Of a DNA stretch of 64,000 nt, positions 1-64,000 are shown piece by piece (positions within the stretch are counted from its first letter, which is position 1; each line of letters opens with the position of its first letter). Made by a program: the position numbers and the translations under genes. Source of the DNA: Thiobacter sp. AK1 (GTDB lineage: Bacteria > Pseudomonadota > Gammaproteobacteria > Burkholderiales > Thiobacteraceae); the NCBI RefSeq assembly GCF_039822265.1, contig NZ_JBAJEX010000008.1, positions 1 to 64,000 of the forward strand, in the 5' to 3' direction. The notes below the pieces were generated by a model. It was not told the DNA's origin. It saw only the letters and a program-made list of their open reading frames with translations, and searched no databases.

Positions 1-9
1 GAGGAGGCG

Positions 10-70
10 GCGATGCGAGCCACTGAGCAGGGGCCCCGCGTAGCGGGGATGCGAACAAGGCGAGCATCGC
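10..70. repeat. Imperfect palindrome upstream of nuoB (REP-like)
   Basis: Outer arms at 10-21 and 59-70 pair with two mismatches (GCGATGC against GCATCGC at the tips). A perfect inner hairpin CCCCGC-GTA-GCGGGG lies at 34-48. The stretch shows no resemblance to the end of NuoA. It could be a REP-like element or an RNA processing or stability hairpin between nuoA and nuoB. One reading frame is open from the window edge to a TGA at 130-132 overlapping the nuoB ATG, but its product is arginine-rich and unlike NuoA. Confidence 0.4.
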
Positions 71-128
71 TGGGCGCTGGCCTTAAGCGGTCTATCCAGG
101 GGGCGCGTCATACGGAGGCGCGTGGCGC

Positions 129-605
129 ATGAGCATCGAAGGCGTCCTGCAAAAGGGCTTCGTGACCACTACGCTGGACACGGTGATCAACTGGACCCGC
201 ACCGGCTCGCTGTGGCCCATGACTTTCGGCTTGGCCTGCTGTGCGGTGGAGATGATGCACGCCGGCGCCTCGCGCTACGACCTGGATCGCTTCGGCATCG
301 TTTTTCGGCCCAGTCCGCGCCAGTCTGATCTGATGATCGTGGCCGGCACCCTGTGCAACAAGATGGCGCCGGCTCTGCGCAAGGTCTATGACCAGATGGC
401 GGAGCCGCGCTGGGTGTTGTCGATGGGTTCCTGTGCCAATGGCGGCGGCTATTATCACTATTCCTATTCCGTGGTGCGCGGCTGTGACCGGATCGTGCCG
501 GTGGACGTCTATGTGCCGGGTTGCCCGCCGACCGCCGAGGCCTTGCTCTACGGCCTGGTTCAACTGCAGAACAAGATCAAGCGCACTCAGACCATCGCGC
601 GCTAG
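129..605 (+). CDS. nuoB: NADH-quinone oxidoreductase subunit B
   Basis: NuoB (PSST) is the peripheral-arm subunit that holds cluster N2, the last iron-sulfur centre, which passes electrons to quinone at the membrane interface. The 158-residue product has the family's usual short length. The four expected N2 ligands are visible: the adjacent pair C37-C38 in the LACCAV stretch, C102 in GSCANGGG and C132 in the VPGCPP motif. It is the first complete gene of the nuoB-N run, and nuoC follows after 17 bases. The ATG at 129 overlaps the stop of a short reading frame coming from the left edge; whether that frame is translated is unclear. nuoA is not visible within the first 128 bases. Confidence 0.97.
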
Positions 606-622
606 CTGGAGCGGAACCCTTC

Positions 623-1216
623 ATGAACGCCAAACTGGCCGCCATTTCGGCGCGGCTCGAAAAGTTGCTGGAAGGCCGGCACTATAGTCTGACCGAGCAG
701 GTGGGGGAACTCACGCTGGTCATTCCTCGCGAGGGCATGCTGGAGGTGATGCGGCTGCTGCGCGACGACTACGATCTACGCTTCGAGCAACTCATCGATC
801 TGTGTGGGGTGGATTATTCCACCTATGGAGAAGGAGCTTGGCAGGGACCGCGCTTTGCTGCCGTCTACCATCTGCTTGCGCTGGGCAAGAACCAGCGCCT
901 GCGCGTGCGCGTGTTCTGCCCGGACGACGAATTCCCTGTCCTGGATTCGGTGGTGGACATCTGGCCGTCCGCCAACTGGTACGAGCGCGAGGCCTTCGAC
1001 TTGTTCGGCATCGTCTTCGAAGGCCATCCAGATCTGCGCCGCATCCTTACCGATTATGGCTTCATCGGCCACCCTTTTCGCAAGGATTTCCCCCTTACCG
1101 GCTACGTGGAGATGCGCTACGACCCCGACCAGCAGCGTGTGATCTATCAGCCGGTGAGCATCGAGGCGCGCGAGATCACGCCGCGCGTGATCCGCGAGGA
1201 CACCTTCCATGGCTGA
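623..1216 (+). CDS. nuoC: NADH-quinone oxidoreductase subunit C
   Basis: NuoC (30 kDa subunit) is a peripheral-arm scaffold subunit of complex I without cofactors. The 197-residue protein contains the family signature around residues 120-150 ([12 protein letters not shown], then GHPDLRRIL) and ends with the acidic, arginine-rich tail typical of betaproteobacterial NuoC. The ATG at 623 begins MNAKLAAI. The frame stays open upstream to about 521, but that part overlaps nuoB and is not NuoC-like. nuoC is separate from nuoD rather than fused as in E. coli, and it overlaps the nuoD start by 8 bases, suggesting translational coupling. Confidence 0.96.
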
Positions 1217-2462
1217 AATCCGCAACTACACCTTGAACTTCGGCCCACAGCATCCTGCTGCTCACGGCGTGTTGCGCCTGGTGCTGGAGCTGGACGGCGA
1301 AGTGGTAGAGCGTGCCGACCCCCACATCGGCCTCTTGCATCGCGCCACCGAGAAGCTCGCAGAACACAAGACCTATCTGCAGTCCGTGCCTTACATGGAC
1401 CGGCTCGACTACGTGTCCATGATGTGCAACGAGCACGCCTATGTGCTGGCGATCGAAAAGCTACTGGGCGTGGAAGTGCCTATTCGCGCCCAGTACATCC
1501 GCGTCATGTTCGACGAGATCACGCGCATTCTCAACCACCTGCTCTGGCTGGGGGCGCATGCCTTGGACGTGGGCGCCATGACGGTGTTCCTATACGCCTT
1601 CCGTGAACGGGAAGACTTGCTCGATTGCTACGAGGCCGTATCGGGAGCGCGCATGCATGCCGCCTATTACCGCCCGGGTGGCGTCTATCGTGATCTGCCG
1701 GACAGCATGCCCCAGTATCAGCCCTCCCGCTTCCGCAGCGAGCGCGAGGTGGCGCGTCTCAACGAAAACCGCCAGGGCTCCCTGCTGGACTTCATCGAGG
1801 ACTTCACCAACCGTTTTCCGACGTTGGTGGACGAATACGAAACGCTGCTCACGGACAACCGCATTTGGAAGCAGCGCTTGGTGAACATCGGGGTGGTCTC
1901 GCCAGAACGGGCGATCGCCCTCGGCTTTACCGGCCCCATGCTGCGTGGCTCGGGGGTGGCGTGGGATCTGCGCAAAAAACAGCCCTACGAGGTCTATGAC
2001 CGCTTGGAGTTCGACATTCCGGTGGGGGTCAATGGCGATTGTTACGATCGCTACCTGGTACGCATGGAGGAAATGCGCCAGAGCAACCGTATCATCAAGC
2101 AATGCGTGGAGTGGCTGCGCAAGAATCCCGGGCCGGTGATCACGGATGATCACAAGGTCGCGCCGCCTTCGCGTCTGGACATGAAGTCCAACATGGAAGA
2201 GCTCATCCACCACTTCAAGCTGTTTACCGAGGGCTTCCATGTGCCCAAGGGAGAGTGCTATGCGGCGGTGGAACACCCCAAGGGCGAGTTCGGTATCTAT
2301 CTCATCTCCGACGGGGCCAACAAACCTTACCGTCTCAAGATTCGCGCCCCCGGCTTCGCCCATCTGGCGGCGATGGATGAGATGGCGCGCGGTCACATGA
2401 TCGCCGACGTGGTGGCCATCATCGGCACGCAGGATATCGTGTTCGGGGAGATCGACCGCTGA
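1209..2462 (+). CDS. nuoD: NADH-quinone oxidoreductase subunit D
   Basis: NuoD (49 kDa subunit) forms the quinone-binding cavity together with NuoB at the foot of the peripheral arm. It is related to the large subunit of NiFe hydrogenases but has lost the metal site. The 417-residue length is standard. The N-terminal [14 protein letters not shown] signature, the HIGLLHR motif near residue 40 and the C-terminal end DIVFGEIDR are all present. It overlaps nuoC by 8 bases. Its TGA at 2460-2462 overlaps the nuoE ATG by one base, so nuoCDE are very likely translated together. Confidence 0.97.
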
Positions 2463-2935
2463 TGCTGTCTGCCGAAGCTCTCGCCCGCATCGACCGGGAA
2501 ATCGCCAAGTATCCGCCGGATCAGAAGCAGTCGGCGATCATGTCCGCGTTGCGCATCGCGCAAGAGGAAAAGGGCTGGTTGTCCGAGGACACCATCCGCT
2601 TCGTCGCTGAGTATCTAAACATGCCGCCCATCGCCGCTTACGAGGTGGCCACTTTCTACAACATGTACAACACCCGTCCCGTAGGGCGGCACAAGCTGAC
2701 GGTGTGCACCAATCTGCCGTGTCAACTCACCCAACGCCATGACATCGGCGCCTACCTCCAGAAGAAATTGGGCATAGGCTGGGGCGAGACCACCGAGGAC
2801 GGCCGGTTCACCCTGCTGCAGGGCGAATGCATGGGTTCCTGCGACGGCGCGCCGCTCATGCTGGTCAACAATCACCGCATGTGCAGCCATCTCACGCCCG
2901 AGGCGGTGGACAAGCTGCTTTCGGAACTGGAATAG
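2462..2935 (+). CDS. nuoE: NADH-quinone oxidoreductase subunit E
   Basis: NuoE (24 kDa subunit, thioredoxin-like ferredoxin fold) carries the binuclear cluster N1a of the NADH-oxidising module and partners NuoF. The 157-residue protein has an N-terminal helical part (residues 1-70) and the four expected cysteines: C82 and C87 in VCTNLPC, C123 and C127 in GECMGSC. The start overlaps the nuoD stop, and three bases separate its stop from nuoF. Nothing is unusual about it. Confidence 0.97.
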   Translation: MLSAEALARIDREIAKYPPDQKQSAIMSALRIAQEEKGWLSEDTIRFVAEYLNMPPIAAYEVATFYNMYNTRPVGRHKLTVCTNLPCQLTQRHDIGAYLQKKLGIGWGETTEDGRFTLLQGECMGSCDGAPLMLVNNHRMCSHLTPEAVDKLLSELE

Positions 2936-2938
2936 GGC

Positions 2939-4213
2939 ATGGCCGAGAAAGTCATCTTCACCACGCGGGACTTGCCGAATCCGGCGTCCCTTGCCACCTA
3001 CGAGAGCGTGGGTGGCTACCAGGCTCTGCGCCGCATCCTCACCGAAAAGATCGCGCCGGAGGCCATCATCGCCGAGATCAAGACCTCCGCCCTACGCGGA
3101 CGCGGTGGCGCGGGTTTTCCCACTGGTCTCAAATGGAGCTTCATCCCACGCCACCTGCCGGGTCCGAAATACATCGTGTGCAATAGCGACGAGGGCGAGC
3201 CCGGCACCTTCAAGGACCGGGACATCCTGCGCTACAACCCCCACAGCGTGATCGAAGGGATGATCATTGCCGGCTATACGCTGGGAGCACAGACTGGTTA
3301 CAACTACATCCATGGCGAAATCTTCGAGCTTTACGAGGCATTCGAGCAGGCGTTGGAGGAGGCCCGGACTGCTGGCTATCTGGGCAGAAACATCCTTGGC
3401 TCGGGTTTCGACTTCGAGCTCTACGCCCACCATGGCTACGGTGCCTATATCTGCGGCGAGGAGACGGCGCTGTTGGAATCCATCGAAGGCAAGAAGGGCC
3501 AACCCCGTTTCAAGCCGCCGTTTCCAGCGAGCTTCGGTCTCTACGGCCGCCCCACGGTGATCAACAACACCGAGACCTTCGCCTGCATTCCCTACATCGT
3601 GCGCAACGGCGGGCAGAAATTCCTGGAACTAGGCAAGCCCAACAATGGTGGTACCAAGATCTTCTCCGTTTCGGGCAAGGTGAGGCGGCCGGGCAATTAC
3701 GAGATTGCCCTCGGCACGCCTTTTGCCGAGCTACTGGAGATGGCCGGGGGCATGCGGGAGGGCTATCGGCTGAAGGCCGTGATCCCGGGCGGTTCGTCCA
3801 CGCCGGTGCTGCCGGCAGAAGTGATGATGGCGTGCACCATGGATTACGATTCCATCGCCAAGGCCGGCTCCATGCTGGGCGCGGGGTCGGTGATCCTCAT
3901 CGATGACAGCGTGTGCATGGTGCGCGCCCTGGAACGGTTGTCCTATTTCTACTTCGAGGAATCCTGCGGCCAATGCACGCCCTGCCGCGAGGGGACCGGC
4001 TGGCTGTATCGCATCATCCATCGTATCGAGCATGGCCAGGGCCGCCCCGAGGATCTGGAACTTTTGCAAAGCGTCGCAGGCAACATTGGTGGGCGCACCA
4101 TCTGCGGCCTGGGTGATGCGGCGGCAATGCCGGTGCAAAGCTTCCTCAAGCACTTCGGCCATGAATTCGAATACCACATCGAGCACGGCAAATGCCTCGA
4201 TGGATGCCACTGA
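2939..4213 (+). CDS. nuoF: NADH-quinone oxidoreductase subunit F (NADH- and FMN-binding)
   Basis: NuoF (51 kDa subunit) oxidises NADH through FMN and passes electrons to cluster N3. The 424-residue product shows the nucleotide-binding glycine-rich motif [16 protein letters not shown] at about 51-66 and the FMN-region signature [14 protein letters not shown] at 81-94. The N3 ligands are C343, C346 and C349 in [12 protein letters not shown] plus C389. The ATG at 2939 follows nuoE by three bases. The gap to nuoG is 12 bases and holds only a weak ribosome-binding site. Confidence 0.97.
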
Positions 4214-4225
4214 GAGCCACGGCCC

Positions 4226-6571
4226 ATGCTAACCATCGAAATCGACGGCAAGAAAATCGAGGTTCCGGAAGGATCCACGGTGATGGATGCCGCCGACCGC
4301 CTGGGCATCTACGTGCCACGCTTCTGCTATCACCGCAAGCTTTCGGTGGCCGCCAATTGCCGCATGTGTCTGGTGGACGTGGAGAAGGCGCCCAAGCCCC
4401 TGCCGGCTTGTGCTACGCCCGTCACCGACGGCATGAAGGTCTCGACGCGTTCCGACAAGGCGATCAGGGCGCAGAAGGGCGTGATGGAATTTTTGCTCAT
4501 CAACCACCCGCTCGATTGTCCCATCTGCGACCAGGGTGGCGAATGCCAGCTGCAAGATCTCGCCGTGGGTTTTGGCGCCGGCACCTCCCGCTACCGGGAG
4601 GAAAAGCGGGTGGTGGTGAACAAGAATCTCGGCCCGCTGATCGCCACCGACATGACGCGCTGCATCCACTGCACGCGCTGCGTGCGCTTCGGTCAGGAAA
4701 TCGCTGGGCAGATGGAGCTGGGCCAGGCCTTTCGCGGCGAGCATTCCGAGATCATGCCGTTTGTCGCCGAGACGGTCGATTCCGAGCTCTCCGGCAACAT
4801 GATCGATCTGTGTCCAGTGGGGGCGCTCACCTCCAAACCCTTCCGCTACACCGCGCGTCCCTGGGAGCTTTCCCGGCGGGCTGGCGTCAGTCCCCATGAC
4901 GGATTGGGCGCCAATCTGCTGATCCAAGTGAAGAAGGATCGCGTGATGCGGGTATTGCCCCGGGAAAACGAGGCAGTGAATGAATGCTGGCTCGCCGATC
5001 GCGACCGCTTTTCCTACCAGGCGCTCAACAGTGAGACGCGCCTGTTGCGGCCTCTAGTCAAACATCATGGCGCATGGATCGAAGTGGACTGGCAGGCAGC
5101 GCTGGAATACGTGGCCAACGGCCTGCGCGAGATCGTCGGCCAGCACGGGCCGGATGCCATGGGCGCCTTGGCCGCACCCAATGCCACACTGGAGGAACTC
5201 CACCTGCTGCAGAAACTCGTGCGCGGCTTGGGTTGCGACAACGTGGATCACCGCCTGCGCCACAGCGACTTTCGCGCCGACGACTACCGGCTGGGCGCGC
5301 CTTGGCTGGGACAGCCCATTGAGGCAGTGCAGGGGGCGCAGGCCATCCTGCTCGTGGGCAGCAACATCCGTAAGGAACAGCCGCTGCTTGCCCACCGCGT
5401 GCGTCAGGCGGTCAAGCATCGTGGCCGTCTGCATGTGATCAATCCCCTCGATGTGGACATGCTCTGCCCGGTGGCCCACAAGCTGATCGTCCCACCGCCG
5501 GCGCTGGTGCAGACGCTGGCCCAGGTGGTGAAGGCGGCGGCTGCGCGCAAGGGCGTGGCGCTGGCCGCGGGGTTTGCCGACAAGCTGGCCGGGCTATGCG
5601 TCGACGCCCAGGCCCAGGCGCTGGCTGATAGTCTGTGTCAAGCAGAAATGCCATGCATTCTGCTCGGCAACCTAGCCCAGCATCATCCGCGCGCCGCGGA
5701 ACTGGCCAGCCTCGCGGCGGAACTCGCTCGCATCACGGGGGCGCGTTGGGGCGTGATGGCCGAGGCGGCCAACAGCGTCGGTGCCTACCTCGCGGGCGCG
5801 CTGCCGCACGCGGGGGGACGTCATGCCGCCGCCATGCTCAAGGAGCCGCGTCGTGTCTATTTGTTGCTCCATGCGGAGCCGGAGCTCGACAGCTACGATC
5901 CCCAGACCGCGCGCGCCGCGCTGGCGCAGGCGGATCTGGTGGTGGCCTTGTCCTCCTTCCGCGACCAGGCGCTGGAATACGCGCACGTGATCCTGCCGGT
6001 GGCAGCCTTCGCCGAGACTGCCGGCACCTACGTGAATATGGAAGGCCGGGTACAGAGCTTCGCCGCCGCGGTGAAACCGCCGGGCGAGGCGCGTCCTGCC
6101 TGGAAGGTGCTGCGCGTGCTGGGCAATCTGCTGAATCTTCCGGGCTTCGATCAGGACAGTGCGGAAGCGGTGCGACAGGAGGTGCTGGGTGCGAACGCTG
6201 CCCTGCCGCTTCCCCTCGACAATGCTTTCTCCACGCCGGTGCTGGATGACCCCGCGCCCCAGGCGATGGACCTCGCCCGGATCGGCGAGGTGCCGATCTA
6301 CCAGCTCGATGCGCTCACCCGGCGCGCGCCCGCCCTCCAGGCCACGCGCGATGCGCGTCCGCCTCTGGCACGCCTGCATCCGCGGCTGTTTGCCTGCCTC
6401 GGTCTAAAACCGGGAGACATGCTGGTACTACGCCAGGGAACCGGCCAGGCCACGCTCCCAGCCGCGGCCGATCCGGCCGTGCCTGAAGGTTGCGTGCACG
6501 TCGCCGCGGCGCATCCCCTGACACTGGGGCTGGCTGGCATGTTCGATCCCATCACCGTGGAGCGGGCGTGA
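4226..6571 (+). CDS. nuoG: NADH-quinone oxidoreductase subunit G
   Basis: NuoG (75 kDa subunit) is the largest peripheral-arm subunit and carries the electron chain between NuoF and NuoI. In the 781-residue protein the binuclear N1b ligands are C34, C45, C48 and C62. The N5 ligands are H94, C98, C101 and C107, and the N4 ligands (called N6 in some schemes) are C146, C149, C152 and C196. After residue 205 comes a molybdopterin-oxidoreductase-like domain without the extra four-cysteine N7 motif, as in alphaproteobacterial and mitochondrial enzymes. The far C-terminus is alanine-rich and less conserved. Its TGA overlaps the nuoH ATG by one base. Confidence 0.97.
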
Positions 6572-7611
6572 TGGATTTCGCCGCGTCGTTCCAGAGCTGG
6601 CTTGGCCCCACCTGGGGCCCGCAGATTTTCCTGCTGGTGAAGACCCTGCTTGGCATCGTTGCCATCGTGCTGCCGCTGTTGCTGTGCGTGGCCTATCTCA
6701 CTTACGCCGAGCGCAAGATTATCGGCTACATGCAGATCCGTCTCGGGCCCAACCGGGTTGGGCCCAAGGGCTGGCTGCAGCCCATCGCCGATGCCTTGAA
6801 GCTCTTGTTCAAGGAAATCGTTATACCGGCGGGGGCGGACAAGTTTCTCTTTCTGCTCGCGCCGGTGCTGGCCATTGGGCCTGCGCTGGCAGCCTGGGCG
6901 GTGATTCCCTTCTCACCCGAGCTGGTGCTGGCCAACATCGACGCGGGTCTGCTCTACGTCATGGCCATCACTTCCATGGGGGTGTACGGGGTGATCTTGG
7001 CAGGTTGGGCCTCCAACTCCAAATATGCCTTCTTGGGTGCCATGCGCTCCGCCGCGCAAATCGTGTCCTACGAGATCGCCATGGGCTTTGCCCTGGTGGG
7101 CGTGTTGATGGCCGCGGGCAGCCTGAATCTGGTAGACATCGTCAATGCGCAGGCGGGCGGCTTCTTGCACTGGTATTGGCTGCCGCTCGCACCGCTGTTC
7201 CTGGTCTATCTCATCGCTGGCGTGGCGGAGACCAACCGCGCGCCCTTCGACGTGGCAGAAGGGGAGTCCGAGATCGTCGCGGGCTTCCATGTGGAATACT
7301 CGGGCATGGCCTTTGCCGTGTTTTTCCTGGCGGAATATGCCAACATGATCCTGGTCTCTACGCTGACCAGCATCATGTTCCTCGGGGGCTGGCTGTCGCC
7401 GGTGCGCTGGATCCCGGACGGCTTCCACTGGCTGGTGTTCAAGGTCATGTTCGTGTTGCTGTTGTTTCTGTGGTTTCGGGCCACCTTCCCGCGCTACCGC
7501 TACGACCAGATCATGCGCCTGGGCTGGAAGGTGTTCATCCCCGTGACGCTGGTGTGGATCGTGGTCATGGGGGTAGCGATGCAAACGCCCTACGGTCACC
7601 TTTTCCATTGA
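6571..7611 (+). CDS. nuoH: NADH-quinone oxidoreductase subunit H
   Basis: NuoH (ND1 homologue) is the membrane subunit that completes the quinone tunnel and joins the peripheral and membrane arms. The 346-residue protein has about eight hydrophobic helices. It contains the diagnostic [13 protein letters not shown] loop (about 59-71) and the cytoplasmic [15 protein letters not shown] loop with conserved glutamates (about 220-234). I chose ATG 6571, which overlaps the nuoG stop, because the product then begins at the usual NuoH N-terminus; the open frame further upstream lies inside nuoG. Confidence 0.97.
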
Positions 7612-7619
7612 GGGAAGCG

Positions 7620-8111
7620 ATGATCGAGCGCATCAAGGATTTCTTCAAAAGCTTCCTGTTGCTGGAACTGCTGCGGGGCATGATGCTCACGGGGCGCCAT
7701 CTGTTCGCACGCAAGATCACCGTGCAGTATCCGGATGAGAAGACCCCCTTGAGTCCACGCTTCCGCGGTCTGCATGCGCTACGTCGCTATCCAAACGGAG
7801 AGGAGCGTTGCATCGCCTGCAAGCTCTGTGAGGCGGTATGCCCGGCGTTGGCCATCACCATCGAATCCGAGGAGCGGGAAGACGGCACCCGCCGCACCAC
7901 ACGCTACGACATCGACCTGACCAAGTGCATTTTCTGCGGCTTCTGCGAGGAATCCTGTCCAGTCGATTCCATTGTCGAGACCCGGATCTTCGAATACCAC
8001 GGCGAACAGAGGGGAGACCTCTATTTAACCAAGCCCATGCTGCTGGCGATCGGCGACAAGTACGAAGCCATGATTGCGGCAGACCGGGCGGCGGATGCGA
8101 AATACCGCTAA
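7620..8111 (+). CDS. nuoI: NADH-quinone oxidoreductase subunit I
   Basis: NuoI (TYKY) holds clusters N6a and N6b, which feed electrons to N2. The 163-residue product begins with an amphipathic helix near the membrane and then shows two 4Fe-4S ferredoxin motifs: C64, C67, C70, C74 and C103, C106, C109, C113, each followed by proline. A GGGAAG-type ribosome-binding site precedes ATG 7620. The gene is followed by 102 bases of non-coding DNA, unusually long for this operon, before nuoJ. Confidence 0.97.
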
Positions 8112-8119
8112 TGGCGGGC

Positions 8120-8205
8120 AGGGCGAAGCACACAGAGGGCAAAGAGGACAATCCAAAATGCCTTGCCTGACGATCTCTGCGCCTTTGCGTTGAAAACGGT
8201 TCAAC
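8120..8205. repeat. Intergenic repeat-like element between nuoI and nuoJ
   Basis: This 102-base gap breaks an otherwise gap-free operon. It contains cacagagggcaaagagga on the left and, in opposite orientation on the right, ctctgcgcctttgcgtt. The two ends resemble each other as diverged inverted copies of an AGAGG / CAAAG pattern. Similar CAGAGG-type intergenic repeats are widespread in environmental bacteria (general knowledge, not searched here). No good reading frame lies inside, although one frame runs from 8163 into nuoJ. Confidence 0.4.
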
Positions 8206-8213
8206 AAAGTGAG

Positions 8214-8843
8214 ATGAACTTCGAAACTTTTGTTTTTTATTTTCTGGCGGCCATCCTGCTGTTCGCTGCGCTACGGGTGATCACCGTGCGCAACCCCGTG
8301 CATGCGGCCCTGTTCCTGGTGCTGGCTTTCTTCACAGCGGCCGGCATCTGGCTGCTGCTCGATGCAGAGTTTCTCGCCATCACCCTGGTGCTGGTCTACG
8401 TGGGAGCGGTGATGGTTTTGTTCCTGTTCGTGGTGATGATGTTGGACATCAACCTTGCGCGCCTGCGCGAAGGTTTCTGGGACTATCTACCCCTGGCGGC
8501 CACGGTGGCGGTGCTGCTGGTGCTGGAAATGGTCGTGGTGCTGGGCGGCCGTCATTTCGGCGCCGACCGCTACCCCACGCCCATGCCCCATGGCGTGGAT
8601 TACAGCAATACGCGCGAACTGGGGCGCGTGCTCTATACCGACTACGTCTATCCCTTCGAGATCGCCGCCGTCATCCTGCTGGTGGCTATCGTGGCGGCCA
8701 TCGCCCTCACCATGCGCCGCCGCAAGACCACCAAATACCAGGATCCCGCCCGCCAGATCCGGGTCAAGCGTTCGCAGCGGGTGCGCCTCATCAGTATGCC
8801 GCCAGAAAAGCCGGATGAGGCGGATGCCGGTAGGGAGAACTGA
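8214..8843 (+). CDS. nuoJ: NADH-quinone oxidoreductase subunit J
   Basis: NuoJ (ND6 homologue) is a membrane-arm subunit involved in coupling quinone reduction to proton pumping. I chose ATG 8214, giving 209 residues that begin [10 protein letters not shown] directly before the first membrane helix. An upstream in-frame ATG at 8163 would add 17 residues encoded by the repeat-like gap. Five hydrophobic helices are visible, including the conserved [21 protein letters not shown] core region. The C-terminal tail after about residue 165 is basic and hydrophilic. nuoK follows after 5 bases. Confidence 0.95.
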
Positions 8844-8848
8844 CCATC

Positions 8849-9154
8849 ATGCTCACCTTGTCCCATTACCTAGTGCTCGGCGCCATCTTGTTCGCCATCA
8901 GCGTGCTGGGCATCTTTCTCAACCGCAAGAACATGATCGTCCTTTTGATGGCCATCGAGCTCATGCTGTTGGCGGTGAATTTGAATTTCGTGGCCTTCTC
9001 CCACTATCTGGGCGATGTGGCCGGGCAGGTATTCGTGTTTTTCGTGCTCACGGTAGCAGCGGCCGAGTCGGCCATCGGCCTCGCCATCCTGGTGGTGTTG
9101 TTCCGCAACTTGCGCACCATCAACGTCGATGACCTTGACGAGCTGAAGGGGTAG
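8849..9154 (+). CDS. nuoK: NADH-quinone oxidoreductase subunit K
   Basis: NuoK (ND4L homologue) is a small antiporter-like membrane subunit of the proton pathway. The 101 residues are standard. There are three hydrophobic helices, with the buried conserved glutamates in the stretch [12 protein letters not shown] and near [10 protein letters not shown]. It is preceded by a GAGAACTGACC leader, and 4 bases separate its TAG from the nuoL ATG. Confidence 0.97.
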
Positions 9155-9158
9155 GGTG

Positions 9159-11156
9159 ATGGCTGCGCTCGACATGCAGACCCTCTATCTGATCGTGCCC
9201 ATGGCGCCGCTGGCGGGCGCGCTGATCGCTGGCCTTCTCGGTTGGTACATCGGACGGGTGTGGACCCACCGCATCGCCATCCTCGGTGTAGCCATCTCCT
9301 GCTGGGCCTCCTGGCTGGTGTTCCGCGACGTGCAGGCGGGACATACTTTCAACGGTACGGTCTATACCTGGCTCACCAGCGGCGGGGTCGCCTTCGAGAT
9401 CGGCTTCCTGATCGACAAGCTGTCCGCCATGATGATGCTGGTGGTGACCTTCGTCTCCCTCATGGTGCACATCTACACCATCGGCTACATGAGCGACGAT
9501 CCAGGCTACCAGCGCTTCTTTGCCTACATTTCCCTGTTCACCTTCGCCATGCTGATGCTGGTGATGGCCAACAATTTCCTGCAGCTCTTCTTCGGCTGGG
9601 AAGCGGTGGGCTTGGTGTCTTACCTGCTGATCGGCTTCTGGTACACGCGGCCCAGCGCCATCTACGCCAACCTGAAGGCGTTTCTGGTCAACCGCGTGGG
9701 GGATTTCGGTTTTTTGCTGGGAATTGGCCTGGTGCTGGCCTATGCGGGAACGTTGGACTACGCGGCGGTGTTCGCCCAGGCGGGGGAGTTGGCCAGCCGC
9801 AGCATCGAGCTCATTCCGGGCCGCGAGTGGTCTTTGATCACTGTCGTGTGCATTTTGCTGTTCATCGGTGCCATGGGTAAGTCGGCGCAATTTCCCCTGC
9901 ACGTCTGGCTACCGGATTCCATGGAAGGCCCGACGCCCATTTCCGCCCTGATCCACGCCGCGACCATGGTGACAGCTGGCATCTTCATGGTGGCGCGCAT
10001 GTCGCCCTTGTTCGAGCTCTCTGATACTGCGCTGTCGGTGGTGCTGGTGATCGGCGCCATCACGGCCCTGTTCATGGGCCTGCTGGGCATCGTGCAGACC
10101 GACATCAAGCGGGTGGTGGCCTATTCGACCTTGTCGCAATTGGGTTACATGACGGTGGCGCTTGGGGCGTCCGCCTATTCGGTGGCGGTGTTCCATCTGA
10201 TGACGCATGCCTTCTTCAAGGCGTTGCTATTCCTGGCTGCTGGCTCGGTGATCATCGGCATGCATCACGATCAGGACATGCGCCATATGGGCGGGCTAAA
10301 GAAGTACATGCCCATCACTTGGATCACCGCGCTGATCGGATCGCTCGCATTGATAGGCACGCCCTTTTTCTCCGGCTTTTATTCCAAGGATTCCATCATC
10401 GAGGCAGTCCACGCGGCCAACGTCCCGGGCGCGGGCTTTGCCTATTTCGCGGTGGTGACGGGCGTGTTCGTCACCGCCTTCTATACCTTTCGCATGTACT
10501 TCCTCGTTTTCCATGGCCCGGAACGGTTCCGGGAACGACTGGACCATGGTGATGTGGGCGAGCACAGTGCACATGAAGGCGGCGAGCCGCATGAGTCACC
10601 CTGGGTGGTTTGGCTGCCCTTGGTGCTGCTGGCTCTTCCCTCGTTGACCATCGGTTATTTCACGATCGACGCTGTCCTGGATGGCAGGGCCTTCGGCGAG
10701 GCGATTTATGTGGCGCCCCAGCATTCCGCGCCAAGCGAGCTTGCCTCCCAGTTCCACGGAGCGGCGGCGATGGCGCTCCACGCCTTCTCCACGCTGCCGT
10801 TCTGGCTGGCGTTGGCGGGCGTGGTCAGCGCCTGGTTCCTCTACCAAGTGCGCACCGATTTGCCGGACCGCCTTGCCGAACGGTTGCGGCTCTTCTACCG
10901 CATTCTGGAAAACAAATATGGCTTCGATCAGTTCAACGACTGGTTCTTTGCCGGAGGTGCCCGCAGACTTGGCACCTGGCTGTGGAAGGGAGGCGATGTG
11001 ACCGTGATCGACGGCTGGCTGGTCAATGGTACGGCGCGTTTGGTGGGCCGCCTGGCCGAGGTGGTCCGGCATTTCCAATCCGGTTACATCTATCACTATG
11101 CCTTCGCCATGCTGATCGGAGTGTTCGTACTCATCACCTGGTTGGTGAAAGTCTGA
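9159..11156 (+). CDS. nuoL: NADH-quinone oxidoreductase subunit L
   Basis: NuoL (ND5 homologue) is the distal antiporter-like proton-pumping subunit; its long C-terminal lateral helix runs along NuoM and NuoN. The 665-residue product has the Mrp-antiporter core with NNFLQLFFGWEAVGLVSYLL (about 129-148) and the HAATMVTAGIF stretch with key His and Lys residues. It ends in a terminal helix. A GTG directly before the ATG is an alternative start. ATG 9159 is preferred because AAGGGG at 9146-9151 is correctly spaced for it. Confidence 0.97.
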   Translation: MAALDMQTLYLIVPMAPLAGALIAGLLGWYIGRVWTHRIAILGVAISCWASWLVFRDVQAGHTFNGTVYTWLTSGGVAFEIGFLIDKLSAMMMLVVTFVSLMVHIYTIGYMSDDPGYQRFFAYISLFTFAMLMLVMANNFLQLFFGWEAVGLVSYLLIGFWYTRPSAIYANLKAFLVNRVGDFGFLLGIGLVLAYAGTLDYAAVFAQAGELASRSIELIPGREWSLITVVCILLFIGAMGKSAQFPLHVWLPDSMEGPTPISALIHAATMVTAGIFMVARMSPLFELSDTALSVVLVIGAITALFMGLLGIVQTDIKRVVAYSTLSQLGYMTVALGASAYSVAVFHLMTHAFFKALLFLAAGSVIIGMHHDQDMRHMGGLKKYMPITWITALIGSLALIGTPFFSGFYSKDSIIEAVHAANVPGAGFAYFAVVTGVFVTAFYTFRMYFLVFHGPERFRERLDHGDVGEHSAHEGGEPHESPWVVWLPLVLLALPSLTIGYFTIDAVLDGRAFGEAIYVAPQHSAPSELASQFHGAAAMALHAFSTLPFWLALAGVVSAWFLYQVRTDLPDRLAERLRLFYRILENKYGFDQFNDWFFAGGARRLGTWLWKGGDVTVIDGWLVNGTARLVGRLAEVVRHFQSGYIYHYAFAMLIGVFVLITWLVKV

Positions 11157-11170
11157 AAAAAAGGAGAGGC

Positions 11171-11221
11171 GTGAGCGGGGAGGCGTCAAGGCGGGCTAGC
11201 AGGCGCCGCCTCACCGCTTGC
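11171..11221. repeat. Stem-loop element between nuoL and nuoM
   Basis: The left arm at 11171-11185 and the right arm at 11207-11221 pair in 12 of 15 positions by strict complementarity; two of the other three become G-U pairs in RNA. The loop is about 21 bases. It fills the 75-base gap between nuoL and nuoM, where neighbouring nuo genes are fused end to start. No T-run follows, so it is not a classical terminator. It may be an RNA stability or processing element or a REP-like repeat. Confidence 0.4.
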
Positions 11222-11231
11222 GGGTGATGCC

Positions 11232-12728
11232 ATGTCGGGAATGCCATTGTTGAGTCTAGCCATTTGGGTGCCGATCGTGTTCGGCTTGCTGGTGCTCGCC
11301 ACCGGCCCGGACCGTAACGCCCTCTTGGCGCGCTGGCTCGCCTTGATTGGGGCTGTCGCCGGTTTCGCCGTGACCGTGCCGCTCTACACCCGCTTCGACA
11401 CGGGAACCGCCACCATGCAGTTCGTCGAGCGGGCGCCCTGGATCGAAACCTTCCGGGTTCATTATCACTTGGGGGTGGACGGCATTTCTCTGCTGTTCAT
11501 TTTGCTCACCGCCTTTACCACGGTGCTGGTGGTGCTGGCGGGCTGGAAGGTGATCGAGACGCGCATCGCCCAGTATCTAGCCGCTTTCCTCATCATGTCC
11601 GGGCTGATGATCGGCGTATTCGCGGCGCTCGACGCGGTGCTGTTCTACGTGTTCTGGGAGGCGATGCTGATCCCCATGTTTCTGGTGATCGGTATCTGGG
11701 GCGGGCCGCGTCGCGTCTATGCGGCGGTGAAGTTCTTCCTCTACACCTTGCTTGGTTCGCTACTGATGCTGGTGGCCTTCATCTACCTGTACCAGAAGGC
11801 TGGCAGCTTCGACATCCTAGACCTGCATCGTCTGCCGCTGGGCTATCGCGAACAGGTGTTGATCTTCCTGGCTTTCTTCACCGCCTTCGCCGTCAAGGTG
11901 CCGATGTGGCCAGTCCACACCTGGTTGCCGGATGCTCACGTGGAGGCGCCCACTGGGGGTTCGGTGGTGCTGGCGGCCATCATGCTGAAACTTGGGGCCT
12001 ATGGCTTTCTGCGCTTTTCTCTGCCAATCACGCCGGATGCGAGCCATGCCTTGGCCGGATTCATCATCGCCCTCTCCTTGATCGCGGTGGTGTACATTGG
12101 CCTGGTGGCCCTAGTGCAAGGGGACATGAAGAAGCTGATCGCCTATTCATCCATCGCCCACATGGGGTTTGTCACCCTGGGCTTTTTCCTGTTCAACCCG
12201 CTGGGAGTGGAGGGCGCCCTGGTGCAGATGATTTCCCACGGCTTCGTATCCGGGGCGCTGTTTTTGTGCGTAGGCGTGCTCTATGACCGCCTGCATTCGC
12301 GCAACATCGCCGATTACGGCGGGGTGGTGAACGTCATGCCGGTGTTTGCCGCCTTCTTCGTCCTGTTCGCCATGGCCAATTCCGGTCTGCCCGGCACCAG
12401 CGGTTTCGTGGGCGAATTCCTGGTGATCCTGGGGGCGGTGCAGGTCGATTTTTGGTATGCCTTCCTGGCAGCGAGCACCCTGGTCTTTGGCGCCGCCTAC
12501 ACGCTGTGGATGATCAAGCGGGTGGTGTTCGGTCCCATCGTCCATCGCCAGGTGGCGGCCCTAAAGGACCTGAGTGCGCGCGAATTCTTGGTGCTGGGAC
12601 TGCTCGCGGTGGCGGTGCTGGGCATGGGTGTCTATCCCGCACCGGTGACGGAAGTGATGCACGCTTCCGTGGAACATCTGCTCAACCATGTCGCCGAGAG
12701 TAAATGTGGCGACTTCTGTGCCTGGTAA
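11232..12728 (+). CDS. nuoM: NADH-quinone oxidoreductase subunit M
   Basis: NuoM (ND4 homologue) is the middle antiporter-like proton-pumping subunit. The 498-residue protein has about 14 membrane helices. It contains the conserved FYVFWEAMLIPMFL region with the essential glutamate (near residue 141) and the KVPMWPVHTWLPDAHVEAP signature (about 223-241). The ATG at 11232 follows the stem-loop gap. The coding sequence ends 14 bases before nuoN. Confidence 0.97.
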   Translation: MSGMPLLSLAIWVPIVFGLLVLATGPDRNALLARWLALIGAVAGFAVTVPLYTRFDTGTATMQFVERAPWIETFRVHYHLGVDGISLLFILLTAFTTVLVVLAGWKVIETRIAQYLAAFLIMSGLMIGVFAALDAVLFYVFWEAMLIPMFLVIGIWGGPRRVYAAVKFFLYTLLGSLLMLVAFIYLYQKAGSFDILDLHRLPLGYREQVLIFLAFFTAFAVKVPMWPVHTWLPDAHVEAPTGGSVVLAAIMLKLGAYGFLRFSLPITPDASHALAGFIIALSLIAVVYIGLVALVQGDMKKLIAYSSIAHMGFVTLGFFLFNPLGVEGALVQMISHGFVSGALFLCVGVLYDRLHSRNIADYGGVVNVMPVFAAFFVLFAMANSGLPGTSGFVGEFLVILGAVQVDFWYAFLAASTLVFGAAYTLWMIKRVVFGPIVHRQVAALKDLSAREFLVLGLLAVAVLGMGVYPAPVTEVMHASVEHLLNHVAESKCGDFCAW

Positions 12729-12742
12729 GGGGCTGACCGATC

Positions 12743-14191
12743 ATGATGGCCGACTTCGTGCTCGCCGATCTGCTGCCTGCGCTGCCGGAACTGGTGCTTC
12801 TGGGGATGGCGTGTACGGTGCTGATCCTGGATCTGTTTCTGGCCGATGATCTGCGCTGGATCACGTTCGCACTGGCGCTGGCGGCCCTGGGTGGGGCGGC
12901 GCTGGCCACGGTGTTGACGCTCGATCCGGTCCCCACTTTGGCCTTTGCCAATACCTTCGTGGACGATCGGCTCGCCGACGTGCTCAAGCTCATGCTGGAC
13001 GGCGCCGTCGCGGCGGTACTCATCTATTCCCGGGACTATCTGCGCGCGCGGGGCATGGATCGGGGCGAGTTCTATGTCCTGGTGCTGTTCGCCACGCTGG
13101 GCATGATGATCATGATCTCGGCCAGTCACTTCCTCACCCTCTATCTGGGGCTCGAGCTCCTTTCCCTGTGCTTATATGCGCTGGTGGGGCTCAAGCGGGA
13201 CGATAGGTTGGCGAGCGAAGCGGCGATGAAGTATTTCGTACTGGGCGCGCTCGCCTCTGGCCTACTGCTTTATGGCATGTCGCTGCTCTACGGCGTGACT
13301 GGCTCCCTGGAGCTGGCGCGGGTGGCGGCGGCACTGCCCGGGATGGGAGCGGATCCCGTGCTGGTGTTCGGCCTGGTGTTCGTGGTTGCGGGGCTCGCCT
13401 TCAAGCTGGGTGTGGTGCCTTTTCACATGTGGATCCCGGATGTCTATCAAGGCGCCCCCACCGCCATCACCCTGTTCATCGGTTCGGCCCCTAAGCTCGC
13501 GGCCTTCGCCTTCTTCATGCGGCTGCTGGTGGATGGGCTGCAAGCGCTGGCCGCCGATTGGCAGCCCATGCTGGCGCTAATGGCCGTGCTCTCCATCGCC
13601 CTGGGCAACGTCACCGCCATCGCCCAGACCAACATCAAACGCATGCTGGCCTACTCCACCATATCCCACATGGGCTTCGTGCTGCTGGGCTTTCTGGCAG
13701 GAAGCGAACAGGGTTACAGCGCCGCCTTCTTCTACGTGGCGGCCTACGTGCTCATGAGCCTGGGTGGCTTCGCGATGATCCTGCTCCTTTCCCGCGAGGG
13801 CTTCGAGGCGGAAGCGCTCGACCATTTCAAGGGGCTCAATCAGCGCAGTCCCTGGCATGCCTTCCTCATGCTGCTGCTCATGTTCTCCATGGCGGGCGTG
13901 CCGCCCACCGTCGGTTTCTACGCCAAGCTGTCGGTACTTAAGGCGGCACTGGATGCGGGCTTCCTGTGGCTGGTGGTGTTCGCGGTGCTCATGTCGGTGG
14001 CGGGGGCGTTTTACTACCTGCGCGTGGTCAAGCTGATGTATTTCGACGCGCCCAGTGAGCCGGCGGCCCCGGGTGCCAACCCCGGCATGCAGGTGTTGCT
14101 GTCGGCCAATGGCCTGGCGGTGCTGGCACTGGGACTCATGCCCCAGCCCCTGATGGCCTTGTGCGCCACTGCCATCCGGCAGATGGTGTGA
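12743..14191 (+). CDS. nuoN: NADH-quinone oxidoreductase subunit N
   Basis: NuoN (ND2 homologue) is the antiporter-like subunit nearest the quinone site. The 482-residue protein carries the core motif [18 protein letters not shown] (about 133-150) and the [20 protein letters not shown] signature (about 220-239). Two ATG codons in tandem at 12743 and 12746 are equivalent start choices. It is the last nuo gene. In many betaproteobacteria a DUF2818 gene follows; here the strand switches and no such gene is seen. Confidence 0.97.
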
Positions 14192-14252
14192 GTCTTGCCG
14201 CGCCCTGGGCGTTCGCGATCGGGGGTGCCACGGCCTTTTGCAGAAACGGACG

Positions 14253-14278
14253 AAAAAAAACCAGGGACCTTGCCCTGG
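14253..14278 (-). terminator. Rho-independent terminator of the minus-strand ABM-like gene
   Basis: The perfect 6-bp stem CCAGGG / CCCTGG with a 6-base loop lies at 14261-14278. On the minus strand it is followed by eight T residues (the A-run at 14253-14260). It sits directly downstream of the stop of the minus-strand gene ending at 14298. On the + strand the hairpin has no T-run, so it would not clearly terminate nuo transcription. Confidence 0.75.
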
Positions 14279-14297
14279 CTTGCGTGGACTGTGTGTA

Positions 14298-14750
14298 TCA
14301 CGCGGCCTTGCTGTATCTTTCCTTGGCCTCGCGCGCGGCCTTGGCGGTCTCCGGATCGTAGGCCTTGCCCTGCCAAAGCAGCTGGTAGGCGATTTCCTCG
14401 TTGCCGTTCTCGCACAGCTCCAGCACCCTCTTGAACAGGGGCTGGAAGGTCTCGGAACGGTGGGACTGCTCATGATCTTCCATGCTGCGCCAGAACGTCA
14501 CGATCAGTGCCTCGCGACCCTTGAGGGGGCTTTCCACCGCCTGACCGATGGTGGAGCCCTCGTTGGACACCATGCCGGTGTTGATCATCACGAATCCGCC
14601 GATGAAACCGGTGTCCGAATGATAGGTTTTCACGTTCTCGCACAGTTCGGCGACCCGTTCTTCCAGGTCATCCACCGTGTACTCGGGGCGCAGGATGACC
14701 CGGTTGACGGTCACCACCCCGTTGCTGTCCAGTCCATTGATCAGACTCAT
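14298..14750 (-). CDS. Small ABM-like (dimeric alpha/beta barrel) protein, function unknown
   Basis: The product is a soluble 150-residue protein without signal peptide. The central stretch EALIVTFWRSMEDHEQSH (about 83-100) resembles the antibiotic-biosynthesis-monooxygenase / stress-responsive dimeric alpha-beta-barrel superfamily, where a Trp-x-Ser-x-E-D-H-E pattern is common. I infer membership from this pattern only, and no catalytic role can be assigned. It has a good ribosome-binding site (AAAGGAGTGAGCC before ATG), its own terminator and a divergent upstream region, so it is a single-gene unit. It separates nuoN from the NUDIX gene that follows nuo operons in related bacteria. Confidence 0.7.
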   Translation of the reverse strand: MSLINGLDSNGVVTVNRVILRPEYTVDDLEERVAELCENVKTYHSDTGFIGGFVMINTGMVSNEGSTIGQAVESPLKGREALIVTFWRSMEDHEQSHRSETFQPLFKRVLELCENGNEEIAYQLLWQGKAYDPETAKAAREAKERYSKAA

Positions 14751-14774
14751 GGCTCACTCCTTTAGAAGGTTAGT

Positions 14775-14795
14775 GGATGCTAATATGGTTCATCC
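14775..14795. promoter_or_regulatory. Palindromic candidate operator
   Basis: GGATG and CATCC flank a 10-base AT-rich core, forming a 21-base dyad about 25-45 bases upstream of the minus-strand ATG at 14750. Position and symmetry suit a transcription-factor site for the ABM-like gene. The regulator cannot be named from sequence. Confidence 0.35.
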
Positions 14796-14808
14796 AAAAA
14801 AATCCCAA

Positions 14809-14837
14809 ATAATCCGCAGCCTGTTAATAGCTGACAA
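14809..14837 (-). promoter_or_regulatory. Candidate sigma-70 promoter of the ABM-like gene
   Basis: On the minus strand TTGTCA (14837-14832) is followed after 17 bases by GATTAT (14814-14809), four of six matches to the -10 consensus. It lies 59-87 bases upstream of the start codon, and the 14775-14795 dyad is just downstream of it. Confidence 0.35.
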
Positions 14838-14887
14838 AATCACTCGGGCTTGTTCCTAAGATAGCAGGCGAAAGAGAAAGTTTCAAT

Positions 14888-15487
14888 ATGGCAAGCAAAG
14901 ATTTTTATGAGGCGCCTGTGGCGGGGGAGGTGGTGTGGCAGGGCCGATTGCTGCAAGTCCACCGGGATCAGGTGCGGCTGCCGGATGGCCGACCTTCCGT
15001 GCGCGAGTACATCCGCCATCCGGGGGCAGTCGTGATCCTGGCCCTCGATGACCACGGCAACTTGCTCTTGGAACGCCAATTCCGCTATCCCCTCGGGCGG
15101 GAATTCATCGAACTGCCGGCCGGCAAGATCGACCCTGGCGAGACACCCGCCGCCTGCGCGCGTCGCGAGCTTCTCGAGGAAACGGGCTACACCGCGCGGG
15201 AATGGTGTTACGTGACCACCGTCTATCCCTGTATCGGCTACGCGGACGAGCGGCTGGTTTATTTTCTCGCCCGGGGTCTAATCTACCAGGGCCATCGGCG
15301 CGAGGGTGATGAGTTTTTGGAGGTTTTTACTTTGCCCGTGGCCACGGCTATAAGCTGGGTGCAGGAAGGCCGCATCTGCGAGGCGAAAACGGTGGCAGGG
15401 CTGTTCTGGCTGGAAAAGCTCCTTGCCGGCGCCTGGACGCCCCAGTCCGAGCCGCCTGCGGTGACCCATCCGGAAGAGGGTGCATGA
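14888..15487 (+). CDS. nudF: NUDIX hydrolase, ADP-ribose pyrophosphatase type
   Basis: The predicted reaction is hydrolysis of ADP-ribose or related nucleoside diphosphate sugars to AMP and sugar phosphate. In the 199-residue protein the full NUDIX box lies at about 78-100 (GKIDPGETP, then RRELLEETGY), with the metal-binding glutamates of REXXEE. The preceding QFRYPLGREFIELPAG stretch is typical of the ADP-ribose pyrophosphatase subgroup. The ATG at 14888 follows an A-rich leader (GAAAGAGAAAG). A 4-base ATGA overlap couples it to the next small gene. NUDIX genes of this type often sit beside nuoN in betaproteobacteria. Confidence 0.88.
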   Translation: MASKDFYEAPVAGEVVWQGRLLQVHRDQVRLPDGRPSVREYIRHPGAVVILALDDHGNLLLERQFRYPLGREFIELPAGKIDPGETPAACARRELLEETGYTAREWCYVTTVYPCIGYADERLVYFLARGLIYQGHRREGDEFLEVFTLPVATAISWVQEGRICEAKTVAGLFWLEKLLAGAWTPQSEPPAVTHPEEGA

Positions 15488-15813
15488 GGTTCACGGAACT
15501 TGAGCCGGGCGCGCGCTTCGAGTGGGAGGGTGCGCTCTATGTCAAGCTGGGGCCGGTGTCGGCGCGGGAGGAAGCCACCGGCCGATTGCGCATGATCCCC
15601 CGCTATGCGCGCCTGCGGCCGGTTAAGGACAACTCGGCCGCGCGGCCCGACAGTCTGCCGACAAGCCTGCCGGTCGATGCGCTGCGTGCGGCCTTCGATG
15701 CCTTCTTCGCCGAATGCCTCGCGGCCCTGGACGGGCCGCCGGCCGCGGGCCGAGCGCGGCTTGAGGCTGCGCGCCGGCGTTTCCTCACGGTCCTGGGGTT
15801 GGAACCAAGCTGA
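15484..15813 (+). CDS. Conserved small protein of unknown function, coupled to nudF
   Basis: I do not recognise this 109-residue protein. Its N-terminal half (RFTELEPGARF, then YVKLGPVSA and RMIPRYARLRP) looks like a compact beta-rich domain. The C-terminal half is an alanine/arginine-rich helix, with no signal peptide or membrane segment. Its ATG overlaps the NUDIX stop by 4 bases, implying co-translation. Its 3' end overlaps the convergent PfkB-kinase gene by 29 bases. The start is secure; the function is unknown. Confidence 0.65.
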   Translation: MRFTELEPGARFEWEGALYVKLGPVSAREEATGRLRMIPRYARLRPVKDNSAARPDSLPTSLPVDALRAAFDAFFAECLAALDGPPAAGRARLEAARRRFLTVLGLEPS

Positions 15814-16657
15814 AGCCCACCTGGCCGCATTTACGGCCCGCCAGGGAAGCCGCCTCACGTAGGGTGCGGTCTACGGGCCAGCCGTTGAGCACGCCATGGA
15901 TCACGCCGGCGTTGAAGGTGTCTCCCGCGCCCACCGTGTCCACCACCCGCGGCGGCGGAAAGGCGGGCGTGTAGAGGGGCGCCTCGCTGCCGGGCAAGGC
16001 CCAGGCGCCGGTTTCGCCCCAGCCGGCGAAGATCAGCGGCCGTGGTGCCTGGGCCCGCAGGGCTTGCAGGAAGGCTCGTGGCTCCCCATGGCCCAGGGCG
16101 CGGGCAAAGGCGCGTCCAGTGAGCAGCACGTTACAGCGGTCGAACAGGGCCGCAAGGCCAGGGCGCGGTTTTTCCGCCTCCAGCGACAGGGGCAGTCGGG
16201 CATGATGGCGCCGCAGGTGATCCAGCATGCAGGCGAGGGTGTCCGGATTGCGGCCCTCGAAATGGACCCAGTCATAGGCGGCCAGGTCGAGGCGGGCAAA
16301 GTCTTCGCAGCCGAACTCGGAAAGGTCGCGGTAATGCACGATGGTGCGACTGCCCGAGGGCGCGAGCAGGATGGAGGAGGTGGGCGGCTTGCCCGGGCGT
16401 ACCACGCAGGGCGCGGTGTCCACACCATGCTGCTGGAAGTCCCGCACCAGGATGGCGGTCTCTTCCGCTGCGGCGAGGACGCCGGCGAAGGCGACCTGAT
16501 GACCGAGCCGGGCCAGCACCACGGCAGTGTTGGCGGCATTGCCACCTCGCGTGACGCGCAGGCTTTGGGCCCGCATTTCCTCGTCTTCGCGGGGATAGTG
16601 GTCGACGGTGAAAACGAGATCCAGGGTGGCGATGCCCACGCAGAGAATGCGCGCCAT
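15785..16657 (-). CDS. PfkB-family sugar kinase (ketohexokinase-like)
   Basis: This 290-residue ribokinase-fold kinase is predicted to phosphorylate a sugar or nucleoside with ATP. The N-terminal glycine motif RGGNAANTAVVLARLG (about 37-52) and the C-terminal PfkB signature DTVGAGDTFNAGVIHG (about 239-254), with the catalytic Asp in GAGD, are intact. Overall pattern and length fit the ketohexokinase-like subgroup, but the substrate cannot be read from sequence. It is the last gene of the minus-strand run msrA / glycosyltransferase / kinase, starting one base after the glycosyltransferase stop. Its 3' end overlaps the convergent 15484-15813 gene. Confidence 0.85.
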   Translation of the reverse strand: MARILCVGIATLDLVFTVDHYPREDEEMRAQSLRVTRGGNAANTAVVLARLGHQVAFAGVLAAAEETAILVRDFQQHGVDTAPCVVRPGKPPTSSILLAPSGSRTIVHYRDLSEFGCEDFARLDLAAYDWVHFEGRNPDTLACMLDHLRRHHARLPLSLEAEKPRPGLAALFDRCNVLLTGRAFARALGHGEPRAFLQALRAQAPRPLIFAGWGETGAWALPGSEAPLYTPAFPPPRVVDTVGAGDTFNAGVIHGVLNGWPVDRTLREAASLAGRKCGQVGFSLVPTPGP

Positions 16658-16658
16658 G

Positions 16659-17714
16659 TCAGCCCTCGCCCCCCAGGCGGCGGGCGATAAAATCCGCTGC
16701 TTCCTCGTTGCCAGTGAGCCCGACTGGAGCGGGGCGCGGGCCGTCTAGCAATTCCAGCAGCTGCTCGCCAAATTGCCCCGCCTCGAATGCCTGGCGCGTC
16801 ACGGCGCGGCAACGGCTGACCCGTCGCTGCCAGGCAGTGAGGGCCGCCTCTTCCGGCCAGTCTGGCCGCTGCACATAGAGAACGGGCGTGCCGCTTGCCG
16901 CGGCCTCGACGAAGGTGCCGTAGCCTGCCTTGGTGAGGACCACATCCACGGAAGCGATGAGATCGCTCACGGTAAGGCTCGTGTCTTCGATGAAGGACAC
17001 GTCGCACCGCTTCATGCCCGAGGCCCGTGGCATGAGCCAGCGCACCCCCGGTAGGCGCGGCCAAGGCACGGCCAGCGAAACCGGGATCCCGCCCATGGCG
17101 ACCAAGACTAGACGCCCATCCGGCAAGGTGTCCCTGGCGCGGCGTCCGGGCTTGGCCACCGGGCCGATGGGCACGAGGTTGTCCAGCTCCGGCATGTCCA
17201 TGCCCGGGGTCAGGCGCAGGAAAGCCTGCGCGCCCTGATAGGCGGCGAGCATCTCGGCGTGGATTGCTGCGAAGCCAGGTTCATCGCGCAGATAGGCGCT
17301 GCCGATAGCGGCCCAGTTGAGGGAGCTCATGGCCAGGGCTGGGATGCCCACCCGCTTGGCGGCGGCGAGGGCCAGATAGGACACATTGCTGAGCACCAGG
17401 TGCGGCGCGTGGCGCGCGAGCGCTTCTGCTTCCAACTCGACGCGCTGCCCCCAATCGCGATGCAGCGCTCGGTAGGCGGCCAGGCTTGCGGAGACGTCCA
17501 CGTCGAGGGCGTTTTTCATGACCAGTCCGAAATCGCTACCGCTGGCTAGGTGAGTGAAGGGGGTCGCGAGGCGGCGGGCGATGCGTTCCCGCGGCAGGGC
17601 GCAGCGCAGGGTGAGGCGCAGTTGCGGCAGACGCGCCGCCAGCGCATCGAGCACGGGTGCCGTTTGCGCCAGATGGCCGAGGCCATGGCCGGAGATGTCC
17701 ACGTACAGATGCAT
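16659..17714 (-). CDS. Glycosyltransferase-like protein (MurG / L-arabinokinase N-domain type)
   Basis: The 351-residue protein is predicted to be a GT-B-fold nucleotide-sugar-binding protein. The N-terminal motif SGHGLGHLAQ (about 8-17) and the C-terminal KAGYGTFVEAAASGTPVLYV stretch (about 262-281) match the glycosyltransferase-like half found at the N-terminus of plant-type L-arabinokinases and in stand-alone bacterial proteins. No membrane helix or signal is seen. Its ATG overlaps the msrA stop (TGATG), and the sugar kinase follows at once. Adjacent GT-like and kinase genes echo the two-domain arabinokinase layout, though with a PfkB instead of a GHMP kinase. The substrate is unknown. Confidence 0.75.
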   Translation of the reverse strand: MHLYVDISGHGLGHLAQTAPVLDALAARLPQLRLTLRCALPRERIARRLATPFTHLASGSDFGLVMKNALDVDVSASLAAYRALHRDWGQRVELEAEALARHAPHLVLSNVSYLALAAAKRVGIPALAMSSLNWAAIGSAYLRDEPGFAAIHAEMLAAYQGAQAFLRLTPGMDMPELDNLVPIGPVAKPGRRARDTLPDGRLVLVAMGGIPVSLAVPWPRLPGVRWLMPRASGMKRCDVSFIEDTSLTVSDLIASVDVVLTKAGYGTFVEAAASGTPVLYVQRPDWPEEAALTAWQRRVSRCRAVTRQAFEAGQFGEQLLELLDGPRPAPVGLTGNEEAADFIARRLGGEG

Positions 17715-18265
17715 CAGGCCTTGAGCCAGGCGCTAAAGCGGCGGCGGAACTTCTCCACCTTGGGCGCCACGACGAACTGACAATAAGGCTGCCAGGGATG
17801 GCTTCGAAAGTAGCCCTGGTGGTCATCCTCCGCCCGCCAGAATTTCTCCAGCGGTTTCAGTTCCGTCACCAATGGCGCCGGCCACAGGCCGGCTTGCGTG
17901 ACCGCCTGCATCACCTCCTCGGCGATGCGTTTCTGTTCGGCATCGTGATAGAGGATGATGGAACGGTACTGGGGGCCGCGGTCGTTGCCCTGGCGGTTGG
18001 GCGTGGTGGGGTCGTGGATGGTGAAGAAGATTTCCAGCAGGGTACGGTAGGGCACCACCTCGGCATCGAAATGCACCTGCACCACCTCCGCGTGGCCCGT
18101 GGTGCCGGTGCAAACCTGCGCATAGGTGGGATTGTCCACCATGCCCCCGGCATAGCCGGAGACCACTTGGGCGACACCGCGCACCTGTTCGAACACGGCC
18201 TCCAGACACCAGAAGCAGCCGCCGCCTAGGGTGGCGATGGAAAGCGCGGCGGGTTGCTCGGCCAT
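17714..18265 (-). CDS. msrA: Peptide-methionine (S)-S-oxide reductase
   Basis: MsrA reduces the S-epimer of methionine sulfoxide in proteins, repairing oxidative damage with thioredoxin as reductant. The 183-residue product has the catalytic GGCFWCLEAVF motif (about 15-25) and the family stretches GYAGG, TGHAEVVQV and HHQGYF-like DDHQGYFRSHP. The start at 18265 is supported by AGGAGG eight bases upstream; the frame extends further but is not MsrA-like. It is the first gene of the minus-strand operon with the glycosyltransferase and PfkB kinase. Confidence 0.95.
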   Translation of the reverse strand: MAEQPAALSIATLGGGCFWCLEAVFEQVRGVAQVVSGYAGGMVDNPTYAQVCTGTTGHAEVVQVHFDAEVVPYRTLLEIFFTIHDPTTPNRQGNDRGPQYRSIILYHDAEQKRIAEEVMQAVTQAGLWPAPLVTELKPLEKFWRAEDDHQGYFRSHPWQPYCQFVVAPKVEKFRRRFSAWLKA

Positions 18266-18295
18266 GATGTTCCTCCTGTCGGCAGATGGGCCTGC

Positions 18296-18301
18296 ATTGT
18301 A
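18296..18301 (-). promoter_or_regulatory. Candidate -10 element of msrA operon
   Basis: TACAAT on the minus strand lies about 31 bases upstream of the msrA start, with five of six matches to the consensus. The -35 at the right spacing (GGCTAC) is poor. Confidence 0.3.
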
Positions 18302-18385
18302 ACGAGATTCCGGCCCGTGTAGCCGGCATTGGCAGGGAGAGGCAAAGCCCTTTACCATTGATGCGTGCCTCTTCAGTGACCGGTC

Positions 18386-18940
18386 ATGCCCGTCTCCACT
18401 GGTTTTTCCCGCAGCTATTTCCGGACCCGCGGCTATGTGCCGGGCGGCATCGTTATCAATGCGCGCGCGGAAAGCCTGCACATGGAAGCCCTGCCACCCT
18501 TTCTGCGCACGCTGCTGGTGACCGATGGTACCGTTACCAAACACCTGGAAGCGTATTTCTGGGAAGAGGTGCATGTGGATAACCTGGGGCAGGCGGAAGT
18601 GATCCTGGAAGCGGCGGTGCCGGCCCTGGGCTTGAGCGCGGGCGAGCAGGTCTTGCGCCGCCGGGTGCGGCTTCGGGGCCGGGCATCCAAGCGCTGCTAC
18701 GGCGAGGCCGAGTCCCTGATCCGTCTGCCTTGCTTGCCGGAGCGGCTGCAGGGCGAACTGGCGGCGGGACGCATCGGCATTGGCGAGCTATTGCGCGAGC
18801 GGGGACTGGAAACCTACCGGGAAATCCTAGACGTGGGCTGGGCCGGGCCGGATGCCGTCTATCGCACCTATCGCATCATGATCCGCGGCGAGCCCACCAT
18901 CCTTATCACCGAGACCTTCCCATGCGCACCCTATCGCTGA
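18386..18940 (+). CDS. Chorismate pyruvate-lyase-like protein (UbiC / DUF98 family)
   Basis: The 184-residue soluble protein has the family pattern FLRTLLVTDGTVTKHLEAYF (about 39-58), an RRRVRLRG strand near residue 94 and GIGELLRERGLETYRE (about 131-146). Chorismate lyases release pyruvate from chorismate to give 4-hydroxybenzoate, the ring precursor of ubiquinone, so a role in quinone supply is likely. Sequence alone cannot exclude a divergent member with another substrate. It is divergent from msrA. The next gene starts inside its last 19 bases. Confidence 0.75.
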   Translation: MPVSTGFSRSYFRTRGYVPGGIVINARAESLHMEALPPFLRTLLVTDGTVTKHLEAYFWEEVHVDNLGQAEVILEAAVPALGLSAGEQVLRRRVRLRGRASKRCYGEAESLIRLPCLPERLQGELAAGRIGIGELLRERGLETYREILDVGWAGPDAVYRTYRIMIRGEPTILITETFPCAPYR

Positions 18941-19407
18941 TGCTGGGCTTGCTGCTGGTCAATTCCGCTGCCGCTTTCGAAGTGGATGTCTTTCAAAGCG
19001 GCATGACCCGTGAGCAGGTGCGGCAAGCGCTGGCAAGCTACGCCTTCGAACGGGTGCAGGATTTTTCCGCCACCACCCTGATCGCCTACGACACGCCGGA
19101 GCGGGCTAGTCACCGCCAGTTCGTGTTCGACTTCTGCAACGACCGGCTGGTGGGATTGCAGCAGGAAGTGGCACCGTCGCTGAGGAACCTAGTAATCGTG
19201 ATCAATAACTACAATGGCCGCTATGGCCAGCCGGTGCGGGTGATCGCCAACACCAACGTGACCAGCATTGGCGAGCGCAACGAACTGGCCGTGCACTGGC
19301 GCAAGGGACCGGACATGATCGGCGTGCGCTACGTCACCACCCCGCCGGTGGAGAGCCTCATGCTGGTGTACGAGTCGCCCAACAACTGCTGGCAGGTTCC
19401 CCGCTGA
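18922..19407 (+). CDS. Secreted protein of unknown function
   Basis: The 161-residue product starts with a short signal peptide (MRTLSLMLGLLLVNSAAAFE, cleavage after about residue 18), indicating export to the periplasm. The mature part is small and mixed alpha/beta with two cysteines (in DFCNDRL and NNCWQVPR) that could form a disulfide. I do not recognise a named family. I chose ATG 18922 because it places the signal peptide at the N-terminus. It overlaps the chorismate-lyase-like gene by 19 bases and is followed after 11 bases by the gamma-glutamyltransferase. Confidence 0.7.
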   Translation: MRTLSLMLGLLLVNSAAAFEVDVFQSGMTREQVRQALASYAFERVQDFSATTLIAYDTPERASHRQFVFDFCNDRLVGLQQEVAPSLRNLVIVINNYNGRYGQPVRVIANTNVTSIGERNELAVHWRKGPDMIGVRYVTTPPVESLMLVYESPNNCWQVPR

Positions 19408-19418
19408 GGACGCGCATT

Positions 19419-21104
19419 TTGTATTCCTTTCGTGTGTCATGCGCCCGCTGGCTGGCCGGCTGGGCGCTGGGGCTCATGCTGCTCCCACCGGCCTGGGCGC
19501 AGACAATGGGGGCGCTGGCCACGGCCCATCCTCTGGCCACCGAGGCCGGGCAGCACATCCTCGCGCAAGGTGGCAACGCCTTCGATGCGGCGGTGGCGGT
19601 GGCGGCCGTGCTCGCGGTGGTGGAGCCCTACAGTTCTGGCCTCGGGGGAGGTGGTTTCTTTCTCCTGCATCGGGCGCAGGATGGCCGGCAGGTGTTTCTG
19701 GACGCGCGGGAGACCGCGCCTGCCGGGGCGTCCCTGGCCCATTATCGCGATGCCCAGGGCCGCTGGCTTCCCCGGGCGACCACGGAAGGCGCCAAGGCGG
19801 CGGCCATTCCGGGTCTGCCGGCCGCCCTGGTGCATCTCGCGCGGCATTATGGACGCCTGCCCTTGACCCAGACGTTGGCGCCTGCCATCGCCCTGGCGCA
19901 GGACGGTTTCCCGGTGGACGAGCGCTATCGCACCATGGCCAAGGTGCGTTTCGCCTGCCTGCATGGCCAGGAAGAGGCGGCATCGCAGTTCCTGGACCGG
20001 GGCGCGGTGCCGGCTGCTGGTGCGCGCCTGCGCCAGCCGGCGCTGGCGCGCACCCTGGCGAGACTGGCCAAGGAGGGGCGGGCAGGCTTCTACGGTGGGC
20101 CGGTGGCGCGGGAGATGGTGGTGGCGGTGCGCCGCGCCGGTGGCTTCTGGCATGTGAAAGATCTGACCCGCTACCGGGTGCGGGAGCGTCGCCCGCTGGT
20201 GGTTCATTATCGCGGTATGCGCATCGTCGCCGCCCCACCGCCTTCGGCAGCGGGCGTGGCGCTGGCGCAGAGTCTGACCGTGCTGTCGGCGTACGATTTG
20301 CAAGACGCCTTTTTGCCCCAGCGCATGCATTGGGTGGTTGAGGCTCTGCGTCGCGCCTATCACGACCGTCGCTTCCTGGGCGATCCCGATTTCATCGCCA
20401 TGCCCTTGGCGCGGCTATTGAGCCCAGCCTATCTTGCTGCCCGGCGCGCAAGCATTGACGATGACCGCGCTACATCGAGCACCGACCTCGATCCCGCGCC
20501 GCCATGGGGTGGCGGGCACCACACGACGCATTTTTCGATCGTTGATGGTGCAGGCAATCGGGTGGCCGCTACGCTCTCCATCAATCTGCCCTTCGGAGCT
20601 TGCTTCGTGGCCGGGCGTACCGGTGTGCTCCTCAACAGCGAAATGGACGATTTCAGTCTAGGGGCGGGTCGGTCCAATGCCTATGGACTCGCGGCAAGCG
20701 CCGCCAACGCGCTCGCGCCCGGACGGCGTCCGCTTTCCAGCATGGCACCCACCTTCGTGGAGGATGAGCGCGGTGTGTTGATACTCGGCACCCCCGGTGG
20801 CTCACGCATCATCAGCACGGTGCTGCTCGCCATCCTGCGCTATGCCGCCCAGCCGACGGTGGACCTAAGGGAATTGGTGAGCGCCCCTCGTTATCACCAC
20901 CAGTACCTGCCCGATCGCATCGAGGTGGAACCGGAGGGGTTTCCCCAGGAGGTGCTGGACGACCTCACCCTACGCGGGCACGTGGTGCAGGTGACAGACC
21001 GAAAATGGGGCAACATGCAGGTGGTGTGGTTGGATCGCCGCAGCGGGCGCGCCTTCGCCGCCAGCGATCCACGCGGGCAAGGCAGTGGCATGGCTTGGTA
21101 CTGA
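19419..21104 (+). CDS. ggt: Gamma-glutamyltransferase
   Basis: This periplasmic enzyme cleaves or transfers the gamma-glutamyl group of glutathione and related peptides. It is made as a precursor that cuts itself into two subunits. The 561-residue product has a signal peptide ending near PAWAQ (residue 28), the large-subunit stretch [27 protein letters not shown], and the autocleavage site [10 protein letters not shown] with nucleophile T369. The distal DUF-like [12 protein letters not shown] motif is also present. The proposed start is TTG 19419; GTG 19434 and ATG 19476 are alternatives, with ATG 19476 shortening the signal. No second cysteine-rich or anchor region is seen. Confidence 0.92.
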
Positions 21105-21131
21105 GACCGTCCTGCCGGTCATGCCGTGCGG

Positions 21132-21137
21132 TATCAT
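21132..21137 (+). promoter_or_regulatory. Candidate -10 element upstream of accA
   Basis: TATCAT lies 30 bases before the accA ATG at 21167 in an otherwise GC-rich gap. No convincing -35 lies 16-18 bases upstream. Confidence 0.25.
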
Positions 21138-21166
21138 TAGGCGACCTTTTTACGGCGGTCCGCCCC

Positions 21167-22135
21167 ATGAAGACGACCTTTCTGGATTTCGAACAGCCCA
21201 TTGCCGAGCTCGAGGGCAAGATCGAGGAACTGCGCTACGTGCAGGACGATTCCGCCCTCGACATCTCGGAGGAGATCGAGCGCCTGCAGAAAAAGAGCAA
21301 GGCGCTCACCAAGGACATCTACGCCAAGCTTACGCCCTGGCAGATCTCCCAGGTGGCACGGCATCCCCAGCGGCCTTATACGCTGGATTACATCAACGCC
21401 CTGTTCACGGATTTCGAGGAGCTGCACGGCGATCGGCACTTCGCCGACGATCCTGCCATCGTCGGCGGACTGGCGCGCTTCAATGGCCAGCCGGTAATGG
21501 TGATCGGCCATCAGAAGGGCCGCGACACCAAGGAAAAAATCTACCGCAATTTCGGCATGCCCCGCCCGGAGGGCTATCGCAAGGCGCAGCGCCTGATGAA
21601 GCAGGCGGAGAAATTCAACCTCCCCTTGTTCACCTTCATCGACACACCGGGTGCCTATCCCGGCATCGATGCCGAGGAGCGTGGTCAGTCTGAGGCCATC
21701 GCCAGCAATCTCTACGTCATGGCCACGCTACGCATTCCCATCGTCTGCACGGTGATCGGCGAGGGCGGGTCTGGCGGCGCCCTGGCCATCGGCGTCGGCG
21801 ATGCCATGCTCATGCTGCAGTACAGCACTTATTCCGTGATCTCTCCCGAGGGTTGCGCCTCCATCTTGTGGAAGAGCGCCGAAAAGGCGCCCGAAGCGGC
21901 GGAGACCCTGGGTATCACCGCGACTCGCCTGAAGACCCTCGGCCTCATCGATCGTGTCATCAACGAGCCTTTGGGTGGTGCGCACCGCGATCCCGAGGCC
22001 ATGATGCAGTCCATGCGCAAGGTGTTGGCGGAAACCCTGCGCGACTTGCAGGACTACTCCGTGGATGAGCTTCTCAAGCGGCGCTTCGACCGGCTCATGA
22101 GCTATGGCAAGTTCAAGGAAGCCGGCAGCCGCTAA
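21167..22135 (+). CDS. accA: Acetyl-CoA carboxylase, carboxyltransferase subunit alpha
   Basis: AccA pairs with AccD to move the carboxyl group from biotin to acetyl-CoA, the first committed step of fatty-acid synthesis. The 322-residue product begins [22 protein letters not shown], a helical N-terminus typical of the family. It contains the biotin-carboxyl-binding stretches [12 protein letters not shown] and [15 protein letters not shown] (about 197-211) and [12 protein letters not shown]. The partner accD lies far away at 57351. The last 32 bases overlap tilS, suggesting co-expression. Confidence 0.97.
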
Positions 22136-23447
22136 GCTTCAGGAGCATGTTCACCAAGCCCTGATCGGCTATCTGGAAACGGGACGGCGCCTGTGTCTGG
22201 CGCTGTCGGGCGGTGTCGATTCCGTGGCGCTGCTCGACATTCTCGACGGCTTCCGCCGCACGCTGGACTTCTCCTTGAGTGCCGTCCATGTCCATCACCA
22301 TCTGAGTCCCCACGCGGACGCGTGGGCTGCTTTCTGCGTCCGCCTGTGCGCGGCGCGGGACATTCCGCTGCACGTGGCGCGGGTGCGCGTGCGCAGGCGG
22401 CGCGAGCTGGGGCCGGAAGCGGCGGCGCGCGAGGCGCGCTATCGGGTGTTGCTGGCCCAACCTGCCGATTATGTGGTGCTGGCCCATCATCTCGATGACC
22501 AGGTGGAAACGGTGTTCTTGAATCTGCTGCGGGGCAGTGGCGTGCGCGGCCTGGCCGGCATGCCGGCGGTGCGCAAAGCCGGAGGGCCGCGTCTACTGCG
22601 GCCGCTTATTACCGTGCCGCGCGCGGTGATCCTCGCCTATGCCAAGCAGCGCCAGCTGAGCTGGGTGGAAGACGAGAGCAATCGCGACACGCGGCTTCTT
22701 CGCAACTTTTTGCGGAGGAACGTGTTGCCCCTGATCGAGAGCCGTTTCCCCGCCTATCGCGAGGCCGTGCTGCGCGCGAGCGAGCATCTTGCCGAGGCGG
22801 ACAGCCTTCTCGACGAGCTGGGCGCGCTGGATCTCGCGCGCCATGGGCGCGACGGCCGGCTGGAAGTGGCTGGACTTGCCGCCCTGTCCGCGCCGCGCGC
22901 CAAGAATCTGCTACGGGTGTTTTTCCAGGCCCAGGGCGCGCCCATGCCCGACGCCGCACGCCTGCACGAAATGTGGCGTCAACTCCTATCGGCCGCAGCG
23001 GATGCCCGGATCGAGATCCCCTGGGGCGATTTCGTGCTGCGCCGCTATCGTGGCCAGGCCTGGGTGGAAAACCGGCGACCGCTGCCATCCCAGGAATGGC
23101 GGCAGGCCTGGCACGGGGAGAGCCGGCTAAAGCTGCCGGAATTGGGCTGCGTGCTGGAGTGTGAACGCACCCTCGGCGCCGGCCTGTCTTCGCGCATGGT
23201 GGAAAACCACGCGCTGGAGCTCAGGCTGCGTCGAGGTGGCGAGCGCCTGCGCCCCGACTGTCGCGGCCCCAGGCGCAGTCTGAAGAATCTGCTGCAGGAG
23301 GCCGGTGTGCCGCCCTGGCTGCGCACGCGCCTGCCCCTGTTGTGGTCGGGTGATACGCTGGTGGCCGTGCCGGGCATCGGCGTGGATTGCGGCTGGCAGG
23401 CCGCCCCCAACGAGGTGGGCTTGGCGCTTCGCGTGGGCCCTCTCTGA
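22104..23447 (+). CDS. tilS: tRNA(Ile)-lysidine synthetase
   Basis: TilS modifies the wobble cytidine of tRNA-Ile(CAU) to lysidine using ATP and lysine, which makes the tRNA read AUA. The 447-residue product has the PP-loop ATP motif [14 protein letters not shown] (SGGVDS at 35-40), the [17 protein letters not shown] stretch (about 130-146) and the [17 protein letters not shown] motif. The C-terminal domain ends with the [20 protein letters not shown] region that contacts tRNA. The ATG at 22104 lies inside accA; this pairing is common in betaproteobacteria. Confidence 0.95.
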
Positions 23448-23545
23448 TACTGCATGAACCAAACCTGATTTCCTCGCGCGCATCCGTGGCGCGGAGGAAG
23501 ACACTTGCGGCAGCCGGGTTCCGTGCTCACCCTAAGGAGGCAAAC

Positions 23546-24052
23546 ATGACGTTGGTGCGCAGCATGCTGCTTGCCCTGCTGGCGGGTGTGCTACCTCCGG
23601 CCGTCGCGTCCGCGCCCATTGTCATCAAGTTTAGCCACGTGGTGCCCCCAACACGCCGTCAGGCAAGGCGGCTGAACGTTTCAAGCAACGGGCCGAAGAA
23701 CGCACCAAGGATGGCAGTTCCTGTTGTTGGTAAACGCCCTGCTGTTCTTCGCCGGCGACTTCATGGGCGCCTCGTCCATCATCCTCATCCTGGCGCCGCT
23801 GTTTCTGCCGCCAGCTGTGAAGCTGGGCATTGATCCATTCATCTCGGGATCGTCATGCTGGAACTGGGGATGATCACGCCCCGGTGGGATTGAACCTTTA
23901 GGTGGCGAACGGCCATGACGAAAATGGGGCTGGCCCAGGTTACCCGCGCCGTGAAGCCGTGGATACACACGGTGACCGCGGTGCGGCTGCTTCCGACTTA
24001 CGTGCCGGAGATCAGGCTATGCCTGCCGAAGCGGCTTTACGCGCGTTTCTGA
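23546..24052 (+). pseudogene. Decayed TRAP transporter: 5' end of dctP fused to 3' end of dctM
   Basis: The start keeps an ideal ribosome-binding site (AAGGAGG, 23535-23541), a signal peptide and the DctP-like onset APIVIKFSHVVPP. A run of five C at about 23646-23650 then shifts the frame. One extra base would restore NTPSGKAAERFKQRAEERTK, the next part of the DctP solute-binding protein. At about 23713-23720 the similarity jumps to the C-terminal end of the DctM permease (NALLFFAGDFM, SSIILILAPLFLPPAVKLGI). Further frame changes follow, then MGLAQVTRAVKPW and TYVPEIRLCLPK before TGA 24052. dctQ and most of dctP and dctM are deleted. The product cannot be functional. Confidence 0.8.
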
Positions 24053-24751
24053 TCAGCGGGCCACCACCACGGCGGGGATGCCTTTTTCCTTTAGCCTTGC
24101 GAGGGCAGCTTCGGCTTCGGCCCGCGTCTTGAAGGGCGGCAGCATCACCCGGGTTTCCGTCTGGGCTTCGATGCCCGCCGCGCGCAAACGCTCCACCAGT
24201 TGCAGGGCATTCTGAGGATTGGCAAAGACGCCGAACTGCACCACGTAGCCGCTGGCTGCGTGGGGCACGGCGGCTGGCGCGGGCGCTAAAGATGTCGGCG
24301 GTTCGGCCTTGACCAGAGGTTTCGCGACCTCGGCAGGCGGCGCCTTGGGCCCCGGGCCAGGCGGTGGCAGCGGCTTGCTCACCACTTGCGGCGGGGGCGG
24401 TGCCCCCAGCGTGGGGGGAAGTGTACCGGCTTGCTTCGGGGCAGGAATGGCCGGCGCAGTGGCGGTTGCGGCCTGCTGTGGCGCGTGCTCCACCGTTGGC
24501 TCGCCGGGTGGTGGCGTGTCAGGGGCTGTTTGCCCCGGGGGTGCCGCGGCGGCTTCCGGCTCGGAGGAGGCCGGCGGCGCGATGATGGGGGGCGGCACGG
24601 TTTCCTCCGGCGGCCGGGTGATGGGCGGCGCGGGCTTGTGTTGGGACAGCCAGGTGAGGATGCCCGCCGCCAGGACCACCAGGGTCACCGCCACGATCAG
24701 GCGGCGGGTCGCGCGTTTCTTAATCTCGTCTTCTGCGATCGGCTCCGCCAT
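24053..24751 (-). CDS. SPOR-domain membrane protein
   Basis: The 232-residue bitopic inner-membrane protein has a cytoplasmic N-terminus (1-16), one membrane helix (about 17-36), a long proline/alanine-rich periplasmic linker (40-150) and a C-terminal SPOR domain (about 155-230, starting GYVVQFGVFANPQNA). SPOR domains bind denuded septal peptidoglycan, so a role at the division site is likely. It stands alone on the minus strand, ends one base from the TRAP pseudogene, and is divergent from ndk. A second SPOR protein of the same architecture is encoded at 59535-60185. Confidence 0.85.
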   Translation of the reverse strand: MAEPIAEDEIKKRATRRLIVAVTLVVLAAGILTWLSQHKPAPPITRPPEETVPPPIIAPPASSEPEAAAAPPGQTAPDTPPPGEPTVEHAPQQAATATAPAIPAPKQAGTLPPTLGAPPPPQVVSKPLPPPGPGPKAPPAEVAKPLVKAEPPTSLAPAPAAVPHAASGYVVQFGVFANPQNALQLVERLRAAGIEAQTETRVMLPPFKTRAEAEAALARLKEKGIPAVVVAR

Positions 24752-24872
24752 CCCTTTCCCCCTTGTTCGAGTGGTTTACCGCGATGTTAGCACTTCGCGG
24801 GTGCGGCACGGCATACGGCTGACGAAGTGGTCATTTAGCTTGGCCGGGCTTTTTTTGCCGGCCCGAACACGG

Positions 24873-24878
24873 TATATT
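24873..24878 (+). promoter_or_regulatory. Candidate -10 element of ndk
   Basis: TATATT lies 63 bases before the ndk ATG in an AT-richer patch. The -35 position at 17 bases is only a T-run (24850-24855). A GGCCGG / CCGGCC dyad with a T-rich loop lies just upstream of it. Confidence 0.3.
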
Positions 24879-24940
24879 TAGCAGCTTGTTTTTATTCTGA
24901 ATTTCCGATTCCGTATTTTGCCTATAGGGAGAGCAGTTTC

Positions 24941-25369
24941 ATGGCCATCGAGCGCACCTTGTCGATCATCAAACCGGATGCCGTCGCCAAGAACGTGATC
25001 GGCAAGATCTATTCCCGTTTCGAGAGCAATGGTCTCAAAATCGTGGCAGCGCGCATGCGCTGGCTGTCGCGGGCCGAGGCGGAAGGATTCTATGCCGTGC
25101 ATCGCGGCAAGCCTTTTTTCAATGATCTGGTGACCTTCATGACTTCCGGTCCGGTGATGATCCAGGTGCTGGAAGGGGAGAACGCCATCGCCAAGAATCG
25201 TGAGCTGATGGGCGCCACCGATCCCAAAAAGGCCGCGCCCGGAACCATCCGTGCCGACTTCGCTCAGAGCATCGACGCCAACGCGGTGCACGGCTCCGAT
25301 GGCCCGGACACGGCCAAGGCGGAGATCGCCTATTTTTTCCCCGAGATGGAAGTGTATTCCGGCCGCTGA
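24941..25369 (+). CDS. ndk: Nucleoside diphosphate kinase
   Basis: Ndk balances nucleoside triphosphate pools by moving the gamma phosphate from ATP to NDPs through a phosphohistidine. The 142-residue length is typical. The [14 protein letters not shown] start, the active-site [16 protein letters not shown] stretch with the catalytic His (about residue 117) and the C-terminal FFPEMEVY are intact. A ribosome-binding site (GGGAGAGC) precedes ATG 24941. It heads the rlmN-pilW-rodZ-ispG run. Confidence 0.97.
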
Positions 25370-25414
25370 TGGTCTGCGCCATCCGGCGCGGCCGTCGCAG
25401 GAGGGTCTGAGTCC

Positions 25415-26503
25415 TTGACCATCAACCTGCTCGATTTCGACCTCGCGGGTCTGACCCGCTACTTCGCCGAGAACCTGGGCGAGAAGCCTTTCCGTGCCCG
25501 CCAGGTGATGCGCTGGATCCATCAGGCCGGGGAGCAGGATTTCGCGGCCATGACCGACCTGGCGAAATCGCTGCGGGAAAAACTCGCCGCCACCGCTGCG
25601 ATCATGCCGCCGCGCATCCTTGCCGAGCATCGTTCCGCGGACGGCACCGTGAAGTGGCTGATGGATACGGGCAGTGCCAATGCGGTGGAGACCGTGTTCA
25701 TTCCGGAGACCGACCGCGGCACCCTCTGTGTGTCCTCCCAGGTGGGCTGTGCGCTCGCCTGCACGTTCTGTTCCACTGGCCGCCAGGGTTTCAATCGCAA
25801 TCTGACGGTGGCGGAAATCATCGGCCAGCTCTGGCTTGCCAACCGGGCTTTGCGTGGGGTCGGCCTGGGTGAGCGCCCGGTCACCAACGTGGTGCTCATG
25901 GGCATGGGTGAGCCCCTCACCAACTTCGACAACGTGGTGACGGCACTTTCCATCATGCTGGACGATCATGGCTACGGCTTGTCGCGCCGGCGGGTGACGG
26001 TGAGCACATCCGGCATCGTGCCGGCCATGGATCGCCTGCGAAAGACCTGCCCGGTGGCGCTGGCGGTGTCGCTACACGCACCCAATGATGCGCTACGCGA
26101 CGAGCTGGTGCCCATCAACCGCAAATACCCCCTGCGCGAGCTGATGGCGGCCTGCCAGCGCTACCTGGTGCAGGCGCCGCGGGATTTCATCACCTTCGAA
26201 TACGTGATGCTGGACGGCGTCAACGACACGCCTGCCCACGCCCGCGAGCTCATTGCCCTGACGCGTGAGGTGTCCTGCAAGTTCAACCTCATTCCCTTCA
26301 ATCCCTTTCCGGATTCAGGCTACCGCCGTTCGACGCCCGAAGCGATGCGGCGTTTCCGGGAAATCCTGCTGGAGGCAGGCCACGTGGTTACCACCCGCAA
26401 GACGCGCGGCGATGACATCGCAGCGGCGTGCGGCCAGCTCGCGGGACGGGTACAGGACAAAAGCCGGCGCAGCTTGCGTCTGGCCACAGGAGCGCATCCA
26501 TGA
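25415..26503 (+). CDS. rlmN: Dual-specificity rRNA/tRNA adenine C2 methyltransferase RlmN
   Basis: This radical-SAM enzyme makes 2-methyladenosine at A2503 of 23S rRNA and A37 of some tRNAs. In the 362-residue protein the CXXXCXXC cluster motif is C112, C116 and C119 in [31 protein letters not shown] follows, and C339 near the end is the likely methyl-carrying cysteine. The start appears to be TTG at 25415, about 12 bases after GGAGG; no better ATG lies near. An ATGA overlap joins it to the PilW-like gene. Confidence 0.95.
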
Positions 26504-27285
26504 TCTTGACGAGCCGTTCGAAGCGTCTGCTCTTCGCCTTCCTCCTGATCCTGCTTAGTGGCGCTTGCGCCCAGCAGCCCCTGCAGTCGCCGAATCTGAG
26601 CCAGGAGGACAGCGCCCGGCTGGAGGCGGCGCGTGCCCATACCGAGCTTGGCTCCGCGTATTTCGGCGCTGGCCAGCTTGGCGTGGCGCTGGAGGAGCTT
26701 ACCATCGCCACCCAGATCGATCCCAAATACGCGCCGGCTCATTACATGCTGGGCTTGGTGCACATGGAGCTTAAGGAGGATGCGGAGGCGGAAGCCGCCT
26801 TCCGCCGCGCCATCGAGCTCGACCCTGGCAGCTCTGAGGCCTACAACAATTACGGCTGGTTCCTTTGCCAGCGCAACCGCATCGACGAGGCGATCAAGCA
26901 ATTCACCATCGCGCTCAAGAACCCGCGCTACGAGACGCCGGAGAAGGCCTACGTCAATGCTGGCATCTGCTCCCTCAAACGCAACGATGAAGCGGCAGCG
27001 GTGGACTATTTCGAGCGTGCCCTCAAGGTGCAGCCCAACCATCCGCTGGCCCTCTACCATCTGGCGGACATCCATTACCGGCGGGGTGATCTGGCCAGCG
27101 CCAAGAGCCTGCTCTTGCGCTATATGAAGGCGAATCCACCTACTGCGGAAGCCCTTTGGTTGGGCGTCCGGGTGGAGCGGCGCCTAGGTGACCGTAGCGC
27201 CGAGGCAAGTTATGCCCAGATGCTACGCCAGCGGTTCCCAGAGGCGCCGCAAACCCAGCTCCTCAAGGCCGAACGCTACGAATGA
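26500..27285 (+). CDS. pilW: Type IV pilus biogenesis/stability lipoprotein PilW (PilF)
   Basis: The 261-residue outer-membrane lipoprotein is made of TPR repeats. It helps assemble or localise the secretin PilQ in type IV pilus systems. The signal peptide ends in a lipobox with C23 (SGACAQQ). Several TPR units follow (from about 45 to 250, for example [17 protein letters not shown] and [19 protein letters not shown]). ATG 26500 overlaps the rlmN stop by 4 bases and rodZ overlaps its own stop, giving the conserved rlmN-pilW-rodZ-ispG order. Confidence 0.9.
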
Positions 27286-28103
27286 GCGAACCACAAGCCG
27301 CCTCCCCGGGTCACGAGCCTTCCTCGCCCACGGTGGGGGAGATGTTGCGCGAAGCGCGCGCTCGCCGCCAGCTGTCGGCAGCCGATGTGGCGCGGCACCT
27401 GCGCCTGAGCCTGCGCCAGGTGGAGGCCCTGGAGCGCAACGACTTCGCGTCCCTGCCCGGCAATACCTTCGTGCGCGGCTTCATCCGCAACTACGCGCGG
27501 CTGACGCAAATCGACGCCGCACCCCTGCTCGCCGCTTACGAGGCAGCGCAGCCTCAGGCCACGAGCGGGAAGCCTGCGCCGCGCGCGCCAGGCATCGACA
27601 TCTCGCCCCGACCCTCACGGCGCTGGCTCATCTATCTGGCAGGCGCCTTCGTCGTCTTCGTGGGTGTGCCGCTCGCCATCTACGCTCTGTTGCAGGACGA
27701 CGGACGCAGCCTCCCGCGCGCTGCGCCCGTGCCCCCCACCGCTTTCGCGCCGCTGCCTTCCGGGCGAGGCAAAGGGGAAGTGCCGCTCCCGTCCACGCCG
27801 CCGCTGCCGGCAGAAACATCGCCGCCAACCCGCGTGGCCAGCCAGGGGGCGGAGCAGCCTCTCCCGACGGCGACCCTGCATTTCAGCTTCGACGAGGATG
27901 CCTGGGTCGAGGTGCGCGACGGGCAGGGACGTAAGCTCATCGCCCAGCTCAACCGCAAAGGGAATGAACAAACCTTGACGGGCCAGGGGCCGTTCAGCGT
28001 GGTAGTGGGCAACGCAGCCCACGTGCGTCTCACCTATAATGGCAAGCCGGTCGATCTCGCCCCTTACGTCAAGGTCAACGTTGCCCGCCTCACCCTGGAG
28101 TAG
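27282..28103 (+). CDS. rodZ: Cell-shape protein RodZ (HTH and DUF4115 domains)
   Basis: RodZ is a bitopic membrane protein that links MreB filaments to the wall-synthesis machinery. The 273-residue protein has an N-terminal Xre-type helix-turn-helix (about 16-80, with [19 protein letters not shown] and [12 protein letters not shown]), one membrane helix (about 113-135), a proline-rich linker and a C-terminal periplasmic DUF4115 domain (about 195-272, with [15 protein letters not shown]). It overlaps the pilW end by 4 bases and ispG begins 3 bases later. Confidence 0.92.
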
Positions 28104-28105
28104 CC

Positions 28106-29230
28106 ATGCATTCCGTCGAGATCCCCCGTCGCAAAAGCCGCCAAATCATGGTCGGCAACGTCCCCGTGGGAGGGGGCGCGCCCATTTCCGTGCAGACCAT
28201 GACCAACACGGAGACTCGCGATGTGGAAGCGACGCTGGCGCAAATCGAGCGGGCTGCCAAAGCCGGCGCCGACATCGTGCGCGTCTCGGTGCCGAGCATG
28301 GAGGCGGCGGAAGCCTTCGGGGCGATTCGGCGGCGCTCTCCGGTGCCACTTGTGGCCGACATTCACTTCGATTACCGCATCGCCCTGCGCGTCGCCGAGC
28401 TGGGTGCCGATTGTCTGCGCATCAACCCGGGCAACATCGGTCGCGAAGACCGCGTGCGAGCGGTGGTGCAATCGGCCAAGGACCACGGCATTCCCATCCG
28501 CATTGGGGTCAATGCCGGTTCCCTGGAGAAGGATCTGCAACGGAAATACGGCGAGCCCACACCCCAGGCGCTGGTGGAATCCGCTCTGCGCCATGTGGAG
28601 ATCCTCGACCGTCTCGATTTTCAGGATTTCAAGGTCAGCGTGAAGGCCTCCGACGTGTTCATGGCGGTGGAGGCTTACCGCCTGCTGGCGCGACAGATCG
28701 AGCAGCCCTTGCACTTGGGCATCACCGAGGCAGGTGGGCTTCGCGCCGGTACCGTGAAATCCGCCATCGGTATCGGCATGCTGCTCGCCGAGGGAATCGG
28801 CGATACCCTGCGCGTGTCGCTGGCGGCCGATCCGGTGGAGGAGGTGCGCGTTGGCTTCGACATCCTCAAGAGCCTGCATCTGCGCAACAAAGGCGTGAAC
28901 ATCGTCGCCTGCCCGTCCTGTTCGCGCCAGGAATTCGACGTGATCAAGACGGTCAATGCGCTGGAAGCGCGACTGGAAGACGTGCTGGAGCCTCTCACGG
29001 TGGCAGTGATCGGCTGCTGCGTGAATGGTCCGGGCGAGGCGCGCGAGGCCGACATCGGGCTGGCGGGCGGCGCGCCCAGCTTGCTCTACGTGGGCGGCAA
29101 GCCCAGCCACAAGGTGGAGGCGGCAGAACTGGTGGATGAGCTGGAACGCCAGGTGCGGGCGCATCTTGCCGCCAGGAAGGAGACGGGCGCGGCCACGCCC
29201 CGCACCATTCCCATCAAGGCCGCAAATTAG
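28106..29230 (+). CDS. ispG: 4-hydroxy-3-methylbut-2-enyl-diphosphate synthase (flavodoxin)
   Basis: IspG performs the penultimate step of the MEP isoprenoid pathway, converting MEcPP to HMBPP with a 4Fe-4S cluster. The 374-residue protein has the TIM-barrel start ([19 protein letters not shown]) and the cluster ligands C269 and C272 in [10 protein letters not shown] and C305 in GCCVNGPGE with the nearby catalytic Glu. The C-terminus is slightly extended by a hydrophilic tail after residue 350. A strong hairpin follows the stop. Confidence 0.97.
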
Positions 29231-29247
29231 CGTCAAACACGGATGGC

Positions 29248-29293
29248 GTTTCCTTCCCGCCGCGCTTGCCAGCAGCGGGAGGCGGAAGGAAAC
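29248..29293 (+). terminator. Large hairpin downstream of ispG
   Basis: GTTTCCTTCCCGCC at 29248-29261 pairs with GGCGGAAGGAAAC at 29281-29293, a 13-bp stem with one bulged base and an 18-base loop. It begins 18 bases after the ispG stop. No T-run follows, so termination is uncertain; it may instead protect or process the message. The right arm contains GGAAGGA, which could be the ribosome-binding site of an ATG at 29298. Confidence 0.45.
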
Positions 29294-29400
29294 ACTCATG
29301 GCGAGGCGTGGTTTCGGCGTCGAGGGTGGCCCATCGCCATCACCGGTGGGCTTTCCCACGCGAAGGCGGCCATTCCTGGAAGAGACGACGGAAAAAGGGG

Positions 29401-29433
29401 GCGGGCTGGCGCCCGCCGAGGTGGATTTTTGCA
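29401..29433 (+). terminator. Possible second hairpin with T-run before the DUF3050 gene
   Basis: GGCGGGC at about 29400-29406 pairs with GCCCGCC at 29411-29417 around a TGGC loop. A T-run (29426-29430) follows eight bases later. It resembles a weak Rho-independent terminator between ispG and the gene starting at 29448. Confidence 0.35.
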
Positions 29434-29447
29434 CAGAAAAACGAGCC

Positions 29448-30239
29448 ATGGCGAAGCAATTGGATCTGAGCGGTGTAGAACCGCTGCGCAGCAAGCTGGC
29501 CAAGCATCCAATCTATGGACGGGTGCGCGATCGAGCAGCCCTGCGCGTCTTCATGGAACACCATGTCTATCCCGTGTGGGATTTCATGTCTCTGGTGAAA
29601 TTCCTGCAGGGCGTGATCGCCCCCACCAGCGTGCCCTGGGTGCCACGGGGGGATGCCGCGGTGCGCCGCTTCATCAACGAAATCGTGCTGGAAGAGGAGT
29701 CGGACGAGGGCGTGCCCGGTGCCTGCCACACTTACAACTACGCCAGTCATTTCGAGCTTTATTGCGCGGCGATGAGCGAGGTGGGCGCTGATCCAACACC
29801 CGCGCGCACCTTCGTCGAGCTGGCGGAAAGCAGCGGCATCGAGGTCGCGCTGGCGACGGGAAACGTGCCGGAACCGGCGCGCGAGTTTATGCGTACCACC
29901 TTCGACTTCATCGCCAGCGGCAAGCCGCATGTGGTAGCGGCGGCGTTTTCCCTGGGCCGAGAGAGCGTGATTCCTTCCATGTTCCGCGCGCTACTGGAAC
30001 GCATGGGCGTCACGCGGGAGCAGGCACCTGCCTTCCACTACTACCTGGAGCGTCATATCCATCTCGACGAAGGCACGCACGCGCCGTTGGCGCTCAAGCT
30101 GCTGGAGAACCTGTGTGGGGGCGAGCGAGAGCGCATCGCCGAAGCACGGCAGGCAGCTTGCGCCGCGCTCAGTGCCCGCATCCGTTTCTGGGACGGCGTG
30201 CTGGCTGCGCTCCCCGGGTCGGCCTCGGCTGCCGCCTGA
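29448..30239 (+). CDS. DUF3050 family protein (heme-oxygenase-like fold)
   Basis: The 263-residue soluble protein has many conserved His and acidic residues: [19 protein letters not shown] (about 36-54), EEESDEG (near 84), and the C-terminal [20 protein letters not shown] (about 194-213). This pattern fits DUF3050 proteins, an all-helical family related to heme-oxygenase-like folds, some with possible di-metal sites. The function is unknown. ATG 29448 gives the usual family start. ATG 29298, with GGAAGGA upstream, would add a 50-residue low-complexity extension. It separates ispG from hisS, which are neighbours in related genomes. Confidence 0.75.
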
Positions 30240-30245
30240 ATCGGG

Positions 30246-30251
30246 TAGAAT
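30246..30251 (+). promoter_or_regulatory. Candidate -10 element of hisS
   Basis: TAGAAT lies 31 bases before the hisS ATG, just after the DUF3050 stop, in a GGGTAGAATCCC context. The -35 is weak. Confidence 0.35.
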
Positions 30252-30276
30252 CCCGCCTTTTACGGAAGTACACCCC

Positions 30277-31539
30277 ATGGCTGTCAGCCTTCAAGCCGTT
30301 CGCGGGATGAATGACATCCTGCCCCAGCAGATCCACGCCTGGGAATGGTTCGAGGATACGGTGCGCGATTGGCTGGCGTCTTACGGCTATCGCGGCATCC
30401 GCACGCCCATCGTCGAACACACTGCCTTGTTCAAGCGTGCCATCGGTGAAGTCACGGACATCGTCGAGAAGGAGATGTACACCTTCGAGGATGCCCTCAA
30501 CGGCGAGAGCCTCACCTTGCGTCCGGAGGGGACCGCGGCCTGCGTGCGTGCCGCGCTGCAGCACGGTTTGTTGGCCCAGGGACTGCAGCGGCTGTGGTAC
30601 ATGGGGCCCATGTTCCGGCACGAGCGTCCCCAGCGGGGACGCTATCGACAGTTCCACCAGGTGGGCGTGGAGGCGCTGGGCTGGCCCGGTCCCGACATGG
30701 ATGTGGAGCACATCGTAATGATCGCCCGCCTCTGGAAACGGCTGGGCATCACCGACGTGGCGCTCGAGATCAATACCCTGGGCACGGCCGAGGACCGGGC
30801 TCGGCATCGGGCGCGCCTGATCCACTACCTGGAGCGGCATCAGGACCTGCTGGACGAAGACGCGCGGCGGCGCCTTTACACCAATCCCTTGCGCATCCTG
30901 GACAGCAAGAATCCTGCCCTGCAGGAATTGGTGGCGGAAGCCCCCAAGCTTTTGGACGATCTGGACGAGGTCTCGCTAGTTCACTTCGAGGGTGTGCAGG
31001 CTCGGTTGCGGCAGGCCGGCGTGTCCTTCGTCATCAATCCGCGCCTGGTGCGCGGGCTGGATTACTACAACTTCACCGTTTTCGAATGGGTCACCCACAA
31101 GCTCGGAGCCCAGGGCACCCTCTGCGCCGGTGGCCGTTATGACGGGCTGGTCGAGCAATTGGGTGGCCGGCCCACGCCTGCCTGCGGCTTCGCCCTCGGC
31201 ATCGAGCGGGTGCTCGCCCTGCGCGAAGAGCAGGGCCAGCGGGTGGCGCCCAGCGGGCCGGATGTCTATGTGGTGCATGCGGGAAGCGGCGTGGAAAGCC
31301 ATGCCTTGTCCATCGCCGAAGGTCTGCGTGACGCGGGCTTCAAGGTCGTGCTCCATTGCGGCGGTGGCAGCTTCAAATCGCAGATGAAGAAGGCCGACGC
31401 CAGTGGCGCGCGCTTCGCCCTCATCATCGGTGAGGACGAGATGGCGCGGGGCGTGGTGGGCGTAAAGGCGCTGCGGGAGGCGGCAGAACAGGTGCAGGCC
31501 ACGCGGGAGGAGCTGCCGGATCTGCTGCGGCGGCCTTGA
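30277..31539 (+). CDS. hisS: Histidyl-tRNA synthetase
   Basis: This class II synthetase charges tRNA-His. The 420-residue product has motif 1 near residue 50, motif 2 (about 106-128, [20 protein letters not shown]), the histidine-specific loops [15 protein letters not shown] and [13 protein letters not shown], motif 3 (about 300-312, [12 protein letters not shown]), and a C-terminal anticodon-binding domain (about 325-418). ATG 30277 begins [16 protein letters not shown], the canonical start. The cluster hisS-yfgM-bamB-der is conserved. Confidence 0.97.
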
Positions 31540-31564
31540 CGGCAATCGAGAGAAAGAAGACACG

Positions 31565-32200
31565 ATGGCATTGGATTTGCAAGAACAGGAACAACTGGAC
31601 GCTGTCCAGGCCTGGTGGAAGGCCCATGGCAACAAGGTCGTGGCAGGCGTGCTGGCGTTCGTGCTGGCGGTCGCCGCCTATCGCGGCTGGAGCTGGTACG
31701 AGGTACGCCAGCGCAACGAAGCCGCGCGTCTGTACCAGGTGCTGGAACAGGCCTTCACTGGCGGCGACACCAAGAAGGTGCGCGCGCTAGCCGGCGAAAT
31801 CATGGACAAATATGCGCGCACGCCTTACGCGCTGGATGCCGCGCTTCTCGCCGCCAAGGCCAATTCCCAGGCAGGGGATCGCAAGAGTGCGAAAAGCCAG
31901 CTGGAATGGGTGATCGCGCATGCCCGCGATGGCGCCAGCCGCGACCTGGCGCGTCTAAACCTGGCGGCCTTGCTCCTTGACGACAAAGAGTACGATGCCG
32001 CCCTCAAAACCCTCGATGCGCCCCATGATGCCGCCTTCGAGCTGCTATTCCAGGAACGGCGCGGCGACGTGTTGGCCGCCCAGGGCAAGCATAAGGAGGC
32101 GGCCGCGGCCTACCGCGCAGCGTTGGCGCGTCTGGCCCAGGACAGCCCGGCGCGAGCCATTCTGGAAATCAAGCTGGATAGCCTGGAAAGCCGCGGATGA
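31565..32200 (+). CDS. yfgM: Ancillary SecYEG translocon / periplasmic chaperone YfgM-like protein
   Basis: The 211-residue bitopic inner-membrane protein has one N-terminal membrane helix (about 24-42, GNKVVAGVLAFVLAVAAY) and a periplasmic TPR_21 domain. YfgM of E. coli binds SecYEG and PpiD and helps hand proteins to periplasmic chaperones. Its position between hisS and bamB is the conserved one. GAAAGAAG before ATG 31565 serves as ribosome-binding site. It overlaps bamB by 4 bases. Confidence 0.9.
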   Translation: MALDLQEQEQLDAVQAWWKAHGNKVVAGVLAFVLAVAAYRGWSWYEVRQRNEAARLYQVLEQAFTGGDTKKVRALAGEIMDKYARTPYALDAALLAAKANSQAGDRKSAKSQLEWVIAHARDGASRDLARLNLAALLLDDKEYDAALKTLDAPHDAAFELLFQERRGDVLAAQGKHKEAAAAYRAALARLAQDSPARAILEIKLDSLESRG

Positions 32201-33375
32201 AGTTTTCTGCCTGTCGCTCCGTGTGCAGGACGGCGCTCGCCGTGGCGGTACTCTTCCTGGCCGCCGGGTGTGCCAGCGTGGGTGAGGTGTGGGACGACTG
32301 GTTCGGCACCTCGGCTCGGCGCGAGGTGCCCGCCCCACTCTTGGAATTCACCCCGAGCGTGCGGGTAGCCGTGCGTGCCAAGGCCCAGATCGGGAGCGCG
32401 GGCAATGCCGTGTTCGTGCCGGGCTTCACCCAGGACGCCGTGTTCGCTGCTGCCGCCGACGGCCGTCTCGCGCGCTTCGAACTGGCGACCGGGCGTGAGC
32501 TATGGCAGGTGAAGCTCAAGCAGCGCCTGTCCGCAGGCGTAGGCGTGGGGCCCAAGCTGGTGGTGGTGGCCGGGCCCAAAGGCGAGGTATTCGCCTACGA
32601 TCATGACGGCAAGCTGGTGTGGCAGACTCGGGTATCCAGCGAGGTGCTGGCGGTACCAGTGGTGACCCAGGACAGCGTCTATGTGCGCAGCCTGGACGGC
32701 CGCATCCATGCCCTAGATGCGGCCACCGGCCAGCGCAGGTGGTTCTACCAGCGCGCCATACCCGCCCTGACCGTGCGCAACACCGCCGGCCTGCTCGTGG
32801 ACCGCAACGGCGTGTTCGCTGGCTTCGGCGGCGGCAAGCTGGTGGCGCTGGAGGCGGGCACCGGCACAGTGGCCTGGGAGGCAACGGTGGCGCAGCCGCG
32901 GGGGGTGAGCGAGCTGGAACGCATCGCCGATGTCACCAGCAATCCGGTTACCGATGGCCAGCTCATTTGCGCCGCGGCCTTCCAAGGACGCGTGGCCTGC
33001 TTCGACATCAACACCGGCGCGCCCGTCTGGGGACGGGAGCTATCTAGCTTCACTGGCGTCGCCCTGGATGCGCGCAATCTCTATGTCACCGAGGCGCGTG
33101 GCGCGCTGCATGCCTTCGACAAGGGCAGCGGCGCTTCCGTCTGGAAACAAGACAAGCTTGCTTTGCGCCAGCTTTCGGGGCCGGCGCTGTACCGGGGTTA
33201 CGTGGTGGTGGGCGATCTACAAGGGCAGGTGCATTTCCTGTCGCGGGAAGACGGCGCCTTTGCCGCGCGCATCGCCACCGACGGCAGTCCGATCCGCGCC
33301 ACGCCCCAGGTGACGCCTCAGGGCGTGCTGGTGCAGACCCTCAAAGGCGGTCTTTACCTGCTCGGCCTCGATTGA
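32197..33375 (+). CDS. bamB: Outer-membrane protein assembly factor BamB
   Basis: BamB is a lipoprotein of the BAM complex that inserts beta-barrel proteins into the outer membrane. The 392-residue product has a signal peptide with lipobox Cys C25 (LAAGCASV) followed by an eight-bladed PQQ-type beta-propeller. The recurrent blade motifs are visible ([37 protein letters not shown]). The start ATG overlaps the yfgM stop by 4 bases, and der follows after 16 bases. Confidence 0.95.
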
Positions 33376-33391
33376 GGTCTTCATTGCCTCC

Positions 33392-34792
33392 ATGAAACCC
33401 ACCATCGTCCTCGTCGGGCGGCCCAACGTGGGCAAGTCCACGCTGTTCAACCGCCTCACCCGTTCCCGTGCGGCGCTCGTCGCGGACCTGCCCGGCCTCA
33501 CCCGCGACCGCCACTACGGGCATGGCCGCGTGGGCAGCAAGCCCTACCTGGTGGTGGACACAGGTGGCTTCGAGCCAGTGGCGAAAGACGGCATCATGCA
33601 CGAAATGGCGCGCCAGACCTTGGCTGCGGTGGACGAGGCGGATGCCGTGGTGTTCCTGGTGGACGCGCGCCAGGGTCTCACGGCCCAGGACCAGACCATC
33701 GCCGATACCCTGCGCCGCGCCGGCCGACCCGTTTATCTGGCGGTGAACAAGGCGGAGGGCATGGATTCTGCCGTGGTGGCCGCAGAATTCCACGAACTGG
33801 GACTGGGCGATCCGCTGCCCATCTCGGCCAGCCACGGTGAAGGCGTGCACGAACTGATGGACATCGTGTTGGAGCCATTTCCAGCGCAAGAGCAGGTCGA
33901 GGAAGCCGAACATCCCAAGATCGCCATCATCGGTCGGCCCAACGTGGGCAAGTCGACGCTGCTCAACAGCCTGCTCGGGGAAGAACGCGTGATCGCTTTT
34001 GATCAGCCGGGCACCACCCGCGACAGCATCTATGTGGACTTCACACGCAACGACAAGCACTACACCCTGATCGATACCGCTGGTGTGCGCCGCAAGGGTC
34101 GTGTGTTCGAGGCCATCGAGAAATTCTCGGTGATCAAGACGCTGCAGGCGATCGAAGATGCCAACGTGGTGGTGCTGGTGCTGGATGCGCGCCAGGACAT
34201 CTCCGACCAGGATGCCCATCTCGCTGGCTTCGTGCTGGAGGCGGGCAAGGCCATGGTGGTGGCGGTCAACAAGTGGGACGGGTTGGACGACTACCGGCGC
34301 GAACAGGTGAAGCGGGCAGTCGCCCATCGCTTCGCCTTTCTGGCCTTCGCGCGGGTGCATTACCTGTCGGCATTGCAGGGCACGGGACTGGCTGCGCTGT
34401 TCAAATCCATCGACGAGGCCTATGCCGCGGCCATGGCGAAACTGCCCACTCCTCAGGTCACGCGCGTGCTCAAGGAAGCGGTGCTTGCCCATGCGCCACC
34501 ACGCGCTGGCCAGTTTAGGCCGAAGCTGCGCTATGCTCACCAGGGCGGCACCAACCCGCCCGTGATCGTCATCCATGGCACCAATGTCCTGGCCATACCC
34601 GAGAGCTATCGGCGTTATCTGGAAAACACCTTTCGTGAGGCCTTCGCGCTGCGCGGCACACCGCTCAGGGTGGAATTCAAGCAAGGGCACAATCCTTATG
34701 CGGAAAAGAAGCCCGCGCCTCTGACCAAGCGCCAGGAGGCGAAGAAACGCCGCCACCGGCGCTACCTCAAGAAAACATTCGGACGCCAATGA
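33392..34792 (+). CDS. der: Ribosome-assembly GTPase Der (EngA)
   Basis: Der acts in maturation of the 50S subunit and is unique in having two tandem GTPase domains. In the 466-residue protein the first G1 motif GRPNVGKST is at about 8-16 with the following G3 DTGGFEP. The second G1 GRPNVGKST lies at about 181-189, with DTAGVRRK as its G3 and NKWDGLD as its G4. The C-terminal KH-like domain (about 365-440) precedes a basic tail rich in Lys and Arg. A 336-base non-coding gap follows. Confidence 0.97.
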
Positions 34793-34852
34793 AAGTGTCT
34801 ACTGCGCGGCGCGGAACGGAACTCAAATGGGTCAATCCCCGTCACACGAGTG

Positions 34853-34995
34853 CTTGAACCCAGATCATCCATTGGATCGGCGCGTGCCCGATGAACTGCA
34901 CTGCACATCGAGATCCATGGTTTTGGCATCACACCCGTGCCTGCGCGGGTGGGGGCGGGCCCATCCCGGATGTTGATGGATGATCCGGGTTGAAG
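34853..34995. repeat. MITE-like element with 20-bp inverted ends between der and hfq
   Basis: The outer arms at 34853-34872 (cttgaacccagatcatccat) and 34976-34995 are inverted copies with 18 of 20 matches. The 143-base unit contains a further hairpin (CACCCG / CGGGTG, 34932-34951) and has no reading frame of note. It occupies most of the der-hfq gap (34793-35128). The shape fits a short non-autonomous transposon or a REP/BIME-type repeat. No target duplication is obvious. Confidence 0.5.
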
Positions 34996-35040
34996 CGGGC
35001 TGAGCCGGCCCAATTCTTAGGCAAGTCACGGCTTTTGTTC

Positions 35041-35046
35041 TATTAT
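35041..35046 (+). promoter_or_regulatory. Candidate -10 element of hfq
   Basis: TATTAT lies 83 bases before the hfq ATG in a locally AT-richer patch. TTAGGC at 18 bases upstream is a weak -35. The distance implies a leader of about 75 bases. Confidence 0.35.
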
Positions 35047-35063
35047 GTGACCGTCGGGAGGGT

Positions 35064-35087
35064 TCCCGGGCGCTGCGAGTCCCGGGA
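35064..35087 (+). other. Hairpin in the hfq leader
   Basis: TCCCGGG and CCCGGGA form a 7-bp perfect stem with a 10-base loop, 41 bases before the hfq start codon. It is followed by GCCGGATCAGCAAACC without a T-run. It could be a stability element or part of Hfq autoregulation, which is known for E. coli hfq but not demonstrated here. Confidence 0.35.
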
Positions 35088-35128
35088 GGCCGGATCAGCA
35101 AACCAGACATCAAAGCATTGGAGAATCC

Positions 35129-35365
35129 ATGAGCGGCAAAGGGCAATTGTTACAAGACCCGTTTCTGAATACTTTACGCAAAGAGCATATCCCGGTCTCG
35201 ATCTATCTCGTGAACGGCATCAAGCTGCAGGGCCAGATCGAATCCTTCGACCAATACGTGGTGCTGCTCAAGAACACCGTGACCCAGATGGTTTACAAGC
35301 ACGCCATTTCCACGGTCGTTCCGACCCGTCCGGTGCACATCTCCCACGATGCCCCCGACGCCTGA
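35129..35365 (+). CDS. hfq: RNA chaperone Hfq
   Basis: Hfq is a hexameric Sm-like protein that pairs small RNAs with target messages. The 78-residue product has the Sm1 motif ([22 protein letters not shown]) with the proximal-face residues, and the Sm2 motif [15 protein letters not shown] (about 56-70). The acidic tail is very short (HISHDAPDA). A weak purine stretch (TTGGAGAATCC) precedes the ATG. The gene overlaps hflX by 17 bases, in the conserved der-hfq-hflX-hflKC order. Confidence 0.97.
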
Positions 35366-36497
35366 AGGACTGGCGTCCGTTTCTGCTGCGCGGCCCCTGC
35401 ATCGGGCGGTGCTGGTCAGCATCGATTTCGGTGATCCAGACGAGGAAGAAAGCCTCGAGGAATTGCGCCGTCTGACCGAGAGCGCACGGGCCACGCCCCT
35501 GGCCCTGGTGACAGGCCGACGCAGCCGGCCGGACGCGGCCCTGTTCGCGGGTAGCGGCAAGGTGGAAGAGATCGCCCACCGCGTGGCGGAGACCGGCGCG
35601 GATGTGGTGATCTTCAACCACGAGCTTTCCCCGGGCCAGCAGCGCAATCTGGAGGGGCGCCTTAAGTGCCGGGTCATCGACCGCACCAGTTTGATCCTGG
35701 ACATCTTCGCCCAGCGCGCCCAATCCCACGAGGGCAAATTGCAGGTGGAACTCGCCCAACTGGAGCATCTCGCCACGCGTCTGGTCCGGGGCTGGACCCA
35801 CTTGGAGCGCCAAAAAGGTGGTATCGGCCTGCGTGGTCCCGGCGAGACGCAATTGGAAACAGACCGCCGGCTGCTCGCCAAGCGCGTGAAGCTGCTCAAG
35901 GAGCGCTTGGCGCGGCTGGGTCGCCAACGCCAGACCCAGCGTCGAGCCCGTGGCCGGCGCGACGTGTTCTCGGTGTCCGTGGTGGGCTATACCAATGCCG
36001 GCAAGTCCACTTTGTTCAACCGGCTGACCCATGCCCGCAGCTACGCCGCCGATCAATTGTTTGCCACCTTGGATACCACCTCGCGCCGCCTGTTCCTGCC
36101 GGAAGTGGGACCAGTGGTGCTGTCCGACACGGTGGGTTTCATCAAACGCCTGCCCCACACCTTGATCGAGGCCTTTCGTGCCACTCTGGAAGAAGCGGTG
36201 CAGGCCGATCTGTTGTTGCATGTAGTGGATGCGGCCTCACCCGTGCGCGATGAGCGCATTGCCCAGGTCAATGCCGTGCTGGCCGAGATCGGCGCACAGG
36301 ACATCCCGCAAATCCTCGTGTACAACAAGATCGACGCACGTGGCTTGGCGCCAGGCGTCGAGCGGGACGACTGTGGTAACATCTCGCGCGTCTGGGTAAG
36401 CGCCCATGCCGGCACTGGCCTGGACGGACTGCGGCTGGCCATCGCCGAGCGAGCTTCGGCGGCCCGCCTCGAGGCGCGGCCCGAAGCCGTGTGCTGA
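35349..36497 (+). CDS. hflX: Ribosome-associated GTPase HflX
   Basis: HflX binds and can split stalled ribosomes, and is linked to stress recovery. The 382-residue product has the N-terminal HflX domain (GSGKVEEI near 67, then [13 protein letters not shown]), a coiled-coil with [12 protein letters not shown], and a GTPase domain with G1 GYTNAGKST at about 213-221, G3 DTVGFI and G4 NKID. ATG 35349 overlaps hfq by 17 bases; a start slightly downstream cannot be excluded because the first 18 residues are not conserved. Confidence 0.95.
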
Positions 36498-36540
36498 AGC
36501 GTCCCTACTGTTCCCACACGCAAGCTTGACTGGAATCCAC

Positions 36541-37710
36541 ATGGCCTGGAACGACCCTGACTGGGGTAGAAAATCGAGCGGTGGCCCACCGGATCTCGAC
36601 GAACTCTGGCGCAATTTCAACGCCAAGTTGAACCGTATGTTCGGCGGCAAAGGGGGCAATCGCCCGCCTGCCGGCGAGGCAGGGCAGCCAGGCTTTCGGG
36701 GCGCGCCCCTGCTCATCGTCCTGATTCTGGCGATCTGGCTGGGTAGCGGTTTTTACATCGTCAATGCGCGGGAACGGGGTGTGGTGCTGCGTTTTGGCAA
36801 GTTCGTCGAGCTCACTATGCCGGGGCCGCGCTGGCACATGCCGTATCCCATCGAGACGGTGGAGATCGTCGATGTCGAGGGCAACCGCGTCACCGAGATC
36901 GGTTACCGGCAGAGCGTGCAGAACAGACAGCCTCACGAGGCCACCATGCTCACTGGCGACAAGAGCATCGTCAACGTGTTGTTCGCCGTGCAGTATCGGG
37001 TGACGGATCCCCAGCAGTTCCTGTTCAACAACCAGATCGGCGACGACCAGGCCTACGTGCGCCAGATCGCGGAAAGTGCCATGCGCGAGGTGGTGGGTAG
37101 GACCAAGATCGATTCCGTGTTGTACGAGAGCACGCAGGTGGCCAACAAGGCGGGCGAGCTCATCCAGCAGATGCTTGAGCGCTACCAGTCTGGCATTACC
37201 GTGCAGAACGTCACCATCAGCCAGGTGCAGCCGCCCGAGCAGGTGCAGGCGGCGTTTGACGATGCCAACCGCGCCGATCAGGACCGCAAGCGCATGCGTA
37301 GCGAAGGCGAGGCCTACGCCAACGATGTGATTCCCAAGGCCAAGGGGACTGCCGCGCGCCTGTTGCAGGAGGCGGAGGGCTATCGTCAGAGTGTGATCGC
37401 CAATGCCGAGGGTGACGCGGCGCGCTTCCGGGCTCTGGTGGCGGAATACAACAAGGCGCCTGCCGTGACCCGTGACCGGCTTTATCTCGAGGCGATGCAG
37501 CAGATTCTCAGCAACACCACCAAGATCGTGGTGGACCAGAAATCCGGCACGAGCCTCCTCTATCTGCCTCTGGATAAGCTCATGCAACACACCACGCCCG
37601 AGGCGGCGTCCATGCCGCAACCCAAACCCGCGGCGACGCCGGATGCGCCGCGCGCGGGTGCGGACGAGGCGCGCATGCGTGATTTGTTGCGCAACCGGGA
37701 GGGCCGCTGA
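36541..37710 (+). CDS. hflK: FtsH-protease regulator subunit HflK
   Basis: HflK and HflC form a large periplasmic-facing SPFH/prohibitin cage around FtsH that controls membrane-protein degradation. The 389-residue protein has a glycine/proline-rich cytoplasmic N-terminus, one membrane helix (about 58-76), the SPFH domain (80-270) and a helical segment with SEGEAYANDVIPKAKG. ATG 36541 starts MAWNDPDWGRK, the usual HflK beginning. The stop overlaps the hflC start (TGATG). Confidence 0.95.
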   Translation: MAWNDPDWGRKSSGGPPDLDELWRNFNAKLNRMFGGKGGNRPPAGEAGQPGFRGAPLLIVLILAIWLGSGFYIVNARERGVVLRFGKFVELTMPGPRWHMPYPIETVEIVDVEGNRVTEIGYRQSVQNRQPHEATMLTGDKSIVNVLFAVQYRVTDPQQFLFNNQIGDDQAYVRQIAESAMREVVGRTKIDSVLYESTQVANKAGELIQQMLERYQSGITVQNVTISQVQPPEQVQAAFDDANRADQDRKRMRSEGEAYANDVIPKAKGTAARLLQEAEGYRQSVIANAEGDAARFRALVAEYNKAPAVTRDRLYLEAMQQILSNTTKIVVDQKSGTSLLYLPLDKLMQHTTPEAASMPQPKPAATPDAPRAGADEARMRDLLRNREGR

Positions 37711-38588
37711 TGAAACCCAAAGCCGCCACTGTCCTGGTCGCCGCACTGATTCTGCTGGTGATCGCAAGCTTTAGCCTGTTCACCGTGGACCAGCGCCAGA
37801 ATGCGCTGGTACTGCAGCTAGGCGAGATCGTCTCCATCAAGACCCAGCCCGGCCTGTATCTGAAGGCGCCGCTGGTGCAGAACGTGATCTTTGTGGATCG
37901 CCGCGTACGTACCCTGGATACACCGGATTCCGACCTCATCATCACGGCGGAAAAGATCAACATGCTGGTGGATTCCTTCGTCAAGTGGCGTGTGGCCGAT
38001 GCCCGCCAGTACTACGTGAGTGTGCGCGGTGACGAGAAGAATGCCGAGGCGCGCCTATTGCAGCTGGTACGCGACGGCCTGCGGGCGGAATTCAACAAGC
38101 GCACCGTGGATGACGTGGTCTCCGGCCAGCGGGAACAGGTGATGGAGAGTCTGCGTGCCAACGTGGATCGCGAGGCGCGCGCGCTGGGCATCCAAGTGGT
38201 GGATGTGCGCCTCAAACGCGTGGACTATTCGGAAAAGGTGGCCGATTCGGTGTATGAGCAAATGCGTCAGGAACGCGTGCGCGTAGCCAACGAGCGCCGT
38301 TCCACTGGTGCGGCGGAACGGGAAAAGATCCAGGCGGATGCCGACAAGCAGCGCCAGATCATCATCTCCGAGGCCTATCGCGATGCCCAGCGCATCAAGG
38401 GTGAAGGCGATGCCAAGGCTGCTGCCATCTATGCTCAGGCCTATTCCCTCAATCCGGAGTTCTACGCCTTCTACCGCAGCCTGGATGCCTACAAAGAGAG
38501 CTTCAAGAACCGCAGCGACATCCTGGTGCTGGATCCCAATTCCGAATTCTTCAAGTACTTCAAGAACCCCGGTCGGGGTGGCAAGTAA
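37710..38588 (+). CDS. hflC: FtsH-protease regulator subunit HflC
   Basis: HflC is the partner of HflK in the SPFH cage. The 292-residue product has an N-terminal membrane anchor (about 7-24), the SPFH domain (25-190), a long helix with ADADKQRQIIISEAYRDAQ-type sequence and the conserved C-terminal region SFKNRSDILVLDPNSEFFKY. Its start codon overlaps the hflK stop, and 4 bases separate it from the DUF2065 gene. Confidence 0.95.
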   Translation: MKPKAATVLVAALILLVIASFSLFTVDQRQNALVLQLGEIVSIKTQPGLYLKAPLVQNVIFVDRRVRTLDTPDSDLIITAEKINMLVDSFVKWRVADARQYYVSVRGDEKNAEARLLQLVRDGLRAEFNKRTVDDVVSGQREQVMESLRANVDREARALGIQVVDVRLKRVDYSEKVADSVYEQMRQERVRVANERRSTGAAEREKIQADADKQRQIIISEAYRDAQRIKGEGDAKAAAIYAQAYSLNPEFYAFYRSLDAYKESFKNRSDILVLDPNSEFFKYFKNPGRGGK

Positions 38589-38592
38589 GGCC

Positions 38593-38778
38593 ATGGGAGT
38601 GAGCCTGCTGATGGCCGTGGGGCTGATGCTGGTGCTGGAAGGCGTGCTGCCCTTCGCCGCTCCGGCCCTTTGGCGCGATGCTTTTCGCCGTCTCACCGCC
38701 TTGAGCGACGGCCAGTTGCGCTTCATGGGCCTGATGTCCATGCTGATCGGGCTGGCGCTTACCTGGCTGGCCGCCTGA
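38593..38778 (+). CDS. DUF2065 small membrane protein (YjeT-like)
   Basis: The 61-residue protein is almost entirely two hydrophobic helices (about 3-24 and 43-59) joined by a short basic turn, WRDAFRRLTALSDGQLRFMG. It matches the DUF2065/YjeT pattern found between hflC and hisZ or purA in many proteobacteria. The function is unknown, but proximity suggests a link to the HflKC-FtsH complex. ATG 38593 lies 4 bases after the hflC stop, and hisZ begins 3 bases after its own stop. Confidence 0.85.
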   Translation: MGVSLLMAVGLMLVLEGVLPFAAPALWRDAFRRLTALSDGQLRFMGLMSMLIGLALTWLAA

Positions 38779-38781
38779 ACC

Positions 38782-41272
<2,491 letters not shown>

Positions 41273-41280
41273 CGCCGGAA

Positions 41281-41320
41281 AAGAAAAAAGGGCGGTTGGT
41301 GAACCAACCGCCCTTCGTGT
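41281..41320. terminator. Bidirectional terminator between purA and tRNA-Leu
   Basis: AAGGGCGGTTGG (41288-41299) pairs perfectly with CCAACCGCCCTT (41304-41315) around a TGAA loop. On the minus strand it is followed by CTTTTTTCTT, an excellent terminator for the tRNA gene. On the + strand it is followed by CGTGTTTT, adequate for purA. Confidence 0.85.
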
Positions 41321-41322
41321 TT

Positions 41323-41409
41323 TGGTGCCCAGGAGAGGACTCGAACCTCCACAGTGTTGCCACCGCTAGGACCTGAACCTAGTGCGTCTACCAATTCCGC
41401 CACCTGGGC
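41323..41409 (-). tRNA. tRNA-Leu (anticodon CAG)
   Basis: The 87-base gene folds as a class II tRNA. The acceptor stem GCCCAGG pairs with CCTGGGC, the D-loop contains GG, and the anticodon stem-loop reads CTAGG-TTCAGGT-CCTAG with CAG at 41373-41375. A long variable arm is present, the T-loop is GGTTCGAGTCC, and CCA is encoded. It reads leucine codon CUG, the commonest Leu codon in GC-rich genomes. It lies opposite to its neighbours, with the purA/tRNA terminator directly downstream. Confidence 0.97.
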
Positions 41410-41425
41410 AAGAGCCGCAATTGTA

Positions 41426-43729
41426 ATGAAAAAGAGACCCATGTCAATGAAGAGGAAACCCGCGAAACTACCGGCCGTGCGCCTGGCCGATCCCTACTAC
41501 CAGCGGGAGCAGGAAAAATACGGTCATCCCCTTCCCAGCCGCGAATACATCCTGCAAAAGCTCAAGGAGCACGGGGTTCCCATCGGCTTCGAGGAATTCG
41601 CGCGCATGATGGGCATCGCGCCCCACGAAATGGAAATTTTCGCGCGCCGCATCGATGCCATGGAGCGCCAGGGCCAGCTCATGCGCAACCGCAAGGGGGC
41701 GCTGTGCATGGTGGACAAATTGCACCTGATCAAGGGACGCGTGCAGGGGCATCCCGATGGATTCGGTTTCGTGGTGCCGGAAGCAGGCGGCGAGGATGTC
41801 TTCCTCTCGCCACGGGAAATGCAGGGTGTGATGCATGGCGATCTGGTGATGGTGCGCGTCACCGGAATCGATCGCCGGGGTCGTCCCGAGGGGAGCGTGG
41901 TCGAGGTGCTGGAACGTGCCAACAAACGCATCGTCGGCCGTCTCATGGCCGAGCGTGGCATCTTGTTCGTGGTGCCCGAGGACAAGCGCATCACTCAGGA
42001 CATCCTGGTGGAGCCCGCGGCTAAAGGCAAGGCCAAACCGGGGCAGGTGGTGGTGATCGAACTCACGGAACAGCCTTCCCGCCATAGCCAACCCATCGGT
42101 CGCATCGTCGAGGTGTTGGGCGATTATGGCGATCCGGGCATGGAAATCGAGATTGCCGTGCGCAAGCACAACCTGCCCTACGAATTTTCCCGGGAGATCG
42201 AGCGGCTTTGCAAAAAATTTCCCAAGGGTGTGCGCAAAGAGGATTTCGCCGGTCGCGAGGACATTCGCGAGCTACCTTTGGTGACCATCGACGGCGAGAC
42301 GGCGCGGGACTTCGATGATGCCGTGTATTGCCAGAAACGTTGGCGTGGCTGGCGCCTGGTGGTGGCCATCGCCGATGTCAGTCATTACGTGCTGCACGGC
42401 GATCCACTGGACCGGGAAGCCCTGAATCGCGGCAACTCGGTGTATTTTCCGCGCCGTGTCATTCCCATGCTGCCCGAGGTGCTCTCCAACGGGCTGTGTT
42501 CCATCAATCCCCAGGTGGACCGTCTGTGCATGGTGTGCGACATGGAGATTAGCAGCAGCGGCGAGATCAAGAAATACCGCTTCTACCCCGGGGTCATGCA
42601 CTCCCACGCCCGGCTCACTTACAACCAGGTGTGGGAGATGTTGCAGCAGCCACAAGGCGAGATGGCGCGTAGCCACGCCGCACTGCTGCCCCATCTGCAG
42701 AACCTGCACAAGCTCTACCAGGCGCTTGCCAAGGCGCGCGTTAAGCGTGGCGCCATCGATTTCGAGACCATCGAGACCCAGATGATCTTCAACGATCAGG
42801 GCAAGATCGAGCGCATCGTGCCGGTGGAGCGTAACGATGCCCATCGTCTGATCGAGGAATGCATGCTGGCGGCCAATGTGTGCGCGTCGGATTTCTTGCA
42901 ACGTCACAAACACCCCGCGCTCTATCGCATCCATCAGGGGCCGACGCCGGAAAAACTGGAAGCCCTGCGCGAATTCCTGAAAAACTTCGGGCTCACCCTC
43001 GGCGGCGGCGATCATCCCCATGCCAAGGACTACGCCAAGCTGTTGGAAAAGATCAAGGGGCGGCCCGACGCGCAGCTGCTGCAGACGGTCATGCTGCGCT
43101 CTTTGCAACAAGCGGTATATAGTCCGGACAACGTTGGGCATTTCGGCCTGGCCTACGAGTCCTATACCCATTTCACCTCGCCGATCCGGCGCTACCCCGA
43201 TTTGCTCATCCATCGCGCCATCAAAGCGGTCCTGGCGGGCAAGGAGTACAAACCGGGCGACTGGCACGAGCTGGGGCTGCATTGTTCCATGACGGAACGC
43301 CGCGCCGACGAAGCCACCCGCGACGTGGAGCAGTGGCTCAAGTGCTACTACATGCAGGACAGAATCGGCGAGGAGTTCGAGGGCACCATCAGCGGCGTCA
43401 CCAGCTTCGGTATTTTCGTGGCGCTGGATGGCGTGTATGTGGAGGGCATGGTCCACGTTTCCGAGCTCGGCAACGACTATTTCACTTTCGATGCTGCCCA
43501 GCACCGCCTCATCGGTGAACGCACCCACAAGGTGTACCGGTTGGCCGACCGGTTGCGCGTGCGCGTGGCACGCGTGAGCCTGGAAACCAGCCGTATCGAC
43601 TTCGTCCCGGTGGAGACCGGCATCGAGCCGCGGGTAGCGGGCAGCGCACGACGGCCGACACGTGGCGAGCGGACTACAGAAGGTTCGCGCGCAGCCGGTG
43701 CCAAGCGGCGCACACGGCAACGCGCATGA
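41426..43729 (+). CDS. rnr: Ribonuclease R
   Basis: RNase R is a 3'-to-5' processive exoribonuclease of the RNB family that degrades structured RNA and takes part in rRNA and tmRNA quality control. The roughly 767-residue protein has an N-terminal helix-turn-helix region, two cold-shock domains (about 85-225), the RNB catalytic domain with [12 protein letters not shown] (catalytic Asp residues) and [18 protein letters not shown], an S1 domain (about 655-735, [22 protein letters not shown]) and a basic tail. In-frame ATG codons at 41426, 41441 and 41447 are all possible starts. It overlaps rlmB by 4 bases. Confidence 0.95.
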
Positions 43730-44466
43730 GCCAGGGCACCTTGATCTGCGGCTTCCACGCGGTGGCGAGCCGCCTGCGCACCCATCCCGCCAGCGTGGAG
43801 GCGATTTACCTCGATCAGGCACGGCAGGACAAACGCGCCCAGACGTTGCTGGCCGCTGCGCAGCAGGCCGGGGTCCGGGTAATGCTGGTGGAGCGGGCCC
43901 GTCTCGATGGCATGGCGCGCAGCGTGCCCCATCAAGGGGTGGTGGCGCGGGTGGTGCCGGTGCCGCTGCCGGTGCATCTGGACGAAGTGCTGGAAAGCGT
44001 GCGGGAGCCTGCGTTGCTGTTGGTGCTGGATGGCGTGCAGGACCCCCACAACCTGGGGGCCTGTCTGCGGGTGGCCGATGCCATGGGTGCCCATGCGGTG
44101 GTGGCACCTAAGGATCGTGCCGTTGGCGTCAATGCCACGGTGCGCAAGGTGGCCAGCGGTGCCGCGGAAAGCGTGCCCTTCATCCCGGTCACCAATCTGG
44201 CCCGCACCCTGCGCACGCTCAAGGAACAGGGGGTGTGGGTGATTGGCGCGACCGGGGAGGCAGAGCAGGACTTGTTCCATACCCGCCTCGCCGGCCCGCT
44301 GGCCTGGGTACTGGGCGCGGAAGGCGAGGGCTTGCGCAGGCTCACCCGCGAATCCTGCGACGAGCTGGTGCGCATTCCCATGTTCGGCGCGGTGGAAAGT
44401 CTCAACGTGTCGGTGGCGGCGGGCATCTGCCTGTTCGAAACCCGGCGCCAGCGCCAGGCAGGCTGA
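43726..44466 (+). CDS. rlmB: 23S rRNA (guanosine-2'-O)-methyltransferase RlmB
   Basis: RlmB is a SPOUT-class (TrmH family) enzyme that methylates the ribose of G2251 in 23S rRNA. The 246-residue product has an N-terminal substrate-binding domain ([11 protein letters not shown], about 7-17) and the knotted SAM domain with [24 protein letters not shown] (about 104-127), [12 protein letters not shown] and [16 protein letters not shown]. The start overlaps the rnr stop, the usual betaproteobacterial pairing. Confidence 0.96.
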
Positions 44467-44497
44467 CGGGTGCTGCTCGGAGGCGCGCGCTCTCCGG

Positions 44498-44503
44498 TAT
44501 AAT
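44498..44503 (+). promoter_or_regulatory. -10 element of the leuC operon
   Basis: A perfect TATAAT lies 30 bases upstream of leuC ATG 44533 in the 66-base gap after rlmB. The -35 region (GCTCGG at 17 bases) is weak, so activation by a regulator is possible; no attenuator-like leader peptide is visible. Confidence 0.55.
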
Positions 44504-44532
44504 CCACACTTTTCATCGCTTTCGGGTGACGC

Positions 44533-45960
44533 ATGGGTGGCAAGACCCTGTACGACAAGCTGTGGGACGCCCATGTGGTGCATGTCGAGGAGGACGGCAC
44601 CACGCTGCTCTACATCGACCGCCATCTCCTGCACGAAGTCACCAGCCCACAGGCCTTCGAGGGGCTGCGTATCAATCACCGCAAGCCGTGGCGGGTGGAA
44701 GCCAATCTGGCGGTGGCGGATCACAACGTGCCCACCACGGATCGCAGCCAGGGCATTAGCGATCCGGTGTCCGCGCTGCAGGTGGAAACCCTGGACAAGA
44801 ACTGCGAGTTGTTCGGCATCACCGAATTCAAAATGAGCGACGTGCGCCAGGGAATCGTGCACGTGGTGGGGCCTGAGCAAGGCGCCACCCTACCTGGCAT
44901 GACCGTGGTGTGCGGCGATTCCCATACCAGCACCCATGGTGCGTTCGCGGCCCTGGCCCATGGGATCGGCACTTCCGAGGTGGAACACGTGCTGGCCACC
45001 CAGTGTCTGCTGCAGAAGAAATCCAAGTCCATGCTGGTGAAGGTGGAAGGCCGGCTGGCGCCCTGGGTCAGCGCCAAGGACGTGGTGCTCGCCATCATCG
45101 GCAAGATCGGCACGGCCGGCGGCACGGGCTATGCCATCGAGTTCGCCGGCAGCACGATCCGCGAGCTGTCCATGGAAGGGCGCATGACCGTGTGCAACAT
45201 GGCCATCGAGGCGGGCGCGCGCGCCGGCATGGTGGCGGTGGACGACAAAACCATCGAGTACTTCCGCGGTCGGCCGTTCGCCCCCAAGGGCGCGCTGTGG
45301 GACCAGGCCGTGGCCTATTGGCGCACGCTGGTGAGCGATCCGGACGCGCGCTTCGACAAGGTGGTGGAAATCGATGGCAGCACCATCAGACCCCAGGTCA
45401 CCTGGGGCACCTCGCCGGAGATGGTCACCACCATCGACGGGCAGGTGCCAGATCCGGCGCAGGAAACCGACCCGATCAAGCGCGCCAGCATGGAACGTGC
45501 GCTCGCCTACATGGGGCTTGCGCCCGGCACGCCCATCACCGACATCTACATCGACAAGGTGTTCATCGGCTCCTGTACCAATTCCCGGATCGAAGATCTG
45601 CGCGCGGCGGCGGCCGTGGTCAAGGGCCGGCGCGTGGCCCGCAACGTCAAGCTGGCCATGGTGGTGCCGGGTTCTGGATTGGTGAAGCGTCAGGCGGAAG
45701 CTGAAGGGCTGGACCGCATCTTCATCGAGGCGGGTTTCGAATGGCGTGAGCCCGGTTGCTCCATGTGCCTGGCCATGAATGCCGATCGACTGGAGCCGGG
45801 CGAGCGGTGCGCCTCCACTTCCAACCGCAATTTCGAAGGCCGTCAGGGACCGGGTGGTCGCACCCACCTGGCGAGTCCTGCCATGGCTGCGGCGGCCTCG
45901 ATAGCGGGTCATTTCGTGGACGTGCGCTCATTCATGGAAGCGCCGGGAGCCGTGGCCTGA
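44533..45960 (+). CDS. leuC: 3-isopropylmalate dehydratase large subunit
   Basis: LeuC, with LeuD, isomerises 2-isopropylmalate to 3-isopropylmalate through a 4Fe-4S cluster in leucine synthesis. The 475-residue protein shows the aconitase-family stretches [39 protein letters not shown] and [11 protein letters not shown], with the cluster cysteines in GSCTN and in [10 protein letters not shown]. It starts the leuC-entericidin-leuD-leuB-asd run and is preceded by a TATAAT promoter element. Confidence 0.97.
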
Positions 45961-45979
45961 TATCATCGAGGAGTCTGTC

Positions 45980-46105
45980 ATGAAAAAACTGAGCCTGCTT
46001 TTCCTGCTCTTGGCGATGATGACCCTCTCCGCCTGCAACACCATCGAAGGCATGGGCAAGGACATCAAGAAGGGCGGCGAGATCATCGAGAAGGCAGCCA
46101 AGTAG
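45980..46105 (+). CDS. Entericidin-family small lipoprotein
   Basis: The 41-residue protein has a signal peptide and lipobox (MTLSAC, Cys19) followed by a short mature peptide with [10 protein letters not shown], the hallmark of entericidin A/B. In E. coli entericidins form a toxin-antidote lipoprotein pair; here only one is present and its role is unknown. GAGGAG lies 9 bases upstream of ATG 45980. Its TAG overlaps the GTG of leuD. A small lipoprotein inserted between leuC and leuD is a recurrent betaproteobacterial arrangement. Confidence 0.88.
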
Positions 46106-46764
46106 TGGAACCCTTCGTTCGCCTCAATGGGCTGGTGGCCCCCTTGGACCGAGCCAACGTGGACACCGACGCCATCATTCCCAAGCAGTTCTTGAAATCC
46201 ATCAAGCGGACCGGCTTCGGGCCCAACCTGTTCGACGAGTGGCGCTACCTGGACCATGGCGAGCCGGGGATGGACAACTCCAAGCGGCCGCTCAATCCGG
46301 ATTTCGTGCTCAACCAGCCGCGTTACCAGGGTGCCCAGATCTTGCTCGCCCGCGAGAATTTCGGCTGCGGATCCAGCCGCGAGCATGCGCCCTGGGCCCT
46401 GCTCGACTACGGTTTCCGCGCCATCATCGCCCCCAGCTTTGCCGACATCTTCTACAACAACTGTTTCAAGAATGGTCTGTTGCCCATCACGCTGGACGCT
46501 GCCGTGGTGGACCAGTTGTTTCGTGAGACCGAGGCCCAGGAAGGCTATCGCCTCGACATCGATCTCCTGGCCCAGACCGTGACCACCCCCTCCGGCCAGC
46601 GCTTCCGTTTCGAGGTGGACGAGTTCCGCAAGTACTGTTTGCTAAACGGGCTGGACGACATCGGCCTTACGCTGCGCCACGTGGACAAGATCAAGGCCTA
46701 CGAGGAACGTCGGCGCAGGGAAGCACCGTGGCTGTTCAATCCCTTGGGCCAGCGCCCCGAGTAG
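46105..46764 (+). CDS. leuD: 3-isopropylmalate dehydratase small subunit
   Basis: LeuD is the swivelling small subunit of isopropylmalate isomerase. The 219-residue product has the family motifs [13 protein letters not shown] (about 19-31), [20 protein letters not shown] (about 80-99) and [14 protein letters not shown]. The GTG start at 46105 overlaps the entericidin stop (TAGTG), suggesting translational coupling. leuB follows after 59 bases. Confidence 0.96.
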
Positions 46765-46823
46765 GGACAAGGCTCAGGCGGTTGCCTAGCGAAAACCATG
46801 TGGCTGGAAGGAAAAGCTAAGAC

Positions 46824-47885
46824 ATGAAGATTGCCGTGTTGCCGGGTGATGGCATTGGCCCGGAAATCGTCGCCCAGGCGACCAAGGTGCTAGAGGCTCT
46901 GGCCCGTGATGGGCTGCCGCTGGAAATGGAGCAGGCGCCCATCGGCGGCGCCGGCTACGACGCGGCGGGGGATCCCTTACCCGAAGCCACGCTGCGCTTG
47001 GCCAAGCAGGCCGATGCGGTGCTGCTAGGCGCCGTGGGCGGGCCGCAATATGAGGCGCTACCGCGGGAGAAGCGCCCGGAACGAGGATTGCTGCGCATCC
47101 GCAAGGAGCTCAACCTGTTCGCCAACCTGCGCCCCGCCGTGCTCTATCCCGAGTTGGTCGGCGCCTCCACCTTGCGTCCCGAGGTGGTGTCTGGCCTCGA
47201 CCTGATGATCGTGCGCGAGCTGACCGGCGATGTTTATTTCGGTCAGCCACGTGGCATCGAAGTGCGCAATGGCGAGCGGGTCGGGTTCAACACCATGATC
47301 TATTCCGAATCGGAGATCCGTCGTGTCGCCCACGTAGCCTTCGGCATCGCCAGGAAGCGTAGCCGCCGGCTATGCTCAGTGGAGAAGGCCAACGTCCTGG
47401 AATGTTCCGAGCTGTGGCGCCAAGTGATGATCGAAGTCTCCAGGGACTATCCGGATGTAGCGTTGTCCCACATGTATGTGGACAATGCCGCCATGCAGTT
47501 GGTGAAAAACCCGAAGCAGTTCGACGTGATCGTGACGGGCAATATCTTCGGCGACATCTTGTCGGACGAGGCGGCCATGCTCACCGGTTCCATCGGCATG
47601 CTGGCCTCGGCCTCGCTGGACGACCGCGCCAAGGGGTTATACGAGCCGATTCATGGTTCGGCACCCGATATCGCCGGACGCGACGTCGCCAATCCCTTGG
47701 CCACCATCCTATCGGTGGCCATGATGCTGCGCTACAGCTTGCACAGCGAGGACGCCGCACGCCGCGTCGAGGAGGCCGTGCGTAAGGTGCTGGCCCAGGG
47801 TTTGCGAACGGCCGACATCCATACCGAGGGCACGAGGAAGGTCTCGTGCAGCGAAATGGGTGATGCGGTGGTGGCCGCGCTGTAG
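46824..47885 (+). CDS. leuB: 3-isopropylmalate dehydrogenase
   Basis: LeuB oxidises and decarboxylates 3-isopropylmalate with NAD, giving the keto precursor of leucine. The 353-residue product has the start [14 protein letters not shown], the substrate-binding [11 protein letters not shown] and [14 protein letters not shown] regions, and the NAD-site [30 protein letters not shown] precedes ATG 46824. The gene is complete and ordinary. Confidence 0.97.
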
Positions 47886-47980
47886 CGAGGGACTCGGGAA
47901 ACGCGAAGATCCCGGCAGAACCAGGATTGACTGCGTTTCCTCTCCGTTCCCGTGTGGTGAGATTCTAGGAGACACGAGCA

Positions 47981-49093
47981 ATGATGAAAGTGGGCTTTGT
48001 CGGCTGGCGTGGCATGGTGGGCTCGGTGCTCATGCAGCGCATGCGGGAGGAGCAGGATTTCGCGCGCATCGAGCCGGTGTTCTTCACCACTTCCAATCCG
48101 GGTGGCAAGGGTCCGGACGTGGGCAAGGAGGTGCCACCCCTGAAGGATGCGCTCGATTTGGATGCCCTGAAGGCCATGGATGCGATCGTCACCTGCCAGG
48201 GGGGGGATTACACCAAGGATGTCTATCCCCGGCTGCGCGCGGCGGGTTGGCAGGGTTATTGGATCGACGCCGCTTCTACCCTGCGCATGCAGGATGAGGC
48301 AGTGATCATCCTCGACCCGGTCAACCGCAAGGTAATAGAACTAGCGCTCGCGCGCGGCGTGAAAACTTACGTGGGCGGCAATTGCACCGTCTCACTGATG
48401 CTGATGGCCATCGGCGGTCTCATCGAACAGGGCCTGGTGGAATGGATCAGCCCCATGACCTATCAGGCCGCTTCCGGCGCGGGCGCACGCAACATGCGCG
48501 AGCTCATCCAGCAGATGGGTGCCATCCATCAGGAAGTGAAGGCGCTGCTCGACGATCCCGCCTCGGCGATCCTGGAAATCGACCGCAAGGTGACGGATCT
48601 CATGCGCTCCGAACGCTATCCGTTGGACGCGTGGCCGGTGCCGCTGGCTGGCTCCCTCATCCCGTGGATCGACGTGCAGCTGGAAACGGGCCAGAGCAGG
48701 GAAGAATGGAAGGCGCAAGTGGAATGCAACAAGATCCTCGGGCGCGCCGACCACCCCATTCCCATCGATGGCTTGTGCGTGCGTATCGGCGCCATGCGCT
48801 GTCACAGCCAGGCCCTCACCATCAAGCTCACGCGCGATGTGCCGCTTGCCGACATTCACGGCATCATCGCTTCCCACAACGCGTGGGTGAAGGTGGTCCC
48901 CAACGACCGCGAAGCCACCATGCGTGAGCTCACACCCGCCGCGGTGAGTGGCACCCTGAGCGTGCCAGTGGGGCGGCTGCGCAAGCTCAGCATGGGGCCC
49001 CAGTACCTCTCCGCCTTCACCGTCGGCGATCAGCTCCTGTGGGGCGCCGCCGAGCCGTTGCGCCGTATGGTGCGCATCCTGCTGGAACGCTAA
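47981..49093 (+). CDS. asd: Aspartate-semialdehyde dehydrogenase
   Basis: Asd reduces aspartyl phosphate to aspartate semialdehyde, the branch point to lysine, diaminopimelate, threonine and methionine. The 370-residue protein has the NADP-binding [18 protein letters not shown] start and the active-site [10 protein letters not shown] with nucleophile C135. Its length fits the gammaproteobacterial-type enzyme. AGGAGACACGAGC precedes ATG 47981. A hairpin lies between it and the paralogue at 49154. Confidence 0.96.
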
Positions 49094-49111
49094 TTCCTCT
49101 CGTCATACTTT

Positions 49112-49134
49112 GCCAGGGGTGTCGCGCCCCTGGC
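49112..49134 (+). other. Hairpin between asd and usg
   Basis: GCCAGGGG (49112-49119) pairs perfectly with CCCCTGGC (49127-49134) around a TGTCGCG loop. It lies 18 bases after the asd stop and 19 before the usg start. Only GTATCTT follows, so it may weaken read-through or protect the asd message rather than fully terminate. Confidence 0.45.
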
Positions 49135-49153
49135 GTATCTTGCGGGGATCGGC

Positions 49154-50188
49154 ATGAAATACGATATCTGCGTGGTCGGCCCGCGCACCCTGGTGGGCGA
49201 GACTCTGCTGGAAATCCTGGAAGAGCGGGCGTTCCCGGTCAACGAGCTGTATTTGCTGGACGCGGGCGAGGCAGTGGGGGAGACCGTGGTCTTCCAAGGC
49301 AGCGATTATGGCGTAGGCGATATCGCCGAATTCGACTTTGCCAAAGTCAAGCTTGCCTTCTTCTGCGGCGATGCCTCCCTCGCCTTGGAGCATGCGCCGC
49401 GGGCCGCAGCCCAGGGCTGCCTGGTGATCGACGACAGCGACGCCTTTCGCCGCGAGCCAGACGTCCCCCTGGTGGTGCCCGAGGTCAACCCGGAGGCGCT
49501 GACCACACGGCCGGCGCGGGGCATTATCACCAGCCCCGGCACCTGCGCCACCCTGCTGGCACTCACGCTGCAGCCGTTGGCGCAAGCCGTCGGATTGGAG
49601 GCGGTGCGCGTGGTGACCTTGCAGTCCGTTTCCGGCACTGGTCGCGCCGCGGTGGAGGAACTCGCGCGCCAGTCCATGGACTTGTTCAATCAGAATGCGC
49701 TGGTGTGCGAAGTGTTTCCCAAGCAGATCGCCTTCAACCTGCTGCCCCAGATCGGTAGCCAGGATCAGACGGGCTACACCACGGAAGAGAGCAAGCTGAT
49801 GGAGGAAACCCGGCGGCTAATGCGCCTGCCGGACCTGGTCATGGACGCGACCTGTGTGCGCGTCCCCGTGTTCTACGGCCATGCCCTGGTGGCGCAGGTG
49901 CGCACCCGACGGGGCTTGACGCGGGCGACCGCGCAGCGCCTGTTCGAAGCCGCCCCGGGCATCGTCCTCTACGACCGGCCGGAAGCGGGTGGCTGTCCCA
50001 CACCCGTGGTGGAGGCCGCTACCCACGACCCCGTGTTCGTGGGTCGCGTGCGGCTATCGGCTGCAGAAAATGCTAAAGGAATCACCTACTGGGCCGTAGT
50101 TGACAACATGCGCAAGGGCGCGGCGCTCAATTGCGTGCAGATTGCCGAAAAGTTACTCCAGACACGCCAGCATTCGCCGCTAATGTAA
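49154..50188 (+). CDS. usg: Asd-like protein of the USG-1 family
   Basis: The 344-residue paralogue of aspartate-semialdehyde dehydrogenase is encoded directly after the true asd, as in Pseudomonas where a USG-1 gene lies between asd and fimV. The NAD(P)-binding start (ICVVGPRTLVGETLLEIL) and the C-terminal dehydrogenase core are recognisable. In the active-site region a Cys is present at 131, but in the context SPGTCATLL rather than the N-C-T of Asd. Activity is therefore uncertain. ATG 49154 follows GCGGGGATCGGC. Confidence 0.88.
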   Translation: MKYDICVVGPRTLVGETLLEILEERAFPVNELYLLDAGEAVGETVVFQGSDYGVGDIAEFDFAKVKLAFFCGDASLALEHAPRAAAQGCLVIDDSDAFRREPDVPLVVPEVNPEALTTRPARGIITSPGTCATLLALTLQPLAQAVGLEAVRVVTLQSVSGTGRAAVEELARQSMDLFNQNALVCEVFPKQIAFNLLPQIGSQDQTGYTTEESKLMEETRRLMRLPDLVMDATCVRVPVFYGHALVAQVRTRRGLTRATAQRLFEAAPGIVLYDRPEAGGCPTPVVEAATHDPVFVGRVRLSAAENAKGITYWAVVDNMRKGAALNCVQIAEKLLQTRQHSPLM

Positions 50189-50202
50189 TGTGGTGTATCA
50201 GC

Positions 50203-50231
50203 TTGCATCCATAACTATTTGATGTTACCGT
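50203..50231 (+). promoter_or_regulatory. Candidate fimV promoter
   Basis: TTGCAT (50203-50208) is separated by 17 bases from TACCGT (50226-50231), in an AT-richer gap 34 bases upstream of the fimV ATG. The -35 matches well, the -10 only partly. Confidence 0.4.
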
Positions 50232-50264
50232 GGATAACTCGGCCAGGACATTCATGAGGGTGGC

Positions 50265-53195
50265 ATGAAACCTAAACATACGCTAAAGCATTGGCTGATC
50301 GCGGGCGCGCTGTTGACCCTGCCGTGGGCGTCCCACGCCGCGGGCCTCGGCAACATCACCGTGATTTCTGCACTGGGCCAGCCCTTGCGCGCGGAAATCG
50401 ATCTGATCGCCGTGCCCAAGGACGAGGTGGATCTCCTCGTCGCCAAGGTGGCCTCCGCCGAGGAGTACCGTCGCGCCGGTCTGGAACGACCGGAGGGCAG
50501 CAACGCCATCCGCTTCTCCGTCGAAAAGCGTCCCAATGGGCAGCCCTATCTCAAGGTCACCTCCCTGCAGCCGGTGAACGAACCCTACCTGCAGCTTCTC
50601 GTTCAGTTGGAATGGCCGGCCGGGCGCGTGCTGCGCAACTACACGCTGCTGCTGGATCCGCCTGGCCTCAACGAGCGTCCGGCAGTCGCCGCTGTCACGG
50701 CTCCCACTGTGGTCGCGCCAGCAGCCCGGCCGGAAGTCGCGGTGGCCCCATCCAAGGCCGAACCCGTGCCCAAGCGGGCACCGGCGGCCAAGCCCGTGGA
50801 GAAAGCGGCGCAGAAGGCTCAGCCCGCGCCTGAAGCGAAACAGGCCGCGCCCAAGCAGGAAGTCCTGGTCCGGGCCCAGCCAAGCCTTACGCCGGCCGAG
50901 CAGACCTTCCCGCGTTTCGACGAAGGAGGGCAAGCCGCCTCCGCGCCCCCGCCTGCGGTGTCCGCGACAGGCCAGCAGAAGACCTACAAGGTCAAGCCCG
51001 GTGACAGCCTGGCCCGCATTGCCCAGCAGTTCAAGCCCGAAGGCTACAGTCTCGAGCAGATGCTGGTGTCCCTGTTCGAGGCCAACCGTCAGGCCTTCGA
51101 AGGCAACAACATGAACCGCCTGAAGAGCGGCCAGATCCTGCGTGTGCCCGACGCCGCCGACGTGGCTGCCGTCGGCCGCGACCAGGCCGTGCGGGAGGTG
51201 AAGGCGCACGCCGCCGACTGGAATGCCTATCGGCAAAAACTCGCGGCCGCCGCCACGAGCCAGCCTGCGGAAGCGGCGCAGGAGGCTTCCGGCAAGATCA
51301 CCGCCAAAGTGGAAGAAAAAGCGCCCAAGGCCGCGGAAGGCCCGAAAGATGTGCTCAAACTGTCCAAGGGCGAGGCCGCCGAGGCCGGCAAGGGCGCGGC
51401 CGCGGCAGGCAGCCGCGCCGGCAGCGGGGACAGTCGAGCCCTCCAGGACAAGCTCAACGCCGCGCTGGAAGAGGCGGCGGCCAAGGACAAGGCACTCAAG
51501 GAGGCCAACTCGCGCATTGCCGACCTGGAGAAAAACATCCAGGACATGAAACGCCTGCTGGAAACCCAGAACCAGCAGCTCGCTGCGCTACAGAAAGAGG
51601 CCACCGCTGCGGCCAAACCCGAGGCGGCGAAGCCGCAAGCCGCCGAGCCGACGCAGAGCGCCACGCAGGCGGCAGCCCCGCCGAAGGTCGCCGAACCCCC
51701 CAAGCCGGCAGAGGCTCCCAAGCCTGCGCAGGCGGCGGCCCCGCCCAAGCCCCAGCCCGTGAAAAAGGTGCCCCGGGTGATGGAGCCGGTGCCCGAGCCT
51801 TCCTTCCTGGAGGAGCTATTGGGTAATCCCCTCTATGTGGCGGGTGGGGGCGCGGTGGCCATCGGCGGCCTGCTCGTCGCCCTGTGGGCCGTGGGGCGGC
51901 GGCGTAAGAAGAGCCTCGCCAGCTTCGAGGATTCCATCATGACCGGTGGCGACCTCAAGGCCAACACGGTGTTCGGCAACACCGGCGGCGGTCAGATCGA
52001 CACGGGTGATACCTCCTTCCTGACCGACTTCAGCCAGGGTGGCATGGGGGCAATCGATACCAACGACGTGGATCCCATCGCCGAGGCCGAGGTGTACATG
52101 GCCTATGGGCGCGACGCCCAGGCGGAGGAAATCCTCAAGGAAGCCATCAGCAAGGATCCCAACCGGCAGGAGGTCCAGCTCAAGCTCTTGGAGATCTATT
52201 TCGCGCGCCGCAACAAGGAGGCCTTCGAGGCGGTGGCCACCGAGCTCTATGCCGCCACTGCCGGCCGAGGCCCCCTCTGGGAGAAGGCGGCGGAAATGGG
52301 GCGTAGCCTGGATCCGGACAATCCTCTCTATGCCGCGAGCGGCGCGAGCGCGCCCGCGGCGGCCGCAGCCGCCGGCGTCGCAGCAGCCGCCGTGGCGGCC
52401 GCCGCGGCTGCGCAGCCTGCTAAAGAGGGCGCACCGTCGCTTGATTTCGCGCTCGACCTGGATACCGCGGGTGGTGCGCCCTTGGATCAGGCCACCGTGC
52501 CTTCTGAGGTTGCCACGCAAGTTCCCCTGGAGTTCAATTTGGATACTGCGGCGCCCAGCCTCACCGAGGCGGCTGAGGAGGCTGCGAGCCCTGCCGCCGA
52601 GAGGGGGACGGAAAAAGACGAGCGCGAGCAGGGTCTCACCTTCGATCTCGACACCATCATTCCTAAGGCGGTGGAAAAACAGGAAGCCCAAGCCCCCGTC
52701 CAGGAGGAAATCTCTTTGGATCTGCCACAGCTGGGTGAGCTGGCCACGCCGGCATCCCACGCAGCCGAGCAGACGGCCGCGCAAGAGCCTGGCGAGGCCG
52801 TCGGGGAGAGCGTGGAAGGACTGGACTTCCACTTTGAGTTCGAGACGCCCACCGAGGCCGCCAAGCCGGCGGAGGCGCCCACCGAGGCGCTGTTGCCGGA
52901 TCTCGATCTGTCCGGGCTCGAGCTCGAGATGCCGGGCGAGATGGGGCGTGAGCCGGCGCAAGGCTCTGCGGCTGCGGGCGTGCCGTTGGAGGAGGCGGTC
53001 ACGCTGGCCGGCACGCCCGGTGAGATGCAGCCTGCCGAGAGCTGGGAGGAAGCCTCCACCAAGCTCGACCTCGCCCGCGCCTACATGGAAATGGGCGACA
53101 AGGAAGGGGCGCGGGAAATCCTGGAGGAAGTCATCCAGGAAGGCGGTCCCGAGCAGCAGGCCGACGCCAAGAAACTGCTGGCCAGTTTGGCGTAA
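50265..53195 (+). CDS. fimV: Polar hub / pilus assembly protein FimV
   Basis: FimV/HubP anchors proteins at the cell pole and affects type IV pilus function. The 976-residue product has a signal peptide (about 1-25), the periplasmic FimV N-terminal domain (26-125, GLGNITVISALGQPLRAEI), a LysM peptidoglycan-binding motif (about 240-290, KVKPGDSLARIAQQF), coiled-coil and Ala/Pro/Lys-rich stretches (to about 510), one membrane helix (about 523-545) and a long acidic cytoplasmic part with TPR-like units. The conserved C-terminal FimV domain (TKLDLARAYMEMGDKEGARE) ends the protein. GAGGGTGGC precedes ATG 50265. A perfect terminator follows. Confidence 0.93.
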   Translation: MKPKHTLKHWLIAGALLTLPWASHAAGLGNITVISALGQPLRAEIDLIAVPKDEVDLLVAKVASAEEYRRAGLERPEGSNAIRFSVEKRPNGQPYLKVTSLQPVNEPYLQLLVQLEWPAGRVLRNYTLLLDPPGLNERPAVAAVTAPTVVAPAARPEVAVAPSKAEPVPKRAPAAKPVEKAAQKAQPAPEAKQAAPKQEVLVRAQPSLTPAEQTFPRFDEGGQAASAPPPAVSATGQQKTYKVKPGDSLARIAQQFKPEGYSLEQMLVSLFEANRQAFEGNNMNRLKSGQILRVPDAADVAAVGRDQAVREVKAHAADWNAYRQKLAAAATSQPAEAAQEASGKITAKVEEKAPKAAEGPKDVLKLSKGEAAEAGKGAAAAGSRAGSGDSRALQDKLNAALEEAAAKDKALKEANSRIADLEKNIQDMKRLLETQNQQLAALQKEATAAAKPEAAKPQAAEPTQSATQAAAPPKVAEPPKPAEAPKPAQAAAPPKPQPVKKVPRVMEPVPEPSFLEELLGNPLYVAGGGAVAIGGLLVALWAVGRRRKKSLASFEDSIMTGGDLKANTVFGNTGGGQIDTGDTSFLTDFSQGGMGAIDTNDVDPIAEAEVYMAYGRDAQAEEILKEAISKDPNRQEVQLKLLEIYFARRNKEAFEAVATELYAATAGRGPLWEKAAEMGRSLDPDNPLYAASGASAPAAAAAAGVAAAAVAAAAAAQPAKEGAPSLDFALDLDTAGGAPLDQATVPSEVATQVPLEFNLDTAAPSLTEAAEEAASPAAERGTEKDEREQGLTFDLDTIIPKAVEKQEAQAPVQEEISLDLPQLGELATPASHAAEQTAAQEPGEAVGESVEGLDFHFEFETPTEAAKPAEAPTEALLPDLDLSGLELEMPGEMGREPAQGSAAAGVPLEEAVTLAGTPGEMQPAESWEEASTKLDLARAYMEMGDKEGAREILEEVIQEGGPEQQADAKKLLASLA

Positions 53196-53219
53196 ACTTT
53201 CCCCATCGACTCCGTCTGG

Positions 53220-53250
53220 TCGGGGCCGCGCAAGCGGCCCCGAGCGTTTT
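53220..53250 (+). terminator. Rho-independent terminator of fimV
   Basis: A perfect 10-bp stem TCGGGGCCGC / GCGGCCCCGA with a GCAA tetraloop (53220-53243) is followed by GCGTTTT. It begins 24 bases after the fimV stop. Confidence 0.85.
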
Positions 53251-53281
53251 CCGCGTGTCTTCCTGCGACGCATCCGGTGCC

Positions 53282-53887
53282 ATGCTGAATCCCGCTACCG
53301 TGCTCGGCTTATGGATGGCCTTCGTGCTCACCCTGCCCCACCTGGGCGCCGTGCCTCTGACCGTGGCTGGCCTGCTTGCGCTGCTCGCGCTCCTTGCCGT
53401 GCCCGCGGCGCAAGCCCATTTCCTGCGGCTGTTGCGGCGCACGCGTGTGCTGCTGCTGGTCCTCGCCCTGGTCTATGCCGCCGCCACGCCCGGCCAGCCC
53501 CTGATGACCGCGTGGCCCTGGATGCCCAGCATGGAAGGTGTGCGGGAGGGCGTCCTGCAGGCTGCACGCCTGGTGCTCATTCTGGCCAGTCTCGCCTGGG
53601 TGTTGGCGCGCCTGGGGCAGGCAGGCTTGATGAGCGGTCTGTATGCCGGTCTTAAACCCTTGGCACCCCTGGGCCTGCCCGTGCATCTCTTCGTGGTGCG
53701 GCTTGCCCTCGTGCTGGAACAGCCACCGCCTGGGGTGCGCCTGAGTCCTGCTGCGCTTGCCTGCGTCTGGGAGTCGCCGCCCGCGGGGGGAGGGGGCGAG
53801 GTGGTGATCGAGCTCGCGCCCTTCACTTGGCGTGATGCCTTGGCGTTCGCGGCCGCTATCGTTTTGCTGGTGGGGGCAGCTTTGTGA
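53282..53887 (+). CDS. EcfT/CbiQ-like membrane protein (transporter transmembrane component family)
   Basis: The roughly 201-residue hydrophobic protein has about five membrane helices and resembles the transmembrane EcfT/CbiQ component of energy-coupling-factor transporters. No EcfA-type ATPase or substrate-binding S component lies nearby, so it is an orphan and its partner is unknown. An alternative GTG start at 53255 would add nine residues; neither has a good ribosome-binding site. It sits between the fimV terminator and truA, overlapping the truA GTG by 4 bases. Confidence 0.6.
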   Translation: MLNPATVLGLWMAFVLTLPHLGAVPLTVAGLLALLALLAVPAAQAHFLRLLRRTRVLLLVLALVYAAATPGQPLMTAWPWMPSMEGVREGVLQAARLVLILASLAWVLARLGQAGLMSGLYAGLKPLAPLGLPVHLFVVRLALVLEQPPPGVRLSPAALACVWESPPAGGGGEVVIELAPFTWRDALAFAAAIVLLVGAAL

Positions 53888-54678
53888 GGGTCGCCCTCGG
53901 CGTGGAGTACGACGGCAGCCGCTTCTGTGGGTGGCAGAGCCAGCCGTCCGGCTGCGCGGTGCAGGATGTGCTGGCGCGGGCGGTGGCTGCCATTGCGGGC
54001 CATCCCGTTAAACTCGTCGCCGCTGGGCGGACCGACGCAGGCGTGCATGCCTTGGCCCAGGTGGTGCATTTCGATACGGATAGCCTGCGCCCGGACACGG
54101 CCTGGGTGCGTGGCGTCAACGCGCTGCTGCCAGCCAGTGTGGCCGTGCGCTGGGCGCGGCCCGTGGAGGCAGGATTCCATGCTCGGTTTTCTGCCCGCAG
54201 CCGCCGCTACCGCTATCTCCTCCTCAACCGGCCGACGCGACCGGGTCTGCTTGCCGGACGGGTGGGCTGGTACCACGCTGTTTTGGACGTGGCAGCCATG
54301 GTCGAAGCAGCCCAATGCCTACTGGGAGAACAGGATTTCAGCGCCTTCCGCGCCGCGGAATGCCAGGCCCGATCGCCGGTGCGGACTTTGACGCGCCTGG
54401 ACATTCACAAGGCGGGAGATCTGGTGGTGTTCGATTTTGCCGCCAACGCCTTCCTCCATCACATGGTGCGTAACATGGTCGGCTGCCTGGTCTATGTGGG
54501 AGCCGGCAAGCAGCCGCCAGCGTGGCTGCGACAGGTCCTGGCGGGGCGCGACCGGCGCCAGGCCGCACCCACTTTCGCCCCAGACGGCCTGTATTTCGCG
54601 GGCGCCGAATACGATGCGCAATGGGCCTTGCCACTGGCCTGCGACCCTTCCCCGATTGCCCTTGCCATGGAGAGCTGA
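53884..54678 (+). CDS. truA: tRNA pseudouridine(38-40) synthase
   Basis: TruA isomerises uridines 38-40 in the anticodon arm of many tRNAs. The 264-residue product has the catalytic Asp D51 in [15 protein letters not shown], the RRYRYLL strand near residue 103 and the C-terminal [17 protein letters not shown] motif. The start is GTG 53884, overlapping the stop of the EcfT-like gene. trpF starts at GTG 54680, one base after its stop. Confidence 0.95.
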
Positions 54679-54679
54679 C

Positions 54680-55315
54680 GTGCCCACGCGCGTGAAGATT
54701 TGCGGCTTGACCCGCGTCCAGGATGCGCTCGCCGCGAGTGAAGCCGGGGCCGATGCCATTGGCCTGGTGTTTTACCCGGCTAGCCCACGCCATGTGGGCA
54801 TTGAGCAGGCGCGCGCCATCCTGGCCGTGCTACCACCCTTCGTCACCACGGTCGGGCTGTTCGTGAACGCACCGGCCGAGGCGGTGCGCGCCGCGCTCGC
54901 CGCGCTGCCGCTGGATCTTCTGCAATTCCACGGCGAGGAGCCACCGGAATATTGCCGCGCCTTCGGGCGTCCTTACTTGAAGGTGGTGCGGATGCGGCCG
55001 GGGGTCAATCTGGTAGAATGGGCGGCCCGCTTTGCGGACAGCCGGGGCCTACTGCTGGACGCCTTCGTGGAGGGCACACCGGGCGGCACCGGGTGCAGGT
55101 TCGACTGGTCGCTAATCCCCCGCGATCTGCCCATGCCCATCGTGCTTTCGGGCGGACTCGATGCCGACAACGTGGGCGAAGCCATCCGGCGTGTGCGGCC
55201 CTGGGCGGTGGATGTCTCCAGCGGCGTCGAGGTGGCGAAGGGAATCAAGGACGCAGCCAAGATTGCCGCGTTCATGCAAGGAGTGCGCAATGCAGATGTA
55301 CGACCTGCCGGATGA
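54680..55315 (+). CDS. trpF: Phosphoribosylanthranilate isomerase
   Basis: TrpF opens the ring of phosphoribosylanthranilate (Amadori rearrangement) in tryptophan synthesis. The 211-residue (beta-alpha)8 barrel has the catalytic Cys C8 in RVKICGL, the LQFHGEE strand (about 82-88) and the catalytic Asp in LLLDAFV, with [11 protein letters not shown] and VDVSSGVE near the C-terminus. The start is GTG 54680; no ATG is better placed. The end overlaps the trpB start by 26 bases. Confidence 0.95.
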
Positions 55316-56489
55316 GCGCGGCCATTTCGGGCCGTACGGCGGCATCTTCGTCGCCGAGACCTTGATGGAGGCGCTGCAGGAACTGCGGGAAGCCTACGAG
55401 CGTTATCGCTTCGATCCCGAGTTCCAGGCGGAATTCACGCGCGATCTCAAGCACTACGTGGGCCGGGCGAGCCCCGTCTATTATGCGCAGCGTTGGAGCG
55501 AGCACCTGGGGGGCGCGCGCATCTATCTCAAGCGCGAGGATCTCAACCACACCGGCGCCCACAAGATCAACAACACCATCGGCCAGGCGCTGCTGGCCCG
55601 CCGCATGGGCAAGCGGCGCGTGATCGCCGAGACTGGCGCGGGCCAGCATGGCGTGGCCACGGCCACGGTGGCGGCCCGCCTGGGCATGGAGTGCGTGGTG
55701 TACATGGGCGCGGAGGACGTGAAACGCCAGTCGCCCAACGTCTTCCGCATGAAAATGCTGGGCGCCACCGTGGTGCCGGTGGAGTCTGGCTCCCGGACAC
55801 TCAAGGATGCCCTCAACGAGGCCATGCGCGACTGGGTCACCAATGTGGATTCCACCTTCTACATCATCGGCACCGTGGCAGGACCCCATCCCTATCCCAT
55901 GATGGTGCGCGATTTCCAGGCAGTGATCGGCCACGAGGCCCACGCCCAAATGCAGGCGCTCATTGGCCGTCAACCCGACGCGGTAATCGCCTGCGTGGGC
56001 GGGGGCTCCAACGCAATGGGCATCTTCTATCGTTATCTCGCGGAAGAGAACGTGCGTCTGATCGGCGTGGAAGCTGGCGGGCTCGGGGTGGAGACGGGCC
56101 GTCACGCCGCGCCGCTTGCCGCAGGGCGTCCTGGGGTGCTGCACGGCAATCGCACCTATCTCATGCAAGATGCTAATGGGCAGATCATGCAGACCCACTC
56201 CATCTCGGCGGGGCTCGACTATCCCGGGGTGGGCCCGGAGCATGCCTGGCTCAAAGACAGTGGCCGCGCCGAATACGTGACCGTCACCGACCAGGAAGCG
56301 CTGGCCGCTTTTCACGACCTGTGCCGCTTCGAGGGGATCATTCCCGCCCTGGAGTCTAGTCACGCGCTCGCTTACGCGGCCAAGCTCGCGCCCACCATGA
56401 GTCGCGACCAGGTCCTATTGGTTAATCTTTCCGGCCGCGGCGACAAGGACCTCAACACGGTGGCGGCGCTGTCCGGCCTCACGCTCTGA
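55290..56489 (+). CDS. trpB: Tryptophan synthase beta chain
   Basis: TrpB condenses indole with serine using pyridoxal phosphate. The 399-residue protein has the PLP lysine K92 in [15 protein letters not shown], the glycine-rich phosphate loop [10 protein letters not shown] (about 231-240) and the conserved ESSHALAYA and LSGRGDKDL stretches. I chose ATG 55290 because AAGGAG lies 8 bases upstream; it falls within the end of trpF. trpA follows after 30 bases. Confidence 0.97.
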
Positions 56490-56519
56490 GCCGCCACCGC
56501 GTTTTTTCCGCAAAACGAC

Positions 56520-57335
56520 ATGTCTCGCATTCCAGCTACCTTCGACCGCCTCCGGCAACGCGACCGGCGCGCACTGATTCCTTTCATCACGGCCGGTGAT
56601 CCCGAGCCTAGCGCCACGCTGCCGCTGATGCATGCATTGGTGCGGGCGGGGGCGGACATTTTGGAACTAGGCGTGCCCTTTTCCGACCCGATGGCCGACG
56701 GCCCCGTGATCCAACGTGCCAGCGAACGCGCCCTGGCCCACGGCGTGGGGCTTGGCGATGTGCTGGAGATGGTGGCGGCATTCCGTCGCGCGGATGGTGA
56801 TACGCCGGTGGTGCTCATGGGTTATGCCAATCCCATCGAGGCCATGGGCCATGAAAGCTTCGCGCAGCGGGCGCAGGAAGTGGGTGTGGATGGGGTGCTG
56901 ACGGTGGACTACCCGCCGGAGGAGTGCGCAGACTTCGCTGCACGCCTCACGGCTTACGGCATCGATCCCATTTTCTTGCTTTCGCCCACCAGCCGCGAGG
57001 AGCGGGTGGCGGCGGTGGCGCGGCTGGCGCGTGGCTTCGTCTATTACGTTTCGCTCAAGGGTGTGACCGGCGCGAGTCACCTGGATCTGCAAGACGTCAA
57101 GCGCAAGCTGATCGCTTTGAAGCGTGTCATCGACCTGCCCATTGGGGTCGGTTTCGGCATTCGCGATGGGACCACCGCGCGCGCCGTGGCGGCGTTTGCC
57201 GATGCGGTGGTGATCGGTAGCCGCATCGTTAAGGCCATGGAAGACACCCCGCGTGCGGAGCTGGAAGCGCGTGTGGAAGAACTGGTGCGCGGATTCCGCC
57301 AAGCCATGGATGCGCCGGCAGCGGTCGGCGCCTGA
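56520..57335 (+). CDS. trpA: Tryptophan synthase alpha chain
   Basis: TrpA cleaves indole-3-glycerol phosphate and passes indole through a tunnel to TrpB. The 271-residue barrel has the catalytic residues E49 ([12 protein letters not shown]) and D60 (MADGPVIQ). The phosphate-binding loops [12 protein letters not shown] and [11 protein letters not shown] follow. No attenuator-like leader is visible before trpF or trpB, so regulation may be through an upstream promoter. accD lies 15 bases downstream. Confidence 0.97.
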
Positions 57336-57350
57336 GGAAAAGGAGAGACC

Positions 57351-58217
57351 ATGAGCTGGTTCCAGAAACTTTTGCCCCCCAAGATCAAGCGCAAGGTCGA
57401 AGGCAACAGGAAGGCCGTGCCAGAAGGCCTGTGGAGCAAGTGTCCGTCCTGTGAGGCGGTACTCTACCGCGCCGATCTGGAAAAGAATCTCCAGGTCTGC
57501 CCCAAATGCAATTACCACCACCGCGTCGGTGCCCGTGAGCGCTTGGACATGCTACTCGACGCAGAGGGACGTTATGAGATCGGCGCTCAGATCCTGCCGG
57601 TGGACACGCTCAAGTTCAAAGACAGCAAAAAGTACACGGATCGCCTGAAAGAGGCACAACAGGAGACCGGCGAGACCGATGCTCTGGTGGTGATGCAAGG
57701 TAGCATCAAGTCGGTACCGGTGGTGGCGGCCGCCTTCGAGTTCCGGTTCATGGGCGGTTCCATGGGCTCGGTGGTGGGCGAACGTTTCGTAGAGGCGGTG
57801 CAGGTCTGCTGTGAGCAGCGACTTCCTTTGGTGAGTTTCGCTGCCAGTGGCGGCGCGCGCATGCAGGAAGGCCTGCTGTCTCTGATGCAAATGGCCAAGA
57901 CTGCCGCCGCGTTGACCCAGTTGGCCGAGGCGCGCCTGCCTTTCATTTCAGTTCTCACCGATCCCACCATGGGTGGGGTGTCGGCGAGTTTCGCCATGCT
58001 GGGAGACGTGATCGTCGCCGAGCCGGGGGCGCTGATCGGCTTCGCCGGTCCGCGCGTGATCGAGCAGACGGTGCGCCAAACCCTGCCGGAAGGCTTCCAG
58101 CGTGCGGAATTTCTGCTGGAGCACGGGGCCATCGATCTCATCATCGACCGACGCCAGATGCGCGACCGCCTCGCGAATCTCATCACCCTGCTCACGCGGC
58201 TACCCGCTGCGGCCTGA
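57351..58217 (+). CDS. accD: Acetyl-CoA carboxylase, carboxyltransferase subunit beta
   Basis: AccD is the partner of AccA (encoded at 21167). The 288-residue product has the N-terminal zinc ribbon with C31, C34, C50 and C53 (CPSC and CPKC) and the carboxyltransferase core ([56 protein letters not shown]). GGAAAAGGAGAGACC before ATG 57351 is a good ribosome-binding site. folC follows after 6 bases; the accD-folC pair is widely conserved. Confidence 0.97.
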
Positions 58218-58223
58218 CCTGCC

Positions 58224-59519
58224 ATGTCTGGGCGGCCCTCCTTGCCGCGTCGCCTCGCGGACTGGCTCGCCTATCTGGAAAAGCTCCACCCCACCGCTAT
58301 CGAGCTCTCGCTCGATCGCGTGCGCACGGTCCGCGCGCGCCTGGGACTTGATCCCGGCTTCCCCATCATCACCGTCGGGGGCACCAACGGCAAGGGTTCC
58401 ACCTGCGCCTTCCTCGAGGCTATGCTGGTGGCGGCGGGGCGGCGCGTGGGCTGCTACACCTCACCCCATCTGCTCGCCTACAACGAGCGCGTGCGCATCG
58501 ATGGCCTGCCCGTTACGGACGCTGCGCTTTGCCGTGCCTTCGCCACGGTGGAGGCAGCCCGCGGCGAGGTTTCGCTCACCTATTTCGAGTTCGGGACCCT
58601 CGCGGCCCTGTTGTGCTTCGTCGAGGCTGGTGTCGAGGTGGCGGTGCTGGAAGTGGGCATGGGGGGACGGCTGGATGCGGTCAACGTGTTCGATGCCGAG
58701 GTGGCGGTGGTTACCACGGTGGATCTCGATCACATGGCCTGGCTAGGGCCCGACCGGGAACACATTGGCCGGGAGAAGGCCGGTATTTATCGCCCTGGCC
58801 GGCCTGCCATCTGCGCCGATTGCGATCCGCCTGCCACCCTGGTCGCTTACGCCCAGGCCATCGGCGCGGATCTGCGTTGCCTGGGGCGGGATTTTGGCTG
58901 GGAGCCAAGCACGACGGGCTGGCGGTTCTGGCGGCGTGCGGGGGGGCACCTTGTCTGCTTGGAAGCGCTGCCGCCACCGGCCCTGATCGGCGCCTACCAG
59001 TACGCCAACGCCGCAGCGGCCGTGGAGGCGCTGCTCGCGCTGGCGCCGCGTGTAAACATTGCCGAGGAGGCGATCCGTGCCGGGCTTGCGGGCGTGCACC
59101 TGCCGGGCCGTTTTCAGGTGGTGCCGGGGCCTCCTCAGCGCATTCTCGATGTCGCCCACAATCCACAAGGCGCGCGTATGCTGGCGGCGAATCTCGCGCA
59201 AGCGCCGATTGCGGGCCGCACCCTGGCGGTCTGCGCCATGCTGGCGGACAAGGACATGGAAGGCGTAGTGCGGGCGCTAGTGGACCAGGTGGATGCCTGG
59301 TTCGTGGCGGGGCTGCCCCCGCCACGGGGGGCGCCTGCAACGACGCTTGCCGCCAGCGTGCGCCGTCTCGCGCGGGGGGCACCCTGCGCCACCTACGCCG
59401 ATGTGCGTAGCGCCCATGCTGCTGCCTGTATGGCTGCGGCGCAAGGTGATAGAATTTTGATTTTCGGATCGTTTTACACGGTCGCCGCGGTGCTGGCGGA
59501 ACTCACCGGCAGCGCCTAG
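58224..59519 (+). CDS. folC: Bifunctional dihydrofolate synthase / folylpolyglutamate synthase
   Basis: FolC adds glutamate to dihydropteroate and to folates. The 431-residue protein has the P-loop TVGGTNGKGSTCAFLE (about 51-66), the folate-binding GCYTSPHLLAYNERVRIDG stretch (about 76-94), and the Mur-ligase-like motifs VLEVGMGGRLDAVNVFD and ILDVAHNPQGARML. It has one start at ATG 58224. The SPOR gene follows after 15 bases. Confidence 0.95.
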   Translation: MSGRPSLPRRLADWLAYLEKLHPTAIELSLDRVRTVRARLGLDPGFPIITVGGTNGKGSTCAFLEAMLVAAGRRVGCYTSPHLLAYNERVRIDGLPVTDAALCRAFATVEAARGEVSLTYFEFGTLAALLCFVEAGVEVAVLEVGMGGRLDAVNVFDAEVAVVTTVDLDHMAWLGPDREHIGREKAGIYRPGRPAICADCDPPATLVAYAQAIGADLRCLGRDFGWEPSTTGWRFWRRAGGHLVCLEALPPPALIGAYQYANAAAAVEALLALAPRVNIAEEAIRAGLAGVHLPGRFQVVPGPPQRILDVAHNPQGARMLAANLAQAPIAGRTLAVCAMLADKDMEGVVRALVDQVDAWFVAGLPPPRGAPATTLAASVRRLARGAPCATYADVRSAHAAACMAAAQGDRILIFGSFYTVAAVLAELTGSA

Positions 59520-59534
59520 CCAGGATCCTGCACC

Positions 59535-60185
59535 ATGACCCAGTCATCCCAGCTCAGCGACGAGGAAATAAAGTTTCGTAAACGTGCCCGGCGCCGTCTC
59601 GTGGGAGCAGTGGTGCTGGTGTTGCTGGTGGTCGTCGTGGTGCCATGGCTTTTGCCTGCCGACAAGCCGCCCCAGGACGCCCAACCCATCGACATCCACA
59701 TCCCAGCCCAGGATGCCACGGGCGTCGCACCCAAGATCCTGCCTGCCCCCCCACCTGCGGCGTCCGTACCGACAGAGGCTGCTACCGCGGCCGCAGCACC
59801 GACCCCGTCCGCTCCGGCCCCCGTGGTCCCCACCAAGCGGGAAACGGCCTCGGCTGCCGCCAAGCCGGCCACGGGCACGCAGCCCGCGCCCAGTTACACA
59901 GCGGCGCCGTCCAAGGAGGCCGCCCATGCCACGCCGAAAAGCGACACCGGCAGCGAACGTTACTACGTGCAGTATGGCGCCTTTTCCGAGGCGAAGAACG
60001 CCGCGCAGCGGCAGGCGGAACTCAAGGCTAAAGGTATCGCCACCTTCACCGAGGTGGTGAAGACGGCTGCCGGTGACAAGATTCGAGTGCGCAGCGGCCC
60101 CTATGCCACGCGCGAGGCGGCAGAAAAGATCCAGCAGAAGGCCAAGCCGCTGGATTCAAAGCTGGTACCTGCGGGCAAGGTGTGA
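59535..60185 (+). CDS. dedD: SPOR-domain membrane protein (DedD-like)
   Basis: The 216-residue bitopic inner-membrane protein has a basic cytoplasmic segment, one membrane helix (about 23-42), an Ala/Pro-rich periplasmic linker (to about 135) and a C-terminal SPOR domain (about 140-215, YYVQYGAFSEAKNAAQR). Its position between folC and cvpA is the standard place of DedD, a cell-division protein that binds septal peptidoglycan. It has the same architecture as the 24053-24751 protein but is not a close copy. Confidence 0.88.
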   Translation: MTQSSQLSDEEIKFRKRARRRLVGAVVLVLLVVVVVPWLLPADKPPQDAQPIDIHIPAQDATGVAPKILPAPPPAASVPTEAATAAAAPTPSAPAPVVPTKRETASAAAKPATGTQPAPSYTAAPSKEAAHATPKSDTGSERYYVQYGAFSEAKNAAQRQAELKAKGIATFTEVVKTAAGDKIRVRSGPYATREAAEKIQQKAKPLDSKLVPAGKV

Positions 60186-60234
60186 GCCGCAACGGACGTC
60201 TGCTCCTTAGCCAGCCTGTCCGGTGAGCTGGTCT

Positions 60235-60726
60235 ATGACGTGGTTCGATTACGCCGTGCTCTTCATCGTCGGAACATCGATGCTGCTGAGCGTGATGCGG
60301 GGCTTCCTGCGGGAAGTGATGGCGCTTTTGTCCTGGGTGGTGGCCTTCTGGATGGCGAGTCTCTATGCAGGCGAGGTGGCGCCGCTTCTGCCCAGCACCA
60401 TACCCAGCGGCCAGTTGCGCATGCTCGCGGCCTGGCTGTTGGTTTTTTTCGCGGCGCTGTTCATGATGACTGTGCTTTCCATTACGGTGGGTCAGTTTCT
60501 CAAGCTCTTGGGTGTCGGCCCGCTGGACCGGCTGCTGGGCGCGCTATTCGGTTTCGCGCGCGGCATGGTGATCGTGCTGGCACTGATGGTGGTGGCGGGG
60601 CTCACCAGCCTGCCGCGCCATCCGGAATGGCGTAACGCGACCTTCAGCGCACCGTTGGAGGCGTTGGTGACGCTGCTTCGCCCCTGGCTGCCAGAAGCCA
60701 TCGGCCGAGAGATCAAGTACGAGTAG
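60235..60726 (+). CDS. cvpA: CvpA family membrane protein
   Basis: The 163-residue protein has four hydrophobic helices (for example [18 protein letters not shown] at 4-21), typical of CvpA, a protein needed for colicin V production and envelope integrity in E. coli. I chose ATG 60235, which gives the canonical MTWFDYAVL start; GTG 60223 would add four residues. purF begins 8 bases later, as in the E. coli dedD-cvpA-purF order. Confidence 0.92.
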
Positions 60727-60734
60727 GATGCACC

Positions 60735-62252
60735 ATGTGCGGAATCATCGGGGTCGTTTCCCATTCGCCGGTCAACCAGCTGCTCTATGACGGACTGCAG
60801 CTTTTGCAGCACCGCGGCCAGGATGCGGCGGGCATCGTCACGTCCCAGGGACGCACCTTCCACATGCACAAGGGCAGCGGCTTGGCGCGCGACGTGTTCC
60901 GCACCCGCAACATGCGTGATCTGTTGGGCAATATGGGCATCGCCCACGTGCGCTATCCCACCGCGGGGAGCGCGTCGTCTTCCGCAGAAGCCCAGCCTTT
61001 CTACGTCAATTCGCCCTTTGGCGTGGTGCTCGGGCACAATGGCAATCTGACCAATACCGATGCATTGCGTCAGGAGCTGTTCCGTCAGGACCTGCGCCAC
61101 GTCAACACCAACTCCGACTCGGAGGTATTGCTCAACGTACTCGCCCACGAGCTGCAGGAGAGCACGAGCCATCACCGTCTCGACGTGGCCAACATTTTCC
61201 AGGCGGTGGCGGGTGTGCACCGCCGCTGCCGGGGCGCCTATGCGGTGGTGGCCATGATCGCTGGCTACGGCATGCTGGCCTTCCGTGATCCCTATGGCAT
61301 CCGCCCCCTGGTGGTGGGCAAGTTGGAGACGGAGCAGGGGCCGGAATACATGGTGGCTTCCGAGAGCGTGGCGCTCGACGCCTTGGGCTTCACCCTGCTG
61401 CGGGATGTCGAGCCGGGCGAGGCGATCTTCGTGGACGAGGCAGGCCGATTCTATAGCCAGCAATGCGCGCAACGCCCGCTGCTGAGCCCGTGCATCTTCG
61501 AGTACGTCTATTTCGCGCGCCCGGATTCGGTGATGAATGGCATTTCCGTCTATGCCAGCCGGCTGCGAATGGGAGAGCGCCTCGCGGACAAGATCCGGCG
61601 CGAGTTCTCCCATCTGGACATCGATGTGGTCATTCCCATTCCAGATACCAGCCGACCCAGTGCGCTGCAGCTTGCCAACGAGCTGGGCATTCTCTATCGG
61701 GAAGGCTTCATCAAGAACCGCTACATCGGCCGCACCTTCATCATGCCGGGGCAGGCAGTGCGCAAGAAATCCGTGCGGCAAAAGCTCAACGCGATGGCGG
61801 TGGAGTTCAAGGGCAAGAACGTCTTGCTGGTGGACGATTCCATCGTGCGCGGCACCACCAGCCGGCAAATCGTGCAGATGGCGCGGGAGGTAGGGGCGCG
61901 CAAAGTGTATTTCGCCTCGGCCGCGCCACCCGTGCGCTTTCCCAACGTCTATGGCATCGACATGCCCACCCGCGCCGAATTGCTGGCTACCGGTCGCACG
62001 GACGAGGAGATTCGTCGCGAGATCGGCGCCGACGCCTTGATCTACCAAGATCTCGATGCTCTGGTGGCGGCGGTGCGCGAAGGCCACCCCGACATTCCGC
62101 GCTTCGATACGTCCTGCTTCGACGGCGATTACATCACGGGCGACGTCACGGAAGAATATTTGGCGCGCCTGGAGGCAAGCCGCAGCGGCGTGGCGGCAGA
62201 TCCCGACGGTGCCGGTACCCGGCAGCTGGATCTCAATCTGCGCACAGCTTAA
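60735..62252 (+). CDS. purF: Amidophosphoribosyltransferase
   Basis: PurF makes phosphoribosylamine from PRPP and glutamine, the first step of purine synthesis. The 505-residue product starts Met-Cys-Gly, and after Met removal the Cys is the glutaminase nucleophile, so no propeptide is present. The glutaminase half includes [11 protein letters not shown] and [11 protein letters not shown], and the PRPP-binding loop is [15 protein letters not shown] (about 362-376). metZ follows after 33 bases. Confidence 0.97.
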
Positions 62253-62285
62253 GTCTGTGCTGGGGGCGCAAACGAGGAGCACACC

Positions 62286-63458
62286 ATGAGTGATGAATAC
62301 CAGCTAGACACGTTGGCGGTGCGCGCTGGCAGCCAGCGTAGCCAGTTCCACGAGCATTCCGAGGCGCTCTTCCTCACCTCGAGTTTCGTGTTCGATTCCG
62401 CCGAGCAGGCGGCCAAGCGCTTCAGCGGCGAGGAGCCCGGCAACATCTACGCCCGCTTCACCAATCCTACCGTGACCATGTTCGAGGAGCGCCTTGCCGC
62501 GCTGGAAGGAGCGCAAGCCTGTGTCGCCACCGCCTCTGGCATGTCGGCCATCCTGGCGTGCACCATGGGATTGCTTTCGGCGGGTGATCACATCGTCGCC
62601 TCGCGCGCCATCTTCGGTGCAACGGTTCAGCTATTCAGCAACATTCTCAAGCGCTTCGGCGTCGAAGTGAGCTTCGTCTCGCCCACTGACGTGGCCGAGT
62701 GGGAAAGGGCGGTCAGACCCAACACCAAACTGTTCTTCGCCGAGACGCCTTCCAACCCTCTTACCGAAGTGTGCGATATCGCCGCGCTGGCGGACATCGC
62801 CCATCGCCATGGCGCCTGGCTGGCGGTGGACAACTGTTTCTGTACACCCATCTTGCAGCGGCCGCTAAAACTGGGCGCCGACCTGGTGATCCATTCCGCG
62901 ACCAAATATCTGGACGGACAGGGCCGTGTATTGGGCGGTGCGGTGCTGGGCAGCAAGGCGCTACTGGATGGGGTGTACACTTTCCTGCGCACTGCCGGAC
63001 CCACCTTGTCTGCCTTCAACGCCTGGGTGTTCCTGAAGGGGCTAGAGACCCTGCGCCTGCGCATGGAGGCTCATTCCGCCAATGCCCTGGCGCTGGCGCA
63101 GTGGCTCGAGGCGCAGCCAAAGGTGGTGCGCGTGCTCTATCCCGGCCTGCCTTCCCATCCCCAGCATGCGCTCGCCATGCGCCAGCAGAAGACCGGTGGC
63201 GGCATCGTCTCCTTCGAGGTGAAAGGCGGCAAGGAGGCTGCGTGGCGCGTGATCGATTCCACCCGTCTGCTGTCCATTACCGCCAATCTGGGTGATACCA
63301 AGACCACCATCACCCATCCCGCCACGACCACGCATGGCCGGCTCACGCCGGAGCAGCGCGCGGCGGCGGGCATCAACGACGGGCTCATCCGCATTGCTGT
63401 CGGCCTGGAGGCGGTGGAGGACATCCAGGCAGACCTGGCGCGGGGGCTCGCTTTATGA
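62286..63458 (+). CDS. metZ: O-succinylhomoserine sulfhydrylase
   Basis: MetZ makes homocysteine directly from O-succinylhomoserine and sulfide, a PLP enzyme of the Cys/Met metabolism family. The 390-residue product has the family stretches NPTVTMFEERLAALEGA and FFAETPSNPLTEVCDI. The PLP lysine K207 lies in HSATKYLDGQGRV. GACGAGGAGCACACC precedes ATG 62286. Close relatives include cystathionine gamma-synthase and other sulfhydrylases; the purF-metZ pairing supports this call. Its TGA overlaps the next ATG (ATGA). Confidence 0.92.
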   Translation: MSDEYQLDTLAVRAGSQRSQFHEHSEALFLTSSFVFDSAEQAAKRFSGEEPGNIYARFTNPTVTMFEERLAALEGAQACVATASGMSAILACTMGLLSAGDHIVASRAIFGATVQLFSNILKRFGVEVSFVSPTDVAEWERAVRPNTKLFFAETPSNPLTEVCDIAALADIAHRHGAWLAVDNCFCTPILQRPLKLGADLVIHSATKYLDGQGRVLGGAVLGSKALLDGVYTFLRTAGPTLSAFNAWVFLKGLETLRLRMEAHSANALALAQWLEAQPKVVRVLYPGLPSHPQHALAMRQQKTGGGIVSFEVKGGKEAAWRVIDSTRLLSITANLGDTKTTITHPATTTHGRLTPEQRAAAGINDGLIRIAVGLEAVEDIQADLARGLAL

Positions 63459-64000
63459 GAGGGTTGGCGGCGCTGCTGCTCATGGCAGCCACCCTCGCCG
63501 CCCGTGCCGAGGGCATGGTGGAGGTGAGCTTCATGGATCAGCCGCCAGATGGTGGCGGCTATGTCACCCGTTATCTCGTCACCGACCGCTACCTGCGCAT
63601 GGATTACGGCCAGGATCGCGACGACTTCCTGCTGTTCGACCGCCAGGCGAAACTTGCCTACAACGTCACCCACGATCAGCGTACCATCCTGGTGATCGAG
63701 CCAGGGCCCGTGGCCGTGGCCCGTCCCGCGCAGTGGGAAGTGAAGGAGGATCTGCTCTCCGACGAGCGTGGCCGGCGCACCTTCGACATCACGGTCAACG
63801 GGCAGCATTGCAGCCGGATCACCGCTTCACCCACCTTCCTGCCGGAAGTGGTGCAGGCCTTGGCGGAGTTCAACGCCATCATGACGGCCAGCCAGAGCGT
63901 CACTTATCAGGCCACGCCGCCCGAGCTGCGCCAGCCCTGCGATCTGGCGCGGTTCGTGTTCGACCATGGTGCTTGGCTCAAGAACGGGCTGCCATTGTAC
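63455..64000 (+). CDS. Secreted protein of unknown function (cut by window edge)
   Basis: The reading frame is open from ATG 63455 to the last base; at least 182 residues are visible. The N-terminus is a signal peptide (RGLAALLLMAATLAARAEG, cleavage near residue 18). The mature part has beta-rich segments (GYVTRYLVTDRYLRMDYG, then LLFDRQAKLAYNVTHD) and two cysteines (NGQHCSR and QPCDLAR) that could pair. I do not recognise the family. The 4-base ATGA overlap with metZ suggests co-transcription. Confidence 0.65.
   Translation, partial: MRGLAALLLMAATLAARAEGMVEVSFMDQPPDGGGYVTRYLVTDRYLRMDYGQDRDDFLLFDRQAKLAYNVTHDQRTILVIEPGPVAVARPAQWEVKEDLLSDERGRRTFDITVNGQHCSRITASPTFLPEVVQALAEFNAIMTASQSVTYQATPPELRQPCDLARFVFDHGAWLKNGLPLY

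Follow-up and report, generated by a model that had tools for sequence, protein, structure and literature searches.

The element between der and hfq

What is the inverted repeat that separates der from hfq in Thiobacter sp. AK1, and could it affect hfq? A sequence-only reading of the window, the whole 64-kb stretch of DNA analysed here, had described a 143-base element with 20-bp inverted ends at this place and had proposed a non-autonomous transposon. The best explanation as a whole, to which we give a probability of about 0.93 from sequence comparison, is that a MITE copy lies between the two genes and that an IS1380-family transposase would have been its mover. The identity as an ordinary bacterial MITE is well supported, and the assignment to IS1380-type transposases is probable.

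The two arms (34853-34872 and 34976-34995) do pair as inverted repeats, with 18 of 20 positions identical, and the pairing can be extended to 21 nt at 90% identity. When the whole window was scanned for inverted pairs with 20-nt arms, at most two mismatches and 60-260 nt spacing, this was the sole pair of such quality, present in two registers, and none was found in eight first-order Markov simulations. The borders described earlier call for correction: comparison with other copies moves them inward, leaving an element of 131 bp inside two TTGAA pentamers. The features of the locus are as follows.

34854-34858, no strand: target site duplication, left copy, TTGAA; direct repeat of 34990-34994, and one aligned TTGAA in the same-genus genome G001
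34859-34989, no strand: 131-bp MITE copy that lacks part of the interior of its family, whose full units are 223-227 bp
34859-34872, plus strand: left terminal inverted repeat, CCCAGATCATCCAT; the family end is CCCRGATNATCCATTAG
34932-34951, plus strand: GC-rich internal hairpin; inspection by eye shows one in several other family copies too
34976-34989, minus strand: right terminal inverted repeat, which reads CCCGGATCATCCAT on the minus strand
34990-34994, no strand: target site duplication, right copy, TTGAA
35018-35046, plus strand: candidate sigma-70-like hfq promoter, TAGGCA-17-TATTAT, outside the element
35129-35365, plus strand: hfq, 78 aa, named by protein recognition and an earlier label

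The terminal inverted repeats of the window copy are therefore 14 bp long with one mismatch, and one of the two arm mismatches is explained by the direct TTGAA flanks outside the element. Since TTCAA is the reverse complement of TTGAA, direct TTGAA flanks mimic an extension of the arms with one central mismatch. Positions 34853 and 34995, at the outer tips of the arms, are beyond the duplication and presumably pair by chance. The hairpin noticed earlier in the core is real, with arms at 34932-34940 and 34943-34951. The strand as a whole folds more strongly than 200 of 200 shuffles (z -4.6), which is expected for any sequence bearing such arms. The element falls between the end of a 466-aa ORF that stops at 34792 and the start of a 78-aa ORF at 35129, which we take to be der and hfq, respectively, by recognition and earlier label.

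Related copies in the same genome

The 143-bp sequence found 17 matches in its own genome, the window copy counted, and the others were 71-89% identical to it over the aligned part. A consensus built from five copies gave 36 matches at about 31 separate places, so the further copies that the sequence-only reading had suggested looking for do exist. The end pattern at up to two mismatches occurred at 43 sites in this genome versus none for the reversed pattern. Seven end pairs are full-length (223-227 bp), and shorter forms, such as the window copy at 131 bp and another at 62 bp, lack part of the interior. The family places are dispersed and partly decayed, and their identities suggest that many of the copies are old.

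As to length and coding capacity, the window copy measures 131 bp, and the mechanical ORF list has two minus-strand frames, 83 and 93 aa long, that overlap it; the family copies differ from one another by many indels. In a mechanical ORF check of 14 chosen copies, only one lay within an ORF of at least 100 codons, which was 128 codons long; the other 13 did not.

Two further observations concern the surroundings of individual copies. A degenerate copy with TTCAA on both flanks (L059:1236-1348, equal to G000:C13:10140-10252) lies one base from the CTAA flank of a resident IS1380-family element. REP-like repeats (CATTCCCGCGAAAGCGGGAATCC and variants) adjoin family copies at L019, L031 and L041 in the own genome, and none was found in the window at up to two mismatches.

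Direct 5-bp duplications at the insertion sites

The sequence-only reading had named a target site duplication as something to look for, and 34859-34989 is flanked by direct TTGAA on both sides. Flanks of paired ends were analysed in three sets. In the own genome, 21 candidate end pairs were used, several of them clearly false. Their mean direct 5-bp flank identity was 3.14 of 5, versus 2.52 for the inverted comparison and 2.32 with shuffled partners, and only 1 of 5000 shuffles reached it. Perfect duplications were present in 4 of the 21 pairs, a count that some shuffles equal (mean 1.2, maximum 5), so that the case from the own genome rests on the mean identity and on the middle base.

The second set came from G029, which belongs to the same order and has 42 + 42 end sites; 19 of 20 stretches from it gave 20 pairs, one of them false. 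Here 15 of 20 pairs were perfect direct duplications and two were perfect in inverted orientation (shuffled mean 5.4, maximum 13). The third set used 80 of at least 120 loci from a collection of genome contigs, many from one assembly, Gallionellaceae UBA2239, and gave 37 perfect direct and two perfect inverted pairs out of 60 (shuffled mean 5.8, maximum 13). Among pairs with G or C at the middle of both flanks, the two bases agreed in 10 of 11 in the own genome, 12 of 13 in G029 and 19 of 19 in the contig collection. These direct-flank statistics indicate that the flanks are direct 5-bp TTNAA duplications and not part of the inverted repeat; the signal is strongest in G029 and the contig loci and weaker in the own genome.

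The direct duplication also bears on whether the sequence might be a repeat of the REP/BIME type, dispersed by a REP-associated tyrosine transposase. Its GC-rich hairpins and the REP-like repeats beside some genome copies would fit such an origin, but inverted ends, direct 5-bp flanking duplications and a full-length unit of 223-227 bp would not, as REPs are shorter and lack such a target duplication. We regard this origin as hardly credible.

The site and the element in related genomes

In G001, the only same-genus genome compared, the der-hfq gap is 221 bp versus 336 bp in the window, and the window gap minus the element and one TTGAA is 200 bp. The gap is shorter in this relative and the element is absent. 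A single TTGAAG of G001 aligns onto the insertion junction. The G001 gap has otherwise diverged: aligned to the window flanks, it is identical at 112 of 200 bases. The case for an empty site thus depends on gap length and the short aligned TTGAA, which together make good but not perfect evidence. In eight genomes of the other genus of the family, the gap is not comparable because the der and hfq matches are separated or missing: they lie about 3.6-3.7 kb apart in G003, G005, G006 and G007 and on two contigs in G002, and only hfq was matched in G004, G008 and G009.

The locus combines terminal inverted repeats, a fixed-length duplication, many dispersed copies and an empty site in a relative, all of which are features of MITEs.

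Outside the own genome, the 143-bp query had no match in 40 relatives and none in a plasmid collection at E up to 0.01. The consensus found only three end fragments of 28-35 nt (in G001) and one interior match of 31 nt (in G008) among 20 relatives. The end pattern travels further. At up to one mismatch it is present in 10 of 41 genomes, mostly at one or two sites outside G029 and the own genome, and the reversed control pattern occurs once among the 41, in G015. At this threshold G029 has 84 end sites versus 26 in the own genome. Elements of about 205 bp in G029 and of about 173 bp in UBA2239 have the same ends as the window family and the same 5-bp TTNAA duplication. They also have some sequence in common with it immediately internal to the right end, but their interiors are otherwise unlike those of the window family.

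The UBA2239 contigs (DDYH01, among L062-L139) contain many of these elements of about 173 bp, and the 98% identity between the two that were compared points to recent multiplication. In G044, another genome of the order, a 178-bp stretch (an element plus one TTGAA; L247 from about 1867, on G044:C24) is 99.4% identical to a UBA2239 element and stands beside an IS1380 remnant, which may reflect horizontal movement or common descent.

Position relative to the hfq promoter

The only sigma-70-like site in 34750-35140 is TAGGCA-17-TATTAT, for which 0.2 are expected in shuffles, and the corresponding stretch of G001 is similar to it. Between the end of the element and the putative -35 box there are 28 bp, and 23 bp if counted from the right TTGAA, in keeping with the earlier description of a position just upstream of the hfq promoter region. 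As this putative promoter lies wholly outside the element, the core promoter appears intact. No terminator-like site was found in the der-hfq region. A MITE at this position may have an effect on hfq, possibly through upstream binding sites or der read-through.

Position and copy number also bear on another possibility, that 34859-34989 is a locus-specific regulatory RNA or an hfq leader. A strong predicted fold (z -4.6) and a location upstream of hfq speak for it. However, the element is upstream of the putative hfq promoter and not within a leader, its sequence family is dispersed in the genome, it is absent from the G001 gap, and 34300-35500 has no Rfam match at E up to 1. The sequence-only reading had reserved the RNA interpretation for a sequence that is unique and conserved at this locus. 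This one is neither single-copy nor conserved in place, being absent from the one comparable genome, and we consider an RNA of this kind very improbable. The proposal of a non-autonomous transposon made in the same reading is borne out by the dispersed copies, the direct 5-bp duplication, the shorter G001 gap and the lack of an Rfam match.

A likely link to IS1380-family transposases

The MITE ends start with CC, which, by comparison with ISEcp1, gave a lead to the IS1380 family. Nine elements of this family in G077, G078 and G383, all genomes of the same order, have ends that agree with the MITE end at 14-16 of 18 positions. The best of these, CCCAGATTTTCCATTAG, has one difference in 17 from CCCRGATNATCCATTAG, and at locus L222 both ends are within one difference in 17 of the MITE end. 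Eight of the nine have perfect 5-bp direct duplications, e.g., TTCAA, TTCAT, CTCAT and ATTAA. This subgroup of the IS1380 family (NCBIfam NF033539) is therefore similar to the MITE in its ends and in its 5-bp duplications of the TTCAA/TTCAT/ATTAA type, but its elements are 1.49-1.53 kb long and carry a transposase, while the MITE is 131 bp (family 223-227 bp) and has none. MITE-like ends together with 5-bp duplications mean that the ends and target rule are those of an IS1380 subgroup, and it is likely, judging from these sequence features, that an IS1380-type transposase moved the MITE.

At E 1e-50, a search of 300 genomes of the order gave IS1380-family matches in 19, one of them the own genome, and the G078 transposase matches 23 of 399 genomes at E 1e-10, including a weak match in the own genome. 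The MITE end type is present at 6 of 26 IS1380-family loci, and the remainder have ends of other types, in several cases with 4-bp CTAA/CTAG repeats, or no ends recognisable by the script. In G044 (L247), CCCAGATTGTCCATTAGC, a sequence containing the end that many G029 elements have, stands about 165 bp before a subgroup transposase remnant, versus about 120-130 bp in L199 and L222. A decayed element in G218 (L228) has ends of the subgroup type with flanking pentamers that are inverted, not direct.

L247 was considered as a 708-bp deleted IS1380 element with both ends and rejected as such, because what makes up its right part is a separate MITE next to the remnant; only the left end counts. 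At L189 (G146), the transposase frame of an IS1380-family element contains two in-frame TAG codons.

No intact element with the exact family end on both sides was found. The G078 query recovered no subgroup transposase in G000 (the own genome), G001 or G029, and no protein like either transposase query was found among at least 120 exact-end stretches, each of at most 8 kb. A matching autonomous element was likewise not found in the own genome, an assembly of 32 contigs; going by these searches, the partner transposase may be gone, may sit in a gap of the assembly or may have diverged beyond the reach of the queries.

The sole IS1380-family transposase in the own genome at E <0.001 is on contig C13 and belongs to a different subgroup (23-26% identical). 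Its element has ends CCCGGATATTTCA (left and right, CCCGGATATTTCATCAG and CCCGGATATTTCACCAA) and a 4-bp CTAA repeat. Mobilisation of the MITE by this resident element (C13:10258-11824), across subgroups, ranks second among the explanations and is unlikely. Its transposase is the only one of the family found in the genome, with an open frame of 447 aa; the element's left end agrees with the MITE end at 14 of 20 positions and its right end at 12 of 20, and its CTAA flank is a single base away from a MITE copy. Yet several positions of its ends are different and it is flanked by the 4-bp CTAA, not a 5-bp TTNAA, and the other subgroup offers a better fit in L222, with one difference in 17 and 5-bp duplications of the TTCAA type. 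A transposase of that subgroup remains the preferred mover.

Proposed history and comparison with known elements

We propose that an IS1380-family transposase, of the subgroup with ends like CCCAGATTTTCCATTAG and 5-bp duplications, acted on the MITE ends and that the element would have inserted at TTGAA between der and hfq, duplicating 5 bp. An internal deletion of about 95 bp would then have produced the short 131-bp form. The element is now most likely passive upstream of the hfq promoter, and it would add a strong hairpin to any der-hfq read-through transcript. A broader claim, that IS1380-type MITEs with a palindromic TTNAA target are widespread and multiply without a matching transposase, and that one of them has altered the control of hfq in this lineage, seems improbable to us.

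A previously unassigned intergenic repeat now has a probable link to a transposase family, and its exact ends and target rule allow further copies to be annotated. A mobile element beside the promoter of a global RNA regulator is also a testable case.

In the open literature (ISfinder and subscription papers being outside its scope), no title among those listed named an IS1380-derived MITE, and nothing was found on a MITE in Gallionella. Correia elements are intergenic MITEs to which the present element can be likened by description, not by sequence. The same is true of the Neisseria ATR, an intergenic MITE of 181 bp with 13-bp ends as given in PMC5383966, a paper that, as consulted, does not deal with the der-hfq locus. 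MITEAba12, as described in PMC6382973, is likewise a short gene-less bacterial element with IS-like ends and a target duplication, but its ends resemble ISAba12, its duplication is 9 bp and its length 111-114 bp, compared to 5 bp and 131 bp for the hfq MITE. MITEPye1 was also placed in an IS family by its ends and is mostly intergenic, according to PMC11578231; unlike the hfq MITE family, it has IS1182-family ends and 1-3 copies per chromosome.
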